From Candidatus Tityobacter terrigena (GTDB lineage Bacteria; Vulcanimicrobiota; Vulcanimicrobiia; Vulcanimicrobiales; Vulcanimicrobiaceae), in the NCBI GenBank assembly GCA_003156715.1, contig PMHO01000042.1:87900-151899 (forward strand): a stretch of DNA of 64,000 nucleotides, in the 5' to 3' direction. The position numbers and the translations under genes are program-made. Under the pieces are notes generated by a model. That model was not told the origin of the DNA. It saw nothing but the letters and a program-made list of their open reading frames with translations, and made no database searches. Of this stretch, positions 1 to 64,000 are shown in pieces. Positions within the stretch are counted from its first letter, which is position 1, and each line of letters opens with the position of its first letter.

Positions 1-239
1 TCGTCGACCCCATACGCCGGCCGGTAGCCGGCGACGTGCGTGATACCCTGGGGGCCGACGCCGGCCGGTGAGGCCGCGTCAGGCACGAACACTTGCGGGT
101 CGAGCAGATTCGCCTGCTTCGTTTCAAGTGAGAAAAATGCGGCATGTATCAGGAAGCCGTAGACCTTTGCGGTCTGCGCGCCTGCGCCGCTCAGGGTCAG
201 CGCGAAAAGCGTCAAGGCAAAACTCATCGTGCGTCGCAT
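1..239 (-). CDS. Secreted protein of unknown function (3' part outside window)
   Basis: Reading leftward from an ATG at 239, the frame is open to the window edge (79 codons visible). It starts with a typical Sec signal peptide: MRRT, then a hydrophobic stretch FALTLFALTLSGAGA, with a likely cut after AGA or AQT. The mature part begins near KVYGFLIHAAFFSLETKQ and continues with a proline/glycine-rich stretch. I do not recognise the family from this fragment. The 70 bases between this start and the ClC stop at 310 hold nothing else that I can see. Confidence 0.55.
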   Translation of the reverse strand, partial: MRRTMSFALTLFALTLSGAGAQTAKVYGFLIHAAFFSLETKQANLLDPQVFVPDAASPAGVGPQGITHVAGYRPAYGVD

Positions 240-309
240 GGCTCGGATCCTCAACGGCACGCCGTCGGTACCGTCGGGCCGGCCGACGTCCGATTCGTGC
301 TCTATCAGT

Positions 310-2079
310 TTATAAGTTTGTTTCGCTGCGGTACGCATTAAGCACATCCCGTCGAGTGACGATTCCAACAAGTGCCCCTGTGTCCGGATCGACGACCGGA
401 AGCAACGGCGTCTGGGGGTTTGCCATGGAGATTGCCGCCTGTTCTAACGTGTCGGTCGACACAAGAGTCGCCCCTGGAAACCGCATAATCTGCTCGATCC
501 GAGTGTCGCCGTTTGGCTGTTCTGCGAGACTCGCTGCGATCTGCGCCACCGTCACCATGCCGACGAACCGCGAGCCGTCCACGACGGGTACCGCGAGCTC
601 ATCGGCTCCTCCAAGCCGCTTCGCGACATTCCGAACGGTCTCGCCGCACTTCGCAACGACGGGAGCCTCTCGCTCGACCGCGCTGACGCGAACGCGAGTG
701 AAGAATCCAGGGTTACGCGCCCGCATCCAATCGATCCCTTGCCGGACGAGTTTCATCTCATAAATTGTGTAGCCGAGTAGTCTTCGCCCCAACAGCGCGG
801 CTATCACCGTACTGATCATCAGTGGCAGGATGATGGTATAGTCGTCCGACATTTCGAAAACGATCATGATCGCCGTAATCGGCGCCTCGGCAGCGGCTGC
901 GAACACAGCGGCCATCGCAACGAGTCCGTAGGCCGCGGACGTCGCGGTCCAACTCGGAAACGCCGCGTGTGCGATGCTTCCAAATGCATCGCCCAGCATG
1001 GCACCCGTGTAGAGCGACGGCGCAAATATGCCGCCGCTGCCTCCTGCGCCCAAAGTAAGCGACGTCGCAAGCGGTTTCAGGGTCGCGAGCGTCAACGCGT
1101 GAAGCGGGGGGACGTGTTGCGAAAGGACTGCGTCGATGTCGGCGTAACCCACGCCGAAAATTTGCGGGTACTTCATGCCGATAATGCCGACGACGCCGAA
1201 GCCGGCGCCGGCTTTCACCCAGAAAGGCGCGCGCCACGCATCGAAGCGGTCTTCGAAAAAGTACAGCATCTTGACGAAGCCCGCAGCCCACAAGGCCGCG
1301 ACGACGCCAAGCAGAACGTACAGTCCAAGCTCGGCCGGGGAGACAAGATAGAACGCCGAGGCAGTGAACGAGGGATGGTTGCCAAAAAAGGACCGGCCGA
1401 TCAGGGCGGACACAACGCCGGCAACAACGATCGTCGCAAATGACCGCGGCTCGAAGTTTCCAAGAATAACCTCGGCGGCAAAAAAGACGCCGCCGATCGG
1501 CGCATTGAACGTCGCGGCGATTCCGCCGGCCGCCCCACAGGCAACAAGCGTTTTGACGATCGGTGGAGGCGCTCGAACGACCTGGCCGAGGACCGACCCG
1601 ATGGCCGAACCGATCTGAACGATGGGCCCCTCTCGCCCGCAGCTTCCGCCGAAGCCGATACATGTGGCCGATGCGAAGCTCTTGACGGCAATGATCCGCG
1701 GCCGTATGATGCCGCCGCGCAATGCAACGGCAGCCATGACCTCGGGCACGCCGTGTCCCTTGGCTTCCTTTGCAAAACGATTGACGACAAAGCTCGTTAT
1801 GATACCTCCAACGATCAGTACCGGTACAACTTGCGCGCGGCCTAGGAAGCCTAGGGCGGGCGCGAGCGCGTCCATCGCAAGGTACGTCTCGCCGCTGATC
1901 AGCTGGCGAAATCCAACAGCACCCAGCCCGGCGCCGAGGCCAACCATAATCGCAGCCAAAAGCAAAAACGTGCTTTGCGTCAGCGAGAACCGGCCGCACT
2001 CAACACGATAACCACGAGGGGTTTCGACGAAGCGTACGTACGGGCGAGACATCCTGAGCGGATCGGCGCTAGCCGCCAT
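310..2079 (-). CDS. ClC-family chloride channel/antiporter with C-terminal CBS pair
   Basis: Voltage-gated chloride channel family membrane protein (589 aa), probably an anion channel or Cl-/H+ antiporter. Signatures in order: a GSCGREGP selectivity-filter motif near residues 145-152 (the gating-glutamate region in ClC antiporters), GGSGGIFAPSL in the second half, many hydrophobic helices, then two CBS repeats in the last ~120 residues that in this family sense nucleotides. A longer frame opens at a TTG at 2160. I chose the ATG at 2079 because AAAGGTG lies five bases upstream and conserved membrane sequence starts soon after. It follows the nine-gene operon on the same strand after a ~118-base gap and may be a separate unit. 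Confidence 0.9.
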   Translation of the reverse strand: MAASADPLRMSRPYVRFVETPRGYRVECGRFSLTQSTFLLLAAIMVGLGAGLGAVGFRQLISGETYLAMDALAPALGFLGRAQVVPVLIVGGIITSFVVNRFAKEAKGHGVPEVMAAVALRGGIIRPRIIAVKSFASATCIGFGGSCGREGPIVQIGSAIGSVLGQVVRAPPPIVKTLVACGAAGGIAATFNAPIGGVFFAAEVILGNFEPRSFATIVVAGVVSALIGRSFFGNHPSFTASAFYLVSPAELGLYVLLGVVAALWAAGFVKMLYFFEDRFDAWRAPFWVKAGAGFGVVGIIGMKYPQIFGVGYADIDAVLSQHVPPLHALTLATLKPLATSLTLGAGGSGGIFAPSLYTGAMLGDAFGSIAHAAFPSWTATSAAYGLVAMAAVFAAAAEAPITAIMIVFEMSDDYTIILPLMISTVIAALLGRRLLGYTIYEMKLVRQGIDWMRARNPGFFTRVRVSAVEREAPVVAKCGETVRNVAKRLGGADELAVPVVDGSRFVGMVTVAQIAASLAEQPNGDTRIEQIMRFPGATLVSTDTLEQAAISMANPQTPLLPVVDPDTGALVGIVTRRDVLNAYRSETNL

Positions 2080-2196
2080 CACGACACCTTTCGCGCAAGC
2101 TTGTACACGCCCCGCTCTCGCTTTCCCTCTGGGGCTGTCGGTAAGTATGGCAGTCGCCAATAGAATGCAATTGCTCGCGCGCCTGCAACTCGTGAA

Positions 2197-3273
2197 TCAG
2201 CCCTTGGCGCTACGTTCCGATGCGGCGGTCAATGCTTCGGTTACGGCGAACTCCAGCTCGTAATCGCGCGTCTCGCCCGGTTCGAGAAAAGGCAGGCTTC
2301 CATGCTCGCGTGCAAAGGTTCGGCCCTCGATCGCAGCGCAGTTAGCCGGCTCCATCGCCATCACATAGGTCTTTACGCCCAGCATGCGCCACGTCATAAG
2401 GGCCGGCAACTGGTCGGGGCGAAAGCGAACGGCCAAAGCCACTCCTCGGCCACCGAGGAGCCGCGGGTTCGACACGATCGCGCGCGCCCAACCGTCCTCG
2501 CCCGCGCAAGGCTCGTGAATGAATACCTGCTCCTTGAAGCCGCTCTGCGGCTGGCCGCCCCGGTTCCACACAGCGAGTGCCGCGCGCGCCTCTGCGTCGC
2601 GGGGGCGTACGGCGAGATGCGTTACCGAGAGTTCGGTCTCCACGTCGAGAAGTGGAAAACCGGCATTGCAGTGGTAGAGCAGCATGTGCGGAGTGCTTTC
2701 CCCACCCTCATTCGTAACGCGATCGTGAAGGCGCAGCGTGGTCCCACCGAGTTCCGCGCGCCACGTGCGCTCCAATCTCAGTGCGGCACCGAACATGCGC
2801 GCTTCGCGCACCGTCCCGGTAATCTCGAATGTGCAGTCGTCCTCACCCCATAGCGCTCGATGCGTGACCGACTGCGCTGGTGCATGATTGATGTAGCCGT
2901 GCTCCTGCCAAGCTCCATCGACGTCGCTGCCTGCAGGACCAAACGCCTGCAGACCACACGTCGTCATCAACCCCCCGAAAAAATTTCGTTCGAATGCGTT
3001 GATGCCTAGGCTCGAATACGCCGGGTGGGCGAGACCACCCGGGCCACGCCACGTCAGTGGAATGCCCCGATAGGTGGCGCTCACTACATCCAACGCACGA
3101 TCCGCGACGATTTCGACTTCTAAACCCCCTCCAGTGCGTAACAAAAACCCAGACGTCCCGCGCGCACGACCTTCGTCATACAGGATGGGCGTAATTCCGC
3201 CCAGCTGCGGTGCGTCGCCGATACGAATTTCGAGGGCGTGACGGTCATAATGCCGGCCGAAGATCTCCGGCAC
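2197..3273 (-). CDS. DUF4432 aldose-1-epimerase-like protein
   Basis: A 358-residue galactose-mutarotase-fold protein of the DUF4432 type (supersandwich sugar-binding enzyme). The family is inferred to interconvert sugar anomers or act on an unusual sugar; the true substrate is unknown. Supporting sequence: EVEIVADRALDVVSATYRGIPL near the N-terminus, NFFGGLMTTCGL, the EHGYINHAP segment and a late HLAVRPRD/FRPDQLPALMTWR core. I use the GTG at 3273: it overlaps the upstream TAG stop by one base and has GGGAG five bases before it. A GTG at 3303 would add ten residues inside the upstream gene. Last gene of the coupled operon. Confidence 0.8.
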   Translation of the reverse strand: MPEIFGRHYDRHALEIRIGDAPQLGGITPILYDEGRARGTSGFLLRTGGGLEVEIVADRALDVVSATYRGIPLTWRGPGGLAHPAYSSLGINAFERNFFGGLMTTCGLQAFGPAGSDVDGAWQEHGYINHAPAQSVTHRALWGEDDCTFEITGTVREARMFGAALRLERTWRAELGGTTLRLHDRVTNEGGESTPHMLLYHCNAGFPLLDVETELSVTHLAVRPRDAEARAALAVWNRGGQPQSGFKEQVFIHEPCAGEDGWARAIVSNPRLLGGRGVALAVRFRPDQLPALMTWRMLGVKTYVMAMEPANCAAIEGRTFAREHGSLPFLEPGETRDYELEFAVTEALTAASERSAKG

Positions 3274-3944
3274 TAAAACTCCCACAGCATGGCGCGTGTC
3301 CACGCGCCGCTTGTGCCCAGCAGTTTCACGGGCGCGGCCACGAAGAGCCGCTCCTTTTCGTCCATGACTTCGTCAGGGAAATACAATTCTTCCACGATGA
3401 ACTTGCCGTTCCCGAGCATCGTCCTATGAGGCGGCCCGGCTTTGCCCGGATCGTTATAGCCTCCAAGACTCACGGCGTCGATGCCGACGCCTTTAACGCC
3501 CCGGCCGACCAGGTACTGCGCCGCTTCGCCACTCAAATAGACATATTCCGTGAGGAACTCTTTGGTGTTAGCGCGCTTATGGCCCCAACCGGTGTTCAGT
3601 AGCACGATATCGCCGCTCGCGAGGCGCTTGGAAAGACGCTCGACCTCCTCCCGCTCGATCGCAGAGCCCGGTTTCTTGCCCCGTAGATCAAGCATCGTCG
3701 CCCGACCGATGTAGTTCTCCAGCGGCACCTGATCGATTGTCGCACCGTCGGCAAAAAAATGGTACGGTGCATCGCAGTGAGTCCCCGTGTGGGTACTCAG
3801 CTCGACGATCTCTTTGTTTACGCCTTGCACGGCAAGCATATAAAAGAGCCGAACCTGCGCGGGGCGCGGGTTCTTGTCCGGGTACTGCGGGCAGTTAGTG
3901 AACACCGGCTGGCTCAGGTCGTAAATCCGCGTTGGCAGCATCAT
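3273..3944 (-). CDS. Cyclase-family metal-dependent hydrolase (kynurenine formamidase-like)
   Basis: A 223-residue member of the cyclase/kynurenine formamidase fold (PF04199). The family signature HTGTHCDAPYHF lies about residues 51-62 and supplies metal and catalytic ligands; DIVLLNTGWG and GVGIDAVSLGG match later conserved blocks. Members hydrolyse amides, esters or lactones, so in this operon it could open a lactone or cleave a diketo acid; that role is inference. Start is the ATG at 3944, which overlaps the upstream TGA (ATGA) with GGGAGAAGAG ahead of it. A GTG further upstream lies inside the previous gene. Confidence 0.85.
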   Translation of the reverse strand: MMLPTRIYDLSQPVFTNCPQYPDKNPRPAQVRLFYMLAVQGVNKEIVELSTHTGTHCDAPYHFFADGATIDQVPLENYIGRATMLDLRGKKPGSAIEREEVERLSKRLASGDIVLLNTGWGHKRANTKEFLTEYVYLSGEAAQYLVGRGVKGVGIDAVSLGGYNDPGKAGPPHRTMLGNGKFIVEELYFPDEVMDEKERLFVAAPVKLLGTSGAWTRAMLWEF

Positions 3945-4798
3945 TCGGCGCTCTTCTCCCACATGCTCGCGAATGTACTGAAATTTTTCTCAATGACAGC
4001 GTCCAGGTCCGAGCGCCAGATGGAGCCGGGCAGCGACTCGCCCGAGAAAATCTCCAAGACATACGGCCCCGCGTAGCCAGTTTGGCGAATCGTACGCACA
4101 ATTGCCGCGTTGTCGATTTCCCCGTCGCCTAGGCTGATCCGATCGGCGCCGGAGCGCGGTCGGTGCCAGTCGCTCACCTGCACCACAAAGATCCGGTCGC
4201 CACATGCGCGGATCACCTCGTGCAGCGCCGGCGTTTGAAAGATGTTCCACGTGTCCACGCACAAGCCGAGCGCCTCATGCCCGATACGGTCTACGAGCTC
4301 GAGCGCCTGATCAAGCCCCCATAGCGCGGTATCGGTATTGAAAAGGACCGGGTTGAGCGGTTCGTAGGCAATCCGCATCCTTCGCTTTGCTGCAAACTGC
4401 GCTAGGTCCGCAAGTGCCGTCAGCGCTTTCGCGTACACTGCCGCAGTGTCGCCACCGGGCGCGGCGCCGGTAATGACGACGAAGGGCGTTTGTTCGGGCA
4501 CATGCGGCGCCACGCGCTCGATCGCCGCCTTGATGTGCCGCACCCGATCCTCGGCGGCCGTAGGCTGACCGGCCAAGCTATCAGGGAAGAGCGAGTGCAC
4601 CTCCGATTGCACCGAGCTCACGGTCAGACCCGCAGTCGCAATCGCTCCAAGCTGGACCGCGTCATCATCCTTGTTCAGTTTGAACGTGCAAACCTCGATT
4701 GCCGGAACGCCATGTGCGGCGTAGCGCTCCACGTCGCGCTCGAACGACCACGGCCACGTGGTAAACTGGCTGACGCCGAACGGAAGCGACGACCTCAT
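3941..4798 (-). CDS. Sugar phosphate isomerase/epimerase (xylose isomerase-like TIM barrel)
   Basis: A 285-residue AP-endonuclease-2/xylose-isomerase-like TIM barrel protein. Visible barrel features: GVPAIEVCTFKLN, PFVVITGAAPGGD, RIAYEPLNPVLFNTD (metal-binding Glu strand), GLCVDTWNIF (metal Asp), VQVSDWHRPR and GPYVLEIFSGE (final metal Glu). Families of this kind isomerise or epimerise free sugars or keto-sugars. The start is the ATG at 4798, which shares a base with the preceding TGA and has GGCGGAG close upstream; an upstream TTG gives only an extension without similarity. Translationally coupled on both sides. Confidence 0.85.
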   Translation of the reverse strand: MRSSLPFGVSQFTTWPWSFERDVERYAAHGVPAIEVCTFKLNKDDDAVQLGAIATAGLTVSSVQSEVHSLFPDSLAGQPTAAEDRVRHIKAAIERVAPHVPEQTPFVVITGAAPGGDTAAVYAKALTALADLAQFAAKRRMRIAYEPLNPVLFNTDTALWGLDQALELVDRIGHEALGLCVDTWNIFQTPALHEVIRACGDRIFVVQVSDWHRPRSGADRISLGDGEIDNAAIVRTIRQTGYAGPYVLEIFSGESLPGSIWRSDLDAVIEKNFSTFASMWEKSAE

Positions 4799-7227
4799 CA
4801 CTCCGCCTGCCGGAGCTCGAGAACGCAAAATCCTTTACGATCGAGCTGCACTGCCAGTCCATTCTGGAAATCGCGAGCGTCGTGCATGTGGCTCTCGACC
4901 CACTCCGGTCGCACGCTGCTGTATTCCCTCACCGCGTACATCGCCCCGGCCGGAACCTCCAAGTACACCGCCGTCGTTACCGTACGCACCATCGTGTTGC
5001 CGACGAAGAGCGTGATCTGATTGCCTTTGCGCATAGCCATTGCTACCGTAGAATCGTCGCTGCAGCGCACCTGCGGCGATATGTCCTCGTCGTACAGCTC
5101 GTCCTTCGTGATGCCTTCAAAAGCGAAGTTCGTATAGATCGTCAGATCGGGGACGCGAGCAACGAACCATGTCGCACTCTCTCCCGCGAGCGGCAAGTTC
5201 CGTACGCCCATCCATTTCCAGTCCGGCGCCGGCTGCGGCTCAAGCCTCGGAGTGTCGCCCGCAAGGTCCAACCCGGCCGCACCTTCGATCGCCGCCCACA
5301 CATATCGTGGCGGAAACCACGGCGAGAGCATCATCCCTTGGTTCGCCAGCGACTCGCCGTGCAACCACTCCGAAAACTGCCCCGGCACCGTGTTATTGCG
5401 CAGCGGATCGATCGAATAGTGTCGGAAGCCGGCCGCGAGCGCATAAGCCATGAACTCCGGATTGAAGCGAGCTGCGGCAAAGATGTACCAAAATGTGACG
5501 CCCACCCAAATGCCACCCAGTAGACCGTAGCCGTGCGTCGGCCCGTAGTTGATCGCATTGCGCGGCACGGTACGAATGCCGGCCTCGCTCCAAAATTCCG
5601 GCGCAGACAAACGGCTAATGATGTGCGCCGCGGTCCGTTCATCTGCGACACCGAACATCACCGGGAAGACCAGATCGGATGTGACGTCGGTACGGGCATG
5701 ACCATCCGTATCGATATTCAGATAGTAGAGGCCGGTCGATTTGTCGAACAAGTGCTCGTTGATCGCCACGCGAAGCTCGTCGGCGTGAACCTGAAATGCC
5801 GCACGGTCTTCGTCTTTCTTGAGAACGCGCGCCATCTGCGCGAGCGTCTTCAGCGCGGCGTAGCACTCGGAATTCACTTCCGTGGTAGCGCCGGAAAGCG
5901 TATAGTTGGAGATCACGTTGCGCCAGCCAATGATGCCGTAGTCAGAGGTTCCGGTCGAGCTGCACCACACTAGCCCCTTCTTATTGCGCTGCGCAAGAAT
6001 GTAATTCGCGGCCTTTCGCGCATAGGGGTAGACATTTTCGAGAAAGGCCGCATCCCCGGTCGCACCGTAATGATGCCAAAGTGCGAGAATTAAGAGCGGT
6101 GTATTGTCGTTAATATTGAGGCCGTAGTCCTCGCTCTTGCCGTTGCGAACATCGTAGTATTCGACTACCATGCCGGTTTTCTCCAGATGCTTCACGTACC
6201 ACAGGAGCGATGCACGGGAGAATTCCGGCGTGATGTAATCCGAGCCAAAGGCAAACCATGCGGTGTCGCGCGCGACACTATTGTTGGATCGTGTCGGGTC
6301 GTTAACGAAGCACCAACCCGTATCGGCGAGTGTCTGCGTCCGCAGCATGTTAGCTTTCGCCCACAGGACGCCGCGGTTCACCTCCTGATCGGGCGTCAAC
6401 AACACCGCGCGCCCTAGGATCTCGTGGTAATACGCACGCGTTGCTTGCAACGCCTGCGCCGGCTTGGGGCAGCGCGCGTAGGTGCGCAGAGCCGCGGCGC
6501 GTCCCTTCACCGAAAATGAGAGTGTGAAGGAAAAGGATACTCTCTCGCCCGGCTTCAGTCGGTGGCGCAGGTGTAGCATACCCAGCGGATCGCCCGCACG
6601 CGCCAACGTCGTGTTGCTTAGGCTCCCCGGGAAGGAGGCTCGGCTCGGCTTTCCGATATCTCTCGTCGTTTCGTAACTGGCGGGTTTCTTGGAGCAGCCG
6701 AAGAGCCGGACCCATTGCGGGTTCGAGGTGTTCCAGGCCACAAGTGCACGCTGCGCCGAGCTATAGGCCGTCGCCACGCCATGCGCCGTTTCGCCCCTCA
6801 GCTGTGCGGCCGCGAAGGTGCTGACGAGTTGCTCCTTGCCGGTCGGATTAGTCAACGTCACCGTATAGTACGCTGCCGGAGGATCTACGCGGTCGCCGTG
6901 CGGCTTGCCGCTAAGCAGAAAGATGTCTTCATGAACTTCGACGCCGCTGGATAGCTCGAAGAGGTGTTCCTGGTGCTCCGGATGGATCATAAACGTGCCC
7001 GGGTATGGAGTGAGCGCGATGCCGCTGCGCTCATCGAAGTGGTGCAGCACCACGCCGCCCACGAGCGCCTTCCCCGCGTCGACCGAGTAGAATTTCTCGA
7101 TCGCGCCGGTCGCCTTAATTACCAGCGTCGCTTTCGGCGAGCCGAAGGTGCTGCCGGCGGCCATCTGGTCATCCGAAACTTCGTAAGTCGAAATGCGTTC
7201 ACCCGAACCAGATATCTTTGCGATCAC
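4798..7227 (-). CDS. Large (alpha/alpha)6-barrel glycoside hydrolase-like protein
   Basis: An 809-residue cytoplasmic-looking protein (no signal peptide): an N-terminal beta-sandwich (to ~residue 270), then an alpha/alpha toroid and a small C-terminal beta domain. Toroid signatures resemble glycogen-debranching/GH63-type enzymes: GVLWAKANMLRTQT, NNSVARDTAWFAFGSDY, NDNTPLLILALWHHY and TTEVNSECYAALKTLAQMA, where Asp and Glu residues would serve as acid and base. I cannot fix the GH family. The frame stays open to 7638, but those residues are antisense to the SDR gene. The GTG at 7227 overlaps the SDR stop (GTGA) and has GGAAG upstream. Presumably releases the sugar that the operon oxidises. Confidence 0.75.
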   Translation of the reverse strand: MIAKISGSGERISTYEVSDDQMAAGSTFGSPKATLVIKATGAIEKFYSVDAGKALVGGVVLHHFDERSGIALTPYPGTFMIHPEHQEHLFELSSGVEVHEDIFLLSGKPHGDRVDPPAAYYTVTLTNPTGKEQLVSTFAAAQLRGETAHGVATAYSSAQRALVAWNTSNPQWVRLFGCSKKPASYETTRDIGKPSRASFPGSLSNTTLARAGDPLGMLHLRHRLKPGERVSFSFTLSFSVKGRAAALRTYARCPKPAQALQATRAYYHEILGRAVLLTPDQEVNRGVLWAKANMLRTQTLADTGWCFVNDPTRSNNSVARDTAWFAFGSDYITPEFSRASLLWYVKHLEKTGMVVEYYDVRNGKSEDYGLNINDNTPLLILALWHHYGATGDAAFLENVYPYARKAANYILAQRNKKGLVWCSSTGTSDYGIIGWRNVISNYTLSGATTEVNSECYAALKTLAQMARVLKKDEDRAAFQVHADELRVAINEHLFDKSTGLYYLNIDTDGHARTDVTSDLVFPVMFGVADERTAAHIISRLSAPEFWSEAGIRTVPRNAINYGPTHGYGLLGGIWVGVTFWYIFAAARFNPEFMAYALAAGFRHYSIDPLRNNTVPGQFSEWLHGESLANQGMMLSPWFPPRYVWAAIEGAAGLDLAGDTPRLEPQPAPDWKWMGVRNLPLAGESATWFVARVPDLTIYTNFAFEGITKDELYDEDISPQVRCSDDSTVAMAMRKGNQITLFVGNTMVRTVTTAVYLEVPAGAMYAVREYSSVRPEWVESHMHDARDFQNGLAVQLDRKGFCVLELRQAE

Positions 7228-7991
7228 AGGCTTCCGGACTTCTGCATCATGCCGCCGTCGATCACATAGGATGAGGCAGTGATGTACGCCGCGTCCTCTG
7301 ATGCAAGGAACGTGCAGAGCGCGGCGATCTCCTCGGGCTTCGCCATACGACGCATTGGAATCTCGGAGAGCAATGCGTCGTATTTGCGCTTGTCTTTCTT
7401 CAGTGCGGCGTCCATCGGCGTGTCGACCGCCCCCGGGCACACGTCGTTGACGGTAATTCCATGCGGGGCGAGCTCGACGGCAATCGTGCGCATCAACATA
7501 CGCACTCCGCCCTTCGACGCACAGTACGACGCGTTGGTTGGCATCGTTAGATCTTCGTGGACCGAGGAAATATTGACGATCCGGCCGCCACGTTTCTGTT
7601 TCACCATCTGTTGCGCCGCCGCTTGTGAGCAGAGCCAAACGCCCGTGAGGTTGATTTCGATGACCTTTCGATACAAATCGAACGGAGTCTCCAGAAACGG
7701 CGTCCGGTGTTCGATGCCGGCGTTGTTCACAAGGATATCGACACCGCCAAAGTGCTTGACGGTTTGCGCGAGCAGCGCCTCGACTTCGTCGGGCTTCGAG
7801 ACGTCAGCTGCAAAGGCGGCCGCATTGCCGCCGAAATTCTCAATCTGTTCGACCAAAGCGCTCGCCGGAGCTACGTCGCCGAAGTAATCGATCATCACAC
7901 GCGCCCCCTCGCGCGCCATTGCAAGCGCGATGGCCTTGCCGATACCGCTGTCACCGCCGGTGACGACCGCGACTTTATCTGCTAGACGCAT
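7224..7991 (-). CDS. Short-chain dehydrogenase/reductase (glucose 1-dehydrogenase-like)
   Basis: A 255-residue classical SDR. The Rossmann motif TGGDSGIG is near the N-terminus, followed by NNAG, the catalytic Ser in VNISSV and the YCASKGG active-site motif, then a PG motif in NDVCPGAVDTP. The sequence is closest in style to glucose/galactose 1-dehydrogenases and 3-oxoacyl-ACP reductase-like sugar dehydrogenases; substrate not determinable. The ATG at 7991 has GAGGA nine bases upstream; this start lies inside the 3' end of the NDH-2 gene (17-base overlap). Likely oxidises the free sugar in this operon. Confidence 0.88.
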   Translation of the reverse strand: MRLADKVAVVTGGDSGIGKAIALAMAREGARVMIDYFGDVAPASALVEQIENFGGNAAAFAADVSKPDEVEALLAQTVKHFGGVDILVNNAGIEHRTPFLETPFDLYRKVIEINLTGVWLCSQAAAQQMVKQKRGGRIVNISSVHEDLTMPTNASYCASKGGVRMLMRTIAVELAPHGITVNDVCPGAVDTPMDAALKKDKRKYDALLSEIPMRRMAKPEEIAALCTFLASEDAAYITASSYVIDGGMMQKSGSL

Positions 7992-9303
7992 GAATATCCT
8001 CAAATGACGACTCGCCTTTATCGACTAGCGGCAGACGCGCCGTCTCCGGCGGGAACGCGAGTGCGAGCGTCCAGTCGAGCGCCACCCGCGTCCGCCGATT
8101 CCAGCCTGGTAAGCGTCCGAGATAATAGGTGCGCCACGCAAACCAAGCGAGCGCTCCAGTGAGCATGCGTCCTCCCGGCAGCTCGACGACAGCGTTGCGG
8201 TGTCCGAGCGACGCCATTTGGCCGAGCTCGCTATAGCGGAAGTTCTTCGTCGGTTTGCCGCCCAGTCTGGCTCGAATGTTCGCCGCCAGCAGCTTGCCTT
8301 CGCGAATCGCGTTCTGTGCAAGCGGCGCATACGTTCCGCCCTGCGGGCGCGGAACCGCGGCGCAATCGCCCACGGCCCACACGTGTGGCGTGCCGGCGAC
8401 GGCAAAATCGCCACCGGTCTCAATCGCACCATGCTCGTTCGTCTTGATGCCGAGCTGTTTGGCCAGCGGCGACGGCGCGACGCCCGCTGCCCAGATCACT
8501 GTCGCACTCTCGATACGCTCGCCGTCTTTGAGTTCGACCCCGTGGGGGTCGACTGCATTCACCTCCCGCCCGAGGACCAGTCGCGTCCCTCGTTTGCGCA
8601 ACACGGAGGCGGCGTACTTCCCGAATTTCTCGGGCAAATGCCCGAGCAGCCTGTCGCTCGATTCAACGACAACGACCTCGACGCTCGCTGGATCGATGCC
8701 CGGGTAATAGCGCAAGATGGAATGCAGAAAGGCCTGGAGTTCTCCGGCGAGCTCGACCCCTGTGAAGTTGCCGCCGACGACGACAAACCGCGAGAGCCGA
8801 TCCCGTTCGAGCAGATCGTTGGTCTTTGCCGTCACCTCGAGCGCGCCGATGACCCGGCTGCGCACGATCTCGGCATCGCCGATCGTCTTGAGCGGCACCG
8901 TAAACCTCTCGACCCCGGGCACGCCCATCGTCGAATCCGTCGCGCCCAGCGCGAGGACGAGCTCGTCATACTCGATGAGCCGGACATCGTGCGTTAACGG
9001 GTGCCGCACGCTCACCGTGCGTCGTTCGAGATCGACGCCGATTGCATCTCCCAACTCGAAATGCGAACCGCGCCGCGTGCCGCCGTTGACACGCAATTCG
9101 GCGCGCAAGGGTTGCATAATGTGCTGCAGCTCGATGGATCCGACGGCCGCCTCGGGCAGCATCGGCGTAAAAAGCATGAAATTTTGCCGGCTGACGAGCG
9201 TGATTTCCGCCCGCTCGCCCTTTCTCAGGCTTCGGAGCGCTCGGGCGGCGGCAACGCCCGCAAAGCCACCGCCCACGATTACGATTCGCGCCGGTACGCT
9301 CAT
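7975..9303 (-). CDS. Type II NADH dehydrogenase-like FAD/NAD(P)-dependent oxidoreductase
   Basis: A 442-residue pyridine-nucleotide-disulphide oxidoreductase of the NDH-2 kind. FAD motif IVIVGGGFAGVAAARAL at the N-terminus, NAD motif FVVVGGNFTGVELAGEL at mid-length, the ATVIWAAGV strand and the second FAD motif VWAVGDCAAVP. NDH-2 passes electrons from NADH to quinone without pumping protons. The ATG at 9303 overlaps the preceding TGA (ATGA). Its place directly before the SDR suggests that NADH made by sugar oxidation is reoxidised here; that link is inferred from gene order. Confidence 0.87.
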   Translation of the reverse strand: MSVPARIVIVGGGFAGVAAARALRSLRKGERAEITLVSRQNFMLFTPMLPEAAVGSIELQHIMQPLRAELRVNGGTRRGSHFELGDAIGVDLERRTVSVRHPLTHDVRLIEYDELVLALGATDSTMGVPGVERFTVPLKTIGDAEIVRSRVIGALEVTAKTNDLLERDRLSRFVVVGGNFTGVELAGELQAFLHSILRYYPGIDPASVEVVVVESSDRLLGHLPEKFGKYAASVLRKRGTRLVLGREVNAVDPHGVELKDGERIESATVIWAAGVAPSPLAKQLGIKTNEHGAIETGGDFAVAGTPHVWAVGDCAAVPRPQGGTYAPLAQNAIREGKLLAANIRARLGGKPTKNFRYSELGQMASLGHRNAVVELPGGRMLTGALAWFAWRTYYLGRLPGWNRRTRVALDWTLALAFPPETARLPLVDKGESSFEDIHASSR

Positions 9304-12300
9304 CTGCGTCGCCACCAGACGAACAGTCCGCTCGTCGCGGCCGCGAGCAGGAGTACGAAACCGATCATCCCATGCCGCCCGGCTCTCTTTGAGGCGGCCT
9401 GCATGTCTGTCATGTAGCGCAGCTCGGGCAAGGCATCATCCTTCGGCTGGTCGCGGTCGTCAAGCGCCATCTTCAACACTTGGGCCGGATGCAACGCCTG
9501 GCGGCTTGTCGTTTGCGCGATCTGCTCGCGGCAGCTAAATCCATTCGCCACGATGATCGTATGCTCGTCGGCGGCCCGCACTTTGGGTAAGAGAACGCGC
9601 TCGCCGACCGCGCGCGACACGTCGTAGTGCTCTGCATCGAACCCAAACGGGCCGGCCATACCGCAGCACCCGCTATCCGGGAGCTCGTAGTCGAGCCCCA
9701 TTGCATTGAAAAGCGCTCGCTCGCCGGATGTATCCAGGATCGATTTCTGATGGCAATGCTCCTGCACGAGCGCCTTGCGGACGAGGCGCGGCGGCACGTA
9801 GTCCGGCGCCTTCTGGGCGAGAAACTCGGTCAGCAAGTAGGTCTGCGCCTTAAGCCGCTTTGCGTCTTCATCGGGACCGAGCAGATTGACCATCTCGTCG
9901 CGGAAGACGGAGACGCAACTCGGCTCCAGGCCGACGAGACACGTTCCGCCGCGAATCTGCGGGCGCAGCGCGTCGAGGACTTCGCGTAGCATTCGCTTGG
10001 CCAATGGCAACATGCCATAGTCGTAGAGCGGGCGTCCGCAGCAGAGCTGCATCGCCGGAAGCGTTACGCGGAAACCCGCGTCCTCGAGGACCTCGACCGC
10101 GGCCTGCGCCGTCGTCGGATGAAAGTGGTTATTCCAGGTATCGGGCCACAGGAGCACCTCACCCCTTGGCGCCGGGCGCTCAGATACCGGACGCGCTGCA
10201 AACCATGCGCGAAACGTCTGCGGGGCGAAGAGCGGGATTCGTCGTTGTGGCGCGATTGAAATGGCGGCCTTCGCGATGTCGCGCAAGAGCGGCATCTGCG
10301 TGAGCGCGTTAACGACGCCAGGTGCGAGTGACGCGAGGCGCGCCCACCAGTACATCAAGCCGAAAGCGTAAGCAGAGATCGGGCGCCGTCGGTGCTCGTA
10401 ATAGTGCGAAAGAAACTCCGCTTTATACGTCGCCATGTCCACGTTGACCGGGCATTCGCCCTTGCAGCCCTTGCACGAAAGGCACAAGTCCAGCGCGTCT
10501 TTGACGGCTTCGTCTTGCCAACCGTTCTTCATCGGATTGCCTTCGAGCATCTCGAAGAGCAATCGAGCACGCCCGCGTGTCGAGTAGGCTTCTTCCTTTG
10601 TCGCCATATAGCTCGGGCACATCGTCCCGGTGTCGTGCTTGCGACACTTTCCGGTGCCGACGCAGCGGTTCGCGGCGAATGCGAAGCTCCCGTGGTCATC
10701 CTCGAAGGCAAAGTGCGTTTTTGGCTCCCACGGCTCGTAGTTTGTGCCCCAGCGCAGGTTCTGATCGAGCTTGTACGGGCGGACGACCTTGCCGGGATTC
10801 ATCTTGTGCTGCGGGTCCCAGATCGACTTGAACTCCCAGAATGCTTGCACGAGCTCCTCCCCATACATGATGGGCAACAGCTCACCCCGCGCTTGGCCAT
10901 CCCCGTGTTCGCCCGACAGCGAACCACCATGCGCAACGCAGATGTGCGCCATCTCCGTGACGAACTTCCGGTACTTGGCAATGCCTCCGGCGGTGAACAA
11001 ATCGAAATCGATGCTCACATGGACACATGCTTGACCGAAGTGTCCGTAGATGGCGCCTTTGTAGCCGTACTCGTCGAGCTTCTGCTGGAACAACCGTAAG
11101 TAATCGCCCAGGCGCTTCGGATCCACCGCCGAGTCCTCCCAACCCGGGTAGTAGTCGGGCTGGTTGGGAATTTTCGAGGTCGATCCAAGCGCGTTGTCTC
11201 GGAAGGTCCAGAGCCGCTCTTGTTCCCCGTGGTCTTCGATAAGTTTCACGCTGGGAGGAGTAGGAAGGTGCTTCACTTCTTCCATGAGGCCGCGAGCCTG
11301 TGCCGACGCTTCTTCTTTAGTAAACCCGCCGAACTCGCAGATCAGCCAGCCTTTGCCGGCGGGGAACATCGAGCGGCCCGTGTCGGCGGCGCCTTTGAGC
11401 TCCATGTAGTGAAACATGGACTCGGCCATCCCCTCGAGCGCGATCGGCTTGTGCCCGTCGCACAGTGGAACGTGATCGCCGGCGATCGCCAAATCGGGGA
11501 ATCCCAGCATTAGAAGGACGCGATGCGGCGGGCTGGGCACCAATCGAACGGTGGCTTCGACGACCGTGACGCAGGTGCTCTCGGTGCCGACGAGGGCGCG
11601 GGCCACGTTGAATCCGTTTTCGGGCAGGAGTTCGTTGAGCGGAAAGCCGGAGACGCGGCGCGGGATTTTCGGAAAGCGGGCGCGGATCTGATCGGCATAT
11701 TTATCGCGCAGCGCTCTAAGCTGGGCATATATCTCGCCACGCCGGCCGCCGGCGGCGATGATCCCTTCGAGCTCGTCGTCGGTCGTCGGCCCGACGCGCA
11801 TTCGTAGGCCGTCGTATGTGACGATATCGAGTTCCTCGGTATTTTCTTCGGTCTTACCGGCCATCTGCGCATGCGTGCCGCAGGAGTTGTTCCCGATCAT
11901 GCCTCCGAAGGTATTACGGTCGTGGGTCGCGGGATCCGGACCGAAGGTGAGGTGCCGTTCTTCGGCCTTGTTGCGTAGGTCATCGTTCACACAGCCGGGC
12001 TGAACGCGCGCCGTTTTCCCTTCCCAATCGATCTCGATGATGCGGCTCATATGCTTGCTGAAATCCATGACCACGGCCGCGTTACAGGCCTCGCCGGCTA
12101 AACTGGTCCCGCCGCCGCGCGACAATACCGGCGCTCCGAACCTACGGCAGGCGGCGAGCGTTCGCTCTACATCCTGCGCATCCTTAGGGAGTACGAGGCC
12201 GATTGGAACCTGCCGGTAATTCGAGGCATCCGTCGCATACATGGCCCGCGTTCCTGCATCGAAGCGGACCTCGCCGCGCACGGTGCGGCGAAGTTCTGCT

Positions 12301-12419
12301 TCAAGTCCTGCGGCGTCGACGTCCGCCTGGTTGACGGAGTCTGGTCTCGCCGTGGGATGCGGAGCCGTAGCGTCGCGGCTAGCATCGTGCGCTCCAGCGG
12401 CACCGAGAATGCGAATCAT
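9300..12419 (-). CDS. FAD-linked oxidase fused to Fe-S/CCG-domain protein (D-lactate or glycolate dehydrogenase type)
   Basis: A 1039-residue fusion of a GlcD/D-lactate-dehydrogenase-like FAD domain with a GlpC-like electron-transfer module. In order: PP-loop FAD site GGGTSLAGEACN; FAD-oxidase C-terminal domain; a first cysteine group (CVGTGKCRKHDTGTMC); a second ferredoxin-type group CLSCKGCKGECP; two CCG motifs (QLCCGRPLYD and DSGCCGMAGP); and a C-terminal hydrophobic helix (MIGFVLLLAAATSGLFVWW) that could anchor it to the membrane. Likely oxidises a 2-hydroxyacid and feeds quinone. The ATG at 12419 lacks an evident ribosome site. It lies 25 bases after the dehydratase stop. Confidence 0.88.
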   Translation of the reverse strand: MIRILGAAGAHDASRDATAPHPTARPDSVNQADVDAAGLEAELRRTVRGEVRFDAGTRAMYATDASNYRQVPIGLVLPKDAQDVERTLAACRRFGAPVLSRGGGTSLAGEACNAAVVMDFSKHMSRIIEIDWEGKTARVQPGCVNDDLRNKAEERHLTFGPDPATHDRNTFGGMIGNNSCGTHAQMAGKTEENTEELDIVTYDGLRMRVGPTTDDELEGIIAAGGRRGEIYAQLRALRDKYADQIRARFPKIPRRVSGFPLNELLPENGFNVARALVGTESTCVTVVEATVRLVPSPPHRVLLMLGFPDLAIAGDHVPLCDGHKPIALEGMAESMFHYMELKGAADTGRSMFPAGKGWLICEFGGFTKEEASAQARGLMEEVKHLPTPPSVKLIEDHGEQERLWTFRDNALGSTSKIPNQPDYYPGWEDSAVDPKRLGDYLRLFQQKLDEYGYKGAIYGHFGQACVHVSIDFDLFTAGGIAKYRKFVTEMAHICVAHGGSLSGEHGDGQARGELLPIMYGEELVQAFWEFKSIWDPQHKMNPGKVVRPYKLDQNLRWGTNYEPWEPKTHFAFEDDHGSFAFAANRCVGTGKCRKHDTGTMCPSYMATKEEAYSTRGRARLLFEMLEGNPMKNGWQDEAVKDALDLCLSCKGCKGECPVNVDMATYKAEFLSHYYEHRRRPISAYAFGLMYWWARLASLAPGVVNALTQMPLLRDIAKAAISIAPQRRIPLFAPQTFRAWFAARPVSERPAPRGEVLLWPDTWNNHFHPTTAQAAVEVLEDAGFRVTLPAMQLCCGRPLYDYGMLPLAKRMLREVLDALRPQIRGGTCLVGLEPSCVSVFRDEMVNLLGPDEDAKRLKAQTYLLTEFLAQKAPDYVPPRLVRKALVQEHCHQKSILDTSGERALFNAMGLDYELPDSGCCGMAGPFGFDAEHYDVSRAVGERVLLPKVRAADEHTIIVANGFSCREQIAQTTSRQALHPAQVLKMALDDRDQPKDDALPELRYMTDMQAASKRAGRHGMIGFVLLLAAATSGLFVWWRRR

Positions 12420-12444
12420 CTAAAGGGGGTCCATCCTAAACGCG

Positions 12445-13557
12445 TCAAATGGCATAGCGTTCCGCATCGATCCGCCGCAACTCCAGGCCGATACCCGGGC
12501 GGGTCGAGTCGGGAGCGAGTTCGCCTTTCTCCGGATCACCGCTCCCATCGAAAAGCATGCACTCAATGCGAACGTGGTCGAAAAAATATTCGATGTGGCG
12601 CAGCTGCTTGCACGCCATTGCAGCATGCAGGTGCAGATGCGGGGCGCAATGCGTCGAGAGCGGAGTCATCGTGCTCTGGCACAAACCGTCAACGGCAAGC
12701 AAGCCCGAGAACCCGCCGCAGCGCGTCGCATCCGCTTGCAAAACATCGATGGACCGGGCTTCGATCATCCGAGAGAACGTGTAGAGATCGTATCCATACT
12801 CACCGGAGGAGATATCCATCCCAGCCGGAGCGCGTTCGCGCACGAACCGTGTCCCTGCGTAATCCTCGCGATAGACGGGTTCTTCGAACCACGTAACCCC
12901 CTGCTCGGCGAATTTCTGCGCGAGTCCTAGCGCTTGCTGCGTCGAGTATGCGCCGTTTGCGTCGACGAAGAGTTCGGTAGCCTCGCCGATCGCTGCGCGC
13001 GCGGCCGTAACGCGCTTCGTATCGGCAAGGGGTGCGCGTCCGACCTTCATCTTGACGCGCGGTATGCCGTCGTCCACCCAGCCGGCGAGTTGTGCGCAGA
13101 GTTCTTGTTCTGAGTACGCCGTAAATCCGCCGCTGCCGTAAACCGGGACGCTGGCTCGCGTGCTACCGAGCAATACGTACGCCGGAACGCCGAGCAGCTT
13201 GCCCTTCAAGTCCCACAGCGCGACGTCTACCGCGGAAACCGCCATCGAGGTGATTCCCCCGCGCCCCAGATTGCGAGTCCTTGCGTACATATCGTTCCAG
13301 CGGGCGCCGATTTGAAGAGCATCCGTTCCCACGATCGTATCGTATAAGATCGTTTCGATCAGCTTTGCCGTGGCGGCATCCGCGTAGGTGAAACCTATCC
13401 CCGTTTCGCCAGCTGCACGCACCTCGACATAGACGAGCGTCGTGGAATCCCACTGCAAGGTGCCATCGGATTCCGGCGTTGCGGTTGGTATCTTGTATGG
13501 ACGCACTTCGAGCGCATCGATGCGCGCGTCCGACCTTCGTGCGGTCGGCGGTGACAC
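12445..13557 (-). CDS. Mandelate racemase/muconate lactonizing enzyme family (sugar-acid dehydratase)
   Basis: A 370-residue enolase-superfamily enzyme. The KxK pair is KMK at residues 169-171; metal ligands are D199 (FVDANG), E225 (WFEEPV) and E253 (SSGEYG), and a late His appears in THCAPHLHLH. A basic residue on each side of the barrel is typical of acid-sugar dehydratases such as galactonate, gluconate or fuconate dehydratase, giving a 2-keto-3-deoxy acid; the exact acid cannot be told. A GTG start at 13557 lies three bases after the upstream TAA. Adjacent to the TPP enzyme and the FAD oxidase. Confidence 0.88.
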   Translation of the reverse strand: MSPPTARRSDARIDALEVRPYKIPTATPESDGTLQWDSTTLVYVEVRAAGETGIGFTYADAATAKLIETILYDTIVGTDALQIGARWNDMYARTRNLGRGGITSMAVSAVDVALWDLKGKLLGVPAYVLLGSTRASVPVYGSGGFTAYSEQELCAQLAGWVDDGIPRVKMKVGRAPLADTKRVTAARAAIGEATELFVDANGAYSTQQALGLAQKFAEQGVTWFEEPVYREDYAGTRFVRERAPAGMDISSGEYGYDLYTFSRMIEARSIDVLQADATRCGGFSGLLAVDGLCQSTMTPLSTHCAPHLHLHAAMACKQLRHIEYFFDHVRIECMLFDGSGDPEKGELAPDSTRPGIGLELRRIDAERYAI

Positions 13558-13560
13558 GGC

Positions 13561-15351
13561 TTACGTACGGGTGCCGCGATGCGGCAAGAGCCCCGCGACC
13601 ACTTCTTTGATTGATTCCCTGATCACGCCGCCCTCGTCGGGATCACCTTTCGAAAGCGCCGAGAAGAGGTTGTGGGCCTGCTGAAGAGTGATATGCGGCG
13701 GCAGCTGCGTGATGTTCGGGTCAACGACCGCATCGAAGATCACCGGGCGATCGGAGGCCAGAGCACGGTCCCACGCTGGCCCGATCTCTTCGTCCCGTTC
13801 GACCCGGATGCCGTTCAGGCCGATTTGATTGGCGTACTCGGCGTAATTAAAATGCGGCAAATCCTGGGAAGCTTCGTACTTCGGGTTGCCGCTCTCGATG
13901 CGCATCTCCCAGGTGACTTGGTTGAGATCCGAGTTGTTCATTACCAGAAAAATGAGGCGCGGATCCTCCCAGCGTTTCCAATATTTCGCAACGGTGAGCA
14001 TTTCGGCACTGCCGTTCATCTGCATCGCACCGTCGCCGGTGCACGCGATAACCGCGCGCTTGGGAAACGCAAACTTCGCCGCGATAGCGTACGGAACCGC
14101 AGAGCCCATCGTCGCCAGGCTGCCGGAGAGCGAAGATTTCATTCCGCGCCGCATATGGATGTTGCGGGCGAACCAGTTTGTCGCGGTGCCTGCATCGCCG
14201 GTCAGAATCGCGTTATCGGGCAGTCGCTCGTTCAATTCCCAAAAAATGAGCTGCGGGTTAATCTGCGCGCCCTTGACGTGGCAGCGCGCTTCTTCATCGG
14301 AGTACCAGCTCTTTAGATTCTTGGCGATCTTCTCCCGCCACGCGTTATCCATCTTCGGAAGTAGCAAGGGAAGCAGCGCCGATAGCGTTGTTTGGCTGTC
14401 GCCAATCAAATTAACTTCGGTCGGAAAGCGCAACCCGACATTACGCGCATCGATGTCGATCTGCACGCCGCGAGCCTGCCCTTCTTTGGGCAGGAACTCC
14501 GAATACGGATAGCAGGTGCCGACCATCAGCAGCGTGTCGCACTCGTTCATCATGTCGGCGCTCGGGCGCGTTCCCAACAATCCGAGGGTGCCCGTAACGT
14601 ACGGCAGATCGTCCGGAACCACGTATTTACCGAGCAAGGCCTTCGCGATTCCCGCACCCAAGCGGTCAGCAACCGCGAGTACTTCATCGGTCGCGTTCGC
14701 CGCGCCCTGCCCGACCATCACTGCCACGCGCTTCCCGTTATTGAGAACCTCGGCCGCGCGCTGAAGATCGTCCTGCCTCGGCACGACGACCGGCGCCGAG
14801 TACCCGACACTGCTACGCGTCATGTTGTGAGTACGAGGGGGGCGTGGAACGGCGTCTTCTTCTTGCACGTCTTTCGGTACGATCACGCAGGTGACGGCTC
14901 GAAACGCGGCCGCCGTGCGAACCGCCCGATCGACGACGTGACGCATCGCCGCGGGGTTCGAAACCGTGTAGACGTATTCGGTTACGTCCTGCAATAGGAC
15001 CTGAAGATCGACTTCCTGCTGATACGAACTTCCGAGCGCACTCGTGGCAGCCTGACCGACGACCGCTACGACGGGCGTATGATCCATCTTCGCGTCGTAA
15101 AGACCGTTGAGCAGATGGACGGCGCCCGGACCGGAAGTTGCCAGACAGAGGCCGACCTCACCCGTGAATTTGGCATGGGCGCACGCCATGAACGCAGCCA
15201 TCTCTTCGTGACGAACCTGAATAAACTCAAGTTTATCGCCGATTCGGCCGAAGGCACCCATGATTCCATTGATGCCGTCGCCGGGGTAACCATAGACCCG
15301 CCGAAAGCCCCAGTCGACAAGCCGCTCAAGTAAGAAGTCACTAGTGTTCAC
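13561..15351 (-). CDS. Thiamine-diphosphate enzyme, pyruvate oxidase/acetolactate synthase-like
   Basis: A 596-residue TPP enzyme with the usual three domains: N-terminal PYR domain with the activating Glu (VRHEEMAAFMACAHAKFTG), central Rossmann-like domain (GKRVAVMVGQGA), and C-terminal PP domain with the ThDP motif GDGAMQMNGSAEM ending in NN. The length and GYPGDGINGIM start fit the POX/ubiquinone pyruvate oxidase group rather than biosynthetic IlvB. I start at the GTG at 15351 (VNTSDFLLERL), with GGCGGAG 10-12 bases upstream; the frame is open to 15495 but upstream residues look non-coding. First gene of the nine-gene operon; would decarboxylate pyruvate to acetate or acetyl-P. Confidence 0.85.
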   Translation of the reverse strand: MNTSDFLLERLVDWGFRRVYGYPGDGINGIMGAFGRIGDKLEFIQVRHEEMAAFMACAHAKFTGEVGLCLATSGPGAVHLLNGLYDAKMDHTPVVAVVGQAATSALGSSYQQEVDLQVLLQDVTEYVYTVSNPAAMRHVVDRAVRTAAAFRAVTCVIVPKDVQEEDAVPRPPRTHNMTRSSVGYSAPVVVPRQDDLQRAAEVLNNGKRVAVMVGQGAANATDEVLAVADRLGAGIAKALLGKYVVPDDLPYVTGTLGLLGTRPSADMMNECDTLLMVGTCYPYSEFLPKEGQARGVQIDIDARNVGLRFPTEVNLIGDSQTTLSALLPLLLPKMDNAWREKIAKNLKSWYSDEEARCHVKGAQINPQLIFWELNERLPDNAILTGDAGTATNWFARNIHMRRGMKSSLSGSLATMGSAVPYAIAAKFAFPKRAVIACTGDGAMQMNGSAEMLTVAKYWKRWEDPRLIFLVMNNSDLNQVTWEMRIESGNPKYEASQDLPHFNYAEYANQIGLNGIRVERDEEIGPAWDRALASDRPVIFDAVVDPNITQLPPHITLQQAHNLFSALSKGDPDEGGVIRESIKEVVAGLLPHRGTRT

Positions 15352-15731
15352 GTCGCAGCCACTCCGCCTTTGGGTGATGAGATCGCCCTTATTGAGCCGG
15401 AGAAGTATTGCTGAGCGGTAGGTTGCTCGCCTTGCTTCGTTCGCCCCTAGGTGTTCTCCCCTCTTCTTTTCACAGAAAGCGGGAAGAATAAACACGCTGT
15501 GACGATTTGACCTAGGCTCCCATGACGTCTGCTTTCTTAAGCGGGCAAGCTGAGTCTAAACACAAACCTGATTGAAGCTCACTCGACTAAAGATCTAGCG
15601 TTCTCCAATCTCTTCGGCAGAGGTAACGTCAGCGCCACGACGCAGGGTCGATCGAAAGAGCCATGCCGCGATTACAAACTGAGTTGCCCCTTGCGGGATG
15701 GACATCGACGCTATGCTCGCTGCGTGCATTA
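15352..15731. other. Intergenic region with likely promoter of the nine-gene operon
   Basis: About 380 bases with no gene I can support. The leftward operon must start here. An inverted pair, CCTAGGT at 15447 and ACCTAGG at 15510, spans an AT-richer stretch (TTATTC and TTTCTGTG on the minus strand) and could be part of its control region, but I see no clear -35/-10 pair. Confidence 0.3.
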
Positions 15732-16013
15732 TCACCGATGGTCGATCAGAACGTGAGGACGCCCGGCGGTGCGACGCCGAGTGCCCTGCAGGAAATGCCC
15801 CAGGCGGTCAACTGCCGGGATTACCTCATGCTCCGCGTTCGCCAGCGCCTCGCGAACCGGTGCGCTGAGTTCGACGGACGGCGCAAGGGTCTGTGGCTCG
15901 ATCCCGATCGCGACGAAAGCGTGCGGTGACCGGCCGAGCAACGTCAACGCCGCGAGCAGGTCACACAGCGACGCCTCGTGGGCAGAGAGCGTGGCCCGCA
16001 GGATTGCCGGCAT
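15732..16013 (-). pseudogene. C-terminal fragment of a HyaD/HupD-type hydrogenase maturation protease
   Basis: The frame encodes LSAHEASLCDLLAALTLLGR, then FVAIGIEPQTLAPSVELSAPV and a helix ending AVDRLG. This order (xHExSLxDLLAxxxLLG, then VGxEPxxxxPGxxLSPxV) is the C-terminal half of the endopeptidases that trim the large subunit of [NiFe] hydrogenases. The N-terminal half, with the metal-binding Glu/Asp and the GxGN start, is missing, and a stop lies just before the homology. Upstream sequence belongs to the PRC-barrel gene. A truncated relic; no hydrogenase genes are in this window. Confidence 0.6.
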
Positions 16014-16585
16014 TATATTTCAGACGACGCGGCTCGGGAGCGATCATCCGTCGTCGATCGTAGCCGACCGCGGCAACGATCAAAGAACCTGCGGCTCGCC
16101 CTCGTCTTGCCGCCCTTTCGCGTAGACAGAATGGTCGTGCATAGTAGCCTCCGCCAACGAGGCCGGAAAGAACGGATACATGTACCCTGCCCCCAGTATG
16201 GAGAGAGGCCATAGTAACCGTAAAACGGCTCCCAATGCTCGCGAGGTGAGGCTACGACGAGGGCAGGGTCGTACGCGGGTGAATGTACGATACGCTCTCG
16301 TGTCTCGCGCACCCGCACTTCGTCTTTGGCGACGGTCGTTATCGCATCTACCGGAAGAAGAAAGTGCCGATCCCCGATCCCGAGAAAGCCACCAGCGCGA
16401 ATCTCCACCATCCGCACTTTCCGCTCGTCGTTATCGATGAAGATACCGCTTACGTGACCGATCTCTTCGCTGTTCTGATCGACTACTTTGCGACCGCGAA
16501 TGTCCAAGCTCGAGTCGGCGAGGACCAAGCCCGTATCCCTCAATTTTATAAGCGTAGTATCGCTCATCCGCTGTTGCTGGTTCAT
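16013..16585 (-). CDS. PRC-barrel domain protein with a probable frameshift near its C-terminus
   Basis: As read, a 190-residue frame; residues ~20-95 form a PRC-barrel (GRKVVDQNSEEIGHVSGIFI, then VRMVEIRAGGFLGIGDRHFL and LPVDAI), a small beta-barrel often found in membrane-associated or photosynthesis/ribosome-related proteins. After FYGYYGLSPYWGQG the frame becomes arginine-rich and unlike a protein. Moving one base at 16184-16195 (beside five Cs) restores the aromatic tail YMYPFFPASLAEATMHDHS and a TGA at 16080. Such tyrosine/tryptophan-rich ends are usual here, so I suspect an indel or sequencing error. ATG at 16585 has AAAGGA eight bases upstream. Confidence 0.7.
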   Translation of the reverse strand: MNQQQRMSDTTLIKLRDTGLVLADSSLDIRGRKVVDQNSEEIGHVSGIFIDNDERKVRMVEIRAGGFLGIGDRHFLLPVDAITTVAKDEVRVRETRERIVHSPAYDPALVVASPREHWEPFYGYYGLSPYWGQGTCIRSFRPRWRRLLCTTILSTRKGGKTRASRRFFDRCRGRLRSTTDDRSRAASSEI

Positions 16586-16710
16586 GGTGCGTTCCTTTCG
16601 CGCAATACGGGGGCATCGCGGCCTTGAGCCGGCGTGCCGAAAAGTGCGGTCCGGACCGAGAGCCTTCGACCGCCCGGAGCTTAACTATAGCGCAAACGGG
16701 CCGGAGCCAG

Positions 16711-16860
16711 TATCGTGAATTACATGGATCGACCAACGCGGAAGTGCCGCCATAAGACGTTGGCCTTCATTCGGACCAGCCGACCGGCTCGTCCTCACTG
16801 TGGCTCGATCGTGCTTTTTCACGATATGTTTGGCGTGACCCAAATGTTAAAATAGGGAGG
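16711..16860 (+). promoter_or_regulatory. Palindromic operator and activator-type promoter, copy 1
   Basis: A half-site TATCGTGAA at 16711 is followed ~90 bases later by a perfect inverted repeat at 16808-16825 (ATCGTG, six bases, CACGAT) and a -10-like TAAAAT at 16848-16853. The centre of the palindrome lies about 43 bases before the expected transcription start, the spacing of class II Crp/Fnr-type activation, and there is no good -35 box. The same arrangement recurs at 33713-33791. It would drive the acetate kinase-ManA gene through a ~270-base leader; it could also act on the divergent PRC-barrel gene. Confidence 0.5.
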
Positions 16861-17130
16861 TGCCCGTCAAAGCGTTGTCTGGAGCGTCCCGACAGAGCTG
16901 CTCGCAAGCGCTTCCGGTTCCCCTGGGCGTGCGACGGAATTTGCCAAAATGGGCTTCAACTGCCATTTGGACCGCACGATTACGCGGGACACAACGTCAA
17001 GCTACAGCACCGGTACCCATCCATGAGAATGACATACCGAAAAAGCGCGAAAAGCAGGCTCAACGAGTCTCGGTCCCCAGTAAGGCGATAATCGCACCGA
17101 GCACGAGTTGATTTCCAAACCGCGAATCGC
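16861..17130 (+). other. Leader region before the acetate kinase-ManA fusion gene
   Basis: About 270 bases between the predicted start of transcription and the ATG at 17131. An 83-codon frame runs here but has no family resemblance and biased arginine/serine composition, so I do not call it. No clear ribosome binding site precedes the 17131 ATG. Confidence 0.3.
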
Positions 17131-19458
17131 ATGAAGGACGCAACCACTTTGCGCTCGGATTGGCGGCGCATTCTGAGTATCGACCGCGGTTCGTCATCGC
17201 TCAGAATCGCAGTATACGAAATGGGACCGGCGTGCGAGCATCTTCTCCTCGAAGGCGGGATCGAACGACTCGAAGTGCCCAACGTCGCGCTGCGAATTCA
17301 AGACTATCGCGCCTCGGTGCTCCACGAAACATGCAGGCCGCTCGGCGACTCTACGCCGATTGCCGCGCTGCTTGCGTTCCTGGCGGAGGCCGGTGTCCAC
17401 ATCAACGGTGTCGGGCACCGGCTCGTCTACGGTGGTTCGACGCATGAAGCACCGGCACGGGTCAGCGCCGCATTACTGGGGGATCTGGCGAGACTCGTCC
17501 CGTTCGACCCGCTCCATTTACCTGCTGCGCTCGCCGCCATTCGCGAGATCGAGACATCACGGCCCGAACTGGCGCAAGTCGTGTGCTTTGACACGGCCTT
17601 CCATCGCCGCATGCCCCCGATCGCGCAAGGCTTACCGCTGCCGCGTGAGCTATGGTCGGAAGGGGTGCGCCGGTACGGTTTCCACGGTCTCTCGTACGAA
17701 TCAATCGTCCGCGCGCTGGGTAGCGCGGGAACGCGCGGGATGATGATCGTGGCGCACCTCGGCAGCGGCGCGAGCCTTGCCGCTATGCGGGACGGCAGAC
17801 CGGTGGACACCACGATGGGATTCAGCGCGCTCGGCGGCCTCATGATGGGGACGCGGCCGGGCGATCTCGATCCCGGTGCGCTGCTCTATCTCTTGCGCAC
17901 AGGGCGATATACGCTCGCGGACCTGGACGACGTGCTGTGGCATCACAGCGGTCTACTCGGTGTGTCGCAAATCAGCCCGGACATGCAGACGCTGCTGGAA
18001 CGGCGTGCCGCCGACACGCCGGCCGCTGAGGCCATTGACCTGTTCGTCTACCAGGCAAGAAAGCACATCGGCGCACTCTTCGCCGCACTTGGAGGACTGG
18101 ACACCTTCGTCTTTACCGGGGGCATCGGTGAAAATTCCGCTACGATACGTTCCGAGATCGCTGCGGGCCTGGCGCACCTTGGAATCGAGCTCGATCCAAT
18201 GCGCAACGCCGCCGGCACAGGGGTCATTTCGGCCGAGGGAGCGCGTGTCGTCGTCTACGTCATCGCAGCGAGGGAGAATCTCATGGTGGCCCGCCACACG
18301 TACACCACCCTCTTCGGACCCTCGGATCACGACGGTTCCGCGTCGTCGACCGACGGGGTGATCTATCCGTGGCGACTCGACCCCAAGCTCACCCCTGCCC
18401 TTTGGGGCGGTGATGAACTGGTGCGCACGTACGGCAAGGACGGCGACCTCAATGGCAAGCTAGGCGAGTCGTGGGAATGTTGGGACGCCGACACCGTTGC
18501 CAACGGTCCGCTCAAGGGTTCAAGCCTCGCGCTATTGCGCGAGCGGCTGGGGGCGCGGTTTCTCGGCGACCTCGATCCGACGCGGCTCTTCCCGACGCTT
18601 ACGAAGATCATAACCGCACACGATTGGCTGTCGGTACAAGTACATCCGAACGATGCCTATGCCCAGCGCACCGAACATCAGCCTTTCGGCAAAACTGAAT
18701 GCTGGTACGTCTTGGCCGCCGAGCGCGATGCCGAACTGGTCGTCGGGTGGCTCCGCGACACATCGCGCGCGGAATACGAACGCCGAGTCGGCGACGGAAC
18801 GCTGGCGGAGATCCTTCGCAAGGTGCCGGTGAAAGCCGGCGACACCGTGTACGTACCGGCCGGATTGGTTCACGCGATCGGTCCTGGCGTCGCCGTCTTC
18901 GAAACGCAACAGGCCAGCGATCTGACCTATCGTATGTTCGATTGGAACCGCATGGGACTCGACGGAAAGCCGCGCGAGTTGCAAGTTCAGAAGGCCGCCG
19001 ACGTCCTCGACTATCGTGCCGGCGGCGAAACGACGCTCGTGCAGATCGCCTACCGCTGCGAAGGCCTGCAGCGGAATGCTTTGATCGCCGATCCGCGGTT
19101 CACGGTCGAGCGCATCGTCGCGACCATCGAATCTGGTGAGATTGCGACCAACGGCCGTCCACTGATCCTAATGTCGCTGGAGCATCCGATGGAAGTCGCT
19201 TGTGGCGGCACGTCGACCGCACTGCAGAAGTATCAGACGGTCCTCATCCCGGCAGCGGCCGGCTCCTGCACGGTTCGCAGCGGCGAAACGAGCGCGCCGT
19301 TCCTTTTGGTAACGCCGGAACGGTCGCCGGATCAACTTCCGATCCGGTTGCTCGCCGCCGGCATCCCTCAGCCGCAAATCGCTGCGTTTACCGAGCAGTT
19401 CTCCCAGCGCACTCTCGTCGCATCAGAAACAAGTGAGGGCGGACGATTGTTCACGTAG
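17131..19458 (+). CDS. ackA-manA: Acetate kinase-mannose-6-phosphate isomerase fusion protein
   Basis: One 775-residue protein with two complete enzymes. Residues ~12-393 are acetate kinase: GSSSLRIAVY, VGHRLVYGG (substrate Arg), CFDTAFH (catalytic Asp), RRYGFHGLSY, HLGSGAS, MGFSALGGLMMGTRPGDLDPG and FTGGIGEN. The usual Asn before GSSSL is Asp (SIDRGSSSL). After a short Ser/Asp-rich linker, residues ~407-775 are a short Bacillus-type ManA: YPWRLDPKLTPALWGG, zinc ligands in SVQVHPND and GKTECWYVL, and VPAGLVHAIGPG. ManA makes fructose-6-phosphate; acetate kinase turns acetyl-phosphate plus ADP into acetate plus ATP. Phosphoketolase, encoded 9 kb away, joins exactly these two steps. Confidence 0.92.
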   Translation: MKDATTLRSDWRRILSIDRGSSSLRIAVYEMGPACEHLLLEGGIERLEVPNVALRIQDYRASVLHETCRPLGDSTPIAALLAFLAEAGVHINGVGHRLVYGGSTHEAPARVSAALLGDLARLVPFDPLHLPAALAAIREIETSRPELAQVVCFDTAFHRRMPPIAQGLPLPRELWSEGVRRYGFHGLSYESIVRALGSAGTRGMMIVAHLGSGASLAAMRDGRPVDTTMGFSALGGLMMGTRPGDLDPGALLYLLRTGRYTLADLDDVLWHHSGLLGVSQISPDMQTLLERRAADTPAAEAIDLFVYQARKHIGALFAALGGLDTFVFTGGIGENSATIRSEIAAGLAHLGIELDPMRNAAGTGVISAEGARVVVYVIAARENLMVARHTYTTLFGPSDHDGSASSTDGVIYPWRLDPKLTPALWGGDELVRTYGKDGDLNGKLGESWECWDADTVANGPLKGSSLALLRERLGARFLGDLDPTRLFPTLTKIITAHDWLSVQVHPNDAYAQRTEHQPFGKTECWYVLAAERDAELVVGWLRDTSRAEYERRVGDGTLAEILRKVPVKAGDTVYVPAGLVHAIGPGVAVFETQQASDLTYRMFDWNRMGLDGKPRELQVQKAADVLDYRAGGETTLVQIAYRCEGLQRNALIADPRFTVERIVATIESGEIATNGRPLILMSLEHPMEVACGGTSTALQKYQTVLIPAAAGSCTVRSGETSAPFLLVTPERSPDQLPIRLLAAGIPQPQIAAFTEQFSQRTLVASETSEGGRLFT

Positions 19459-19478
19459 AACGACCAAGTCCTATTCGA

Positions 19479-20588
19479 TCAGCGGAGTTGCGAGCGGTAA
19501 CGCGTGGCGCTGATCCAGATCGCGACTAACGCGAACGCGATGAGCGGGAGTGCATCGGGCCAAATGACGTCTAGCCCGACGCCCTTTAGCAGAATGTCGC
19601 GCACGATCGTGATGTAATGGCGCAATGGGTTGACCAGTGATAGCGTCTGCCAAAATGGCGGCATGCTCTCGATCGGCGCGAAGGCGCCGGAGAGCATCAT
19701 CAGGGGCAGCGCGGTGAAGATCGAGATGAGGACGACTTGCTGCTGCGTCGCCGCGAACGTCGAGATGAGGATTCCGATGGAAATCGCCGACACGATGTAG
19801 ATCGACGAGATTCCCATGAAGAGAAGGAAGTCGCCTCGGAAGGGCAGGCCGAAGAGCAGCGCCGAAGCGGCTAGCGAGGCCAATAACGCGATGAGGAAAA
19901 GCACGAACAACGGCCCGATCTTGGCCAACAGCACCTCGAGCGAGGATGCCGGCGTCATGAGTAACTGCTCCAGCGTCCCTTCGTCTTTTTCGCGCACGCT
20001 CTCAGAGGCCGAGGCCAGCAAACCGGTAAGCATCAGGATCGCGCCAAGCAAGCCCGGGACGAAGAACCACGCGGTGACCAGGCCCGGGTTATAGGCAAAC
20101 GTGATTTGCGGTGAGAGGGGCGATCGCAAATCGCCCCGCGCGTTGTAATCTTGTACGATCGACGTCGCGTAGCCAGCTCCGAGATTCGCTACGAAACTGT
20201 TCACGCCGTCGAAGACCATTTGCACGTCGCCCGGCGCGCCGCGCGCGATGCTTTGCGCGTAGTCGCCCGGGATCACGAGCCCCGCGTCGACCGTTCCGCT
20301 TTGCACGGCTCGATAGACGCCGGCCGCGTCAACGCCCCCGTCCCGAGGCACGAACACGCCGTTCGCGGTAAACGCGTCGATCAGTTCGCGGCTGGCCGGG
20401 GTTTTCGACTCGTCTACGACCGCGAACACCAGGTGCTTCACGAGCGGGTTCATCGCGTAGCCTAAAACCGTCACTTGCACGATCGGCGGAAAGAGCAGGA
20501 TGTAGAGAACTTGACGATTGCCCAGAATTTGGACGAACTCTTTGCGCAAGAGCACGAGCAACCGCCGCCAGGAAAAGACGTCGTCCAC
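19479..20588 (-). CDS. ABC-2 type exporter permease
   Basis: A 369-residue membrane protein of the YbhR/YhhJ kind: an N-terminal helix (LYILLFPPIVQVTVLGYAMN), a large external domain (~residues 50-180), and five C-terminal helices with the signature REKDEGTLEQLLMTPASSLEVLLAKIGP and FALVAIWISATRYR at the end. GTG at 20588 lies directly after the TGA of the preceding permease. Last gene of a four-gene exporter operon (fusion protein, double ATPase, two permeases), likely exporting drugs or lipophilic compounds. Converges on the AckA-ManA gene with ~20 bases between stops. Confidence 0.88.
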   Translation of the reverse strand: MDDVFSWRRLLVLLRKEFVQILGNRQVLYILLFPPIVQVTVLGYAMNPLVKHLVFAVVDESKTPASRELIDAFTANGVFVPRDGGVDAAGVYRAVQSGTVDAGLVIPGDYAQSIARGAPGDVQMVFDGVNSFVANLGAGYATSIVQDYNARGDLRSPLSPQITFAYNPGLVTAWFFVPGLLGAILMLTGLLASASESVREKDEGTLEQLLMTPASSLEVLLAKIGPLFVLFLIALLASLAASALLFGLPFRGDFLLFMGISSIYIVSAISIGILISTFAATQQQVVLISIFTALPLMMLSGAFAPIESMPPFWQTLSLVNPLRHYITIVRDILLKGVGLDVIWPDALPLIAFALVAIWISATRYRSQLR

Positions 20589-21701
20589 TCAGTCCGCCAT
20601 CTGCATGCGCCGCATCGGCAGCCAGGCCCCGACGGCGAGAACTGCGGCGATACAAGCCAGAGCGAAAACCTCGGTCCACACGCCCGGCCAGCCCGCGCCC
20701 CGAACGAACGCGTCGCGCGTGATATTGATGAAATGGCGCGCTGGAATGAGGAAAGATAGCCACTGGAAGAACAGCGGCATGGCGAACACCGGATACAAGA
20801 ATCCGCTCAGCAACACCGAGAGCAGCGAATTGACGCTGCCGGAGGCTTGGATCGCCGAGGTCACGGTATTAGTTCGCGCGCCGATGAGCAGACCCAGGAG
20901 CACCTGGCAGCAGATCAGCAGGGGCGTGCCGATCAAAAGTGGCAACGGATCGCCGGCAAATCGCACGCCCCAAACTGCCAAGCCGATCATCATGATCGCG
21001 AGCGCTTCGGCGAGCCCGATGCACTCGAGCGCAAGACACTTCCCCGCGATCAGTTCGGCTGCCCGCAGCCGTGATGCGTAGGCCTGAACGATCGTCCCGC
21101 GCTCCTTGTCTCGCACCATAGCTATTGCGGCGAGTAAGGTCGGAAACATCGCGAGGATTACGGCGTACACGCCGGGCACGATGAAGAGCGCTTCGTTCCC
21201 TCCCGGGTTGAACCAGATGCGCTCTTGAAGGGCGACGGCCGGCGGAGCGGAGGACGATGCGTAGGTCGCACTGACAGAGGCGCACGCTGCGGTAAGGATC
21301 TGCTTGATCGTCAGCGCGTTGACGACATCAGTGGCATCGACGAGACTCTGGATCGGTGCCGGGCGCCCCGCCGCGAGCGCCTGCTGCGTACCGGGTGGTA
21401 TGACGATCACCGCCCGAACGTTACCGGCATCGAGGATCGTCGTCGGCGAGGTATCCAGCGGCTCGGTGATCGCGGCCAGCTCTTGACTCGCATCAATGCG
21501 CGAAACGAAGTCGCGGCTGAACGGAGAATGGTCGAAGTCCTGTACGGCAACCAGAATATTCTTGATCTGCAGACGGATCGCGAAACCGAAGATGAGCAGC
21601 ATCCCGACGGGCAACGCAAAGGCCAGCGCCACGGTCAGGCGGTCGCGCCGAAATTCGACCAGCTCCTTGATGCACTGCACCCACACTCGCCGAAGATTCA
21701 T
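20589..21701 (-). CDS. ABC-2 type exporter permease
   Basis: A 370-residue paralogue of the next gene, with the same plan: N-terminal helix (LTVALAFALPVGMLLIFGFAI), an external domain, then a helix cluster with DKERGTIVQAYASRLRAAELIAGK and FFQWLSFLIPARHFINITRDAFVRG. The two permeases probably form a heterodimer. The ATG at 21701 overlaps the TGA of the ATPase gene (ATGA). Confidence 0.88.
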   Translation of the reverse strand: MNLRRVWVQCIKELVEFRRDRLTVALAFALPVGMLLIFGFAIRLQIKNILVAVQDFDHSPFSRDFVSRIDASQELAAITEPLDTSPTTILDAGNVRAVIVIPPGTQQALAAGRPAPIQSLVDATDVVNALTIKQILTAACASVSATYASSSAPPAVALQERIWFNPGGNEALFIVPGVYAVILAMFPTLLAAIAMVRDKERGTIVQAYASRLRAAELIAGKCLALECIGLAEALAIMMIGLAVWGVRFAGDPLPLLIGTPLLICCQVLLGLLIGARTNTVTSAIQASGSVNSLLSVLLSGFLYPVFAMPLFFQWLSFLIPARHFINITRDAFVRGAGWPGVWTEVFALACIAAVLAVGAWLPMRRMQMAD

Positions 21702-23602
21702 GCTGCCGGTTGGCGCTCGATCGTTCCAATGAACGCATCCTCGAGGGAAAACGGGAGCGGTCGGGTCTGAGAGACGGTCACGCCCGCGGCGCGCAGTGCC
21801 CCCGTCGCCCGATCGAGATCGCCTTCGTCGATCGCGATGAGATGCAGCCGCGTTCCGAACAATGCGACCCGCCAGGCGGGTAAGAACTTATCGAGCGCCG
21901 CTGCGGCAAGCTCGGGGGCATCGATCGTAAGCTCAAAGAGCCGGCCGGGCTGCGCAGCCTTGATCTCGGTCGGTGACCCTTCGGTCACCATGCGTCCGGT
22001 TGACATGAAACAAAGCCGGTTACAATGTTCGGCCTCTTCGAGATAGTGCGTCGTGACGAGAATAGCCGTTCCGGCCCGCGCGCGTTCGTCGATCAGGCGC
22101 CAAAATTGGCGGCGCGCGAGCGGATCGACGCCGGACGTCGGCTCGTCGAGGAAGAGCATCTCCGGATCGTGCATTACCGCGGCGCCGAACGCGACGCGCT
22201 GCTTCCAGCCTCCCGGCAGCTTCGCGGTGCGGAGTCCCTCACGTCCGCGCAAGCCCGTCGTCTCGAGCACCCAGGCGATGCGCGTGTCGCGCTCGCTCGA
22301 CTCCAGCCCATAGATGCCTGCATAGAAGCGCAGGTTCTCGATAATCGATAGATCGTCATAGAGCGTGAATTTCTGACTCATGTAACCGATGCGACGGCGC
22401 AGAGACGCCGCCCGCAAGTTGCTGGTTTGGCCGGCGAGCGCGATCGTGCCGGCGGTCGGGGCGAGCAGACCGCAAAGCATCCTGATGGTCGTTGTCTTGC
22501 CCGCACCGTTCGCGCCGAGCAAACCGTAGATCTCGCCGTAGCCCACTTTCAGCGTGAGGTTGTCGACCGCGTGGAAGGTCCCGAACTGCTTGGTCAGCCC
22601 GTGCGCGTCGATCGCCAGGGCGCCGTCTTTGGCGCGCGGGCGGGTGGTCATGGGAAGTGGCGTATATGGCGTGCTCGACCCAAGTTCTCGCAAGCGTGCG
22701 ACAAAGACGTTCTCGAGCGTCGGTGCTTCGGTGTCGATCGACGTCACGCTGACTGCCCCGGCCGCAAGCGCGGCGCGGACCACCCGTTCGCCGTCTTGCG
22801 CGTCGTGCACGAGCGCATCGACACGGTCGCCGTACGACTGCACGTCGACGATCCCCTCGTGGACGTTCTCCAGCGTCCGCTCGGTGGCCGCAATGTCGGG
22901 AGCGCGAATCTCGAGGCGCCGGCACTCCAGCTGTGCTTCGAGCTCCACCGGAGTTCCGAGATCGCGGATCGTGCCGTCGTACAGCAACGCGACGCGATGG
23001 CAGCGCTCCGCTTCGTCGAGATAGGGCGTAGCGACGACGATCGTGACGTCGTTTGACGCAAGCCGGGCCAGCACGCTCCAGAACTCGCGCCGCGAGAGCG
23101 GATCGACGCCGACCGTGGGCTCATCGAGTAAGAGGACGCGCGGCTCGCTGATCAGCGCGCAGCACAGCGCTAGCTTTTGCTTCATACCGCCCGAGAGCTG
23201 GCCGGCGATGCGATCGCCGATCCCGGCGAGATCCATCAGCGCGAGGTAGCGCTGACTGCGTTCGGCGAACGCGCCGGCCGGGACGTCACGCAGACCGGCG
23301 ATGTACTTGAGGTTTTCATCGATGCTCAAGTCGTCGAAGAGCGAGAACTGCTGCGTGAGATAGCCAACGTTCGTGCGCGCGTCGCGCGGCCGCTGGCCGA
23401 GCAGGGTGACATCGCCCGCGGTTGCGTCGAGAATACCGGCGAGAACGTTGAACGTGGTCGTCTTCCCGGCGCCATCGGGACCGATGAGGCCGAAGATTTC
23501 ACCGTGGTGCACTTCGAAATCGATGCCACGCACTGCCTCGATTTCGCCATAGTGTTTCGTCAGGCCGCGCACGCGCACGTCGACCGGTGACGGCTCGATC
23601 AC
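21698..23602 (-). CDS. ABC transporter ATP-binding protein with two nucleotide-binding domains
   Basis: A 634-residue protein with tandem ATPase domains, as in YbhF. Domain 1 (residues ~6-235): Walker A GPDGAGKTTT, signature LSGGMKQK, Walker B LLLDEPTVGVDP. Domain 2 (~330-560): Walker A GANGAGKTTT, Walker B LFLDEPTSGVDP. The second signature loop reads AKLPGGWKQRVAF (LPGGW in place of LSGG[MQ]), which may make one ATP site weak. The GTG at 23602 overlaps the fusion-protein stop (GTGA). Confidence 0.9.
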   Translation of the reverse strand: MIEPSPVDVRVRGLTKHYGEIEAVRGIDFEVHHGEIFGLIGPDGAGKTTTFNVLAGILDATAGDVTLLGQRPRDARTNVGYLTQQFSLFDDLSIDENLKYIAGLRDVPAGAFAERSQRYLALMDLAGIGDRIAGQLSGGMKQKLALCCALISEPRVLLLDEPTVGVDPLSRREFWSVLARLASNDVTIVVATPYLDEAERCHRVALLYDGTIRDLGTPVELEAQLECRRLEIRAPDIAATERTLENVHEGIVDVQSYGDRVDALVHDAQDGERVVRAALAAGAVSVTSIDTEAPTLENVFVARLRELGSSTPYTPLPMTTRPRAKDGALAIDAHGLTKQFGTFHAVDNLTLKVGYGEIYGLLGANGAGKTTTIRMLCGLLAPTAGTIALAGQTSNLRAASLRRRIGYMSQKFTLYDDLSIIENLRFYAGIYGLESSERDTRIAWVLETTGLRGREGLRTAKLPGGWKQRVAFGAAVMHDPEMLFLDEPTSGVDPLARRQFWRLIDERARAGTAILVTTHYLEEAEHCNRLCFMSTGRMVTEGSPTEIKAAQPGRLFELTIDAPELAAAALDKFLPAWRVALFGTRLHLIAIDEGDLDRATGALRAAGVTVSQTRPLPFSLEDAFIGTIERQPAA

Positions 23603-25062
23603 GGCCTCCCGAGGTCGATGAGGCCATCGGCCGGCATTCCCGGCTTCGCGTAGCCCCGCGGAGCGCGCAGGTCGAGTCGCACGCCGAAGACTTCCTGCAC
23701 GCGATCCTGCTTAAAGTAGACATTCTCCGGCGTGAAGGATGCTTGCGTATCGATTTCCCCGACGCGGGCAGTGAGCGCGTGCTTCGGATCGGAATCGAGA
23801 AAAACGTGCGCCGGCTGACCGACGCGGACCCGCCCGATATCACCTTCAGGAATGTAGCCACGCAAGTAAACGTGATCGAGGTCGAGGATCGAGAGCAGCG
23901 TCCGACCCGGGGCGACCACGTCGCCGGGCTCGACGGCGCGCGCGATGACCGTGCCGTTGCTCGACGCGCGCACCGTGAGGTCGCTCAGCGAGGCTTGGGC
24001 GGCCCGTTGCATCGCGCGCGCCTGGTTCGCATCGGCGTTCGCTGCGGCGATCTGAGCTTGCGTCTCATGCTGCTGGCGCTCGAGCGTTACCACTTGCGCC
24101 GCGTGGATCGGCGCGTTGTAGTATGTGCTCTGCGCGATGTTCAGCGCGCCCACCGCAGCCGTGGCGTTCCGCCGCGCGAACGCCAGCGTTTCGCGCTGCT
24201 GAGCAAGCGCGTCCGTAGCGGTGCGGTCTGCCGTGTCGGCTTGCTGCGCGCGTTGCACGGAGACGTCTCCGGTGCGGCTCAAGGCGTCGTAGCGAACCTT
24301 ATCGTCGGCGGCGAACGCGAGCGTCGCCTGCGCTTGTTGGACCACGGCCGCCGCTTGTGCGATTTGCGCCTGGGCGGCCGCTGCGTTTGCGCGCGCTTGT
24401 GCGACGCGGCCGGTCGAGTCGACCGTCGCCTGTGCGCCCCCCAGCGCCGTCTCATGTATTTGACTCGCCAAAACGGCCAGAGTCGCTTGCGCCTGGCGCG
24501 CACGGTCTTCAGCCGCCACTACCGCGGCCGCGGACGCCGCAGCCTGCGCGCGCGCCTGCGCGTCGTCGAGTTGGACGAGTACTTGTCCCGCGCGAACGAG
24601 CGCACCTTCGCGCACCGCAACCCACACGATACGGCCCCCGACCTTCGCGCCGAGATCGCTCTGATAGCCTTCGAGTCGGCCACTTACCGGCAGCTGCGTC
24701 GGTGGCGCAGCCGGGAAAAGTGCGCGTACAACGAGGACGATGACCACGAGCAGCGCCACCAAAATCACCGCAGCGGCGATTAAGGCTCGCCAGGGCACCC
24801 GCTGTGGCTGCGCGTGCGGAGTCGTTCCGGCTCCGGGCGCAGCTCGCGTAGGTTGCCCGGGAGTTGGCGCGGCCTTTTCTGGGGCTGCGGTGCCGGGTCG
24901 AGGGGCCGCGGGTGGTGCGGGCGCAGCCCCGGCCAGTGGAGTGGCCGCTGCCGGTCCCGCCGCCGCAGATGCTGGTCCGGGCATAGTCGTCGCCGGTGGT
25001 GCGGATGCAGTCGCGGAAGAGGGCTCGGGCGGCGTCATCCGCATCGGAACATCGTCGTGCAC
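23599..25062 (-). CDS. HlyD-family membrane fusion protein with proline/alanine-rich cytoplasmic tail
   Basis: A 487-residue periplasmic adaptor. An unusual N-terminal ~85 residues is low-complexity Ala/Pro/Thr/Gly, ending in QPQRVPWR before a single helix (ALIAAAVILVALLVVIVLVV). Then the barrel-sandwich strands (PVSGRLEGYQSDLGAKVGGRI, GALVRAGQVLVQLDDA), a long Ala/Gln-rich coiled-coil hairpin (~residues 170-360) and the closing lipoyl half (VRASSNGTVIARAVEPGDVVAPG) plus beta-barrel. GTG 25062 and ATGs at 25044 and 25038 are all possible starts; none has a good ribosome site. First gene of the exporter operon. Confidence 0.87.
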   Translation of the reverse strand: MHDDVPMRMTPPEPSSATASAPPATTMPGPASAAAGPAAATPLAGAAPAPPAAPRPGTAAPEKAAPTPGQPTRAAPGAGTTPHAQPQRVPWRALIAAAVILVALLVVIVLVVRALFPAAPPTQLPVSGRLEGYQSDLGAKVGGRIVWVAVREGALVRAGQVLVQLDDAQARAQAAASAAAVVAAEDRARQAQATLAVLASQIHETALGGAQATVDSTGRVAQARANAAAAQAQIAQAAAVVQQAQATLAFAADDKVRYDALSRTGDVSVQRAQQADTADRTATDALAQQRETLAFARRNATAAVGALNIAQSTYYNAPIHAAQVVTLERQQHETQAQIAAANADANQARAMQRAAQASLSDLTVRASSNGTVIARAVEPGDVVAPGRTLLSILDLDHVYLRGYIPEGDIGRVRVGQPAHVFLDSDPKHALTARVGEIDTQASFTPENVYFKQDRVQEVFGVRLDLRAPRGYAKPGMPADGLIDLGRP

Positions 25063-25180
25063 GGGCTTTTACCGTGGTGCCAGCATCGGAATAGCCGTTT
25101 GCAATTCCCTACAACCCTCGTCGGCACATCCCGAGTGCGGGCCGTGCGCCTGCGCAGGATGTCGTTGAGCTCTTGTGCGC

Positions 25181-25936
25181 TCACGTCGGGCTGTCTTCCG
25201 AGCACGCGATGATGGCCTCAATGACGCGCTTACTTTCATCCGGATCGCGGACTTGGATGCAAATCGCGCCGGTTCTCCGCGCCGGCTCGTCGTTTCCGCC
25301 CGGGAACAAGGCGTCACCGACGTAGATCATGTCCCCGGTCGCAATGCCCAGGACGTCCCGCAGCTTTCCTATCCCATACGCCTTGTCGATTCCGGGAAGC
25401 GTGACATCAATCGAGGTCGCTCCTCCCAATGCAACGGAAAAGTCCGGCAGCGATACGCCAAGCAGTGCCTTGATCTTCTTCCGCTTCGCGAAGTCCGGAT
25501 CCCATTTTTTCTTTTCGTCCAATGGCGCTTCTTGGCCCAGTGCGGAGTAGGTGATTTGGCTCTCTCGATCCTCAATCAGCTCTCCCCACGTCTTTTTTGG
25601 TCGAAAGCCGGTGGCATCGAGTGCCGCGTGCAGCGCAGCGGTGATCTTTTGCTTCTGTTCGTCCGAAAGGTTTTCCGCGTAGAGCAGCCTCCAATCGTCC
25701 GTGTAACGATAGAACCGCGTTCCGCAGGTCGGCAAGAGGGACAGCTTGTCAAAATGGTCATGCTGTGGAAGGCGGGCGAGCACTTGCGTTTGGAACTGCG
25801 GAAAGGCGCCGCCCGAGATGATCGCCACCCGCACCACCGCGAACAGAGCGGTAAGCAGCGTCGACATTTCCGGATCGATGGCCGATTTGCTTAACGCCAG
25901 CGTGCCATCGAGGTCGAACACGACGAGCGACTTCAT
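25181..25936 (-). CDS. HAD-IIB family sugar phosphatase/phosphomutase-like protein
   Basis: A 251-residue haloacid dehalogenase of subclass IIB. FDLDGTLALSKS gives nucleophile D8 and acid D10; SGG forms motif II; the cap domain lies between ~85 and 190; KAYGIGKL carries the motif III Lys; GDALFPGGND is motif IV. Relatives include sucrose-phosphate phosphatase, mannosyl-3-phosphoglycerate phosphatase and eukaryotic-type phosphomannomutase. Given GH130 and ManA nearby, action on a mannose phosphate is a reasonable guess. Start is the ATG at 25936, four bases after the phosphoketolase stop; the open frame upstream overlaps that gene. Confidence 0.82.
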   Translation of the reverse strand: MKSLVVFDLDGTLALSKSAIDPEMSTLLTALFAVVRVAIISGGAFPQFQTQVLARLPQHDHFDKLSLLPTCGTRFYRYTDDWRLLYAENLSDEQKQKITAALHAALDATGFRPKKTWGELIEDRESQITYSALGQEAPLDEKKKWDPDFAKRKKIKALLGVSLPDFSVALGGATSIDVTLPGIDKAYGIGKLRDVLGIATGDMIYVGDALFPGGNDEPARRTGAICIQVRDPDESKRVIEAIIACSEDSPT

Positions 25937-25940
25937 TTGC

Positions 25941-28529
25941 CTAGCTATCGGTGAACAGGTTTGCGCGCGGATGCCCCTTAGCCGGCGGCGCGGGAGCGGT
26001 CGGCTCGCTGAAGTCCGCCGTCCAGCGCCAATTTTGGATCTCCGGCATATCTTGCAAATGTTCTCGAATATATCCGTGGTGCTCAAAGAGCTTTCGGTTG
26101 AACATGTCGATGGCGTCACGGGCCTGCGAGCGCAGCCGCGGCAAGTGTTTGAGTGCGTCGATCGCAAGGTGATAACGGCTCATCTCATTCAACACAAGCA
26201 TGTCGAACGGCGTGGTGGTCGTGCCGCGATCCATGTAGCCGCGCACGTGAAAGCGGCCTTCATTGGAGCGCCCGTGGACCATGGTGTGGATGAGCCAACG
26301 ATTGTTGTGAAACGCGAACACGACCGGCGCGTCCTTAGTAAAGAGCGCATCAAAGGACATAGTGTCCATTCCATGCGGATGATCGTCCGGCATCATCAGC
26401 GTGGTCAAATCCACGACGTTGACGACCCGCACCTTGATGCCGGGGACGTACTTCTGTAGCAGCCAAGATGTCGCGCATATTTCGATCGTCGGTATGTCGC
26501 CCGCGCAAGCGAGCACGACGTCCGGTTCTTCGCCGCCGTCGTTGGTTGCAAACTTCCATGTCGATGCGCCACGAGAGCAATGCTCGAGTGCCTCGTCCAT
26601 GTTCAACCACTGCAGCTGCGGCTGCTTGCCGCAGGTGATGATGTTGACATAGTTGCGGCTGCGCAGACAGTGGTCGAAGACGCTCAGGAGGCAATTACCA
26701 TCCGGCGGATAGTAAACTCGGATGGTTGCGCTCCGGCGCGCGAGTGCGTTATCGACGAACCCCGTCGCTTGGTGGCTGAAACCATTGTGATCCTGACGCC
26801 AGACGTGACTCGTCAGGAAGACGTTCATGGATGCGAGTGGTTTACGCCAGGCAAACTCTCCGCATTGCTCGAGCCATTTGGCGTGCTGGGTAAGCATAGA
26901 GTCGACGACCTGCGCGAAGGCTTCGTAGGAGGACCACATGCCATGCCGCCCGGTTAGCAGGTACCCCTCGAGCCATCCCTGGCAGCAATGCTCGCTGAGC
27001 ACTTCCATGACGCGCCCCTCCGGCCCAAGGTCGTGATCGATTGAAACCGTCTCGGCCATGAAGGTGCGTTTGGTCGTCTCGAAGACGGAACTCAAACGAT
27101 TGGAGTCTGTCTCATCGGGAGAAAAGATGCGAAAATTCGTCGGATTGAGTTTGAAGACGTCCCGGAAAAAGGACCCGAGCTTGCGTGGGGCTTCCGCGAC
27201 GACTTGCCCAGGAGCGGGAATCTCAAGCGCATAGCCGGTAAAATCCGGCAGGTCGAGCGTGGTCAGCAACCGGCCACCGTTGACGTGCGGGCTTCCGCCC
27301 ATTCGGCGATTGCCGCACGGCGCAAGTTCCGCTAATTCCGGAATGAATGCGCCGCGCTCATCGAAAAGTTCCTCCGGCTTGTAACTCCTCATCCACGTTT
27401 CGAGAATCTTGAGGTGGGCCGGATTCTCCTTGACCGTTGCGATCGGGACCTGATGCGCACGGAACGTGCCTTCCAGCGGGATTCCATCGACCTCTTTCGG
27501 ACAGGTCCACCCCTTGGACGTACGCAGCACGATCATTGGCCATACCGGCTGCTTTTTGAAGCCATTCGTGCGGGCATCATGCTGAATCGTGCGAATCTCG
27601 GCATAGCACGCGTCAAGGGTCTTGGCGAGCAGTTGATGCACGACGAGCGGATCATAACCCTCGACGAAATAGGGGTGGTAGCCGCGTCCGACGTAGAGCG
27701 CTTTCAAATCGGCGTCGCTCGTCCGGCTCTGCACGGTTGGGGCGGAGATCTTGTATCCGTTGAGATGCAAGATCGGAAGCACGGCGCCGTCTCGAACCGG
27801 ATTGAGGAAGTTGACGGACTTCCAACTTCCCTCGAGCGGGCATGTCTCGGACTCGCCGTCACCGATCACGCAAGCAACGATGAGATCCGGATTGTCGAAC
27901 GCGGCCCCGAAGGCGTGAATTAGTGAATAACCGAGCTCCCCGCCCTCATGCATCGAATTCGGGACGTGCGGTCCGCAGTGGCTCGGCACGCCCCCGGGAG
28001 TCGAAAATTGCCGAAAGAGAAGCCGCAAGCCATTCTCATCCGGCGTGACTTCCGGGTGAACCTCGGTATACGAGCCTTCGAGATAAGAGCCGGCATTGAG
28101 CGCTGGACCACCATGCCCCGGACCAGAGATGTAAATGATGTTCGCCTGGTGTTCTTTGATCAGGCGGTTGAGATGAATGTAGATGAGGTTTTGTCCCGGC
28201 GTGGTTCCCCAGTGCCCGAGCAGCGTCGGTTTGATCTGCTCCGCTTTGAGGGGTTCCCGCAATAGCGGGTTCTCGAAAAGGTAAATCTGGCCGACGCTCA
28301 GATAGTTCGCGGCGCGCCAGTAACGATGCATCTTATCGAGCATCTCCGGCGTCAGCGGACCCAATGGCATCGGCGCTGTTTCTTGTCGTTCGCCATCCGC
28401 CGCGATTGCGGTCGACAACGTTGCATCAAAGAGGAAGGCCGGCGGTTTGGCAGCCTGCTCGAAAACCCGTTCCGGTGCTGTTGGGCCATTGCCATCTCGG
28501 ACAGTCGATACCAGATTAGTCGTTCGCAT
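25941..28529 (-). CDS. xfp: Phosphoketolase (xylulose-5-P/fructose-6-P)
   Basis: An 862-residue TPP enzyme, full length for the family (~790-830 plus a ~40-residue N-terminal extension). Splits fructose-6-P or xylulose-5-P with phosphate into acetyl-phosphate and erythrose-4-P or glyceraldehyde-3-P. Family landmarks: [58 protein letters not shown], the ThDP motif [18 protein letters not shown] with HLNGYKIS, and a C-terminal [10 protein letters not shown]. Part of the ppk2-GH130-ATPase-xfp-HAD operon, 33 bases after the ATPase stop; AAGGGA precedes the ATG. Confidence 0.95.
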
Positions 28530-28562
28530 CTAAATCGTTCCCTTCTAACATCTGCATCTCGC

Positions 28563-31412
28563 TCACGTTGCTCCCGCGACGTGCGGCTGACGATCGACTG
28601 GCTTAGCCGCACGGGACGACGTTCTAGCTCGTGATGGGTCCAAGATCCGATAAGCCAGCAGCTTCACGGGATCGGTCAACAGCGCGCAAACGATCGCATA
28701 GCCCCAGACGAAGGCCGCTAACTGCCATCCGATGGGCGTCATAATGTGCAGCCCGTACACCGCCATGAGCGTCGCCAGCATTTGCGTCCCGAGCACCGCA
28801 AACAGGAGGATATTCGCCGGACGCGTGGACCACCACGGACCTCGCGTACGCGTGAGAAAGATCGTCAAATGCCCAGCCACGGAGAGTTTGAGGTACATAA
28901 GCGTTTGCACGTGCGATCGATCGAGATGAAACACACGCTCGCCCAGATAAAACAGGCCAAACGCCGTTACGACCCCGACGACGCCGAGCACCGTGGAGAC
29001 GCCGAGTACCTGACGCATGTCCCAGGCCTCCGGCATATTTCGGTATCGGACTTCGTCATAGGCGATTGACAGGATTGCGCCGTCGTTGAGCAACGCGAGC
29101 ATCACGATCATCACCGCTGTCACCGGATAGAAATTGAAGACCAGGATCGCGAAGACCATAAACAACAGGACGCGCAGCGTCTCGGCAATGCGATACATCG
29201 CATAGCTGTTCATCCGCTTGAATATACGACGGCTCTCCTTGATTGCGTCGATGATGACCGACAGCCCGGGTGCAAGCAGCACGATAGAGGCAGCCGCGCG
29301 CGCGGCATCGGTCGCACCCGACACGGCGACGCCGCAATCAGCCTTCTTCAGCGCAGGAGCGTCGTTCACACCATCGCCGGTCATGCCGACGATGTGCCCC
29401 GACTTCTGCAGCACGTCGATGATGTGGAATTTGTCTGCCGGAAATACCTGCGCGAAACCGTCTGCTTGTTCGATCGACGCATCTGCTCTCGCCACGTCGC
29501 TTGGCTTGGTGCCGTGCAAACCGCTTGCGTCGAGGATGTTCGTTCCGAGGCCCAGCACCCGTGACATCTCTCGCGCAATGGCGATCGCATCGCCGGTTAC
29601 CATTTTGATGTGTACGCCCATCTGCCTGGCGTTCGCGATCGTCGCTTTGGCTTGTGGACGCGGTGGATCGGACATCGGGAGGACGCCGACGAACTTCCAT
29701 GTGCCATCCCCATCGGCGCGTGCTACGCCGAGCGAACGGAAGCCGCGTTCGGCAAAGCCATTCACCGCTTTGTCGACGTCGGGCTTGACGATTGCGGCGT
29801 CGGTCGCCATCTCCAGGATAACCTGCGGCGCTCCCTTTGCCACCTGGAATTGTTTGCCGTCCAAACCGGTGACCGTTGCTACCGTGCGCTTGTGCACCGG
29901 GTCGAACGGTTGAAAATGGAGAACGTGGTAGTCATTGAGTGCCGCGCCCTTCGCACCGGCGAGTACGGCCAGATCGATCGGGTCCTTGTCTTCCGCGCGC
30001 GAAGCGAGTGCGGCGTCGAGAATGACTTCGTCGCCCGTTATCCCGTGTACGCAGAACGGGTCGCCTAACGTTAGTTTGTTCTCGGTCAGCGTTCCGGTCT
30101 TATCCGAGCACAATACGTCGACGCCCGCCAATTCTTCGATCGCTGCCAAACGCGTCACGATTGCTTGTTTTTTCGCGAGCAGCTTAGCGCCGACGGCCAT
30201 GGTCACGGAGAGCACCGTTGGCATCGCCACGGGGATGGCGGCGACCAGCAGCACCAAGGCGAATTCCAACGTGCTGAGGAGCGGGTCGTGACGGAAGAGC
30301 GCAACGACGACGATCAAGAACACGAGGGCGGTCGCGAGGACGATGAGGTAGTCGCCGATCTTCAGGACAGCCCGCTGGAAATGGCTGACGGTCTGGGCCT
30401 CTTGAACCAACTGAGCCGTCTTGCCGAAGTACGTGTGAGAGCCGGTGGCATACACCACTGCGCTCGCCTCACCTCGTCGCATGATCGAGCCGGAAAACAC
30501 CGCATCGCCGGTTTTGCGGGTCGCGGGCAACGACTCGCCGGTCAAAGCCGACTGATCAACTTCGATTGGGTCGGCGCCGGCCAACAGACGGACATCCGCC
30601 GGCACGATATCGCCCAACCGCATCCGAACGACGTCGCCCGGTACCAGATCGGATGCATTCGGCTCGCCCCACTTGCCGTCCCGACGAACGCGGGCCTTCA
30701 CTGCCAATCTAGATCTTAGCGCGGCGATGGCATTGCCGGCTTGATGCTCTTCCCAAAATCCAACAACGGCGTTCGAACACAACAGCAGCAAGATGACACC
30801 GAAATCGAGCCAGTGACGAACGATGCCTGAGAGAATGACCGCCGCCTCGATCATCCAGGGAATCGGCCCCCAGAAATAGGTCAGGAATTTCAGGAGCGGA
30901 TTCTCGGTCTTCTCCGCAATGGCGTTTGGACCGTACTGCGTCAAGCGTTTTGCCGCCTGTACCGCCGTCAGACCGTCCTTCGTCGACCCTAACTTTGCGA
31001 ACAGGTCCGGCATAGAAAGGCTCTTCAGGTCATTCTCGTCACCGTGCGCGGACTTGCCACCAACGCCGGGCTTCGCGTCGGCGGCGTGCTTCGCATTGTC
31101 CGCGGGTTTCGCATCGGCCTCAGCCGCGGGCTTCGCATCGGCACCCTCAGGAGGATCCGCAGCCGCAGTGGGCTCCACAATATCCGCGGTTTTCGCATCG
31201 GCCCCGGACTTAGGCTGCTCCCCCGCCCCTGCGGCCGGAGCGCCATTGGAATCAGCCGCTGGTTGGGATTCTGTCTCAGGCTTGTAGTCAATCTCGGACT
31301 CGATCTTCGAGACGATCGTCGAGACGGTGGTGGACTCAGGCGCGCGCCTGGTCTGGTTCGCGGTTCTCGTTTCCGTTTTAGTCTCGGTCCGCGATTTGTG
31401 CTTACTTGTCAT
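28563..31412 (-). CDS. P3A-type plasma-membrane H+-ATPase with Ala/Lys/Asp repeat extension
   Basis: A 949-residue P-type ATPase. Core from ~residue 128: actuator TGES at 291-294, helix 4 VAAIPVAMPTV (395-399 PVAMP), phosphorylation site CSDKTGTLT (D437), hinge TGDGVNDAPALKKADCGVAVSGATDAARAAA, ten helices in all. The VAMP sequence in helix 4 and GVAVSGATDAARAAA are typical of proton pumps of the fungal/plant/archaeal P3A group. The first ~128 residues form a soluble tail with repeats of ADAKPA/ADAKPG, a region not seen in standard members. ATG at 31412 overlaps the GH130 stop by 11 bases. Confidence 0.92.
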   Translation of the reverse strand: MTSKHKSRTETKTETRTANQTRRAPESTTVSTIVSKIESEIDYKPETESQPAADSNGAPAAGAGEQPKSGADAKTADIVEPTAAADPPEGADAKPAAEADAKPADNAKHAADAKPGVGGKSAHGDENDLKSLSMPDLFAKLGSTKDGLTAVQAAKRLTQYGPNAIAEKTENPLLKFLTYFWGPIPWMIEAAVILSGIVRHWLDFGVILLLLCSNAVVGFWEEHQAGNAIAALRSRLAVKARVRRDGKWGEPNASDLVPGDVVRMRLGDIVPADVRLLAGADPIEVDQSALTGESLPATRKTGDAVFSGSIMRRGEASAVVYATGSHTYFGKTAQLVQEAQTVSHFQRAVLKIGDYLIVLATALVFLIVVVALFRHDPLLSTLEFALVLLVAAIPVAMPTVLSVTMAVGAKLLAKKQAIVTRLAAIEELAGVDVLCSDKTGTLTENKLTLGDPFCVHGITGDEVILDAALASRAEDKDPIDLAVLAGAKGAALNDYHVLHFQPFDPVHKRTVATVTGLDGKQFQVAKGAPQVILEMATDAAIVKPDVDKAVNGFAERGFRSLGVARADGDGTWKFVGVLPMSDPPRPQAKATIANARQMGVHIKMVTGDAIAIAREMSRVLGLGTNILDASGLHGTKPSDVARADASIEQADGFAQVFPADKFHIIDVLQKSGHIVGMTGDGVNDAPALKKADCGVAVSGATDAARAAASIVLLAPGLSVIIDAIKESRRIFKRMNSYAMYRIAETLRVLLFMVFAILVFNFYPVTAVMIVMLALLNDGAILSIAYDEVRYRNMPEAWDMRQVLGVSTVLGVVGVVTAFGLFYLGERVFHLDRSHVQTLMYLKLSVAGHLTIFLTRTRGPWWSTRPANILLFAVLGTQMLATLMAVYGLHIMTPIGWQLAAFVWGYAIVCALLTDPVKLLAYRILDPSRARTSSRAAKPVDRQPHVAGAT

Positions 31413-32493
31413 TCGAATTCACCGTAGCCACCATCGCCTCGTTCGGCAACGTGATGCGTGCCGCCGCGATGACGTGATCTGCGGCACCGTAGTAGACGTC
31501 GAGCTTGCCAGCCGCACGCATTTCGGTGGCCGAGGGAAAGACGACATCGCTCACCAGGCCGTTACGCTCGTACTCGGCCTCCGGCTGGAGGATGGGCGCC
31601 GGGGTTCTGTAGAGAACGCGCGACGGCCGCTCGCCATCGAGGATCGCGACACCCATGCAATACCGGGAGTGTCCCTCCGGAGCACCGACGCCGTGATAAG
31701 GCAAAACCCACCCGTACGAAAGCCGTACCGGCGGCGAGCCGGGTCCAACCTTCTTCGCTTCCCACGCCTGCTCGGGCGCCATGACTGGTTCGTGTCGGCG
31801 CACCGACGTCAGCTTTGCAATGTCAGCGAGCACAACTTCAACCGGGACGTACGAGATCCAAATGTTCTCTTGTGTTTCCTCGCCACCGGGCGGCGCGGTC
31901 ACTGCCATTCCCGTATTGTTGCGGTGAAAGTGTAGGCGCGTTGTAGGCCGGTGCAAAATGCCGAACGACGGAACGCCCTGCGGATCGGACACGACCTCAG
32001 AAAACAGCGCCGCATCTTTGTTACCGCACTTATTGAGGTCGCGCCCGTCGGGCATTATTTCGTACTGCAAAACGCCGAGACGATGCCAGGTTCGAAGGTC
32101 CTCCGAGACCGCGATCGCGACACGCGGCTCGTACGGGACGAACGCCGTGTACGTCATGACGTAGCGCTTCAGCAGCGGCACGTAGACCACGCGCGGATCT
32201 TCGACGCCGCCGCCGCCTGGGCTGACTTCGTACGATTCGTGCGGCTCGAGCGCCACGCCGAGTCGCTCGACGCCCACCGGCGTCTCTCCGTCGAAGAGCA
32301 CCCGTACGTGCCCGATCCGCGAGTAGTTCCCCTCGGCGATGAGGCGCGGGAACAAGTGCATCGCTCCATCGTGAGCGCGAACGCCGCCAGGATTGAGGAC
32401 GCCCCACGCCTCGTGCGGCTCACCGACCTGGGGGCTCATGATCACGCCAAGGCGCTTAACTGAAAACTTGAGACCCGCGACTAGCACCGGCAT
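31402..32493 (-). CDS. GH130 family beta-mannoside phosphorylase-like protein
   Basis: A 363-residue five-bladed beta-propeller of family GH130 (inverting phosphorylases that cut beta-1,2- or beta-1,4-mannosides to mannose-1-phosphate). Seen: NPGGVRAHDGAMHLFPRL, GGVEDPRVVYVPLLKRYVMTYTAF, NKDAALF, RPTTRLHFH, and YGAADHVIAAARI near the end, which matches the closing blade. The product would feed the ManA half of the fusion protein via a phosphomannomutase. The ATG at 32493 starts one base after the ppk2 stop; a second in-frame ATG at 32439 (MSPQVGEPHE) is possible. Confidence 0.85.
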   Translation of the reverse strand: MPVLVAGLKFSVKRLGVIMSPQVGEPHEAWGVLNPGGVRAHDGAMHLFPRLIAEGNYSRIGHVRVLFDGETPVGVERLGVALEPHESYEVSPGGGGVEDPRVVYVPLLKRYVMTYTAFVPYEPRVAIAVSEDLRTWHRLGVLQYEIMPDGRDLNKCGNKDAALFSEVVSDPQGVPSFGILHRPTTRLHFHRNNTGMAVTAPPGGEETQENIWISYVPVEVVLADIAKLTSVRRHEPVMAPEQAWEAKKVGPGSPPVRLSYGWVLPYHGVGAPEGHSRYCMGVAILDGERPSRVLYRTPAPILQPEAEYERNGLVSDVVFPSATEMRAAGKLDVYYGAADHVIAAARITLPNEAMVATVNSNDK

Positions 32494-32494
32494 C

Positions 32495-33397
32495 TTAGTG
32501 GGCAGCGAGAGCGGAGAGCTTCCGGCTCCCGACGAGTTTCTCGCGCTCCGTCGTCAGTGCCGATCGCTGCTGAAGCGTGACGTTTGGATACGTCAGCCCG
32601 AGTGCTCTCATCCGCGCCACGATAATGTCGGCGACGGCCACGCGCGTGAACCACTTATGGTCAGCAGGGACGATGTACCAGGGCGCCGACTCCGTGCTCG
32701 TGTGCGAGAGCAATTTCTCGTAGACTTCTCGGTAGCTTTGCCAATACGTGCGTTCGTGGGCGTCCGACGCTGAGAACTTCCAGTTTTTCTCCGGAATATC
32801 GATGCGCTCGAGGAACCGCTTCGCCTGCTCCTCCTTTGAAAGGTGGAGAAAGAACTTTAGGATCACCGTACCGTTGCGGGTTAAGTGCCGCTCAAAGGAC
32901 ACAATGTCTTCGTACCGATCCTTCCACAGTGAGGCACCTGATGGATGCGGCGGAAGGTCCTCGTGCTCAAGCAGCGCCCCGTGGACCCTCACGACCGCGA
33001 GTTCTTCGTAGTACGAGCGATTAAAGATGGCGATCCGCCCGCGTTCAGGCGCGACTTTCGCACATCGCCAGAGATAGTCGTGCGACAATTCCTGCGTGGA
33101 GGGCTGCTTGAACGGATAGACGTCTACGCCTTGCGGACTGACGCCCGACATGACGTGTCGGATCGCGCCGTCTTTGCCCGCCGCATCCATGCCCTGAAAA
33201 ATGATGAGCAGCGCGTAGCGCTGTGCCGCATAAAAGGTGTCCTGAAGCGCCGACAGATGCTTAATATCACCGCCGAGTTTCTCCTTGGCATCGCGCTTGT
33301 CTTTGAAGTCAGCCGTAAAACTGCAATCAAAATCCGCTAGGTCGATGTCGTGGCCCGGCCTGGCCAAGAAAGCTGCATGATCGATCGTGTGTTGCAT
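32495..33397 (-). CDS. ppk2: Polyphosphate kinase 2
   Basis: A 300-residue PPK2-family enzyme that moves phosphate between polyphosphate and nucleotides. Walker A GMDAAGKDG at residues 69-77; HVMSGVSPQGVDVYPFKQP; Walker B region RIAIFNRSYYEELAVVRVH; lid DIVSFERHLTRNGTVILKFFLHLSKEEQAKR; and the C-terminal APWYIVPADHKWFTRVAVADIIV. Family members of this size with one domain often make ADP/ATP from AMP/ADP, but class cannot be fixed by eye. First gene of the leftward energy operon; AGGCGGT lies nine bases before the ATG. Confidence 0.93.
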   Translation of the reverse strand: MQHTIDHAAFLARPGHDIDLADFDCSFTADFKDKRDAKEKLGGDIKHLSALQDTFYAAQRYALLIIFQGMDAAGKDGAIRHVMSGVSPQGVDVYPFKQPSTQELSHDYLWRCAKVAPERGRIAIFNRSYYEELAVVRVHGALLEHEDLPPHPSGASLWKDRYEDIVSFERHLTRNGTVILKFFLHLSKEEQAKRFLERIDIPEKNWKFSASDAHERTYWQSYREVYEKLLSHTSTESAPWYIVPADHKWFTRVAVADIIVARMRALGLTYPNVTLQQRSALTTEREKLVGSRKLSALAAH

Positions 33398-33712
33398 AAG
33401 AGATACCGCCTAGTTGGGGGCGCCGAGGTCAGCGCGTAAACCGACCCCAGCATCGACTCGTGGAGTTGCGCCGCGACTTTGAATTTATCGATAGCTTCAT
33501 TCTGTTCGCGCTACGGCCGGCGGCTGTACATCGCGCGGGTAAATGTACGAAGATATATATCCGGTGAGCACGAGCATGGACGACCTCGATTTGGAGTGCT
33601 CGGCGCGCCTCGACCGTTTGCGTTTGATCGGGTCGTGTCCGATCTAGGCCGGGTCGCGGAAGCCGTCGAGCGGCGGCGACCTTCATTGTATCGCAGCCCG
33701 ATTGGACCCCGG

Positions 33713-33791
33713 TATCGTGAAAAACACGGTGCACGCAGTGGCTCGATCGTGTTTCTTCACGATATGCTTGCCTTAGCCCGGATGATAGAAT
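33713..33791 (+). promoter_or_regulatory. Palindromic operator and activator-type promoter, copy 2
   Basis: Site 1 at 33713-33730 (TATCGTGAA-AAACACGGT) and a perfect palindrome at 33746-33763 (ATCGTG, six bases, CACGAT) precede a -10-like TAGAAT at 33786-33791. The stretch between palindrome and -10 is shared with copy 1 at 16808-16853 (ATGyTTGsCkT..., CCC, ATGwTArAAT). Orientation is rightward, away from ppk2, whose start is ~315 bases to the left; a symmetric operator could still control ppk2. Confidence 0.5.
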
Positions 33792-33851
33792 GGCGCTGGG
33801 TGCGGCGCCGGGTTGTCGGGATGAGCCGCCTCGATTGCGGCGCCCAGCGCC
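33792..33851 (+). ncRNA. Possible structured transcript after promoter copy 2
   Basis: Starting where copy 2 would initiate, GGCGCTGGG at 33792-33800 pairs perfectly with CCCAGCGCC at 33843-33851, with GCGGCGCC and GCGGCGC segments inside that could pair further. No convincing rightward gene follows before 35222, so a short RNA is possible; a decayed gene is the alternative. No terminator with a T-run is evident nearby. Confidence 0.25.
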
Positions 33852-34013
33852 AAGTCGGCCGCCGGCTCAGGTTTGTTATATGCCACCCCGTAATGGCTTG
33901 GTTACTTTGCTATGCCGACCTAGCCCGCTGCCGCTGGAATCGAGCCGTGATCGAACGCATCGGACGGAAGGACGGACTTTTCGGGATCGCAGGAATCGGC
34001 CGGAACCGCTATC

Positions 34014-34041
34014 AGAGGGTTCGAACCCCGTTGGGGCTACC
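34014..34041 (+). other. tRNA 3'-end fragment, probable attachment-site scar
   Basis: GAGGGTTCGAACCCCG followed by TTGGGGCTACCA looks like the T-arm, acceptor 3' strand and CCA of a tRNA. No matching 5' acceptor (AGCCCCA), D-arm or anticodon arm is found in the preceding ~75 bases, and two T-stem pairs are imperfect. With an integrase relic 160 bases away it is best read as the tRNA-derived att end of a former integrated element. Confidence 0.45.
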
Positions 34042-34193
34042 ATAAGAACCCTTGTCGCATAAGGCTTTCCGGCGCACGGCGCCGACGAAACCGGTCAGTT
34101 TGTCACAGATCCATCGCATCGGCGGAGGACGTCGCTAACCCACCAGGCACTGGAAGGTGCTAACCGCTGCGGCGTCCCGGTCCTTGTAGACGG

Positions 34194-34515
34194 TCAAATA
34201 GCGGTCGATCCGAAGTTCCACGGCTTGACTGGCGCGCCATCGGGTTGCGCGAAGACCAAACCGCGGTCCCGGTATCGCTCGCAGAGCGCAAGCCGTTCCT
34301 CGGCTTGCTTCGCCCGGCGACTACGAAGGATAGCAGCAAGCTCGCCGCCCATCACGATCGTTCGCGACCTGCCGTTCTCGGCTCCTTGAACGTGAGACCG
34401 GAGCGAGGTTGGGCCAGGGATTCGCGGATCGTTCTGGTACCGGCGTCGAAATCGAGGTCGGCCCACCGTACAGCGGGAGTCGCGCCTCGCTCGGACACCG
34501 AGCGGTTTGCACGTT
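34194..34515 (-). pseudogene. Tyrosine recombinase (phage-type integrase) remnant
   Basis: Read leftward, one frame gives RGATPAVRWADLDFDAGTRTIRESLA then QPRSGLTFKEP, and after a frameshift near 34375 another gives NGRSRTIVMGGELAAILRS, ERYRDRGLVFAQPDGAPVKP. This is the core of phage-type integrases from the first catalytic Arg region (ELLALRWSDVDL...) to the DGTP-F loop. The N-terminal arm-binding domain and the HxxR...Y part are missing. It abuts the TetR gene stop at 34534. Confidence 0.7.
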
Positions 34516-34533
34516 TGGCGGTGCGCGAGCGAC

Positions 34534-35094
34534 TCAGCCGGCGAGTAGATGTTGTTCGACTTGACGGAGTTCCCGACGGAACGGCTCGGGATCGCCAAGG
34601 CCGCCGGCGAGAATCAGCGCCCCTTGTATGCGAATCACCACATTTTCCGCGCGATGCTGCGCCTCGCGCCGAGCAACGCCGGCTTCCACCGCGAGATCGC
34701 GCATTGCGCCGATCCACGTCTTGAACGACGCCTTTAACCGAGCCTGAAACCGTTCGCGGGCCCCGCCCACGACGAGCACCCCAAGCACGCAGGCGTTGCG
34801 TCCGCCGTCGTAGAGCTCGTCGAGTGCCCGCAGAATCGTGCGCAAGCGTTGCGCCGGCGTTCCAGGGCTCTGAAGGGGCTTCACCATGTTTTCCTCGAGC
34901 CACTGATCCAAGAGATCGAAGACGGCCAGGACCATGTCGTCCTTGCCGTTCGGAAAGTAGTGGTAGAGGCTACTCTTGCCGAGCCCGGTAGCGCGGGCGA
35001 GCTCCGCGAGCGTCGCGCCTTCGAACCCACGATCGCGGAACACCGTGAAGATCCGCGCGGTGGCTTCCCCCCGGGATGTGCTAGATGTTGGCAT
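34534..35094 (-). CDS. TetR-family transcriptional regulator
   Basis: A 186-residue repressor. N-terminal helix-turn-helix: IFTVFRDRGFEGATLAELARATGLGKSSLYHYFPNGKDDM, then an all-helical ligand domain of the type seen in TetR_C (YcdC/AcrR-like) with CVLGVL and an ALILAGGLGDPEPFRREL end. The ATG at 35094 is preferred over the longer frame from 35427, whose extra residues are antisense to the divergent gene. Divergent from the AhpD-like gene at 35222 with 127 bases between starts; probably controls both. Confidence 0.9.
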   Translation of the reverse strand: MPTSSTSRGEATARIFTVFRDRGFEGATLAELARATGLGKSSLYHYFPNGKDDMVLAVFDLLDQWLEENMVKPLQSPGTPAQRLRTILRALDELYDGGRNACVLGVLVVGGARERFQARLKASFKTWIGAMRDLAVEAGVARREAQHRAENVVIRIQGALILAGGLGDPEPFRRELRQVEQHLLAG

Positions 35095-35164
35095 TTGCCG
35101 TCCTTCGACGAGCGAAGAATGTAAGCGAGCTTTCTTGACGCGGACAGGCCTTATTGCTATTGTC

Positions 35165-35176
35165 CCGATCGTTCGG
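35165..35176. promoter_or_regulatory. Candidate TetR operator between divergent genes
   Basis: CCGA-TCGT-TCGG, a short inverted repeat, sits in the 127-base divergent region, next to an AT-richer patch (TTATTGCTATTGT). Position and symmetry suit the TetR gene's own operator; only 4-base arms, so weak. Confidence 0.35.
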
Positions 35177-35221
35177 TACACTACATTCGCACTCCTGCTC
35201 ACCGTTTCGGAGACCCAGTTA

Positions 35222-35773
35222 ATGTCTCGTATTCCGGCCGTCGACCCCGCGACCGCCCCCGCCAATGTCAAGGCGAGCCTCAAGGGCCTTGAATCGGCCC
35301 TAAGAATGACGCCTAACATGTTCCGTGTAATCGCGAACTCAGGTGCGGCCTTGCGAGGCATGATCCAGCTCAACGCCGCACTCGGCGGCGGGTCGCTCGA
35401 TCGCGCGACGCGCGAAGCGATCGCCATCGCTGCCGCCCAAGAAAACGGCTGTGATTACTGTCTATCCGCTCACACGGCGTTCGGAAGGCAAGCCGGCCTC
35501 GACGACATCGGCTTGGCGCTCGCGCGCGCTGGAAAGGCGACCGATCCGAAACGCCATTCCGTTCTGCAACTAACCGAAGCGATTTTGAAGAAGCGCGGGC
35601 ATATTTCGGCGGAGGAGTTTGCGGATGCCAAGCGCGCCGGGATTTCTGATGCGGAAGTCGTCCAGATCGTCGCTGAGGTCGCACTCAACGTCTACACAAA
35701 CTATCTCAACGTGCTGGCCGATACCGAGATCGACTTCCCCGTGGTGCGCACAACCGAACCGTCGCCGCAATGA
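35222..35773 (+). CDS. AhpD-like carboxymuconolactone decarboxylase family protein
   Basis: A 183-residue alkylhydroperoxidase-like protein. The active-site motif is ENGCDYCLSAHTAFGRQ (CxxC with a His three residues later), typical of AhpD-type peroxidase-cycle proteins; flanking helices MTPNMFRVIANSGAALRGM and LTEAILKKRGHISAEEF fit peroxidase-related subfamily proteins of ~180-190 residues. Probably a stress-responsive peroxide or quinone detoxification enzyme under the TetR regulator. ATG at 35222 with GGAGA ten bases upstream; the frame extends left but antisense to tetR. Confidence 0.88.
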   Translation: MSRIPAVDPATAPANVKASLKGLESALRMTPNMFRVIANSGAALRGMIQLNAALGGGSLDRATREAIAIAAAQENGCDYCLSAHTAFGRQAGLDDIGLALARAGKATDPKRHSVLQLTEAILKKRGHISAEEFADAKRAGISDAEVVQIVAEVALNVYTNYLNVLADTEIDFPVVRTTEPSPQ

Positions 35774-35845
35774 AATACGCAAATCGGCGGTGGCGTCGGC
35801 ACATCGTCTAAGTTGAGGGGATGCTGCGCGACTCGCCTATCCCGT

Positions 35846-36583
35846 TCACGCAGGCGAGACAACCGTGAAGGAGCCGTCGCCGCGGCTGATCGCCCCTGCC
35901 CGCATCAACACCGCGAGCTGGAGGGTCACCGTCTCGCGGGTGCTGCCGACGAACGTCGCCATTTCATGGTGGGTCAGTTTGACCCGAACGCGCTGGCCGG
36001 CCCCGGAGCGTTCACCCCACTGGGCGGCGATCCGTCGCAGCGCGCGCAAGAGCCGATCGCGGACGTTCCCCTGGGCGATGTCTTCGAGCGCCGCGCTAAG
36101 TTCTTCCCAGCGCGCGCTCATGTGCCGGGCCAAATTCATCGCGAGCGCTGCATCTGCCCGAAAGAGCGTGCCGAGTTTTTCTCCGCGGGCGCGGAAAGCC
36201 GTGCAGCGCTCAACCACGGTTGCCGAGAACGGCCTCCGCTCCACTCCGGCGAGCGCTTCTTCCCCGATGAACTCGCCCGGGCCAACGAGCGCGACGGACA
36301 TCTCGCGTCCGTCCGAGAGCAGGTAGCTGAGGCGGGCATAGCCGCCAACGATTACGTAAACGTGCTCGGCGTGGTCGTCTTGTGCAAAGAGGTCGGTACC
36401 GCGGCACAGTGTCTCGGCCTCAAAGAAACCCTCGCAGCGCTCGATAATGGCCGCATCGGCGTTCCGGAAGAGACGGTGGCCGGCCAAGCGGAGGGCAAGC
36501 GCGGCCGGCGCTGGGGTGGTGCTCCGCCGGCTGCGCGAAGCCGCTGGACGTCGGCGGAGATGTTTTAGGGCGGTTTGCATCAT
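35846..36583 (-). CDS. Crp/Fnr-family transcriptional regulator
   Basis: A 245-residue regulator: ~35-residue basic Arg/Ala N-terminal extension, cyclic-nucleotide-binding beta-roll (AEHVYVIVGGYARLSY, LVGPGEFIGEEALAG, RRPFSATVVERC), dimer helix, and winged helix with LTHHEMATFVGSTRETVTLQLAVLMRAGAI. The recognition helix keeps the Arg-Glu pair that reads a GTG half-site in Crp, but not the second Arg. No N-terminal Cys cluster, so not an Fnr-type iron-sulphur sensor. It is a candidate for binding the CGTG-N6-CACG palindromes at 16808 and 33746 (inference). Two in-frame ATGs at 36583 and 36580. Confidence 0.88.
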   Translation of the reverse strand: MMQTALKHLRRRPAASRSRRSTTPAPAALALRLAGHRLFRNADAAIIERCEGFFEAETLCRGTDLFAQDDHAEHVYVIVGGYARLSYLLSDGREMSVALVGPGEFIGEEALAGVERRPFSATVVERCTAFRARGEKLGTLFRADAALAMNLARHMSARWEELSAALEDIAQGNVRDRLLRALRRIAAQWGERSGAGQRVRVKLTHHEMATFVGSTRETVTLQLAVLMRAGAISRGDGSFTVVSPA

Positions 36584-36829
36584 GTGGCCATGCTAGCCGG
36601 GCTCAAATGCCGTCCCCAGAGACAATCGAGACAAGTACCCGTACAAGTAGGCCGAGCTTAGCAATGGTCGAGCTCCCGCAGCTACGCCGTCCGCGCGGTA
36701 ACAACGCCTACAGCCGGTCCCGCCGCCCACAGGTTATGGTTTCGGGACATGGAGACCTTGATCCATGGCGTCACCGATGCCCTAGCGCGCTAGGTGGAGA
36801 CGGCGGCCGCCGTGATCATCGCCGTTGCC

Positions 36830-37144
36830 TTACGCTTCAGTAGTGGCGCCCACAATACGCTCCTCCCATACAAGCACGCGCTTCACAGCCGCCCGCATTC
36901 CGAAGACGGCCGTCAGCGTCCCGACGTCGGCCCAGCTTTGCAAGATCGTCACGTTGAGCACCGTCGCCGCGGCGCTGAAGGTGAGCGCGTGGACGATGCC
37001 GTCGGTCACGTTCAAGCGCACGCGCTCGATGGACTTCCCGGCGGCTAGCACCGCGAGTGCGCGCGCGATCGTCAACGCCACCCGCAGGACGACGCAGAAG
37101 TTCAGAATCGATACGAAGAGGCGGAGGACTGCGAGGAACGTCAC
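36830..37144 (-). CDS. Small membrane protein, DUF1622-like
   Basis: A 104-residue protein with hydrophobic segments FLAVLRLFVSILNFCVVLRVALTIARALAVL and GIVHALTFSAAATVLNVTILQSW, then DVGTLTAVFGMRAAVKRVLVWEE. The pattern (GI..AL.F...A.VL......SW.DVG.L......R) matches the adjacent DUF1622 fragment, so the two seem tandem members of a family of unknown function. The GTG at 37144 overlaps the fragment's stop (GTGA) and follows GCGGA closely. The 246 bases to its right up to the Crp gene start hold nothing evident. Confidence 0.5.
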   Translation of the reverse strand: MTFLAVLRLFVSILNFCVVLRVALTIARALAVLAAGKSIERVRLNVTDGIVHALTFSAAATVLNVTILQSWADVGTLTAVFGMRAAVKRVLVWEERIVGATTEA

Positions 37145-37308
37145 TCCGCGGCCGTTGTCTTCTCGAGTTCTTGCCGATGCAAGAAGTAATTGATGGCAGT
37201 GCGGATTACGACGATCGACGCCAGCTTGCCGATGTCCGACCACGTGGGTGTGATCGCGGTGCGGAGCACGTCCGCCGCGACTTCGAACTCGAGCGCGAGC
37301 GAGAGCCC
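37141..37308 (-). pseudogene. DUF1622 membrane protein, N-terminally truncated
   Basis: After an in-frame TGA at 37311, the frame reads GLSLALEFEVAADVLRTAIT then PTWSDIGKLASIVVIRTAINYFLHRQELE, the conserved C-terminal half of DUF1622 proteins (~115 aa, usually GLEFLIAADIIRT...AIRTxLNYFLE). The N-terminal half cannot be found in any frame upstream. A relic, although its end is coupled to the downstream small membrane gene. Confidence 0.6.
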
Positions 37309-37465
37309 TCACTGCTCGAACGGCTTGAGACTACCCTGAGTGTCCAGGCCGACCTCGGACCGCAGGAGGCCTTACGCTGCGCGGGCGCTCGCTTGACGAG
37401 CGCCGAGGCGACGGATCGCGCACTACGCGTCATCTAAGGTGGTCCCGTGGCGGCGCGACGTTCTG

Positions 37466-37680
37466 GCTTTTCTTCAGCTGGATCGTCAAGCTGAGCTCTT
37501 CCAGCTCTCGTACGGCGCCGGTCCTGCCGCCTTTGAACTCACCGGAGCGCAGCTTTTTCGGTCGCGAATTCCAACACCATCCCAAGATAGCCTTGGGCCG
37601 GCGGCGGTCTCCGTCGGCGACCAGCTCCTAGGTCGTCGTCGGGCGGTGCGACGTTACAGCATAACGGGTCCCCACTTCAC
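37466..37680 (-). pseudogene. Degenerate copy of the gene at 39554 (ScoMcrA-N-like domain)
   Basis: Read leftward across frames, the DNA gives PTTT-stop-ELV, then RRRPKAILGMVLEFAT, then RSGEFKGGRTGAVRELEEL. The gene at 39554 on the other strand reads PTTTYELVWN, KRRYPPKAILGVAYEFAT and ESGDFEGGKTGAVRVLGNL. The copy has a nonsense change at the Tyr codon and at least one frameshift. Nothing else is recognisable from 37313 to 37465. Confidence 0.55.
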
Positions 37681-37689
37681 GGTGCGTTA

Positions 37690-37986
37690 CTCCTCTGGTG
37701 GTCCCCGGAAGAACGCATTTATGCCGCACGGGCCCTTACCGATGCAGTGCGTCGACTCGCAATCCGGGCGCCAGGGCGCGGCCATGCCACGGGCAAGTTG
37801 CGTCCCACGAGCATACTGCCAGCGGGTGAGAACCCCCTCATTCAGCCGATACTGTGATCCGGGCGCGCGCAACCAAAGCCCCGATTCAATTCTCACTGAG
37901 TAAGGGCTCTCACATACGGGAACAAGAGCCCGAGCTATGCTCTGCTCCGGAGTTCGCATTTTGCTTGAGTTGCGGAGAAGAGTTAC
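37690..37986. other. Intergenic region upstream of secreted-protein gene
   Basis: About 300 bases. A perfect 7-bp inverted repeat, GGGCTCT at 37904-37910 and AGAGCCC at 37925-37931, with a 14-base loop, sits ~55 bases before the 37987 ATG and may be an operator or attenuating hairpin. I see no gene here. Confidence 0.3.
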
Positions 37987-39207
37987 ATGACTAACAAATG
38001 GCCATGGCGCCAAGGAGCTGTCGCACTCGGTGCGATAGCTGGCATAATATCCATCGCGGTACAGCATCTTCCGGTTCAGAAGGCCTCTGCCGAGCCGCAA
38101 TACTTGCCGGCAAGTCATCTCGTCCTTAAGAGCGCTCGCGACGTTGACGTGGCCGCTAGCACTGCAGTCATGCCCATTCACCGGGGAGTCGCCAACGGGA
38201 AGACGGTTTGGTACATCATCACCGACGCGTCCGACTATGGCATAGCGCACGATCTCAACGTGCTCTACGCATCGAAGCTCAATAACATAGCAATCAACTG
38301 CCCCGAGTGCGTCCAGACGGTGACCCTAGGCAAGCCAAGCGGGAAGTTTAACAACGACGCGATCGTACACTTCCAGGGTGCGCCGGATTTCAGTCCGAAA
38401 CGCGTGTATGAGCCGTCGGCCAGCGGGTTCCCGCCGCTGAAGGCCGCTCCAGGCGCCTTCGGCGACGCGCACTACACGCCATTCGTTCGCATCGCCGGCT
38501 CGAACGTCATCTACAACATGTCGATCGTGGCAACCGGCGACGGTCCCTACGACGTGATTCATCACACGAATACGGCCGACCGCGTACTCGCCATCGACAC
38601 CAAGCAGGACAACGACGGCCCGGAAGTCACGATGCTCCTCGCGCACGGATTCGATTCGGGCCAACCTATCGTTTACCTGAGCACTGAAGCATCGGATCCC
38701 GGGGCAGCGACGGTCGAGCGCGCGATCTACGTGCCGTTACTCAACCACGCGTCATTTGCCAACGGGGATGACAATCTCGGCTCAGCTCGCGAACGTATCT
38801 TCGTTTTCCTGAACGGTCAGACGTCGGGCGACAACGCTCAAGGCCTGATGTATCTGGGTCTGCGCTGTCACCTCGGTGAAGACGCCACGCTAGCGAATTC
38901 GTCGCAGACCTGCTCCCCGTTAAACGCCCAGGGCGACTTCCCGTCGCTCGACGATCCGCGTCACGCGAACGCGTACAGCCCACTGTGGGACGTCCAGCTC
39001 GGCGCGTGGACTGCCGCTGCAGCCAAGGCTGGGAAAAACACGCGTCAGACCGATGAGAATCAAATTCTGAATTTGGTTGGCGAGGGCGATCTGACGGGAC
39101 CCGGCGGAGCGCCGTTTGGCTCAGTGTTCGTGGTCAATTGCCCGCCCGTGGCGTACGTCGATCAACGTCCCGACAAAGATCTGGCGGAAAACGTCTTCAA
39201 CCGATGA
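37987..39207 (+). CDS. Secreted protein of unknown function
   Basis: A 406-residue exported protein. Signal peptide: MTNKWPWRQG then a hydrophobic run AVALGAIAGIISIAV, cut likely after KASA. The mature chain has a stretch with PVxxGxANGKTVWYIITDAS and DYGIAHDLNVLYASKL, and cysteine pairs (CPECV; RCHLG...TCSPL; NCPPV). No catalytic motif recognised. GGAGAAGAG lies just upstream of the ATG. It is translationally coupled to the cupredoxin gene (ATGA overlap), so the two probably work together outside the membrane, perhaps as a metal-binding or redox pair. Confidence 0.75.
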   Translation: MTNKWPWRQGAVALGAIAGIISIAVQHLPVQKASAEPQYLPASHLVLKSARDVDVAASTAVMPIHRGVANGKTVWYIITDASDYGIAHDLNVLYASKLNNIAINCPECVQTVTLGKPSGKFNNDAIVHFQGAPDFSPKRVYEPSASGFPPLKAAPGAFGDAHYTPFVRIAGSNVIYNMSIVATGDGPYDVIHHTNTADRVLAIDTKQDNDGPEVTMLLAHGFDSGQPIVYLSTEASDPGAATVERAIYVPLLNHASFANGDDNLGSARERIFVFLNGQTSGDNAQGLMYLGLRCHLGEDATLANSSQTCSPLNAQGDFPSLDDPRHANAYSPLWDVQLGAWTAAAAKAGKNTRQTDENQILNLVGEGDLTGPGGAPFGSVFVVNCPPVAYVDQRPDKDLAENVFNR

Positions 39208-39557
39208 GACGCTGGCAGTTCGTGCTGCTTGCCGGCCCCCTTCTTTGGTGGCCGGCGGCAGCCGCCGCCCGAACGTTGCCGCCCGTGCACGTCACGATTC
39301 ACGATCACGGCTTTCGGCCGCGCACAATACACGTGAAGGCCGGACAGGAAATCGTGTGGCTGAATACCGATCAAGATCCCCACACCGTGACGAGCGGAAG
39401 TAATAACGTGGATAACGGCCGCTGGAAAAGTTCGCCACTCATTCCGGACGGAGAGTCGTTCACTCTTCGCCTCACCCGGCCGGGCGTTTACCCATACTTC
39501 TGCAAGCCGCATGAATTTGAGGATTCAATGCACGGCACAGTCGTCGTATCCCTATGA
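39204..39557 (+). CDS. Secreted cupredoxin (plastocyanin/amicyanin-like)
   Basis: A 117-residue blue-copper-type protein with signal peptide (MRRWQFVLLAGPLLWWPAAAAA). The beta-sandwich shows the four type-1 copper ligands: H60 in DPHTVTSG, C100 and H103 in YFCKPHE, and M109 in DSMHGTV. The shape VHVTIHDHGFRPRTIHVKAGQEIVWLN is typical of amicyanin-like cupredoxins. Likely a periplasmic electron carrier. Start ATG overlaps the previous TGA (ATGA), so it is coupled to the 37987 gene. Confidence 0.92.
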   Translation: MRRWQFVLLAGPLLWWPAAAAARTLPPVHVTIHDHGFRPRTIHVKAGQEIVWLNTDQDPHTVTSGSNNVDNGRWKSSPLIPDGESFTLRLTRPGVYPYFCKPHEFEDSMHGTVVVSL

Positions 39558-39847
39558 AACCTATGAAAACGGGCCTTTGGGACCTCGTCGACCATGACCA
39601 CGTGTTACACGCGATCCAGGAGTACGACCGGCTCGGGCCGGATCGCTTCTTCTCGAAGCACGGTTTTGCCCCGACCACGACGTATGAGCTGGTCTGGAAC
39701 AAACGTCGCTACCCGCCGAAGGCAATCTTGGGCGTAGCTTACGAGTTCGCTACGGGCCGGCGACTTGAATCGGGAGATTTCGAGGGCGGGAAGACCGGCG
39801 CTGTGAGAGTGCTCGGAAATCTCGGGTTCATCGTCGAGAAAAAATGA
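39554..39847 (+). CDS. Small ScoMcrA N-terminal-like domain protein
   Basis: A 97-residue soluble protein: LWDLVDHDHVLHAIQEYDRLG, FFSKHGFAPTTTYELVWNKRRYPPKAILGVAYEF, then FEGGKTGAVRVLGNLGFIV. This resembles the N-terminal head domain of ScoMcrA-type modification-dependent HNH endonucleases, where it precedes DNA-binding and nuclease parts; here it stands alone with no nuclease. The match is from memory of the motif, so moderate. The ATG overlaps the cupredoxin stop (ATGA). A degenerate copy lies 2 kb left on the other strand. Confidence 0.6.
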   Translation: MKPMKTGLWDLVDHDHVLHAIQEYDRLGPDRFFSKHGFAPTTTYELVWNKRRYPPKAILGVAYEFATGRRLESGDFEGGKTGAVRVLGNLGFIVEKK

Positions 39848-40214
39848 TAGCCGACCATTGCCGCCAACGAACCCGATCGAACACGATGAGGATGCCGAGA
39901 TCGCGACGACGATCGCGAAGTCTCGATCGGGCCTGAGGTCGTAGCGGGAAGCCTAGAGACGCTCGGCATCGTTCCAATCTCCGCGTGAACTCGTCCACCG
40001 GATAAGATTCGCCGCTCATCGGAAAAAAGCCCGTACATACGGGCTTTTTCAAATAGCTCCCGGAGTTTCTCGTTCCACGTAATCTGCGCGTGCGCCATCG
40101 CATCGGAATATTTGTATCCGGGAAGCGTGCATGCGTGGCGTCCATATACGCCTCCTAGCGACGGTCCGAAACCGCTGCCACCCGTTACACTCGAATGACG
40201 TGCTGGAAACGGCA
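39848..40214. other. Intergenic region with a possible decayed small gene
   Basis: On the minus strand an excellent AGGAGG lies seven bases before an ATG at 40145 (MDATHARFP...), but protein-like sequence (GYKYSDAMAHAQITWNEKL, RELFEKARMYGLFSDE) sits in another frame, suggesting a frameshifted short gene. The stretch also holds the hairpin at 40023-40050. Confidence 0.3.
40023..40050. terminator. Bidirectional rho-independent terminator-like hairpin
   Basis: AAAAAAGCCCGTA, two bases, TACGGGCTTTTTC: an 8-bp GC-rich stem flanked by A-run and T-run, able to act in both directions. It lies 176 bases after the 39847 stop and before the IS21 remnants. Confidence 0.55.
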
Positions 40215-40306
40215 TCCGAGATTTGAACCCCTGAGCGCATAAAGCAGGGCTCCCCTCCCGAAGGCCATGGTAACGACACCTAGCCGCTCGAGAGGAGCCC
40301 AAGGGG

Positions 40307-40457
40307 GTGATTACGATGAAAGTTTGGGAGTCCATTCGTCTTCGATGCCGGCGCGACGGCGAGAAGATTAAGTCCGTGGCCCGAGATTTGGGCCTCGCGC
40401 AACACGGTGCGCAAGTACCTGCGCCAAGATAAGCTGGTAACGGCAGCGAGTTTTTGA
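40307..40457 (+). pseudogene. istA: istA N-terminal fragment (frameshifted)
   Basis: From GTG at 40307 the frame reads VITMKVWESIRLRCRRDGEKIKSVARDLGL, then shifts by one base to SRNTVRKYLRQDKLVTAASF and a TGA. It matches the first ~40 residues (helix-turn-helix) of the istA copy that follows at 40561. Only this N-terminal segment remains. Confidence 0.65.
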
Positions 40458-40560
40458 CCCCCTAGCGGCATCCAGAAATTGACCCCTCGCAGTAAGAGGG
40501 CGCCCCTCTCGAAGGATCGGGCTAACCACAGCCCCCGCCCCGAGAGGAGCACCGAGGAGG

Positions 40561-41499
40561 TTGATTACATTGGATCAATGGGAAGACATTCGTCTCCGAT
40601 GTGTTCGCGACGGTGAGCCAATCAAGGTCGTCGCCCGCGAGCTTGGACTCTCGAAGAACACGGTCCGCAAATACGTGCGTTCACTGCGCGCTCCGGAGCA
40701 TCAAGGCATCGAACGAGGATGTCGTTTGGACGCCTATCGTTACCACATCGACGGCTGGCTGCGTGAAGCGCCTCACATCACGGCAGTTCACATCGGCGTC
40801 CTATTGCGTGAGCGGGTGGACGAGGATTTGCAGATCAGCGAGCGATCATTACGTACGTACGTCGCCAATCGTCGACGCGAGATCGTAGCAAGAGAAGCCT
40901 TCGTGCGGTGCCTTTACGCGCCGGCCGATCAAATGCAGTTCGACTTCACGCCGGTCAAGCTCGTCATCTGCGGTGTGCTCTCGATCGTGCAGCTCTTCGT
41001 CGCCCGCTTAAGTTACAGCGGCAAGCTCTTTGCGCGCGTATCACGACACCCCGATCAGCCGGCGCTCTTCGCTGGTCTTTTGGAAGCAGTCGTGCATTTC
41101 GGCGGTCTTCCCAGAGTTGGCGTGTTCGACAAAGCCAAGACCGCGGTCGTGAAAATTCTGCGCGGCCGAAATCGTCAGGAGAACGAAGTTTTTCGCGCGT
41201 TCTGCGGCGCCTTAGCACTCGTCGTCGAGTTTGCTGCGCCGGCCAAAGGAAATGAGAAAGGCGGAGTGGAGGGCTCTTGCGGCTTCGTCGAAGACAACGT
41301 CTTCCGCCCGGTTCCCGAATGCGAGACGCTGGAGGAGTGCAATGCCACGCTGTTGCGCTTCTGCCAGCGCGACGAGGAGCGCCTCTCGTCGGTGCATCAC
41401 GAGACCGCGCCAGACGAACATATCGCTCGCGAGCTACGCAGGCGTCCGCGCTGGGAAGCGAGCCGCGCACATTTCAGGAAATATTCTTGCCATCGTTAG
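40561..41499 (+). pseudogene. istA: IS21-family transposase IstA, C-terminally truncated
   Basis: A 312-residue frame starting TTG ATT ACA. N-terminal helix-turn-helix ELGLSKNTVRKYV; RNase-H-like core with DDE candidates in QFDFTPVKL, GVFDKAKTAV and KGNEKGGVEG. The family usually has 400-500 residues and is followed by the ATPase gene istB, which is absent. The last ~15 residues (HFRKYSCHR) look out of frame or foreign. Inactive. Confidence 0.75.
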
Positions 41500-41517
41500 G
41501 CAGAATGCGCGTCCGCG

Positions 41518-42810
41518 TCAGCTGTTCCAAAAGACGAATAGGCCGACGGCTGCCGCGCTCATCAGCAGGATCGTCAGGATCGCCCAAACGTTCGCGGCAC
41601 GCGAGTTCGTCCAGGAGCCCATCACGCGCTCGTCGTTCGCTAGGACAGTGATAGCGGCGAGCAGCGGGACGGCCACGACACCGTTGATGACGGCCGACCA
41701 GAACAGGGCACGAATAGGGTCGACGCCGATCACCTCGATCAGCAGTCCAATGCCGATGCCGGCCATGATGATGCCGTAGAACACTCGAGCCTTGCGCGGC
41801 TTCAATGAGAGGCCCTCCGGTTGCGAGAACGTCTCGGCAACGGCGTAAGCTGAGGCACCCGCTAATACAGGCACGGCGAGCAGACCGGCGCCCACCATGC
41901 CAAGCGCAAAGATGAGTTCGGCGAACCGGCCGGCCAGCGGGCGAAGCGCCGCGGCAGCGTCTTGTGCGGTGACAATGTTTATGTGCTGCGCGCCGAGCGT
42001 TGCAGCGGCGGTGACGATAATGAAGAACATGATCAGGTTCGAGTACGCCATTCCCGTGTTCACGTCGGCGTGTGCGTCGGCAATTTCGCGCGCCGATGGC
42101 GGATCGTGCTGGAAGGTTCCTTTCGGCTGGCGCTTGGCTCGTTCTTCGACTTCGAGCGAGGTCTGCCAAAAGAAAAGATAGGGGGTGATGGTCGTTCCGA
42201 GCACGCCAAGGAACGTCGAAATCCAGACGCCCGTCACATGCACCTCCGGAATCACGGCGCGGCGCAATGCCATCCTCCAGTCGACGTGCACCATAAAGGC
42301 GGTGACGACGTAAGCAAGTAGGGCCGAGCAAAGAATCTTCGCAATCAGCGCGAACGGTCCGTATGCGACGAACACTTCGACGGCTACCATAGTTGCGACA
42401 AATCCGATCGACCACAAGGCCTCCGGAACGGGCTTAAAGACGAGGTGGGCGGAGGCGCCCATCCCGGCGATATCCGCGCCGATATTGAGTGTGTTCGCCA
42501 AGACGACGAGTATCACGAGGACGCGCACGACGACGACGGGGAAGCGCTTTCCGAGCGCCGTCGTCAGACCGCAGCCGCAAACGAGACCGATTCGAGCACA
42601 CATTCCTTGGACGACGGCCATCATCGGCGTTGTCAGGACGGCGGTCCACAACATCGAATAGCCGGTACTCGCGCCGGCGATCGAGTACGTCGAGATGCCC
42701 GATGGATCGTCATCCGAAGCGCCGGTGATGAGGCCCGGACCAAGCACGGAAACCCAGCCGCGTAATTGAGCCCAAAGCGATCGAAGCGAACCGGCTGGTC
42801 GTCTTTTCAT
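41518..42810 (-). CDS. Nramp-family divalent metal transporter
   Basis: A 430-residue integral membrane protein of the Nramp family with ~11 helices. Helix 1 carries GPGLITGASDDDPSGISTYS in place of the DPGN of MntH, as in a broad bacterial branch with altered metal choice; helix 6 is ELIFALGMVGAGLLAVPVLAGASAYAVAE, where Met-Pro metal motifs are replaced by VGAGLLAVP. Mn2+/Fe2+ import is less sure for this branch. ATG at 42810 without a strong ribosome site. Its stop lies 19 bases beyond the IS21 fragment's end. Confidence 0.87.
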   Translation of the reverse strand: MKRRPAGSLRSLWAQLRGWVSVLGPGLITGASDDDPSGISTYSIAGASTGYSMLWTAVLTTPMMAVVQGMCARIGLVCGCGLTTALGKRFPVVVVRVLVILVVLANTLNIGADIAGMGASAHLVFKPVPEALWSIGFVATMVAVEVFVAYGPFALIAKILCSALLAYVVTAFMVHVDWRMALRRAVIPEVHVTGVWISTFLGVLGTTITPYLFFWQTSLEVEERAKRQPKGTFQHDPPSAREIADAHADVNTGMAYSNLIMFFIIVTAAATLGAQHINIVTAQDAAAALRPLAGRFAELIFALGMVGAGLLAVPVLAGASAYAVAETFSQPEGLSLKPRKARVFYGIIMAGIGIGLLIEVIGVDPIRALFWSAVINGVVAVPLLAAITVLANDERVMGSWTNSRAANVWAILTILLMSAAAVGLFVFWNS

Positions 42811-42908
42811 AAGAGGCGCTCGCTACGACCGACCGGAACGTGGACCGCGAAACGCGGCGACTGGGAAGCTCTCACCGCGAACTGGACCTGTAGGCGCGGC
42901 GTCTTGAA

Positions 42909-43200
42909 GATATCAACTCGTTTGAGCGGCACCCGTTGCGGAACGGCACGGACCTCATCAAAAGGGTTTCTCCAAGGACGAGCAGCGCAAGCGCCGGGAC
43001 AACCCGGGCCAAGAACCTGGAAGCTCTCAGCGCAAGGAAATCCGGGAACAGCAATTCTGCAATCGCTATCAGAAGACATCTGAAGAGATGCTCAATGTTA
43101 CGAGCACGGCGTGGGCGCCTCGGTATGTGATTCGGCCGACCGGAAGCGGCTCGTGTGCGCCGCGATCGCGGACATCCTCATTGCAACACCTCAAGGATGA
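42909..43200 (+). pseudogene. Second polyphosphate kinase 2, C-terminal remnant
   Basis: Three frames in series give PPK2 sequence: DINSFERHPLRNGTDLIK, then FSKDEQRKRRDN and YQKTSEEMLNVTSTAWAPRYVI, then ADRKRLVCAAIADILIAT. The intact ppk2 at 32495 reads DIVSFERHLTRNGTVILK, LSKEEQAKR, EVYEKLLSHTSTESAPWYIV and ADHKWFTRVAVADIIV. At least two frameshifts, and the N-terminal Walker A half is absent. The bases from 43201 to 43373 hold nothing I recognise. Confidence 0.65.
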
Positions 43201-43373
43201 AGCCCGCGCGGTCCGCGTGTCCCAGGCGCGCTCTAGTGCAAACGCTTCGGTCAGCTCGCGCGTCTAACTGGAACCCTTACCGGTTCCGCAGGCGGGCTCC
43301 AATCCGCTGCTATCGCCGTGACCCCTGCTCGTGGTGTAGCGCGTACACAAGAGGCCTACGCTTCCTTTGGAGG

Positions 43374-43471
43374 AAGCGCAGGCCGCGTCGCGCGTCGCGA
43401 CGGGCCTGCGTTACGCTTAAATTAGGGCAGCTGCTGTTTGAGTTATCGATGCACCGCTAGCGACGGCTTCC
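43374..43471. repeat. ~95 bp dispersed repeat, copy 1
   Basis: Begins AAGCGCAGGCCGCGTCGCG and ends CGACGGCTTCC; contains a strong hairpin (GCAGGCC... with ...GGGCCTGC around GTCGCG/CGCGAC), a TTAAATTAGG-CAG run and ATCGATGC. It covers the last codons of the 43443 gene (KPSLAVHR) plus downstream DNA. Copy 2 is at 58105-58200. Confidence 0.75.
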
Positions 43472-44390
43472 GCATCGCAGGGGCGGGCGGCAGTCGGTCG
43501 GGCTTGGCGTCCAACGGACGCGCCACAATACGGTAGTCGAAGGACAGACTCGACCGTCCTCCATGAGTTTCTCGCACGATGAACCCGTTCGGCGTCTTCT
43601 GCGCCACGTAGAGCGACGCGTCGCCGTCCGGCGTCACAAAGACGCGATACTGGCTGCGGTCGATCGTCGCACCGTAATCGCGCTCGAGCGGCACCAAGGC
43701 AACGCCGTTCACAAGCGAAGCCGTGCCAGTGTCCTCGATCGTCGCCGAGGGTGCCTCGCTCGCATACGCAACTACGCGCCTGCCGGTACCGGCTTGGCGC
43801 CGCACGGATGACGTGCCGCCGGCAAACTCACCGGATCCAGTGCAAGCTAAATCGGCGCTAGGATCAATATAACAATTGCCGTTGGTAAAGGTGTTATAGG
43901 CATAAAGGAGGAAGGTATCAGCGGAATCGCCTTGGGCGTACAAAGCATTGTAAAATCCGGTGCTGTCAGCCGATTCCGCTGTGACTCCGTTTCCGTTGTT
44001 GTTGCTCGTGCCTTTCATCACGCCGTACACGCCGGATGCTCCTTGCAGGCTCGACTGGCCGTAGACGCCGCTCCCCCCGCTGGACCGGCCGTAAACACCC
44101 TCACCGTAGGTGCCGTTCTGGATACCAGAAACGCCGGAGTCGCCGTTACTTGCGCTGGTGATCCCCACGACGCCGGTCCCGCTCGTCGAGGTGGCCTCGA
44201 GCCCCCCGCCGGCCCCGGTGTTGTCGTACTCGATGCAGTAACTCGAGGTGTCACAGGGCTTCGGTTTCTTCTGTGGATCGGCGTGCTCGGCGCGCACGGC
44301 GTTCGCGCTGGAGACGGCTACCGCGAAGCCGATCGCAAGAGCAGCGGCAGACGACGCCGGCCAGTCGCGAAGGATGTGCACAAATCGCAT
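43443..44390 (-). CDS. Glycine/serine-rich secreted repeat protein
   Basis: A 315-residue exported protein. Signal peptide (MRFVHILRDWPASSAAALAIGFAVAVSSANAVRA). After a CDTSSYC pair comes a ~100-residue beta-helix-like region of short repeats: GTGVVGITSASNGDSGVSGIQNG, GVYGRSSGGSGVYGQSS, GASGVYGV. The C-terminal half (VVAYASEAPSATIEDTGTASLVNG...YRVFVTPDGDASLYVAQK) resembles trimeric-tail or spike-like modules in surface proteins. AAGGA lies eight bases before the ATG. A broken paralogue is at 55990-56625. Confidence 0.75.
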   Translation of the reverse strand: MRFVHILRDWPASSAAALAIGFAVAVSSANAVRAEHADPQKKPKPCDTSSYCIEYDNTGAGGGLEATSTSGTGVVGITSASNGDSGVSGIQNGTYGEGVYGRSSGGSGVYGQSSLQGASGVYGVMKGTSNNNGNGVTAESADSTGFYNALYAQGDSADTFLLYAYNTFTNGNCYIDPSADLACTGSGEFAGGTSSVRRQAGTGRRVVAYASEAPSATIEDTGTASLVNGVALVPLERDYGATIDRSQYRVFVTPDGDASLYVAQKTPNGFIVRETHGGRSSLSFDYRIVARPLDAKPDRLPPAPAMRKPSLAVHR

Positions 44391-44881
44391 GTTTCAGTCC
44401 TTTCTAAGAAGGCAGTGAGAGTGCCAAGGGTGCGCAATGTTTCACTCTAAGAGCGACCAGTGATAATTTCCACGAGTTCTAGCCTACCTCCCTACGATCC
44501 GCTGCGTCGGCCCGCGCAGCTCTTAGCGCGCCGCGCTAGCGCGGCAAACCTGGTCACGCAGCGCTTCCAGCTGCATCAACCGCTCATGCAGCTGCGGCGA
44601 CAAGTCGGCCTTGCGACGGAATGTCAGCGTCGTCACCACAACGGAGGCTGGATCGTGGCTGAAATCTTCTGCGAGGAGCACAACGGCGCGGTGAACGCAA
44701 GTGCGGATGGGCCGCTCATCGAGTGGCTCAAACCGCTAACTTTGCGGCACGGGTTGTGCGCGAGGCGGCGAGATCGGGGCGGCGCTGCGCACGACGACAA
44801 TCGACACCGGCGAGCCGGTTCCGCCGCCACGGCACCGTTCACTTGCGCAGCTCAACTGCAACGTCCATTTTCGAGGACGTC
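44391..44881. other. Intergenic region with a short open fragment
   Basis: On the minus strand, 44740-44523 is open (VVLLAEDFSHDPASVVVTTLTFRRK, LSPQLHERLMQLEALRDQVC, ends TAA). The sequence looks protein-like and may be a gene tail, but I recognise no family and see no proper start. Otherwise nothing. Confidence 0.25.
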
Positions 44882-46687
44882 TCACCGTTCGCCTAGATCG
44901 TCGTCTATGGACCGCGACCGAAAAGCAGTGGAATCCCAGCCCTCTTCCTTCGCATATGCCATCGCTTCGAGAGAGAGCGCACGTTTGGCCGGATCGTCGG
45001 AAAACAGCAGTGAAGCGCCATTGTCGCTAGTCGAGGCGATGGCCCGCAGGTGCTGCTCGGGTGTCATCGACAGCGGCGAGAAGGCGATAGGCGATCGACT
45101 AAGGTTGAGGTCACCGTAGAGGTTGTCGACCAGATCGCGGTTGTCCATTTGGCACAGACCATAGTAGGGCGGACTCGTTGGGTTGAACGCGCCGTTGTGG
45201 CGGTTCGTGCCCGAACACTGGGGGTCCGTGCCGAGGCTAAAGGTGAACTCGATGGCGCGCAAGATCGAGCCCGCTATGTTGCGAGGCGTGTGATCGACGG
45301 TGTTCGGACTGGCAATGTAGGGTGAGATGATGAACAGCGGGATGCGATAGCCAAACTCGTAGGGGTCGTTCGGTGCGTCTGAGGGGCGCGGCGGAACGAC
45401 GTGATCGGGCCAACCGCCCCAGTCGTCCCACGTCAATAAGAGCAAGCTAGAGTTCCAGCAGGGGCCCTCACCGACGGCGTTGATGACCGACTCGACCCAC
45501 AGCGGGCCGAGGCCATTGGTGCCTGCTCCGTGGTCGGAATTAGCGACCGACGGCGTCACGTAGACGACTTGCGGGAGCGTGCACGAAGAGCCGCCCGCAG
45601 CAGCAAGAAACGCACTCGGCTCCGTCGGTGCCGAGCCGCCCGTGCCCGTATAAGTGCACCCAACAGTCGATGCTTGGCAAATGTGGCTGACGTCTTGAAC
45701 GGCGCTGACGACTCCGGTTCCCCAGCCGGTGCTCGAATAGTACGCCCACTTGAGCCCGGCGGCATTGAGGAGGTCGTACACGGTATCTATATCGACGCAG
45801 CTGCTGCCACCGCTGCTTCCCGTTTCGGGGTATTGGGCAGTCATATCGATGGTCGAGGCCGTCGTTGGCGACAGGCAGCCGCCGGAGTAGGTATCGACCA
45901 GGCTCGTTGGGTAGCCGCATTGAGCCGCGACCAGATAGCAATGCGATGTCGTGGACCCGCCTTCATTCGTCTGAAACGCTTCGTCGGCGAGGACCGCGAA
46001 GCCGCTCGACGAAGCGAGATTCCAGTACTTCTTGACGTTGGTGCAACTGCCACCATCACCACACGTCGCCGAGTTGTCCGCAACGTAGTTCATTGCGTTC
46101 GGCGTTATCGTAGTCCAACCGTTGTTCGGGCCGTACGCACCGGCACCGCTCCCGTCCATGTCTGAGACGAAGTTTGAGTGAAAATGGCCGGGCTCGTTGG
46201 ACTCGCCCCCGAGCAGCGCCTGGGGCGAGAGAGTCGCCACACCACTTGGATACGCGGGAACCGACGTAGCGATGTTCGCGGTTGGAATCTGCGCGGCCGC
46301 GCCGCCGAAGAGTTCGTCAAACGAACGGTTTTCTTGAATGATGACGATGACGTGGGTAATCGGGTTGGTCGCCGGCTGTGGTCGTGCAGGCGGCGGCGCG
46401 CAGGCCTCAAGGAGGCGGAGGCGGTCGGCCGTCATCTCTTCCTGCAGCAACTTGATCGCCGTCTGAATACCCGACAGTTGGCCGGCCGTGCAGGCGCCGA
46501 GGTCCTGACAATTCCCGAGCAGCCTCTCCTCATCTGAAAGCCGCGCGCTGATACCGGCAAGCTCACTCTTCACGCTCTGGCATGTGTTGGGAGGCGCCGG
46601 CTCCGCGGCGCTTGCTATCGCGAACGCCGCGAGAACCGGTCCCACGACCTTTAGTAGCGTCCTTGAGTTGCCGGCCGACTTTCTCAT
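44882..46687 (-). CDS. Secreted phosphoesterase (phospholipase C/acid phosphatase family)
   Basis: A 601-residue exported enzyme of the PF04185 phosphoesterase family. Signal peptide (LLKVVGPVLAAFAIASAAEP), a ~100-residue helical region, then the hallmark HVIVIIQENRSFDELFGG (metal and nucleophile region), GPNNGW, SHCYLVAAQCGYP, VSHIC, TPSVANSDHGAGT and LLLTWDDWGGWPDHVVPP, RIPLFIISPYI. The family cleaves phosphate monoesters or phospholipids outside the cell, often for phosphate gain. AGAGGTAGG precedes the ATG at 46687. Confidence 0.88.
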   Translation of the reverse strand: MRKSAGNSRTLLKVVGPVLAAFAIASAAEPAPPNTCQSVKSELAGISARLSDEERLLGNCQDLGACTAGQLSGIQTAIKLLQEEMTADRLRLLEACAPPPARPQPATNPITHVIVIIQENRSFDELFGGAAAQIPTANIATSVPAYPSGVATLSPQALLGGESNEPGHFHSNFVSDMDGSGAGAYGPNNGWTTITPNAMNYVADNSATCGDGGSCTNVKKYWNLASSSGFAVLADEAFQTNEGGSTTSHCYLVAAQCGYPTSLVDTYSGGCLSPTTASTIDMTAQYPETGSSGGSSCVDIDTVYDLLNAAGLKWAYYSSTGWGTGVVSAVQDVSHICQASTVGCTYTGTGGSAPTEPSAFLAAAGGSSCTLPQVVYVTPSVANSDHGAGTNGLGPLWVESVINAVGEGPCWNSSLLLLTWDDWGGWPDHVVPPRPSDAPNDPYEFGYRIPLFIISPYIASPNTVDHTPRNIAGSILRAIEFTFSLGTDPQCSGTNRHNGAFNPTSPPYYGLCQMDNRDLVDNLYGDLNLSRSPIAFSPLSMTPEQHLRAIASTSDNGASLLFSDDPAKRALSLEAMAYAKEEGWDSTAFRSRSIDDDLGER

Positions 46688-46759
46688 TACGCCTACCTCT
46701 GACTGCGAATTCTACACCGCGATCGGGAAGCAGTAGGAGTCCGAGCACGGCAGGTTGGC

Positions 46760-47460
46760 TTCGTCAGAACCTTTACATCACCTTACGGTCGTGCCGCCGA
46801 GCTCACCGCGTCGCCGATCGGCTCCAATTCCAGAGCCGTGAGCGCTTCGGCCACGGCCTCCTGCGATGTGAGTAGCGCGCCCTCGGCGCTTGCGACCGGC
46901 GATGGCCTCCTCGAACAGTTGTTGACGAAGTGATGACCAGAGAAGCTGATCCGATGATTCTCGTATCGGTACGGTGCCGGGATAGCCAATGCGCTCGTTT
47001 AACGCACGAACAAATCCCACGATCCTCGCCGCTGCATAGCCAGCTCACGGAGAGCGACTGCGAGCGCGGCGATGTCACACGGATTCGTGTTCGCGCCTTC
47101 GTCGCGAAGCGCGTGTCCGAGCAACTCCCGCGCAGAGATAGTCGCGCCTGCGACATCGCCCAACAGGAGTCGCAACCTCATGGCAATCCTTAGGCCCTCG
47201 ATCGCAACTACGAGTACCGAGCCGAATTCGCTATCCGTGTTTTCTGGGCCATCTCGAGCGCGAGAGGTGCGTTGCCCGCTGCATGCTCAATGAGGCAACG
47301 TCTAAGATAGCACCGGCCCACCACAAAGAATCTATCGCCAAAAGATAACGCGATGGCTTCCGCCTCAGTGACATCCCCGCGCGCCTCGGCGCGCTGTCGC
47401 CGTCGGTCATCCCACTTTCGGCTGCGGAGTGCTCCCGTTCGCGTTCGCGAGCGGGCGCTT
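46760..47460 (-). pseudogene. C-terminal remnant of an ATPase/TPR-type transcriptional regulator
   Basis: Read leftward, successive frames give AEARGDVTEAEAIALSFGDRFFV, IEHAAGNAPLALEMAQKTR, LRLLLGDVAGATISARELLGHALRDEG, GFVRALNERIGYPGTVPIRES and TSQEAVAEALTALELEPIG. This order is the tail of large LuxR- or adenylate-cyclase-like regulators with ATPase and TPR modules (…YSxARAL…, then EALRxRxG…, then LSLEQAVAEAL). Several stops and shifts; the ATPase part is absent. Confidence 0.5.
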
Positions 47461-47475
47461 CGCGCGCACGACGTG

Positions 47476-47982
47476 CTAGGGCGCCTTATTCGCTGGCGCT
47501 TTGCGCGCTTCGTCGATGGCGAAGTTATCCTCGATGCTGTCGGCGATCAGCGAAAGGAGGTTGCGTGCGCAAGCGGCGGCGATCCGGGCGCCGACGACGG
47601 CGTCGAAACCGGCGCCTATCAATCCGAGCGGCGGCTCATAAGAGCCCTCGAGCACGAGATAGAAGGCGTTGTAGTCCTCGTCCCCCTCGACGCGCAACTC
47701 GCCGGAAAACAACGGAAAGGGTCCGGGTTTTTCCGGCGCCCATTGCACGCGGTAGCGCGACTCCATGTCGCCCGCGAGGTGAGCGGATTGCAAGGTCACG
47801 ATGACCGAGCGTTCGAGTCGCAGCGTTTCCCTAATTCCGGGAACGCCAATCTCAAGGAAGAGCGGAAGCTTCGCCGTATCGCCGTCGCCTTTGCCGTGCT
47901 CGCGAAAAAAATCGCGCAGGCGGTGCGCCGATTGCGCCGGGGGGCATGTGACGAGGGTCCGCTGGCTAATTCGAGTCGACAT
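47476..47982 (-). CDS. Conserved hypothetical protein, SRPBCC-like
   Basis: A 168-residue soluble protein: TRISQRTLVTCPPAQSAHRLRDFFREHG, FLEIGVPGIRETLRLERSVIVTL, then YRVQWAPEKPGPFPLFSGELRVEGDEDYNAFYLVLEGSYEPPLGLIG and a helix. The strand pattern and PPLG-G-FD helix suggest the START/SRPBCC ligand-binding fold; ligand unknown. The ATG at 47982 has GGAGAG close upstream; the frame runs on to 48060 but overlaps zwf. Divergent from zwf with 56 bases between starts. Confidence 0.65.
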   Translation of the reverse strand: MSTRISQRTLVTCPPAQSAHRLRDFFREHGKGDGDTAKLPLFLEIGVPGIRETLRLERSVIVTLQSAHLAGDMESRYRVQWAPEKPGPFPLFSGELRVEGDEDYNAFYLVLEGSYEPPLGLIGAGFDAVVGARIAAACARNLLSLIADSIEDNFAIDEARKAPANKAP

Positions 47983-48038
47983 GGCTCTCCATACGTCGTG
48001 AAAGGGTTGGTGAGGCGTATGGTAGCATTCCGGCGATC

Positions 48039-49535
48039 GTGGAGAACGCCTGTGCGGCACCCCCTTGCACGCTGGTCATATTCGGCGCAGCGGGCGACCT
48101 GACCAAACGACTCCTCGTGCCCGCGATCTATAATCTCGCCGGCGGCCGGCTGCTCGATGACGGCTTGCGGATCGTCGGTGCGGACCATCACGAGCGGACC
48201 GCCGACACATGGCGCGCCGAACTCTCCGCCGCCCTTGAGAGCTTCACGCGCGATCCGAACGCGGAGTTCCATCCCGATCGCATCGACGCGTCCACCTGGG
48301 ACTGGGTCGCCGAGCGCCTCGACTACGTCGTCTTCGACTTCGAACACCCCGGCGACTACGGCAAGCTCAAAGAACGGTTGGCGCAGAGCCACACGGGCAG
48401 CGCGATCTTCTATCTCGCCGTTTCGGCGCGATTCTTTGGCACGATCGTGGACGGGTTGGGGGCCGCGGGCCTGCTCGTGGAGAGCGGGGGCGAATTTGGG
48501 CGCGTCGTGATCGAGAAGCCCTTCGGTTCCGATCTAGCCACGGCACGCGAACTCAACGCACGCGTCCTTAAGGATGCCGCCGAGCGGCAGATCTACCGCA
48601 TCGATCACTTTCTCGGCAAGGAACCGGTGCAGGGAATCGCGGCGCTGCGTTTTGGCAACGGCGCCTTCGAGCCGCTGCTACGACGCGAGTACGTCGACTC
48701 CGTTCAAATCACCGCCGCAGAAACGATCGGCGTGGAGCATCGCGGGTCGTTCTACGAGCCAACCGGAGCGCTGCGCGACATGGTGCCCAATCATCTCTTC
48801 AGCCTACTGACGATGGTCGCGATGAATGCGCCGGCGTCGTTCGATGCCGAAGCCGTTCGCGACGAAAAGGCGCGGCTAATGAAAGCGATCCGGCCTGTTG
48901 CCCCGCAGCACGCCGTGCGCGGGCAATACGGTCCCGGCACAATGAACGGCCAACCCGTGCCCGGATATCGCCAGGAGGAGCGGGTCGCCCCCGACAGCTG
49001 CACGGAAACCTACGCCGCGCTGCGGCTGGAGATCGAGGGCCCGCGCTGGGACGGCGTGCCGTTTTACCTGCGCACCGGAAAGCGGCTCGCCGGCCATCGC
49101 ACGACGATCGCGATCTGTTTACGGCCGGGGCCGCACGAACTTTTTGGGCAGCCCGAGCACTGCGTCGCAACGAACGTGCTGACAATCCGTATCGCGCCGA
49201 ACCCCGGGACGACGACGGACTTCCGTGCGAAGGCACCTGGGCCGGTGATGCGGCTTGGGCGCGCGCGCAGCGTTTTCGAATACGAGCGCTGCTTCGACGA
49301 AAAGCCGACGGTCGGGTACGAGACACTGCTCTATCACTGCATGATCGGCAACACGCTGCTCTTCCAGCGTGATGACATGATCGAGGCGAGCTGGGCCGCC
49401 GTACAGCCGGTGCTCGACGCCTGGGGGACATCCAAGGAAGCGCCCCAAATCTACCCTCCCGGCAGCGAGGGGCCGGCTGCGGCCGACGAGCTGCTCGCGG
49501 GTGACGGCAGGCGCTGGTTGCCGCTTGAGTCTTAG
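48039..49535 (+). CDS. zwf: Glucose-6-phosphate 1-dehydrogenase
   Basis: A 498-residue enzyme of normal length making 6-phosphogluconolactone and NADPH. NADP-binding IFGAAGDLTKRLLVPAIYNL near the N-terminus, EKPFGSDLATARELN, active-site YRIDHFLGKEPVQ, GALRDMVPNHLFSLL, and FYLRTGKRL near the C-terminus, as in standard bacterial Zwf. Start is GTG at 48039 (a TAG in the preceding codons rules out the earlier ATG); no clear ribosome site. It stands alone, not linked to pgl or gnd. It could supply pentose phosphates to the phosphoketolase route. Confidence 0.95.
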   Translation: MENACAAPPCTLVIFGAAGDLTKRLLVPAIYNLAGGRLLDDGLRIVGADHHERTADTWRAELSAALESFTRDPNAEFHPDRIDASTWDWVAERLDYVVFDFEHPGDYGKLKERLAQSHTGSAIFYLAVSARFFGTIVDGLGAAGLLVESGGEFGRVVIEKPFGSDLATARELNARVLKDAAERQIYRIDHFLGKEPVQGIAALRFGNGAFEPLLRREYVDSVQITAAETIGVEHRGSFYEPTGALRDMVPNHLFSLLTMVAMNAPASFDAEAVRDEKARLMKAIRPVAPQHAVRGQYGPGTMNGQPVPGYRQEERVAPDSCTETYAALRLEIEGPRWDGVPFYLRTGKRLAGHRTTIAICLRPGPHELFGQPEHCVATNVLTIRIAPNPGTTTDFRAKAPGPVMRLGRARSVFEYERCFDEKPTVGYETLLYHCMIGNTLLFQRDDMIEASWAAVQPVLDAWGTSKEAPQIYPPGSEGPAAADELLAGDGRRWLPLES

Positions 49536-50257
49536 ACGACCTCGGCCGCTTGACTACGGCCGGTCTCGTCGACCGACGACGCGCCACCGACACAGGGCAC
49601 GCTCCAGCCGGCATTGCCGTCGCGGCGACGGGAAGGTCCGGTTTGCCGAATACCACGCCGGCAAGTTCACGTGGATTTTAGAAGCGGGTATGCTTCGCAG
49701 CGACCAGCGATCGACCATGGCGCGGAGGTCGGCTGACTTTAACGGGCTTGGCGAGGTAGTCGTCCATTCCGCGGACGGGCGCAAGCTTGAGACTTTGCGC
49801 GCGCGCTTGTGTGCGTGCATCGCAGTGGAACACATCGTCGATAGTGCGAACTTGAGAAGCGTGCTAGCGTGGGGTTTCGGGCGCTCGAGAATGCTGAGGC
49901 CCTTGAAGCCCTTCGACGCATCACCTCGCGCCTTCGCATTGTTGCCAAGGCGGACCATGCCTCCAGTGCCGCGGAGCGATCCTACGTCGATCGGATTGCC
50001 TCGTTCGGGGTTCCCAATCGGATCGACATCACCGAGATAACCGGGCGGTGCTCCAGTATCAACTGACCGATTCAGCACTCAAGGACCAGCGTAGCGACCG
50101 AGGGTTCGCGTTTCCCCATGGCGCAGTCTCTTGGCGCATCGAACCCCAAGCCGGCGTGAGCACGTTTGTGAGGAAAAGGAAGGGCCGAACTGCTAGATTT
50201 CACTCTGGTTGACGATCCCGATCACCAACGTTCGCCAATGACGAAAGGAAACAAGAG
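49536..50257. other. Intergenic region with degenerate sequence; promoter side of the oxidase operon
   Basis: About 720 bases without an intact gene. It contains the receiver-domain relic at 49700-49830. Several long frames exist on both strands but their translations are arginine-rich and unlike proteins. The last 180 bases must carry the promoter of the ba3 oxidase operon; I see no clear -35/-10 pair. Confidence 0.4.
49700..49830 (-). pseudogene. Response-regulator receiver domain relic
   Basis: Leftward, GMDDYLAKPVK (Lys of the receiver domain in the conserved KPV turn) is followed after a one-base shift by SADLRAMVDRW. This is the C-terminal end of receiver domains found in hybrid histidine kinases (AGMDDYLAKPVK...ELRAMVERW). 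The phospho-acceptor Asp and the rest are gone. Confidence 0.5.
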
Positions 50258-50383
50258 ATGAACGAGCCGGCCTCCCAGCACGACGAGCCATTACGGGCGA
50301 CACTCGGTTTCGTGATCACGATCGGAGGGCTGTTTACCGTTGGTTGGTTCTTGATGTTTTTCTTATTGCGGGATCGGTGGTAG
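50258..50383 (+). CDS. cbaD: ba3-type cytochrome c oxidase subunit IIa-like small protein
   Basis: A 41-residue single-helix protein: short polar N-terminus, then LGFVITIGGLFTVGWFLMFFLL and RDRW. Size, single helix and position before subunit II match subunit IIa of Thermus-type ba3 oxidases (34 residues in Thermus), which replaces a lost helix of subunit II/III. AAAGGAAACAAGAG lies ahead of the ATG, a clear ribosome site. Three bases separate its stop from subunit II. Confidence 0.7.
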   Translation: MNEPASQHDEPLRATLGFVITIGGLFTVGWFLMFFLLRDRW

Positions 50384-50386
50384 CGC

Positions 50387-50854
50387 GTGCACATCCATCG
50401 CTCGGAGCGGATTTGGTTGACGTTCGGCCTCGCGATGATGGCCGTCTTTCTGGCGACCATCACGACCGCGGCGGTCGTCGATGGAATCGTGCCGCCCAGC
50501 AACGTCCAGACCATCGATCCAGCAAAGGTTTCGCAGACGCCGCCGTTCGACCACCCGGGTCTGCACAAGCTGGCCAACGGCTCGTATGAGGCCTACTATG
50601 TTGCGCATATCTTCTCGTTCGAACCCCACCACCTTTCGGTTCCGCTGGGCGCCCACGTGACGTTCTACGTCACCAGCACCGACGTCGAGCACGGATTCAG
50701 CGTCCCGGAGACGGGCATCAACACGATGGTGACGCCCGGTTGGGTGAGCACGGTCTCGCACACGTTTACCAAGCCCGGCAAGTACCTTCTCGTCTGCAAC
50801 GAGTACTGCGGCGCCGGACATCAACTGATGGCTGACGCGATCGAGGTTCGCTGA
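50387..50854 (+). CDS. cbaB: ba3-type cytochrome c oxidase subunit II (CuA)
   Basis: A 155-residue protein: one N-terminal helix (IWLTFGLAMMAVFLATITTAAVV) and a periplasmic cupredoxin domain. CuA ligands are visible: H102 (DVEHGF), C137 and C141 (CNEYC), H145 and M148 (GAGHQLM). Short size with a single helix and no signal peptide fits the B-type family. GTG start at 50387; stop overlaps the ATG of subunit I by one base (TGATG). Confidence 0.93.
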   Translation: MHIHRSERIWLTFGLAMMAVFLATITTAAVVDGIVPPSNVQTIDPAKVSQTPPFDHPGLHKLANGSYEAYYVAHIFSFEPHHLSVPLGAHVTFYVTSTDVEHGFSVPETGINTMVTPGWVSTVSHTFTKPGKYLLVCNEYCGAGHQLMADAIEVR

Positions 50855-52536
50855 TGAGCACCATCTCCGGAACCGGCTCCGCCGGCTCAACCGATCCCGG
50901 CTTCGCGATGCGCTACTCGGTCGCGAGCGAGAATCTCCTGGTCCTGGCGCACATCTATACGGCCACGGCGGCCCTGACCGTGGGGGCGTTGTTCGGCCTG
51001 CTCCAAGGGTTCTCGCGAGCCAACTTCCTGGCGTTGCCGGCCCAGTTCGACTACTACCGGATTCTCACGGCTCACGGCGTGCTGATGGCGCTGGTTTTTA
51101 CCACCTTCTTCATCTGCGGCCTGATGACGTTCGCGACCTACCGCTCGATCCCACGAATTCGTTCGGTGCGACTGGGTTGGACCGGTTACTGCATCATGCT
51201 GGTCGGAACTCTGATGGCGGCGTCGGAAATTCTGGCCGGCAACGCGACGGTGCTCTACACAATGTATGCGCCGCTGAAGGCAGATCCGCTCTTCTACCTT
51301 GGGGCGACCCTACTCGTTGCCGGAACCTGGTTCGTCGCCGCGGACATTCTTCGAAACGTCATATCGTTTGGTCGTAACAACCCCGGCAAGCGTATTCCTC
51401 TGCCGGCTCACGCCTGCGCCTGCACGTTCGTGATGTGGATCATCGCCACGGTCGGTATCGTGGTGGAGATGCTGCTCCTGATTCCCTGGTCGCTTGGCTG
51501 GACCTCAGGCATCGACGTTTCGCTGAGCAGGATGCTCTTCTGGTATTTCGGCCACCCGCTGGTCTACTTCTGGATCATGGGTGCCTACTTAATCTGGTAC
51601 AATGTCATTCCGACCACCTACGGCGGAAAAGTCTTCAGCGACTCGCTCACACGCCTGGCATTCCTCCTGTTGTTGGTACTTTCGACGCCGGTCGGGATCC
51701 ACCATCAGTTCCTCGAACCGGGCGTTTCCGCTGGTTGGAAGTGGTTACACACTTTGACGACGTATGGCGTGGTTATCCCCTCGTTCATGACGGCCTTTGC
51801 CATCTTCGCGAGTTTCGAAATCGCTGCCCGGCGGGCCGGCGTGCGCGGGTTCGTGGCCACGGTGCGTTGGCTGCCGTGGACGGATCCGGTTTTCACGGGC
51901 TCTGCGCTCGGCATGTTGCTCTTTATCTTCGGTGGCTTCGGCGGTATCGTAAATTCCTCGTATAGCATGGACGTGCTGGTCCATAACACGATGTGGATAG
52001 TCGGGCACTTCCACGTCACGGTTGGCGGCCCCGTCGCGCTCAGCTTCATCGGCGCGGCGTATAAGCTCGTCCCCGCGCTCACCGGGCGCAAGCTCTACGC
52101 TCCGAAACTGGCTCTCGCCCAGACCTGGATGTGGTTCATCGGCATGCTGTTGATGTCGACCTCAATGCACATCGCCGGCTTGCTCGGCTCGCCACGCCGC
52201 ACATCCGACGTGACGTACTTCGGTGCCGCCGGGGCTCAGTCGTGGCACGGCGAGATGGTCTTCGCTGCTATCGGGGGGACGCTGCTCTTTATCAGCGTCC
52301 TCATGTTCGTTGTAGTCGCGGTGGGCACGCGTCTGCTCAACGAGCCCGAAACTCAGCGCGAAGCCTTTGCGTTCGCACCGGCAGAAGAGGAATCTATGCC
52401 GACGGCACCAGCTTTCGACTGGCTGGGGCGCTGGGCCACGGTCGCGGTTGTGCTAGCGGTGCTAGCTTACATGGGGCCGCTTCACGATCAACTCTCGGTG
52501 CGCCACTTCCTAGCGCCTGGAATGCGCACCTGGTAG
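50854..52536 (+). CDS. cbaA: ba3-type cytochrome c oxidase subunit I
   Basis: A 560-residue haem-copper oxygen reductase. Haem a ligand region ILTAHGVLMALVFTTFF; CuB His and the modified Tyr in WYFGHPLVYFWIMGAYLIWYNVIP; HH pair in STPVGIHHQFLEPG; and high-spin/low-spin haem His in HNTMWIVGHFHVTVG. The absence of the D-channel Asn/Asp pattern and the YFWIMGAY motif mark the B family (ba3), which uses only the K channel and binds O2 tightly. Terminal oxidase for the quinone/cytochrome chain fed by NDH-2 and formate dehydrogenase. Confidence 0.95.
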   Translation: MSTISGTGSAGSTDPGFAMRYSVASENLLVLAHIYTATAALTVGALFGLLQGFSRANFLALPAQFDYYRILTAHGVLMALVFTTFFICGLMTFATYRSIPRIRSVRLGWTGYCIMLVGTLMAASEILAGNATVLYTMYAPLKADPLFYLGATLLVAGTWFVAADILRNVISFGRNNPGKRIPLPAHACACTFVMWIIATVGIVVEMLLLIPWSLGWTSGIDVSLSRMLFWYFGHPLVYFWIMGAYLIWYNVIPTTYGGKVFSDSLTRLAFLLLLVLSTPVGIHHQFLEPGVSAGWKWLHTLTTYGVVIPSFMTAFAIFASFEIAARRAGVRGFVATVRWLPWTDPVFTGSALGMLLFIFGGFGGIVNSSYSMDVLVHNTMWIVGHFHVTVGGPVALSFIGAAYKLVPALTGRKLYAPKLALAQTWMWFIGMLLMSTSMHIAGLLGSPRRTSDVTYFGAAGAQSWHGEMVFAAIGGTLLFISVLMFVVVAVGTRLLNEPETQREAFAFAPAEEESMPTAPAFDWLGRWATVAVVLAVLAYMGPLHDQLSVRHFLAPGMRTW

Positions 52537-52549
52537 CCAGGAAGCGCCG

Positions 52550-53251
52550 ATGTTCGTGACACCATTCGTGCCGACGATGCAAATCGGCGATGCGGTTCCG
52601 GGCACGCGGCTCATCGATCAGACCGGTCGAGCGATCTCGCTGCAGGCCTTTCGAGGCAGCACGCTTGTCATTTCGTTCATCTACACGCGTTGCCCCGACC
52701 CGCGCGAATGCCCGCTCGTATCGGCCAAGTTCAAGCAGCTACAAAATGACCTTCGCACAGCGCCCGTCCATCTTGTCGAGCTCACGTTGGACCCCAAGCA
52801 CGACAGTGCGGCGGTCTTGCGCCGATACGGGGCATACTTCGACGCCAATCCGCGGCGCTGGACCCTCGCGACGGGTCGACCCGACGACGTGCGCGAGCTC
52901 GAGCAGCGCCTAGGCGTGTTCGTCGCAGCGGGCACACCGTCCGAGCCGATCGTGCACACCGAAAGCGTCGTGCTCATCGACGACGCGGGACGCATCGCCG
53001 ACCGGATCGACGGCGTGAGCTGGAACGTGGACGACGTTGCGGCGCGAGCGCGGGCGCTTTCGGGCACACAAGCCAACGCAATTGCGTTGCTGCGGCTCGC
53101 GCTCTCGCGTGGCGTGAGCGCGTTGTGCGGCAGTGGAGGCGTGGCCGGTATATCCGTGGGCGCGGCGCTCCTCCTATTTGCCGCCATCATTGGGGCCTTC
53201 GGAATCGGCATCGCTCGCATCTTCCGCATGAATTTCAAGTCCCCAGATTGA
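52550..53251 (+). CDS. SCO1/SenC-family copper chaperone with C-terminal membrane anchor
   Basis: A 233-residue thioredoxin-fold protein. Metal-binding cysteines C48 and C54 in TRCPDPRECPL (six residues apart, as in one SCO subgroup), His H136 in IVHTESV, and fold segments TRLIDQTGRAISLQAFRGSTLVISFIYTRC and VVLIDDAGRIADRIDGV. There is no N-terminal signal; instead a helix (ISVGAALLLFAAIIGAFGIGIARIF) closes the chain, an unusual layout. Follows subunit I by 13 bases, so it probably helps load CuA. Confidence 0.85.
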   Translation: MFVTPFVPTMQIGDAVPGTRLIDQTGRAISLQAFRGSTLVISFIYTRCPDPRECPLVSAKFKQLQNDLRTAPVHLVELTLDPKHDSAAVLRRYGAYFDANPRRWTLATGRPDDVRELEQRLGVFVAAGTPSEPIVHTESVVLIDDAGRIADRIDGVSWNVDDVAARARALSGTQANAIALLRLALSRGVSALCGSGGVAGISVGAALLLFAAIIGAFGIGIARIFRMNFKSPD

Positions 53252-54051
53252 GAAAATCTGGCTTCGTGTTTCCGAATGTTCCCGCCGTTTCCGACCAGTT
53301 TCAGAACGCTTCGTGGGAAATATGAGACGAGTGAGGCGACCCTCGGCGGCACGCGCGCCTTTGCGAGCGAGGATGTCACCGGCGAAAAACCTACGTTCTT
53401 ACGGGCACGTGGCTGGAAGCGCCTCGTGTCGGACGCTCTGACGCTACTGGATCGGAGGAAGATCCCGACTGCGGCAAGCGCGATCCGTACATTGGCATTG
53501 CACCGCGCCGTCGAGCTCCGGCCGTCCTCGACGCGCACCCGCAAGTCATTGCGAGTCCTAGGCCGCAAACGCAAAGTCCGTGCAAAGAAGTCTGTTCTAC
53601 GATAAGGTTGAGCGAGGCGCCGCAGCGACCATGTGATGTGACCCCGCCGTTCCTGGGCACCTTAGGCGGTTATTCGGGACTGCCTTAGGGTGACCAGCTC
53701 CCAACGGGGCCACGTCATGCTGGCAACTTGTAGCCATCCGTTTGGCCATGCCGCTCGAGGTCGCCGAGCCGATCATATGACCGCCGCGTTTGGCCTTAAG
53801 CACGGCCGATTGGCGCCATATCTCATCGGCAAGAGCACTCCGGCTTAGTAACCGCGCGCCGTTGCGCGTCGAGTGCGGCAAAAGGCGCGGCAATGTGCCC
53901 GTTCATGTCCAAGTCGGAGTCGATTCGTCAGCCTCCGCACAGTCACTCCTTGTCACGTGGTGACGCGAGCCTCCGGGCGCCGCCTGTCCGGCCTTTCGAA
54001 AGGGGATCCGTTCGCGAGCGGACATAACCAACGAATCGGGAGGTGCTTGCC
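53252..54051. other. Intergenic region, no gene recognised
   Basis: Roughly 800 bases. A 109-codon rightward frame at 53276-53605 ends in a Lys/Arg-rich tail (LGRKRKVRAKKS) but has no family likeness or ribosome site, so I leave it out. Between 53620 and 54000 all frames are broken. The last bases carry GGGAGG of the next gene. Confidence 0.35.
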
Positions 54052-54594
54052 ATGGTCCGAGTTAGTCGCCTCGTTGGATGTGTCGTCCTCGCCGGCGCCA
54101 CACTGCTGTTTTCCGGCGCGATGCGAGGTGCTGCGTCGGCAGACAATGCCGCCGCGGAGCGTGCGGTCGCCGTCCTGCCGTTAGCCGGCGGTGCCGACTA
54201 CGACGACGCGGTCGCGCCGAGCCCTAGGCAGCTCCGCTCGCTCACCGACGATCTGCGCGGCGGAATTGGCGCAGGCAAGCTTCTGCTGGTCGATGCCGCG
54301 CGCGTAACAAACACGTCGTGCGGAAGCGCCGATTGCGCGCGACGTGCCGGCCTGGCATTGGGCGTACGCACCGTGGTGTTCGGCACGGCGCGGCTGGTGA
54401 CGCCGATCATTTGGGACGTCGTCGCCTCGGCGGTCGACGTGCCGAGCGGCCGAGTCGTGCGAAGGCTTAGCTACAGCGCGCTAGGCGACTATCTCGTGAT
54501 GCGCCAAGGAGCGCACGAACTGGGCACGTGTCTGGCGGCGGCGATTCGCGGCGCAGCACCGTGCCACGTCACGGTTGAAGGCGCAATCGACTAG
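54052..54594 (+). CDS. Secreted protein, DUF2380-like
   Basis: A 180-residue exported protein: signal peptide (LVGCVVLAGATLLFSGAMRGAASA), then AVAVLPLAGGADYDD, LRSLTDDLRGGIGAGKLLLVDAARV, two Cys near CGSADCARRAGLALGVRTVVFGTARLVTPIIWDVVASAVDVPSGRV and a C-terminal Cys pair. The layout (beta strand, helix, TSCGSADCA, then strand-rich end) resembles DUF2380/GNA1162-like lipoprotein-family modules. The ATG at 54052 has GGGAGG eight bases upstream. Function unknown. Confidence 0.65.
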   Translation: MVRVSRLVGCVVLAGATLLFSGAMRGAASADNAAAERAVAVLPLAGGADYDDAVAPSPRQLRSLTDDLRGGIGAGKLLLVDAARVTNTSCGSADCARRAGLALGVRTVVFGTARLVTPIIWDVVASAVDVPSGRVVRRLSYSALGDYLVMRQGAHELGTCLAAAIRGAAPCHVTVEGAID

Positions 54595-55054
54595 CCGATC
54601 TGTGGAACTGCTGAAAGCGCGGCGCCTCACTGGTCCCGTCGTTCTAGTCGGCCTGGGCTTGCCGGGCGCTCCATAGATCGAGGACAACAACCAATGTTCT
54701 ATGCACCGGTCGAGCTCGTCCGCGGTCCATCGGAACGGTAGTACAAACTCTGGATGCGCGACGGGAGTCCGTATGGGCCGGGGAAGGCGCAAGGCACGAA
54801 TAACAGCGGGTGGCAATTGTACCGGCGACGTTGGTCGGGGCATTTGTCTGGCTCGGGTGGTTCTATCCCGCCTTCGACGCGGCACTAGAGCCAGTATCCG
54901 GGTAGCTGTTGGAACGATCGGTCTGGACATTATTTACGTCATTCACTGTGATTGAAACCGGCGAACTGCATGCCCACCAGGACCAAGGGCGGCGCGAAGG
55001 TCGTCAGTGTCGAAACGAAGACGTACTAACCCTCATTCACAAAGGGAGGCGTCA
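54595..55054. other. Intergenic region, no gene recognised
   Basis: A short frame near 54806-54900 reads VPATLVGAFVWLGWFYPAFDAALEP and looks like a piece of membrane protein, but it has no start or family. Nothing else seen. Confidence 0.3.
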
Positions 55055-55549
55055 ATGCGAAAAACCCTAGGTCTTCTTGCTTTCGCGGTTACCGTCGCCG
55101 CACCGAACAGTGTCCGAGCTGCGTCTGGGGCAGCGGCCCTGCGATACTACGTTGGCACGTGGTCCTGTCAGGCCGGAGCCATCGGAAAACACGTGAGCAA
55201 GTCGACGGTGATCTATACTTTCGATTCTGGCCTTCTGCGCGAATGGGTCGACGTGCCGACGCAGGGGAAGATGACAATGCCATATCTTAACAGCATCGCG
55301 ACAAGCTATGATGCAAAGAAACGCCGCTACGTCCAAACCGGAATGGACAACGAGGGCAATTGGTGGGTGTCGTTTGCAGAGCCGTGGACCGGGAACACTG
55401 AGCAGTGGACGAATCACGCGAGCTCTGACAATAACATTCGCCGCTATGAGTGGGTACGCACAAACCGGAGCACTTTCAGCTTTACTGAATACCCTTCACG
55501 GACTGCCACAAGGCCGGACTTTAGGGGAACGTGCAGTCGGTCGCCCTAA
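55055..55549 (+). CDS. Secreted protein of unknown function
   Basis: A 164-residue exported protein: signal peptide (MRKTLGLLAFAVTVAAPNSVRA), then ALRYYVGTWSCQAG, VSKSTVIYTFDSGLLREWVDVP, YDAKKRRYVQTGMDNEGNWWVSFAEPW and YEWVRTNRSTFSFTEYPS. The strand-rich beta-barrel style (lipocalin- or DUF1579-like, YxVGTWxC) is suggestive only. GGGAGG lies five bases before the ATG, an excellent ribosome site. No neighbours in an operon. Confidence 0.65.
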   Translation: MRKTLGLLAFAVTVAAPNSVRAASGAAALRYYVGTWSCQAGAIGKHVSKSTVIYTFDSGLLREWVDVPTQGKMTMPYLNSIATSYDAKKRRYVQTGMDNEGNWWVSFAEPWTGNTEQWTNHASSDNNIRRYEWVRTNRSTFSFTEYPSRTATRPDFRGTCSRSP

Positions 55550-55717
55550 TTTACTCCGCGCAAGGCCTAGACCGGTCAGAGGAACCGGGCGTCGTAGCTC
55601 AGGCTTCGCGCTTGGATTCGTCATCCGAGCAGAGTCACCGAATTTCGTGACGGTAGGGACGCGATTCCACGTCGAGTTGCGGGTCGGCCAAAATACCTTC
55701 GCAGCTTTTCAACCCAG

Positions 55718-55999
55718 ATGACACCTGAGCGCCGGGTCGGGACGGCGGGCTGGTCGTTGCCGCGCGATCAGCGCGATCGATTCGGAGGGGCAGGGACGCA
55801 TTTGATGCGCTATTCGACCCGGTTTTCGTGCGCCGAGATCAACTCGTCGTTCTATGGACCGCATCGTCAGGCAACATATGCGCGATGGGCCGCCGCAGTT
55901 CCGGACGACTTTCGCTTCTCCGTGAAGATCCCCAAAGAAATTTCGCACGTGCGCAGGCTGACGTACAGGCCCTTCGTCTCCTCTTGCCCGCGACTTTGA
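55718..55999 (+). pseudogene. DUF72 family protein, 3' truncated
   Basis: RVGTAGWSLPRDQRDRFGG, then EINSSFYGPHRQATYARWA and DDFRFSVKIPKEISHVRRL: the N-terminal part of the TIM-barrel DUF72 family (~240 residues, function unclear). The homology stops near 55955 and the frame ends at 55999, inside another pseudogene on the opposite strand. A broken gene. Confidence 0.7.
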
Positions 56000-56625
56000 G
56001 CAGCGCGCAGGGCAGCGACGCCGGCGGAACGTGATGCCGCACGAGAATCGCCTTGTCATCGCCGCCGACGATCGTTCCATTGCAGATAAAGTCCGCGGCG
56101 GAGTCGATCAAGCAGTGGTCGTTATTCGGGACGTTGGAGGCCCAGAAGAGCACGGTGGCGTCGCTATCGCCGCGCGCGTAGAGCGCGCTGTATTGACCAT
56201 TGTCATCCAGGGTGAGGGCGTTATAGGGCGAGGCTTTGGGTACTCTTCCCGATGTAGCCATGCACTCCGGCGGAGCCCTGCAGAGTGGATTCGAAGTAGC
56301 CGCCCGAACCGCCGCTCGACGAGCCCTCGACCGCGGCCAAGGCGCATCCCGACGCACACGCCGTCGCCGTGTCGATACCGGCAACTCCGGAATCTCCGTT
56401 GCCCGCTGACGTCTGCCCCTGTATCGCGGTTCTGCGCGTCGCCGTCGCTTCGACGCCGCCGCCCGTGCCGTTAATGCTGAACGTCTTGCAGTAGCTCGAG
56501 CTATCGCAGGTCGTGTCGGCTCCTAGACGCTCGGCCTCGATACGACGCCTGAGACCGCAAGGGCGACACCGACGGCGATGAGTCCCACGGCTGCGGACGC
56601 TTTGTGTTGACGAAAACACACGCAT
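55990..56625 (-). pseudogene. Frameshifted paralogue of the glycine/serine-rich secreted protein
   Basis: Leftward from an ATG at 56625: a signal-peptide frame (QHKASAAVGLIAVGVALAVSGVV) hits a stop at 56523; another frame gives CDSSSYCKTFSINGTGGGVEAT, GNGDSGVAGIDTA, SSGGSGGYFESTLQGSAGVHGY; a third gives GQYSALYARGDSDATVLFWASN and HCLIDSAADFICNGTIVGGDD. These match, in order, the gene at 43443-44390. The C-terminal third is missing and joined to the DUF72 fragment. Confidence 0.7.
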
Positions 56626-56942
56626 GACCGAACCCCATATAAAGGTCGCTCGGGACAAACCACCCGGTCACCGAGGCGGCTCCTGACGTTTCTAGATCGG
56701 CCGAAATTTCGACGCCAGGTAGCCGTCCCTCCTCGGCGAGAAGCGCGGCGCCGCCGGTCGGCCGTCGAGTGCCCCCGTGCTTCCAACGTGCGCATGCATC
56801 CGACCGGGGGACGCCGTTGTCACTGGAAGATGCAAAACGCCTGATTCAAAGTATATGGCTCGCTATAAGAGGTCCGGTTGCACAGTGCGATCGGCTGCGT
56901 AAAGAGAGAAGTCGCTAGACGCCGCGTTGTGGGCAGCGCCTC

Positions 56943-58076
56943 CTACGGACCGAAGCCGCGGTTGATGTCCCATAGCGGGTAATGCGGCAGAGCGCCAGCC
57001 GGATCGCGCACGAATGCTTCCGTCTGACTTACCAAATCCCGCTTGCGCTGGCGCGCCGCAGGTCCAACGGTGAAGCGGCCTAGAGCGGGTGTCTGAGCGC
57101 CGGCGCGGGTCGTGCCGGGAGGTGGCTTCAGGCCTTCAGAAAGTTCGCCGCGTTTCAGCAGAGTCGTCAGCGATTCGCGAATTTCTTTCGTAGCGGTGCC
57201 AAAGCGATCTTTCCACTTTTCCTCAATATCGCGCGCGGTGCTGTGGTACTCTCTCTGCGCGTTGATGCCGGCTTCGGACAGGCGCACGAACTTGCCGCGG
57301 CTGCGGGCAGGGTCGCTTTCAACGATAATGTAGGGCTTGTGCTGCCAGCCGATGCCTGCCGTTTCCGCCGAACAGCCCGTTCGTTTGGGAATCTCTGCTT
57401 CAGGGATAGGCTCGTCGCTGAGAACGCGAAGCGTGTTGGCGCATAGCGAAATCGGCGTTCGCGACTCACCTTCGAAATCGAGCGCGAAGGCGAGCAGAAC
57501 GCGGGAAAGCAGCACCGGTAGCGGCAGGCCGTCTTGTGCAGCCGATTTTCGGGGCGCGAACTGCGGCAGTTGGAGAATTGAAACCGGCAAGCCCTGCGGC
57601 AATTCGAGATCGATCTGCTGCTCGATTGCTTCCAGGGAGCGGCGCAACCTCGTCGCATCGTCGCCGAAGCGTTTCGACCAGCGGGCGTCGATTTGCGGGA
57701 CCAGCTCCGGCCAGATTTTGATGGCCGTTTCGCCGCCGGCCGTGAGCCGAACAAGCCAATCGGCGCGGATGCCTCGGCCGCTGCCGAAACCGGCGCGTTT
57801 TCCGGACTGCAGCAGAATAAAACCCCATCGCTCCAGACAGCCGAGCCCGGCCTTGCCCTGCTCCTCGTTGGCGAGCGCGCGCGAAGCTAGCGTCCGAACC
57901 GAAAGTGGTCCATCGGCCAAAAACCGCATCACATTAAGCCAAATTACGAGCGAAAGGCGCGCTGCGGCATGCGCTTCAAGCACGCGGCGCTCGAATTCGG
58001 AATCGAGTTCCACCGTGTAGGCAACCAAAGTTTGGGAGAGCAGGGCCGAGAGAGGCTTGTGCTGTGCCGAGCGCAT
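56943..58076 (-). CDS. Protein with two MarR-like winged-helix repeats
   Basis: A 377-residue soluble protein formed by an internal duplication. Repeat 1 (~10-165): LSALLSQTLVAYTVELDSEFE, VMRFLADGPLSVRTLASRALA, LVRLTAGGETA, PQIDARWSKRFGDD. Repeat 2 (~185-325): LPVLLSRVLLAFALDFEGES, TLRVLSDEPIPEAEIPKRTG, FVRLSEAGINA, DIEEKWKDRFGTA. Each repeat looks like a MarR-type winged helix with a following coiled helix, so the chain would mimic a MarR dimer on one polypeptide. C-terminus is Pro/Arg-rich. Probably DNA-binding; target unknown. ATG at 58076 lacks a clear ribosome site. Confidence 0.6.
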   Translation of the reverse strand: MRSAQHKPLSALLSQTLVAYTVELDSEFERRVLEAHAAARLSLVIWLNVMRFLADGPLSVRTLASRALANEEQGKAGLGCLERWGFILLQSGKRAGFGSGRGIRADWLVRLTAGGETAIKIWPELVPQIDARWSKRFGDDATRLRRSLEAIEQQIDLELPQGLPVSILQLPQFAPRKSAAQDGLPLPVLLSRVLLAFALDFEGESRTPISLCANTLRVLSDEPIPEAEIPKRTGCSAETAGIGWQHKPYIIVESDPARSRGKFVRLSEAGINAQREYHSTARDIEEKWKDRFGTATKEIRESLTTLLKRGELSEGLKPPPGTTRAGAQTPALGRFTVGPAARQRKRDLVSQTEAFVRDPAGALPHYPLWDINRGFGP

Positions 58077-58104
58077 CTTATTCAGGTAAGTGCTTCCTTC
58101 CGAG

Positions 58105-58200
58105 AAAGCGCAGGCCGCGTCGCGCGGCGCGACGGGCCTGCGTTTGCGCTTAAATTAGGCAGTTGCTGTTTGGGTTATCGATGCGCCCCTAACGGCTTCC
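58105..58200. repeat. ~95 bp dispersed repeat, copy 2
   Basis: Same sequence as at 43374-43471 with a few changes (GCGCAGGCCGCGTCGCG, GGGCCTGCG, TTAAATTAGGCAG, ATCGATGCGC, ACGGCTTCC). On the minus strand it still encodes the last residues KPL-GAHR and stop of the glycine-rich protein family, but the rest of that gene is absent here. The bases from 58201 to 58337 hold only the ribosome site of the next gene. Confidence 0.75.
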
Positions 58201-58337
58201 CTACGAACGCGACGAATACTATCTAATTAGTTGACTTTGGACAAGCGTGCGTGGTAACCTGCCCGCATGTCGCGAGTAGCGAAACCAATGCGAGTCGCTT
58301 CGTTCAATCGATAGGCATGCCGGCGAGGAGAGATTAG

Positions 58338-59471
58338 ATGAAACGGAATTTCTTCTTAGGCGCGTCAGGGACGCTTTTGGCCGCGTCAGGCGTGCCTGCT
58401 ATGCCGAACACGACCGCTCAGAGCGTCTCGGAGGGCCTGAAACCCGATACAATCGAGCAGTTCCATAAGCTCGAAACGTTTCTTACGTTCCTCCGAACGC
58501 GAAACGCGACAGAATATGCGATTTCGTCACCAACCGGCGTCGATGAAGCGCGCTACGTTACGATCGGCGGCATTGACCAGTGGATCAGCATCCGAGGATG
58601 GGATCGTAACAACCCCGTCCTGCTGTTCCTTCACGGGGGGCCCGGGGACCCCACGTATCCGTGGTCGTTTATGTATTTCGCCCCGTGGGAGAAGCACTTC
58701 ACGATCGTGCAATGGGACCAGCGCGGCGCGGGACGAACGCTCCAAAAGAGTGGCGCCGGCATGGCCTCGACGATTACCGTGGAGCGCATGGTGCGAGACG
58801 GCATCGACCTCTCGGAATACTTGTGCAAGAATCTTGGCAAGCGCAAGATCATCCTGGTCGGGCATTCCTTTGGATCGATTCTCGGCCTGCTCATGGCGAA
58901 GATGAAGCCCGAACTCTTCGAGGCATACGTCGGCACCGGTCAAGTAGCGGATACGCGCATGAGCTACATCGTGAACTATAACGAGCTCTTAAAGAAAGCG
59001 CGGGCGCTGAGCAACCATGAAGCCGTGCAGGAGCTTCTACGCGCCGGGCCGCCGCCGTACTCCTCCGGCGCAGGCTTCCGTACGCAGTGGAAGTGGTCGA
59101 CGGTTTTTGAAGGAGCAAACACCTTCTTGGCTGGGAATATCGGGCGCACGCTCGTCGCTCCCGGCGGTTCGGTTCAGGATGTGAACAATGACGCTGACGG
59201 GATGGTTCTCAGCGCCGACCAACTTGTTCCGCAAACGCAAACTTATGGCCGAAAGGATCTCGGCCTTGAATTTTCGATTCCAATCTTCTTCATCCAGGGC
59301 GCGGAGGACTTTACCACGGCCACGTCTGTCGCGCGCGACTATCTCGATTCATTACAGGCGCCGCACAAAGCGTTCGTCGCCATCCCAAACGGGGGCCACT
59401 TTGCCGTCTTCATCCATTCCAATGAGTTCTTGTCGAGCTTGTTGACGCTGATCGGATCTTCGAGTCCCTAG
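58338..59471 (+). CDS. Secreted alpha/beta hydrolase, proline iminopeptidase-like
   Basis: A 377-residue serine hydrolase with a signal-like start (KRNFFLGASGTLLAASGVPA, twin-basic). Oxyanion-hole HGGPGDPTYPWSF, WDQRGAGRT, nucleophile elbow VGHSFGSILG (Ser) and a late NGGHFAVF His; FFIQGAEDFTTA carries the Asp. HGGPG and DQRGxGRS are hallmarks of proline iminopeptidases (peptidase S33). GAGGAGAG precedes the ATG. Its TAG stop shares a CTAG palindrome with the convergent NrfD gene's TAG. Confidence 0.88.
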   Translation: MKRNFFLGASGTLLAASGVPAMPNTTAQSVSEGLKPDTIEQFHKLETFLTFLRTRNATEYAISSPTGVDEARYVTIGGIDQWISIRGWDRNNPVLLFLHGGPGDPTYPWSFMYFAPWEKHFTIVQWDQRGAGRTLQKSGAGMASTITVERMVRDGIDLSEYLCKNLGKRKIILVGHSFGSILGLLMAKMKPELFEAYVGTGQVADTRMSYIVNYNELLKKARALSNHEAVQELLRAGPPPYSSGAGFRTQWKWSTVFEGANTFLAGNIGRTLVAPGGSVQDVNNDADGMVLSADQLVPQTQTYGRKDLGLEFSIPIFFIQGAEDFTTATSVARDYLDSLQAPHKAFVAIPNGGHFAVFIHSNEFLSSLLTLIGSSSP

Positions 59472-60424
59472 CGGGGCTGTCTGGACGATACCGTCGGATC
59501 GTCGGCCGAGAGCTTACCGGCTTCGATCAGCGTCTCCCGGAGCACGTAGCCGCCGATTAGCGTTAAGGCGGCGCTTACCAGAGTCCTCGAGACGCTATGT
59601 TCGCGTTGATTCGCTCGGTTCTTGAGGATCGATGTTCCGTTTAAGACGAGCGGCGCCACGCTGCCGGCGAGCAACGTCAGATTCCGGAACCTCTGACCAA
59701 GCGCACCTTCGAACATTGGTTTACCAAACTCGCCCGCATAGTGCCTAAAGTTTTCGACGATCACGACCTCCGCGAGGCTTGCGAACACCCCCATCTTTGC
59801 CAGGCGCGTCAGCGTCTCGGGCGCGCTCGAACGGGCAAGCAGCAAGGAATGTAGCGCGCACGCACCGGCGAGCGCCGAGCAGACCGACATAGCGGGGATG
59901 TGATACTTGCCCTTTGCCCACAACGGAATCGCGGTTGCGCTGAGCAGCACGCCGGTATAGCTCATGATAAATGCGCCGAGCAGCGCCATCGGCAGGTTCA
60001 ACCAACGCGGCCCGACTGCCGATAACCAGCGCGGCGCGTGGCCGTTGCGGGCCGCCTCAGCGACGGCGTTCGGTGCGGCAATCGTCGAGAATGCGATCAA
60101 GCCCCAAACGCCGAGTGACATCGGCGACTTGACTTTGACGACGCGCATCATATGATGAAAACGCTCGGGACGACCAAGGTGCGTAACGAGAATGCCTGGC
60201 GCGACGACCGACAAGAGGAAGGAGGCGTATTTCCCATTACGGGCGAGCCTTCGTTCGCCGGCGGCCTCGCCGTCGGCCAGCAGCGTTAGGATAGCGCTGC
60301 CGCCCATGATACCGCCGAGGAATAGGTAAATCGTGACCGTCCGGTCCCAGTGCGGGCGCTTGAGCAACGGCCGGCCGTAGTAGGTGGTCTTTGTAGGTTC
60401 GCCGCCCGGAAGCACGTCGGCCAT
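59468..60424 (-). CDS. NrfD-family membrane subunit of formate dehydrogenase
   Basis: A 318-residue quinone-interacting membrane protein (polysulfide reductase NrfD family) with ~8 helices: IYLFLGGIMGGSAILTLLAD, LSVVAPGILVTHLGRPERFHHMMRVVKVKSPMSLGVWGLIAF, MALLGAFIMSYTGVLLSATAIPLW. It replaces the cytochrome b of FdnGHI and passes electrons from the Fe-S subunit to menaquinone. ATG at 60424 is joined to the previous TGA (TGATG) with AAAGGTG ahead; GTG 60427 is the other option. Confidence 0.88.
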   Translation of the reverse strand: MADVLPGGEPTKTTYYGRPLLKRPHWDRTVTIYLFLGGIMGGSAILTLLADGEAAGERRLARNGKYASFLLSVVAPGILVTHLGRPERFHHMMRVVKVKSPMSLGVWGLIAFSTIAAPNAVAEAARNGHAPRWLSAVGPRWLNLPMALLGAFIMSYTGVLLSATAIPLWAKGKYHIPAMSVCSALAGACALHSLLLARSSAPETLTRLAKMGVFASLAEVVIVENFRHYAGEFGKPMFEGALGQRFRNLTLLAGSVAPLVLNGTSILKNRANQREHSVSRTLVSAALTLIGGYVLRETLIEAGKLSADDPTVSSRQPR

Positions 60425-61272
60425 CACTTCGCACCTTTGAAGACCGCAAGGCCGAGCAATGTCAGAAGTGCCGCCGTGAGCGCAGCGCTCACGTAGCCGG
60501 CAGGCTGCCGGGTCGAGGGTAAGACCGGCTCGGCCGGCAGATTGTACGCTTCTGGCTTGTCGATCAGTAAGAAAAAGGCGTTAAGGTCGCCGACCGAACC
60601 CTCGTTGCCGGCACCGTAGAGGTACGCAGGGAGGCCGCGTTCTTGAAGTGCTTCCACGCGTTTGCTTGCGCGCTCCCTCAGCTCCTCGATCTCGCCGAAC
60701 TGAATTGACTCGGTGGGACATGCCTTAGCACAAGCCGGGACCATCCCGATCTTCTGGCGGTCGTAGCAAAGCGTGCACTTTGCCGCAACACCGCCGCTAC
60801 CTTGAAGCGCCGTCTGGCTCGTGTGCTCGCGCTCCTGGTTGAGGGTGGCATCGTTATAGTCGGCATGGCGCGGCTCATTGACCTTTGCAATAAGATCGAC
60901 AACGCCGAACGGGCACGAGACGACGCAATAGCCGCAACCGTTGCAAATATCCGGCTGAACGAAAACGTTGTTGAATTCGTTGCGAATGATAGCGCCCGTT
61001 GGGCACGCTTCCATGCATCCGGCATGCGTGCAATGTTTGCAAACGTCGCTCATCATAAGCCAACGATCTTCCGCGCCGGCCGGCTCGGGGGAGAGCTGCT
61101 CTACGAACGATACGTGCCTCCACGTCGTTCCGGAAAGCGAGCCGGTGTTGTCGTACGAATCGCCGGAGAACTCGAACCCGTCAGAGGGAAGCTCGTTCCA
61201 TTGTTTGCAGGCGACCTCACAGGCTTTGCAGCCAATGCAGATCGTGGTATCCGTAAAGAATCCCGTCGCCAT
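60424..61272 (-). CDS. Formate dehydrogenase iron-sulphur subunit (4x[4Fe-4S])
   Basis: A 282-residue ferredoxin-like electron-transfer subunit with C-terminal anchor helix (ALTAALLTLLGLAVF). Four cysteine groups: CIGCKACEVAC, CKHCTHAGCMEACP, CNGCGYCVVSCP, and CTLCYDRQKIG...CAKACP, as in FdnH/HybA-type subunits. It moves electrons from the molybdopterin subunit to the NrfD subunit. The ATG at 61272 has GGGCGAGGC just upstream; eight bases after the FdhA stop. Confidence 0.92.
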   Translation of the reverse strand: MATGFFTDTTICIGCKACEVACKQWNELPSDGFEFSGDSYDNTGSLSGTTWRHVSFVEQLSPEPAGAEDRWLMMSDVCKHCTHAGCMEACPTGAIIRNEFNNVFVQPDICNGCGYCVVSCPFGVVDLIAKVNEPRHADYNDATLNQEREHTSQTALQGSGGVAAKCTLCYDRQKIGMVPACAKACPTESIQFGEIEELRERASKRVEALQERGLPAYLYGAGNEGSVGDLNAFFLLIDKPEAYNLPAEPVLPSTRQPAGYVSAALTAALLTLLGLAVFKGAK

Positions 61273-61280
61273 GCCTCGCC

Positions 61281-64000
61281 CTACCCGCAGGTCGGGTTCT
61301 CGTGTGGGAAATCGTGGTAGGTGCCGTGCAACATTGCCTTGCCCTCGCTCGTTCTTTCCTTTTCAGGAACGTCGAGATCTATGGGATCGGTTGCCGCATC
61401 TCGACGTGGGCGCCGGCCGGCACGAATGTTGCACGTTAGCGCCTTCGCCTCATGGATCGAGCAGTTTGGATCCATCGACAGTGGAATCAAATCTCCCGAC
61501 GTGTCGCCGTGCGCAAAGCCGAGTCTTCCGAAGTTGTAGGGCACGCCTATCTGATGCACGCGCTCACCACTTCCAATGCTTAGAAGCTTAATGCGGCCGG
61601 TCACGAGCGCGCGGACCTCGATCTCGCCGACCGCCGTGCTTATGGTCGCCCAGTCGCCGTTCCGAATGCGCTTTTCCGCCGCCAGAACCGGATCGATTTC
61701 GCAGAATGCCGCCGGCTGTAATTCGGCAAGCCAAGGAATGTGCTTCGTCATTCCACCGGAGTACTCCGTAATGCGGTACGTCGTCAAGACATACGGATAC
61801 TCCGGATTGACGGCACCATTGTAGGGGTTATCGCGCCGTTTCCATTGACGCAGCACTGGATTATGCTGCTGCTTGTAAAGCAGGTTAGGAGTGACCGATG
61901 CCAGAGGCTCATAATGGACCGGTATAGGACCGTCCTGCAATTCCTCATTCACGAAGAGCGCACCGCGGCCGTCGATCTGCATCATGAATGGATCGGCGCC
62001 CGAATGCGCCTCGATGCCGCCGGCGTTTGGGTCTGCCGGCGTGTTCGGGGCCTTTTCTATGGGGAAGTCAGGTACGTCGGCCCCAGTCCAACGACCCGAA
62101 GTTGCATCCCACCAGATGTATTTCTTTCGCTCGCTCCAGGGGTTGCCGTCGGGGTCAGCCGAGGCGCGGTTGTACATAAGCCGCCTGTTTGCGGGCCACG
62201 CAAAACCCCAGCCGAGGGAGACGCCGCTACCGCCGGTGCGGCTCCGGGCGAGGTTCGTATGCTTATCGGGGCAAACGCCGGAATAGATCCAACCGCCTGC
62301 CGCCGTGCTGCCATCGTCTGCGAGTTCGGTGAAGCCCTTGACCTGATCTCCGGTTGCGGTGTAATAACCGTTGATTTCTTGCATGATCTTGTTGACCGAT
62401 GGCTCGCCACGCTCGCGCTCCCGATCGTCCTCGTGCTCGTAGTCCCACGTCATGTTGAGGATCGGGCGATCCTTCGCATCGGCCGAGCCGGCATACAGCG
62501 CCTTTAGCTTTTTGCCCAGCTGATATAGAAACCATGCGTCGCTCTTGCTCGCGCCCTGCGGCTCGAGCGCCTTGTCGTGAAACTGCAGCATACGGTTTGT
62601 GTTAACCATTACGCCGTCTTTTTCAAGGACGGTCGCCGCGGGAATGAAAAACACTTCGGTACCGACGGTGGACGGATCGACACCTTCGCGGTTCCAGAAA
62701 GAGGCAGTTTCGGTTTCGAACGAATCGATGCTGACCATCCACTCTAGGCGCTCCATCGCCGCGCGAGCAAGCTCGGCGTTTTGCACGGATGACGCGGGGT
62801 TTTGGCCAATGACGAAGTAACCCTTAACGGCGCCGTCCTTCATTGCAAACATGGTCGGTAGCTCGGAATGATCGCCGCTGATTTGCGGCAGGTAATCAAA
62901 GCAGAAGTCGTTCTCTTTTGTCGCAGCATCCCCGTAGAACGCCTTGAGCAGTGAAACAACGTACTTCGGGGTGTTCACCCACCAACCGGTTCGCTTGGTG
63001 TGGTTCTTCAGGTAACCGGCCAGTGTCTGCTCGTGGCGCAGGGCGGACGGCATCGGCAAGTAGCCCGGGAGCAGATCGTAGAGTGTTGCAATATCGGTCG
63101 CGCCTTGAATGTTGGCATGGCCTCGCAGAGCCATTATGCCGCCGCCAGGACGGCCGACGTTACCGAGCAGTAATTGAAGAATGGCGGCGGTTCGAATGTA
63201 CTGTACGCCGGTATTGTGCTGCGTCCAACCCAGGGCATAAGCAAATGCCGTCGTGCGCTCGCGCCCGCTATTTTCGGCGAGTGCGCGGCAGACCTCGAGA
63301 AACTTCTCGCGTGGCGCCCCACAGATGCTTTCGACCATTTCCGGCGTGTAGCGCGAGAAGTGGCGCTTTAGTATCTGAAAGACGCATCGCGGATGCTGCA
63401 AGGTCGGATCGCTCTTGATGGAGTTCCCTTCACGCTCGAACTTCCACGTGCGCCTGTCGTACATCACAACACTCGGAAGCGAGTCAGATACACGCGGCGG
63501 CTCATCGAGACCAGAGAAAAGCCCGTCGAGGTCTTCGGTATCCTGGAATTTGTCAGTCAGGATATGGCTCGCGTTGGTGTAAGCGCAGACGTACTCCCGA
63601 AAATAACGCTCATTTTGGAGCACCCAGTTGATAACGCCGCCGAGAAAGGCGATGTCGGTGCCACTGCGGATCGGTACGTAAAGGTCGGCTAGCGCGGACG
63701 TGCGCGTGTAGCGCGGGTCGACGTGGATGATCTTGGAACCGCGCTCCTTCGCTTGCATGACGAAGCGGAAACCAACCGGATGGGCCTCGGCGAAGTTCGA
63801 ACCTTCGATTAGTATGCAGTCAGCGTTCGGCAAGTCTTGGAGGGAATTGGTTGCGCCCCCGCGTCCGAATGAGGTGCCTAGACCAGGCACCGTGGCACTA
63901 TGTCATATTCGTGCCTGATTTTCGATCGAAACCACGCCGAGCGAGTGCATCAACTTACCCAGCAGGTAATTTTCTTCGATGGCAAACGTGGCGCCCCCAA
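61281..64000 (-). CDS. Selenocysteine formate dehydrogenase, catalytic subunit (5' part outside window)
   Basis: At least 905 codons of an FdnG-like molybdopterin enzyme; it continues past the right edge. Upstream of the GTG at 63890 that a gene caller would choose, the same frame reads LLGKLMHSLGVVSIENQARI, then TGA at 63905-63903, then HSATVPGLGTSFGRGGATNS. In FdnG the matching segment is NQARV-Sec-H-GPTV...FGRGAMTN, so the TGA encodes selenocysteine, the molybdenum ligand. Later parts match FdnG throughout: NFAEAHPVGFRF, RYTRTSALADLYVPIRSGTDIAFL, YALGWTQHNTGVQYIRT, ALRGHANIQGATD, FNRRLMYNRASADPDGNPW. Oxidises formate to CO2. Confidence 0.93.
63873..63891 (-). promoter_or_regulatory. Bacterial SECIS hairpin
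   Basis: On the minus strand, 11 bases after the TGA, GGTGCCT and AGGCACC form a perfect 7-bp stem around the loop GGTCT. The E. coli fdhF/fdnG SECIS uses the same apical GGUCU for SelB. Position and loop make recoding of the TGA very likely. SelA, SelB, SelD and tRNA-Sec are not in this window. Confidence 0.85.

Follow-up and report, generated by a model that had tools for sequence, protein, structure and literature searches.

An in-frame fusion of acetate kinase and mannose-6-phosphate isomerase in one Eremiobacterota genome, close to a candidate mannoside-phosphoketolase gene cluster

Precedent exists in other bacteria for a route that leads from β-mannosides via mannose-1-phosphate and mannose-6-phosphate to fructose-6-phosphate without ATP cost, and which relies on a GH130 enzyme, a phosphomannomutase and mannose-6-phosphate isomerase (ManA) (PMC4264767). 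Candidate genes for the same three steps, which would likewise yield fructose-6-phosphate without ATP cost, are encoded in the 64,000-nucleotide stretch of DNA analysed here (‘the window’), which differs in that its mutase is of the HAD type and encoded after phosphoketolase, and in that fructose-6-phosphate is proposed to feed a phosphoketolase route and not glycolysis. GH130 and phosphoketolase are seldom named together in the open-access literature that we searched. A further point of reference is provided by operons of the genes for phosphoketolase (xfp) and acetate kinase (ackA): the acetate kinase of the window groups with enzymes encoded beside xfp in many phyla, but an ABC cassette lies between its gene and xfp, and the gene is fused to manA. 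The substrate of phosphoketolase, fructose-6-phosphate, and its product, acetyl-phosphate, would link the two halves of this fusion.

The source assembly, which represents an uncultured bacterium from peatland, is a 3.9 Mb draft of 66 contigs (93% complete), and its nearest named relatives are the palsa and bog assemblies of Candidatus Eremiobacterota. At 17131-19458 on the plus strand, the window contains a single ATG-to-stop frame of 775 amino acids devoid of internal stops. Residues 1-398 (17131-18324) constitute an acetate kinase domain, assigned from PF00871, TIGR00016 and the catalytic residues, while residues 408-775 plus the stop codon (18352-19458) encode a class I ManA domain, assigned from its match to B. 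subtilis ManA, PF20511, the site residues and the tree. The two are joined by a linker of ∼9 residues (about 399-407; 18325-18351) that lacks a stop codon and was delimited from the stop and start positions in unfused relatives. The Pfam matches fall at residues 14-388 (Acetate_kinase, E = 3.9e-90) and 456-513 (PMI type I, E = 9.9e-5), and among PDB entries the N-terminal half retrieves acetate kinases (E down to 5e-66) and the C-terminal half B. subtilis ManA (1qwr, E = 3.4e-39). An Rfam search of the window gave no match.

Both halves align over their full length with unfused proteins, that is, with the AckA of palsa_1485 (L036, on the same contig as L207; 72% identical) and the ManA of genome G013 (L116; 74% identical). 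The former terminates with ...TLFESSTVEAAGRYRQ followed by a stop codon and the latter begins MSDPDLYPW..., whereas the fusion runs ...TLFGPSDHDGSASSTDGVIYPW..., so that both enzymes are complete and only the intervening stop and start are missing. This bears out the sequence-only reading that one frame carries complete AckA and ManA, and a missed stop or a frameshift is rejected as the cause of the fusion, given that the frame is clean and that unfused relatives align along the whole of both halves. Comparison with the nearest unfused relatives yields dN/dS values of 0.187 (AckA half) and 0.165 (ManA half), with 0.19-0.24 for pairs of unfused genes, which indicates that both halves are under purifying selection, even if much of the divergence behind these values may predate the fusion. 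That the contig merges an ackA and a manA from different places or strains appears very unlikely. The assembly is a fragmented draft, probably derived from a metagenome, and the fusion was seen once; however, the junction is in frame and falls exactly between complete domains, GC3 is 0.731 in both halves and the sequence on both sides is typical of the family. Moreover, two breakpoints around ManA would probably be needed, because ackA of bog_1492 (L040) likewise adjoins the ABC cassette found here after ManA.

The AckA half passes the cut-offs of TIGR00016 (296.7 versus 293.4 bits) and PF00871 (302.8 versus 22), and is placed in the tree as the sister of palsa_1485 AckA (support 99/90) without a long branch. 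It has R97, H129, D154, H185, R242 and E382, corresponding to R91, H123, D148, H180, R241 and E384 of the Methanosarcina thermophila enzyme, and these six catalytic residues are invariant across 89 aligned sequences. Two phosphate-site positions deviate: Asn7 (PHOSPHATE1) is Asp in the fusion and in 6 of the 89 relatives, all of them Eremiobacterota, and Asn211 (PHOSPHATE2) is Ser in the fusion and in 23 of the 89. Since unfused natural relatives share both replacements, we do not count them as excluding membership in the AckA family, although activity may be altered. In the M. thermophila enzyme, N211S reduces the specific activity ∼200-fold, from 883 units to 4.4 (PMC4390882); natural Ser211 acetate kinases may therefore be slower, or else compensated. 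Asp does occupy the position before the GSSSL motif that is usually Asn, as had been pointed out from the sequence, but this is a trait of the lineage and not a special adaptation of the fusion, as it also occurs in unfused Eremiobacterota ackA genes that adjoin xfp (L127, L133, L134). The source genome contains a second, separate ackA-xfp operon on contig C32. A third, partial acetate kinase match lies at a contig end of the same genome (L003, G000:C47:59913-60113).

For the ManA half, the score just exceeds the cut-off of PF20511 (22.9 versus 22) and stays below that of TIGR00218 (88.7 versus 116.2). When aligned with B. subtilis ManA, it keeps Q503, H505, E523 and H581, which we take to be the zinc ligands as in class I enzymes, and R601, presumably the catalytic arginine. 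In the tree it is the sister of unfused G013 ManA (support 100/96), again without a long branch. The source genome also encodes a second, separate and more distant ManA on contig C40.

The fused gene is located about 6 kb from the phosphoketolase operon, which lies on the minus strand at 25-33 kb and is separated from it by a HlyD/ABC-transporter cassette; owing to this distance and the opposite strand, the fused gene is not a member of the xfp operon. Phosphoketolase itself (25941-28529, minus strand; PF09364, PF03894, PF09363) comprises all three domains, XFP_N, XFP and XFP_C, with 547, 270 and 276 bits, respectively. Only 4 nt downstream of the end of xfp starts a gene (25181-25936, minus strand) for a HAD protein of the phosphomannomutase/α-phosphoglucomutase type. 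It aligns over its whole length with the HAD-type α-phosphoglucomutase of Lactococcus lactis (4bnd, E = 1.8e-44, residues 3-249), shares a DxDGTL motif with it and is homologous to eukaryotic phosphomannomutases as well (PMM2, 4.8e-12; PF03332, 1.7e-7). It had initially been read as a sugar phosphatase, a designation that we reject in favor of a mutase in view of these homologies. Its substrate is a prediction; HAD-type mutases can act on both sugars, as exemplified by Plasmodium HAD5 (PMC8808168). Such a protein would convert mannose-1-phosphate to mannose-6-phosphate and thereby bridge GH130 and ManA, which otherwise lack a connecting step.

The GH130 family protein (31402-32493, minus strand; PF04041, 6.9e-38) has the β-1,2-mannobiose phosphorylase 7fip as its best PDB match (3.4e-26) and remains below the NCBIfam equivalog cut-off (best β-1,2-mannobiose phosphorylase model, 134 versus 450 bits); it belongs to the GH130 family and is probably a β-mannoside phosphorylase. 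It is preceded on the same strand by polyphosphate kinase 2 (PPK2; 32495-33397, minus strand; PF03976, 8.6e-66; TIGR03709, 366 bits). A plasma-membrane proton-efflux P-type ATPase (28563-31412, minus strand; TIGR01647, 1024.8 bits, cut-off 615.5) is placed between xfp and GH130, and P-type ATPase matches occur near xfp-ackA in several other phyla, too. Our literature searches revealed no xfp-PPK2-ATPase operon.

From the observed sequences, gene order and conservation we infer all activities, substrates and the direction of flux, as well as any benefit of the fusion, and arrive at the following reading, to which we assign a probability of about 0.5: the gene would have arisen recently, by a stop-loss event that joined two enzymes, each working independently and both serving a mannoside-phosphoketolase module. 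In one lineage of Eremiobacterota, manA would have come to lie directly behind ackA, whose stop codon was then lost, and each half would most likely still fold and work independently. Together with the genes at 25-33 kb, both halves would probably form one module, in which GH130 phosphorolyses a β-mannoside to mannose-1-phosphate, the HAD mutase produces mannose-6-phosphate, ManA interconverts mannose-6-phosphate and fructose-6-phosphate, phosphoketolase cleaves the latter into acetyl-phosphate and erythrose-4-phosphate, and AckA uses acetyl-phosphate to form acetate and ATP. Through PPK2 and the proton ATPase, this ATP would be linked to polyphosphate and the proton gradient. Joining AckA and ManA would yield equal amounts of both, and channelling is not needed for this reading. 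Among the points against it is that the source genome has a second ackA-xfp operon and a second ManA, so that the fused protein may be dispensable.

A farther-reaching proposal is tentative, and we consider it somewhat doubtful in its entirety: Eremiobacterota and some Acidobacteria would possess a dedicated route in which β-mannosides are phosphorolysed and passed through phosphoketolase, giving ATP and acetate with no redox steps and no outlay for a hexokinase, and in one lineage the enzymes that make fructose-6-phosphate and use acetyl-phosphate would have been fused so that their output is matched or coupled. If the route exists, it would let peatland bacteria obtain ATP from mannosides with neither an ATP investment for activation nor a need for redox partners, which would suit acidic, oxygen-poor soil.

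Gene order in other genomes bears on the route itself. In palsa_1485, a GH130-PPK2-AckA run adjoins ATPase-XFP. An acidobacterial locus (L049, 9950-18991) carries ackA, xfp, fba, gpm, ppk2, manA, HAD and GH130 on one strand, where fba is a class I aldolase gene, gpm is a gene of the histidine-phosphatase family (phosphoglycerate-mutase-like) and xfp reads as two pieces, possibly because of a frameshift. This operon, a candidate for a compact mannoside-to-acetate pathway, holds the same enzyme set as the window, except that its ManA is encoded by a separate gene and belongs to a distant ManA branch (34% identical). In a second acidobacterium (L227), manA-HAD-GH130 are found together without xfp; within Eremiobacterota, GH130-HAD pairs occur in L188 and L199 and an XFP-HAD pair in L189. 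Of the 60 class genomes having both genes, 7 (G000, G061, G018, G093, G108, G118 and G017) have xfp no more than about 5 kb away from GH130, with 0.46 expected (Poisson P = 6e-7, an optimistic value, as genomes were taken as independent though some share a genus). Most Eremiobacterota have their HAD and GH130 genes away from xfp, and no intact ManA was seen beside GH130 or xfp in the other class genomes whose surroundings were read. The route from GH130 via the HAD mutase, ManA and phosphoketolase to AckA is chemically sensible and supported, as a prediction, by gene order in two phyla.

It may alternatively be considered that the two halves belong to other pathways, with ManA providing mannose-6-phosphate for the synthesis of GDP-mannose and AckA using acetyl-phosphate that does not stem from phosphoketolase. 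The reaction of ManA is reversible, and a possible alternative source of acetyl-phosphate, a pyruvate-oxidase-like thiamine-diphosphate enzyme (13561-15495, minus strand; PRK08273, 979 bits and over the cut-off; pyruvate oxidase PRK08611, 477 bits and below the cut-off), is encoded nearer to the fused gene than xfp is. In Thermoanaerobacter, moreover, GH130 genes are grouped with genes for GDP-mannose salvage (PMC4264767). We nonetheless deem this explanation improbable: the separate ManA on C40 is available for biosynthesis, 50 of 80 fetched relatives have xfp in the vicinity of ackA, and the HAD mutase gene follows xfp after 4 nt.

The fusion is rare. A match spanning both halves was found in 1 of 117 genomes of the class, the source genome, and the closest relatives have ackA and manA as separate genes. 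Beyond the class, genome contigs were searched with the whole fusion and 80 loci were kept; since all of them matched via the AckA half, AckA-ManA fusions may exist elsewhere. Literature searches yielded no AckA-ManA fusion. In genus g24 and in G076 long frames surround ManA, as one does AckA in G035; these were inspected as further candidates and rejected, their extensions resembling chance or antisense frames when judged by eye.

Another ManA fusion is present in the same family. Genome G011 (L131, G011:C12, 7446-10163, minus strand) encodes an in-frame PabBC-ManA fusion (Chorismate_bind, Aminotran_4 and PMI) that is independent of the one described here; as in the latter, ManA is joined by its N terminus to the product of the upstream gene, but the partner is PabBC of folate biosynthesis. 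Read-through fusion of ManA therefore recurs without metabolic logic. In several genera of the family, including G013, pabBC lies immediately upstream of manA, and in G013 the sister of the fused ManA starts 19 nt downstream of pabBC in the same frame. Hence, ManA can fuse to whichever gene precedes it, a single AckA-ManA fusion argues only weakly for coupling, and the PabBC-ManA case cautions against inferring function from one gene fusion.

These observations lend weight to an accidental read-through, in which manA landed behind ackA, the two activities are unlinked and the gene is kept as each half is useful. Further support comes from the lack of the PabBC partner in the source genome assembly and from G028 (L118, G028:C192, 5689-5832, minus strand), where a 147-bp remnant of ManA, decayed by frameshift, lies ∼200 bp ahead of an unfused ackA, suggesting that ManA copies move in this region. 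We regard such an accident as a serious contender, albeit one that we would not favor: the partner of ManA is an enzyme tied to it also in the shared operon of Acidobacteria, and constraint persists on both halves. The mannoside-to-acetate route for ATP generation put forward in the sequence-only reading gains support from the homology of the HAD mutase and the acidobacterial operons, while the idea that its end enzymes are joined in a meaningful way is not supported, given a fusion found in 1 of 117 genomes, the PabBC-ManA fusion of G011 and an xfp encoded separately on the other strand. A further idea is a channelling complex in which the fusion docks phosphoketolase between its halves. Established enzymology does place the two halves on either side of the phosphoketolase reaction, yet occurrence in one genome only, an xfp outside the fused gene and a linker of just ∼9 residues render such a complex highly improbable; a fusion as such points only weakly to channelling. 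The AckA-ManA fusion itself links two central enzymes that are rarely joined.

Finally, a formate dehydrogenase α gene on the minus strand of the window, which covers 61281-63890 and extends further, has a TGA in frame at 63903-63905 (context ENQARI-U-HSATV) that is probably a selenocysteine codon.
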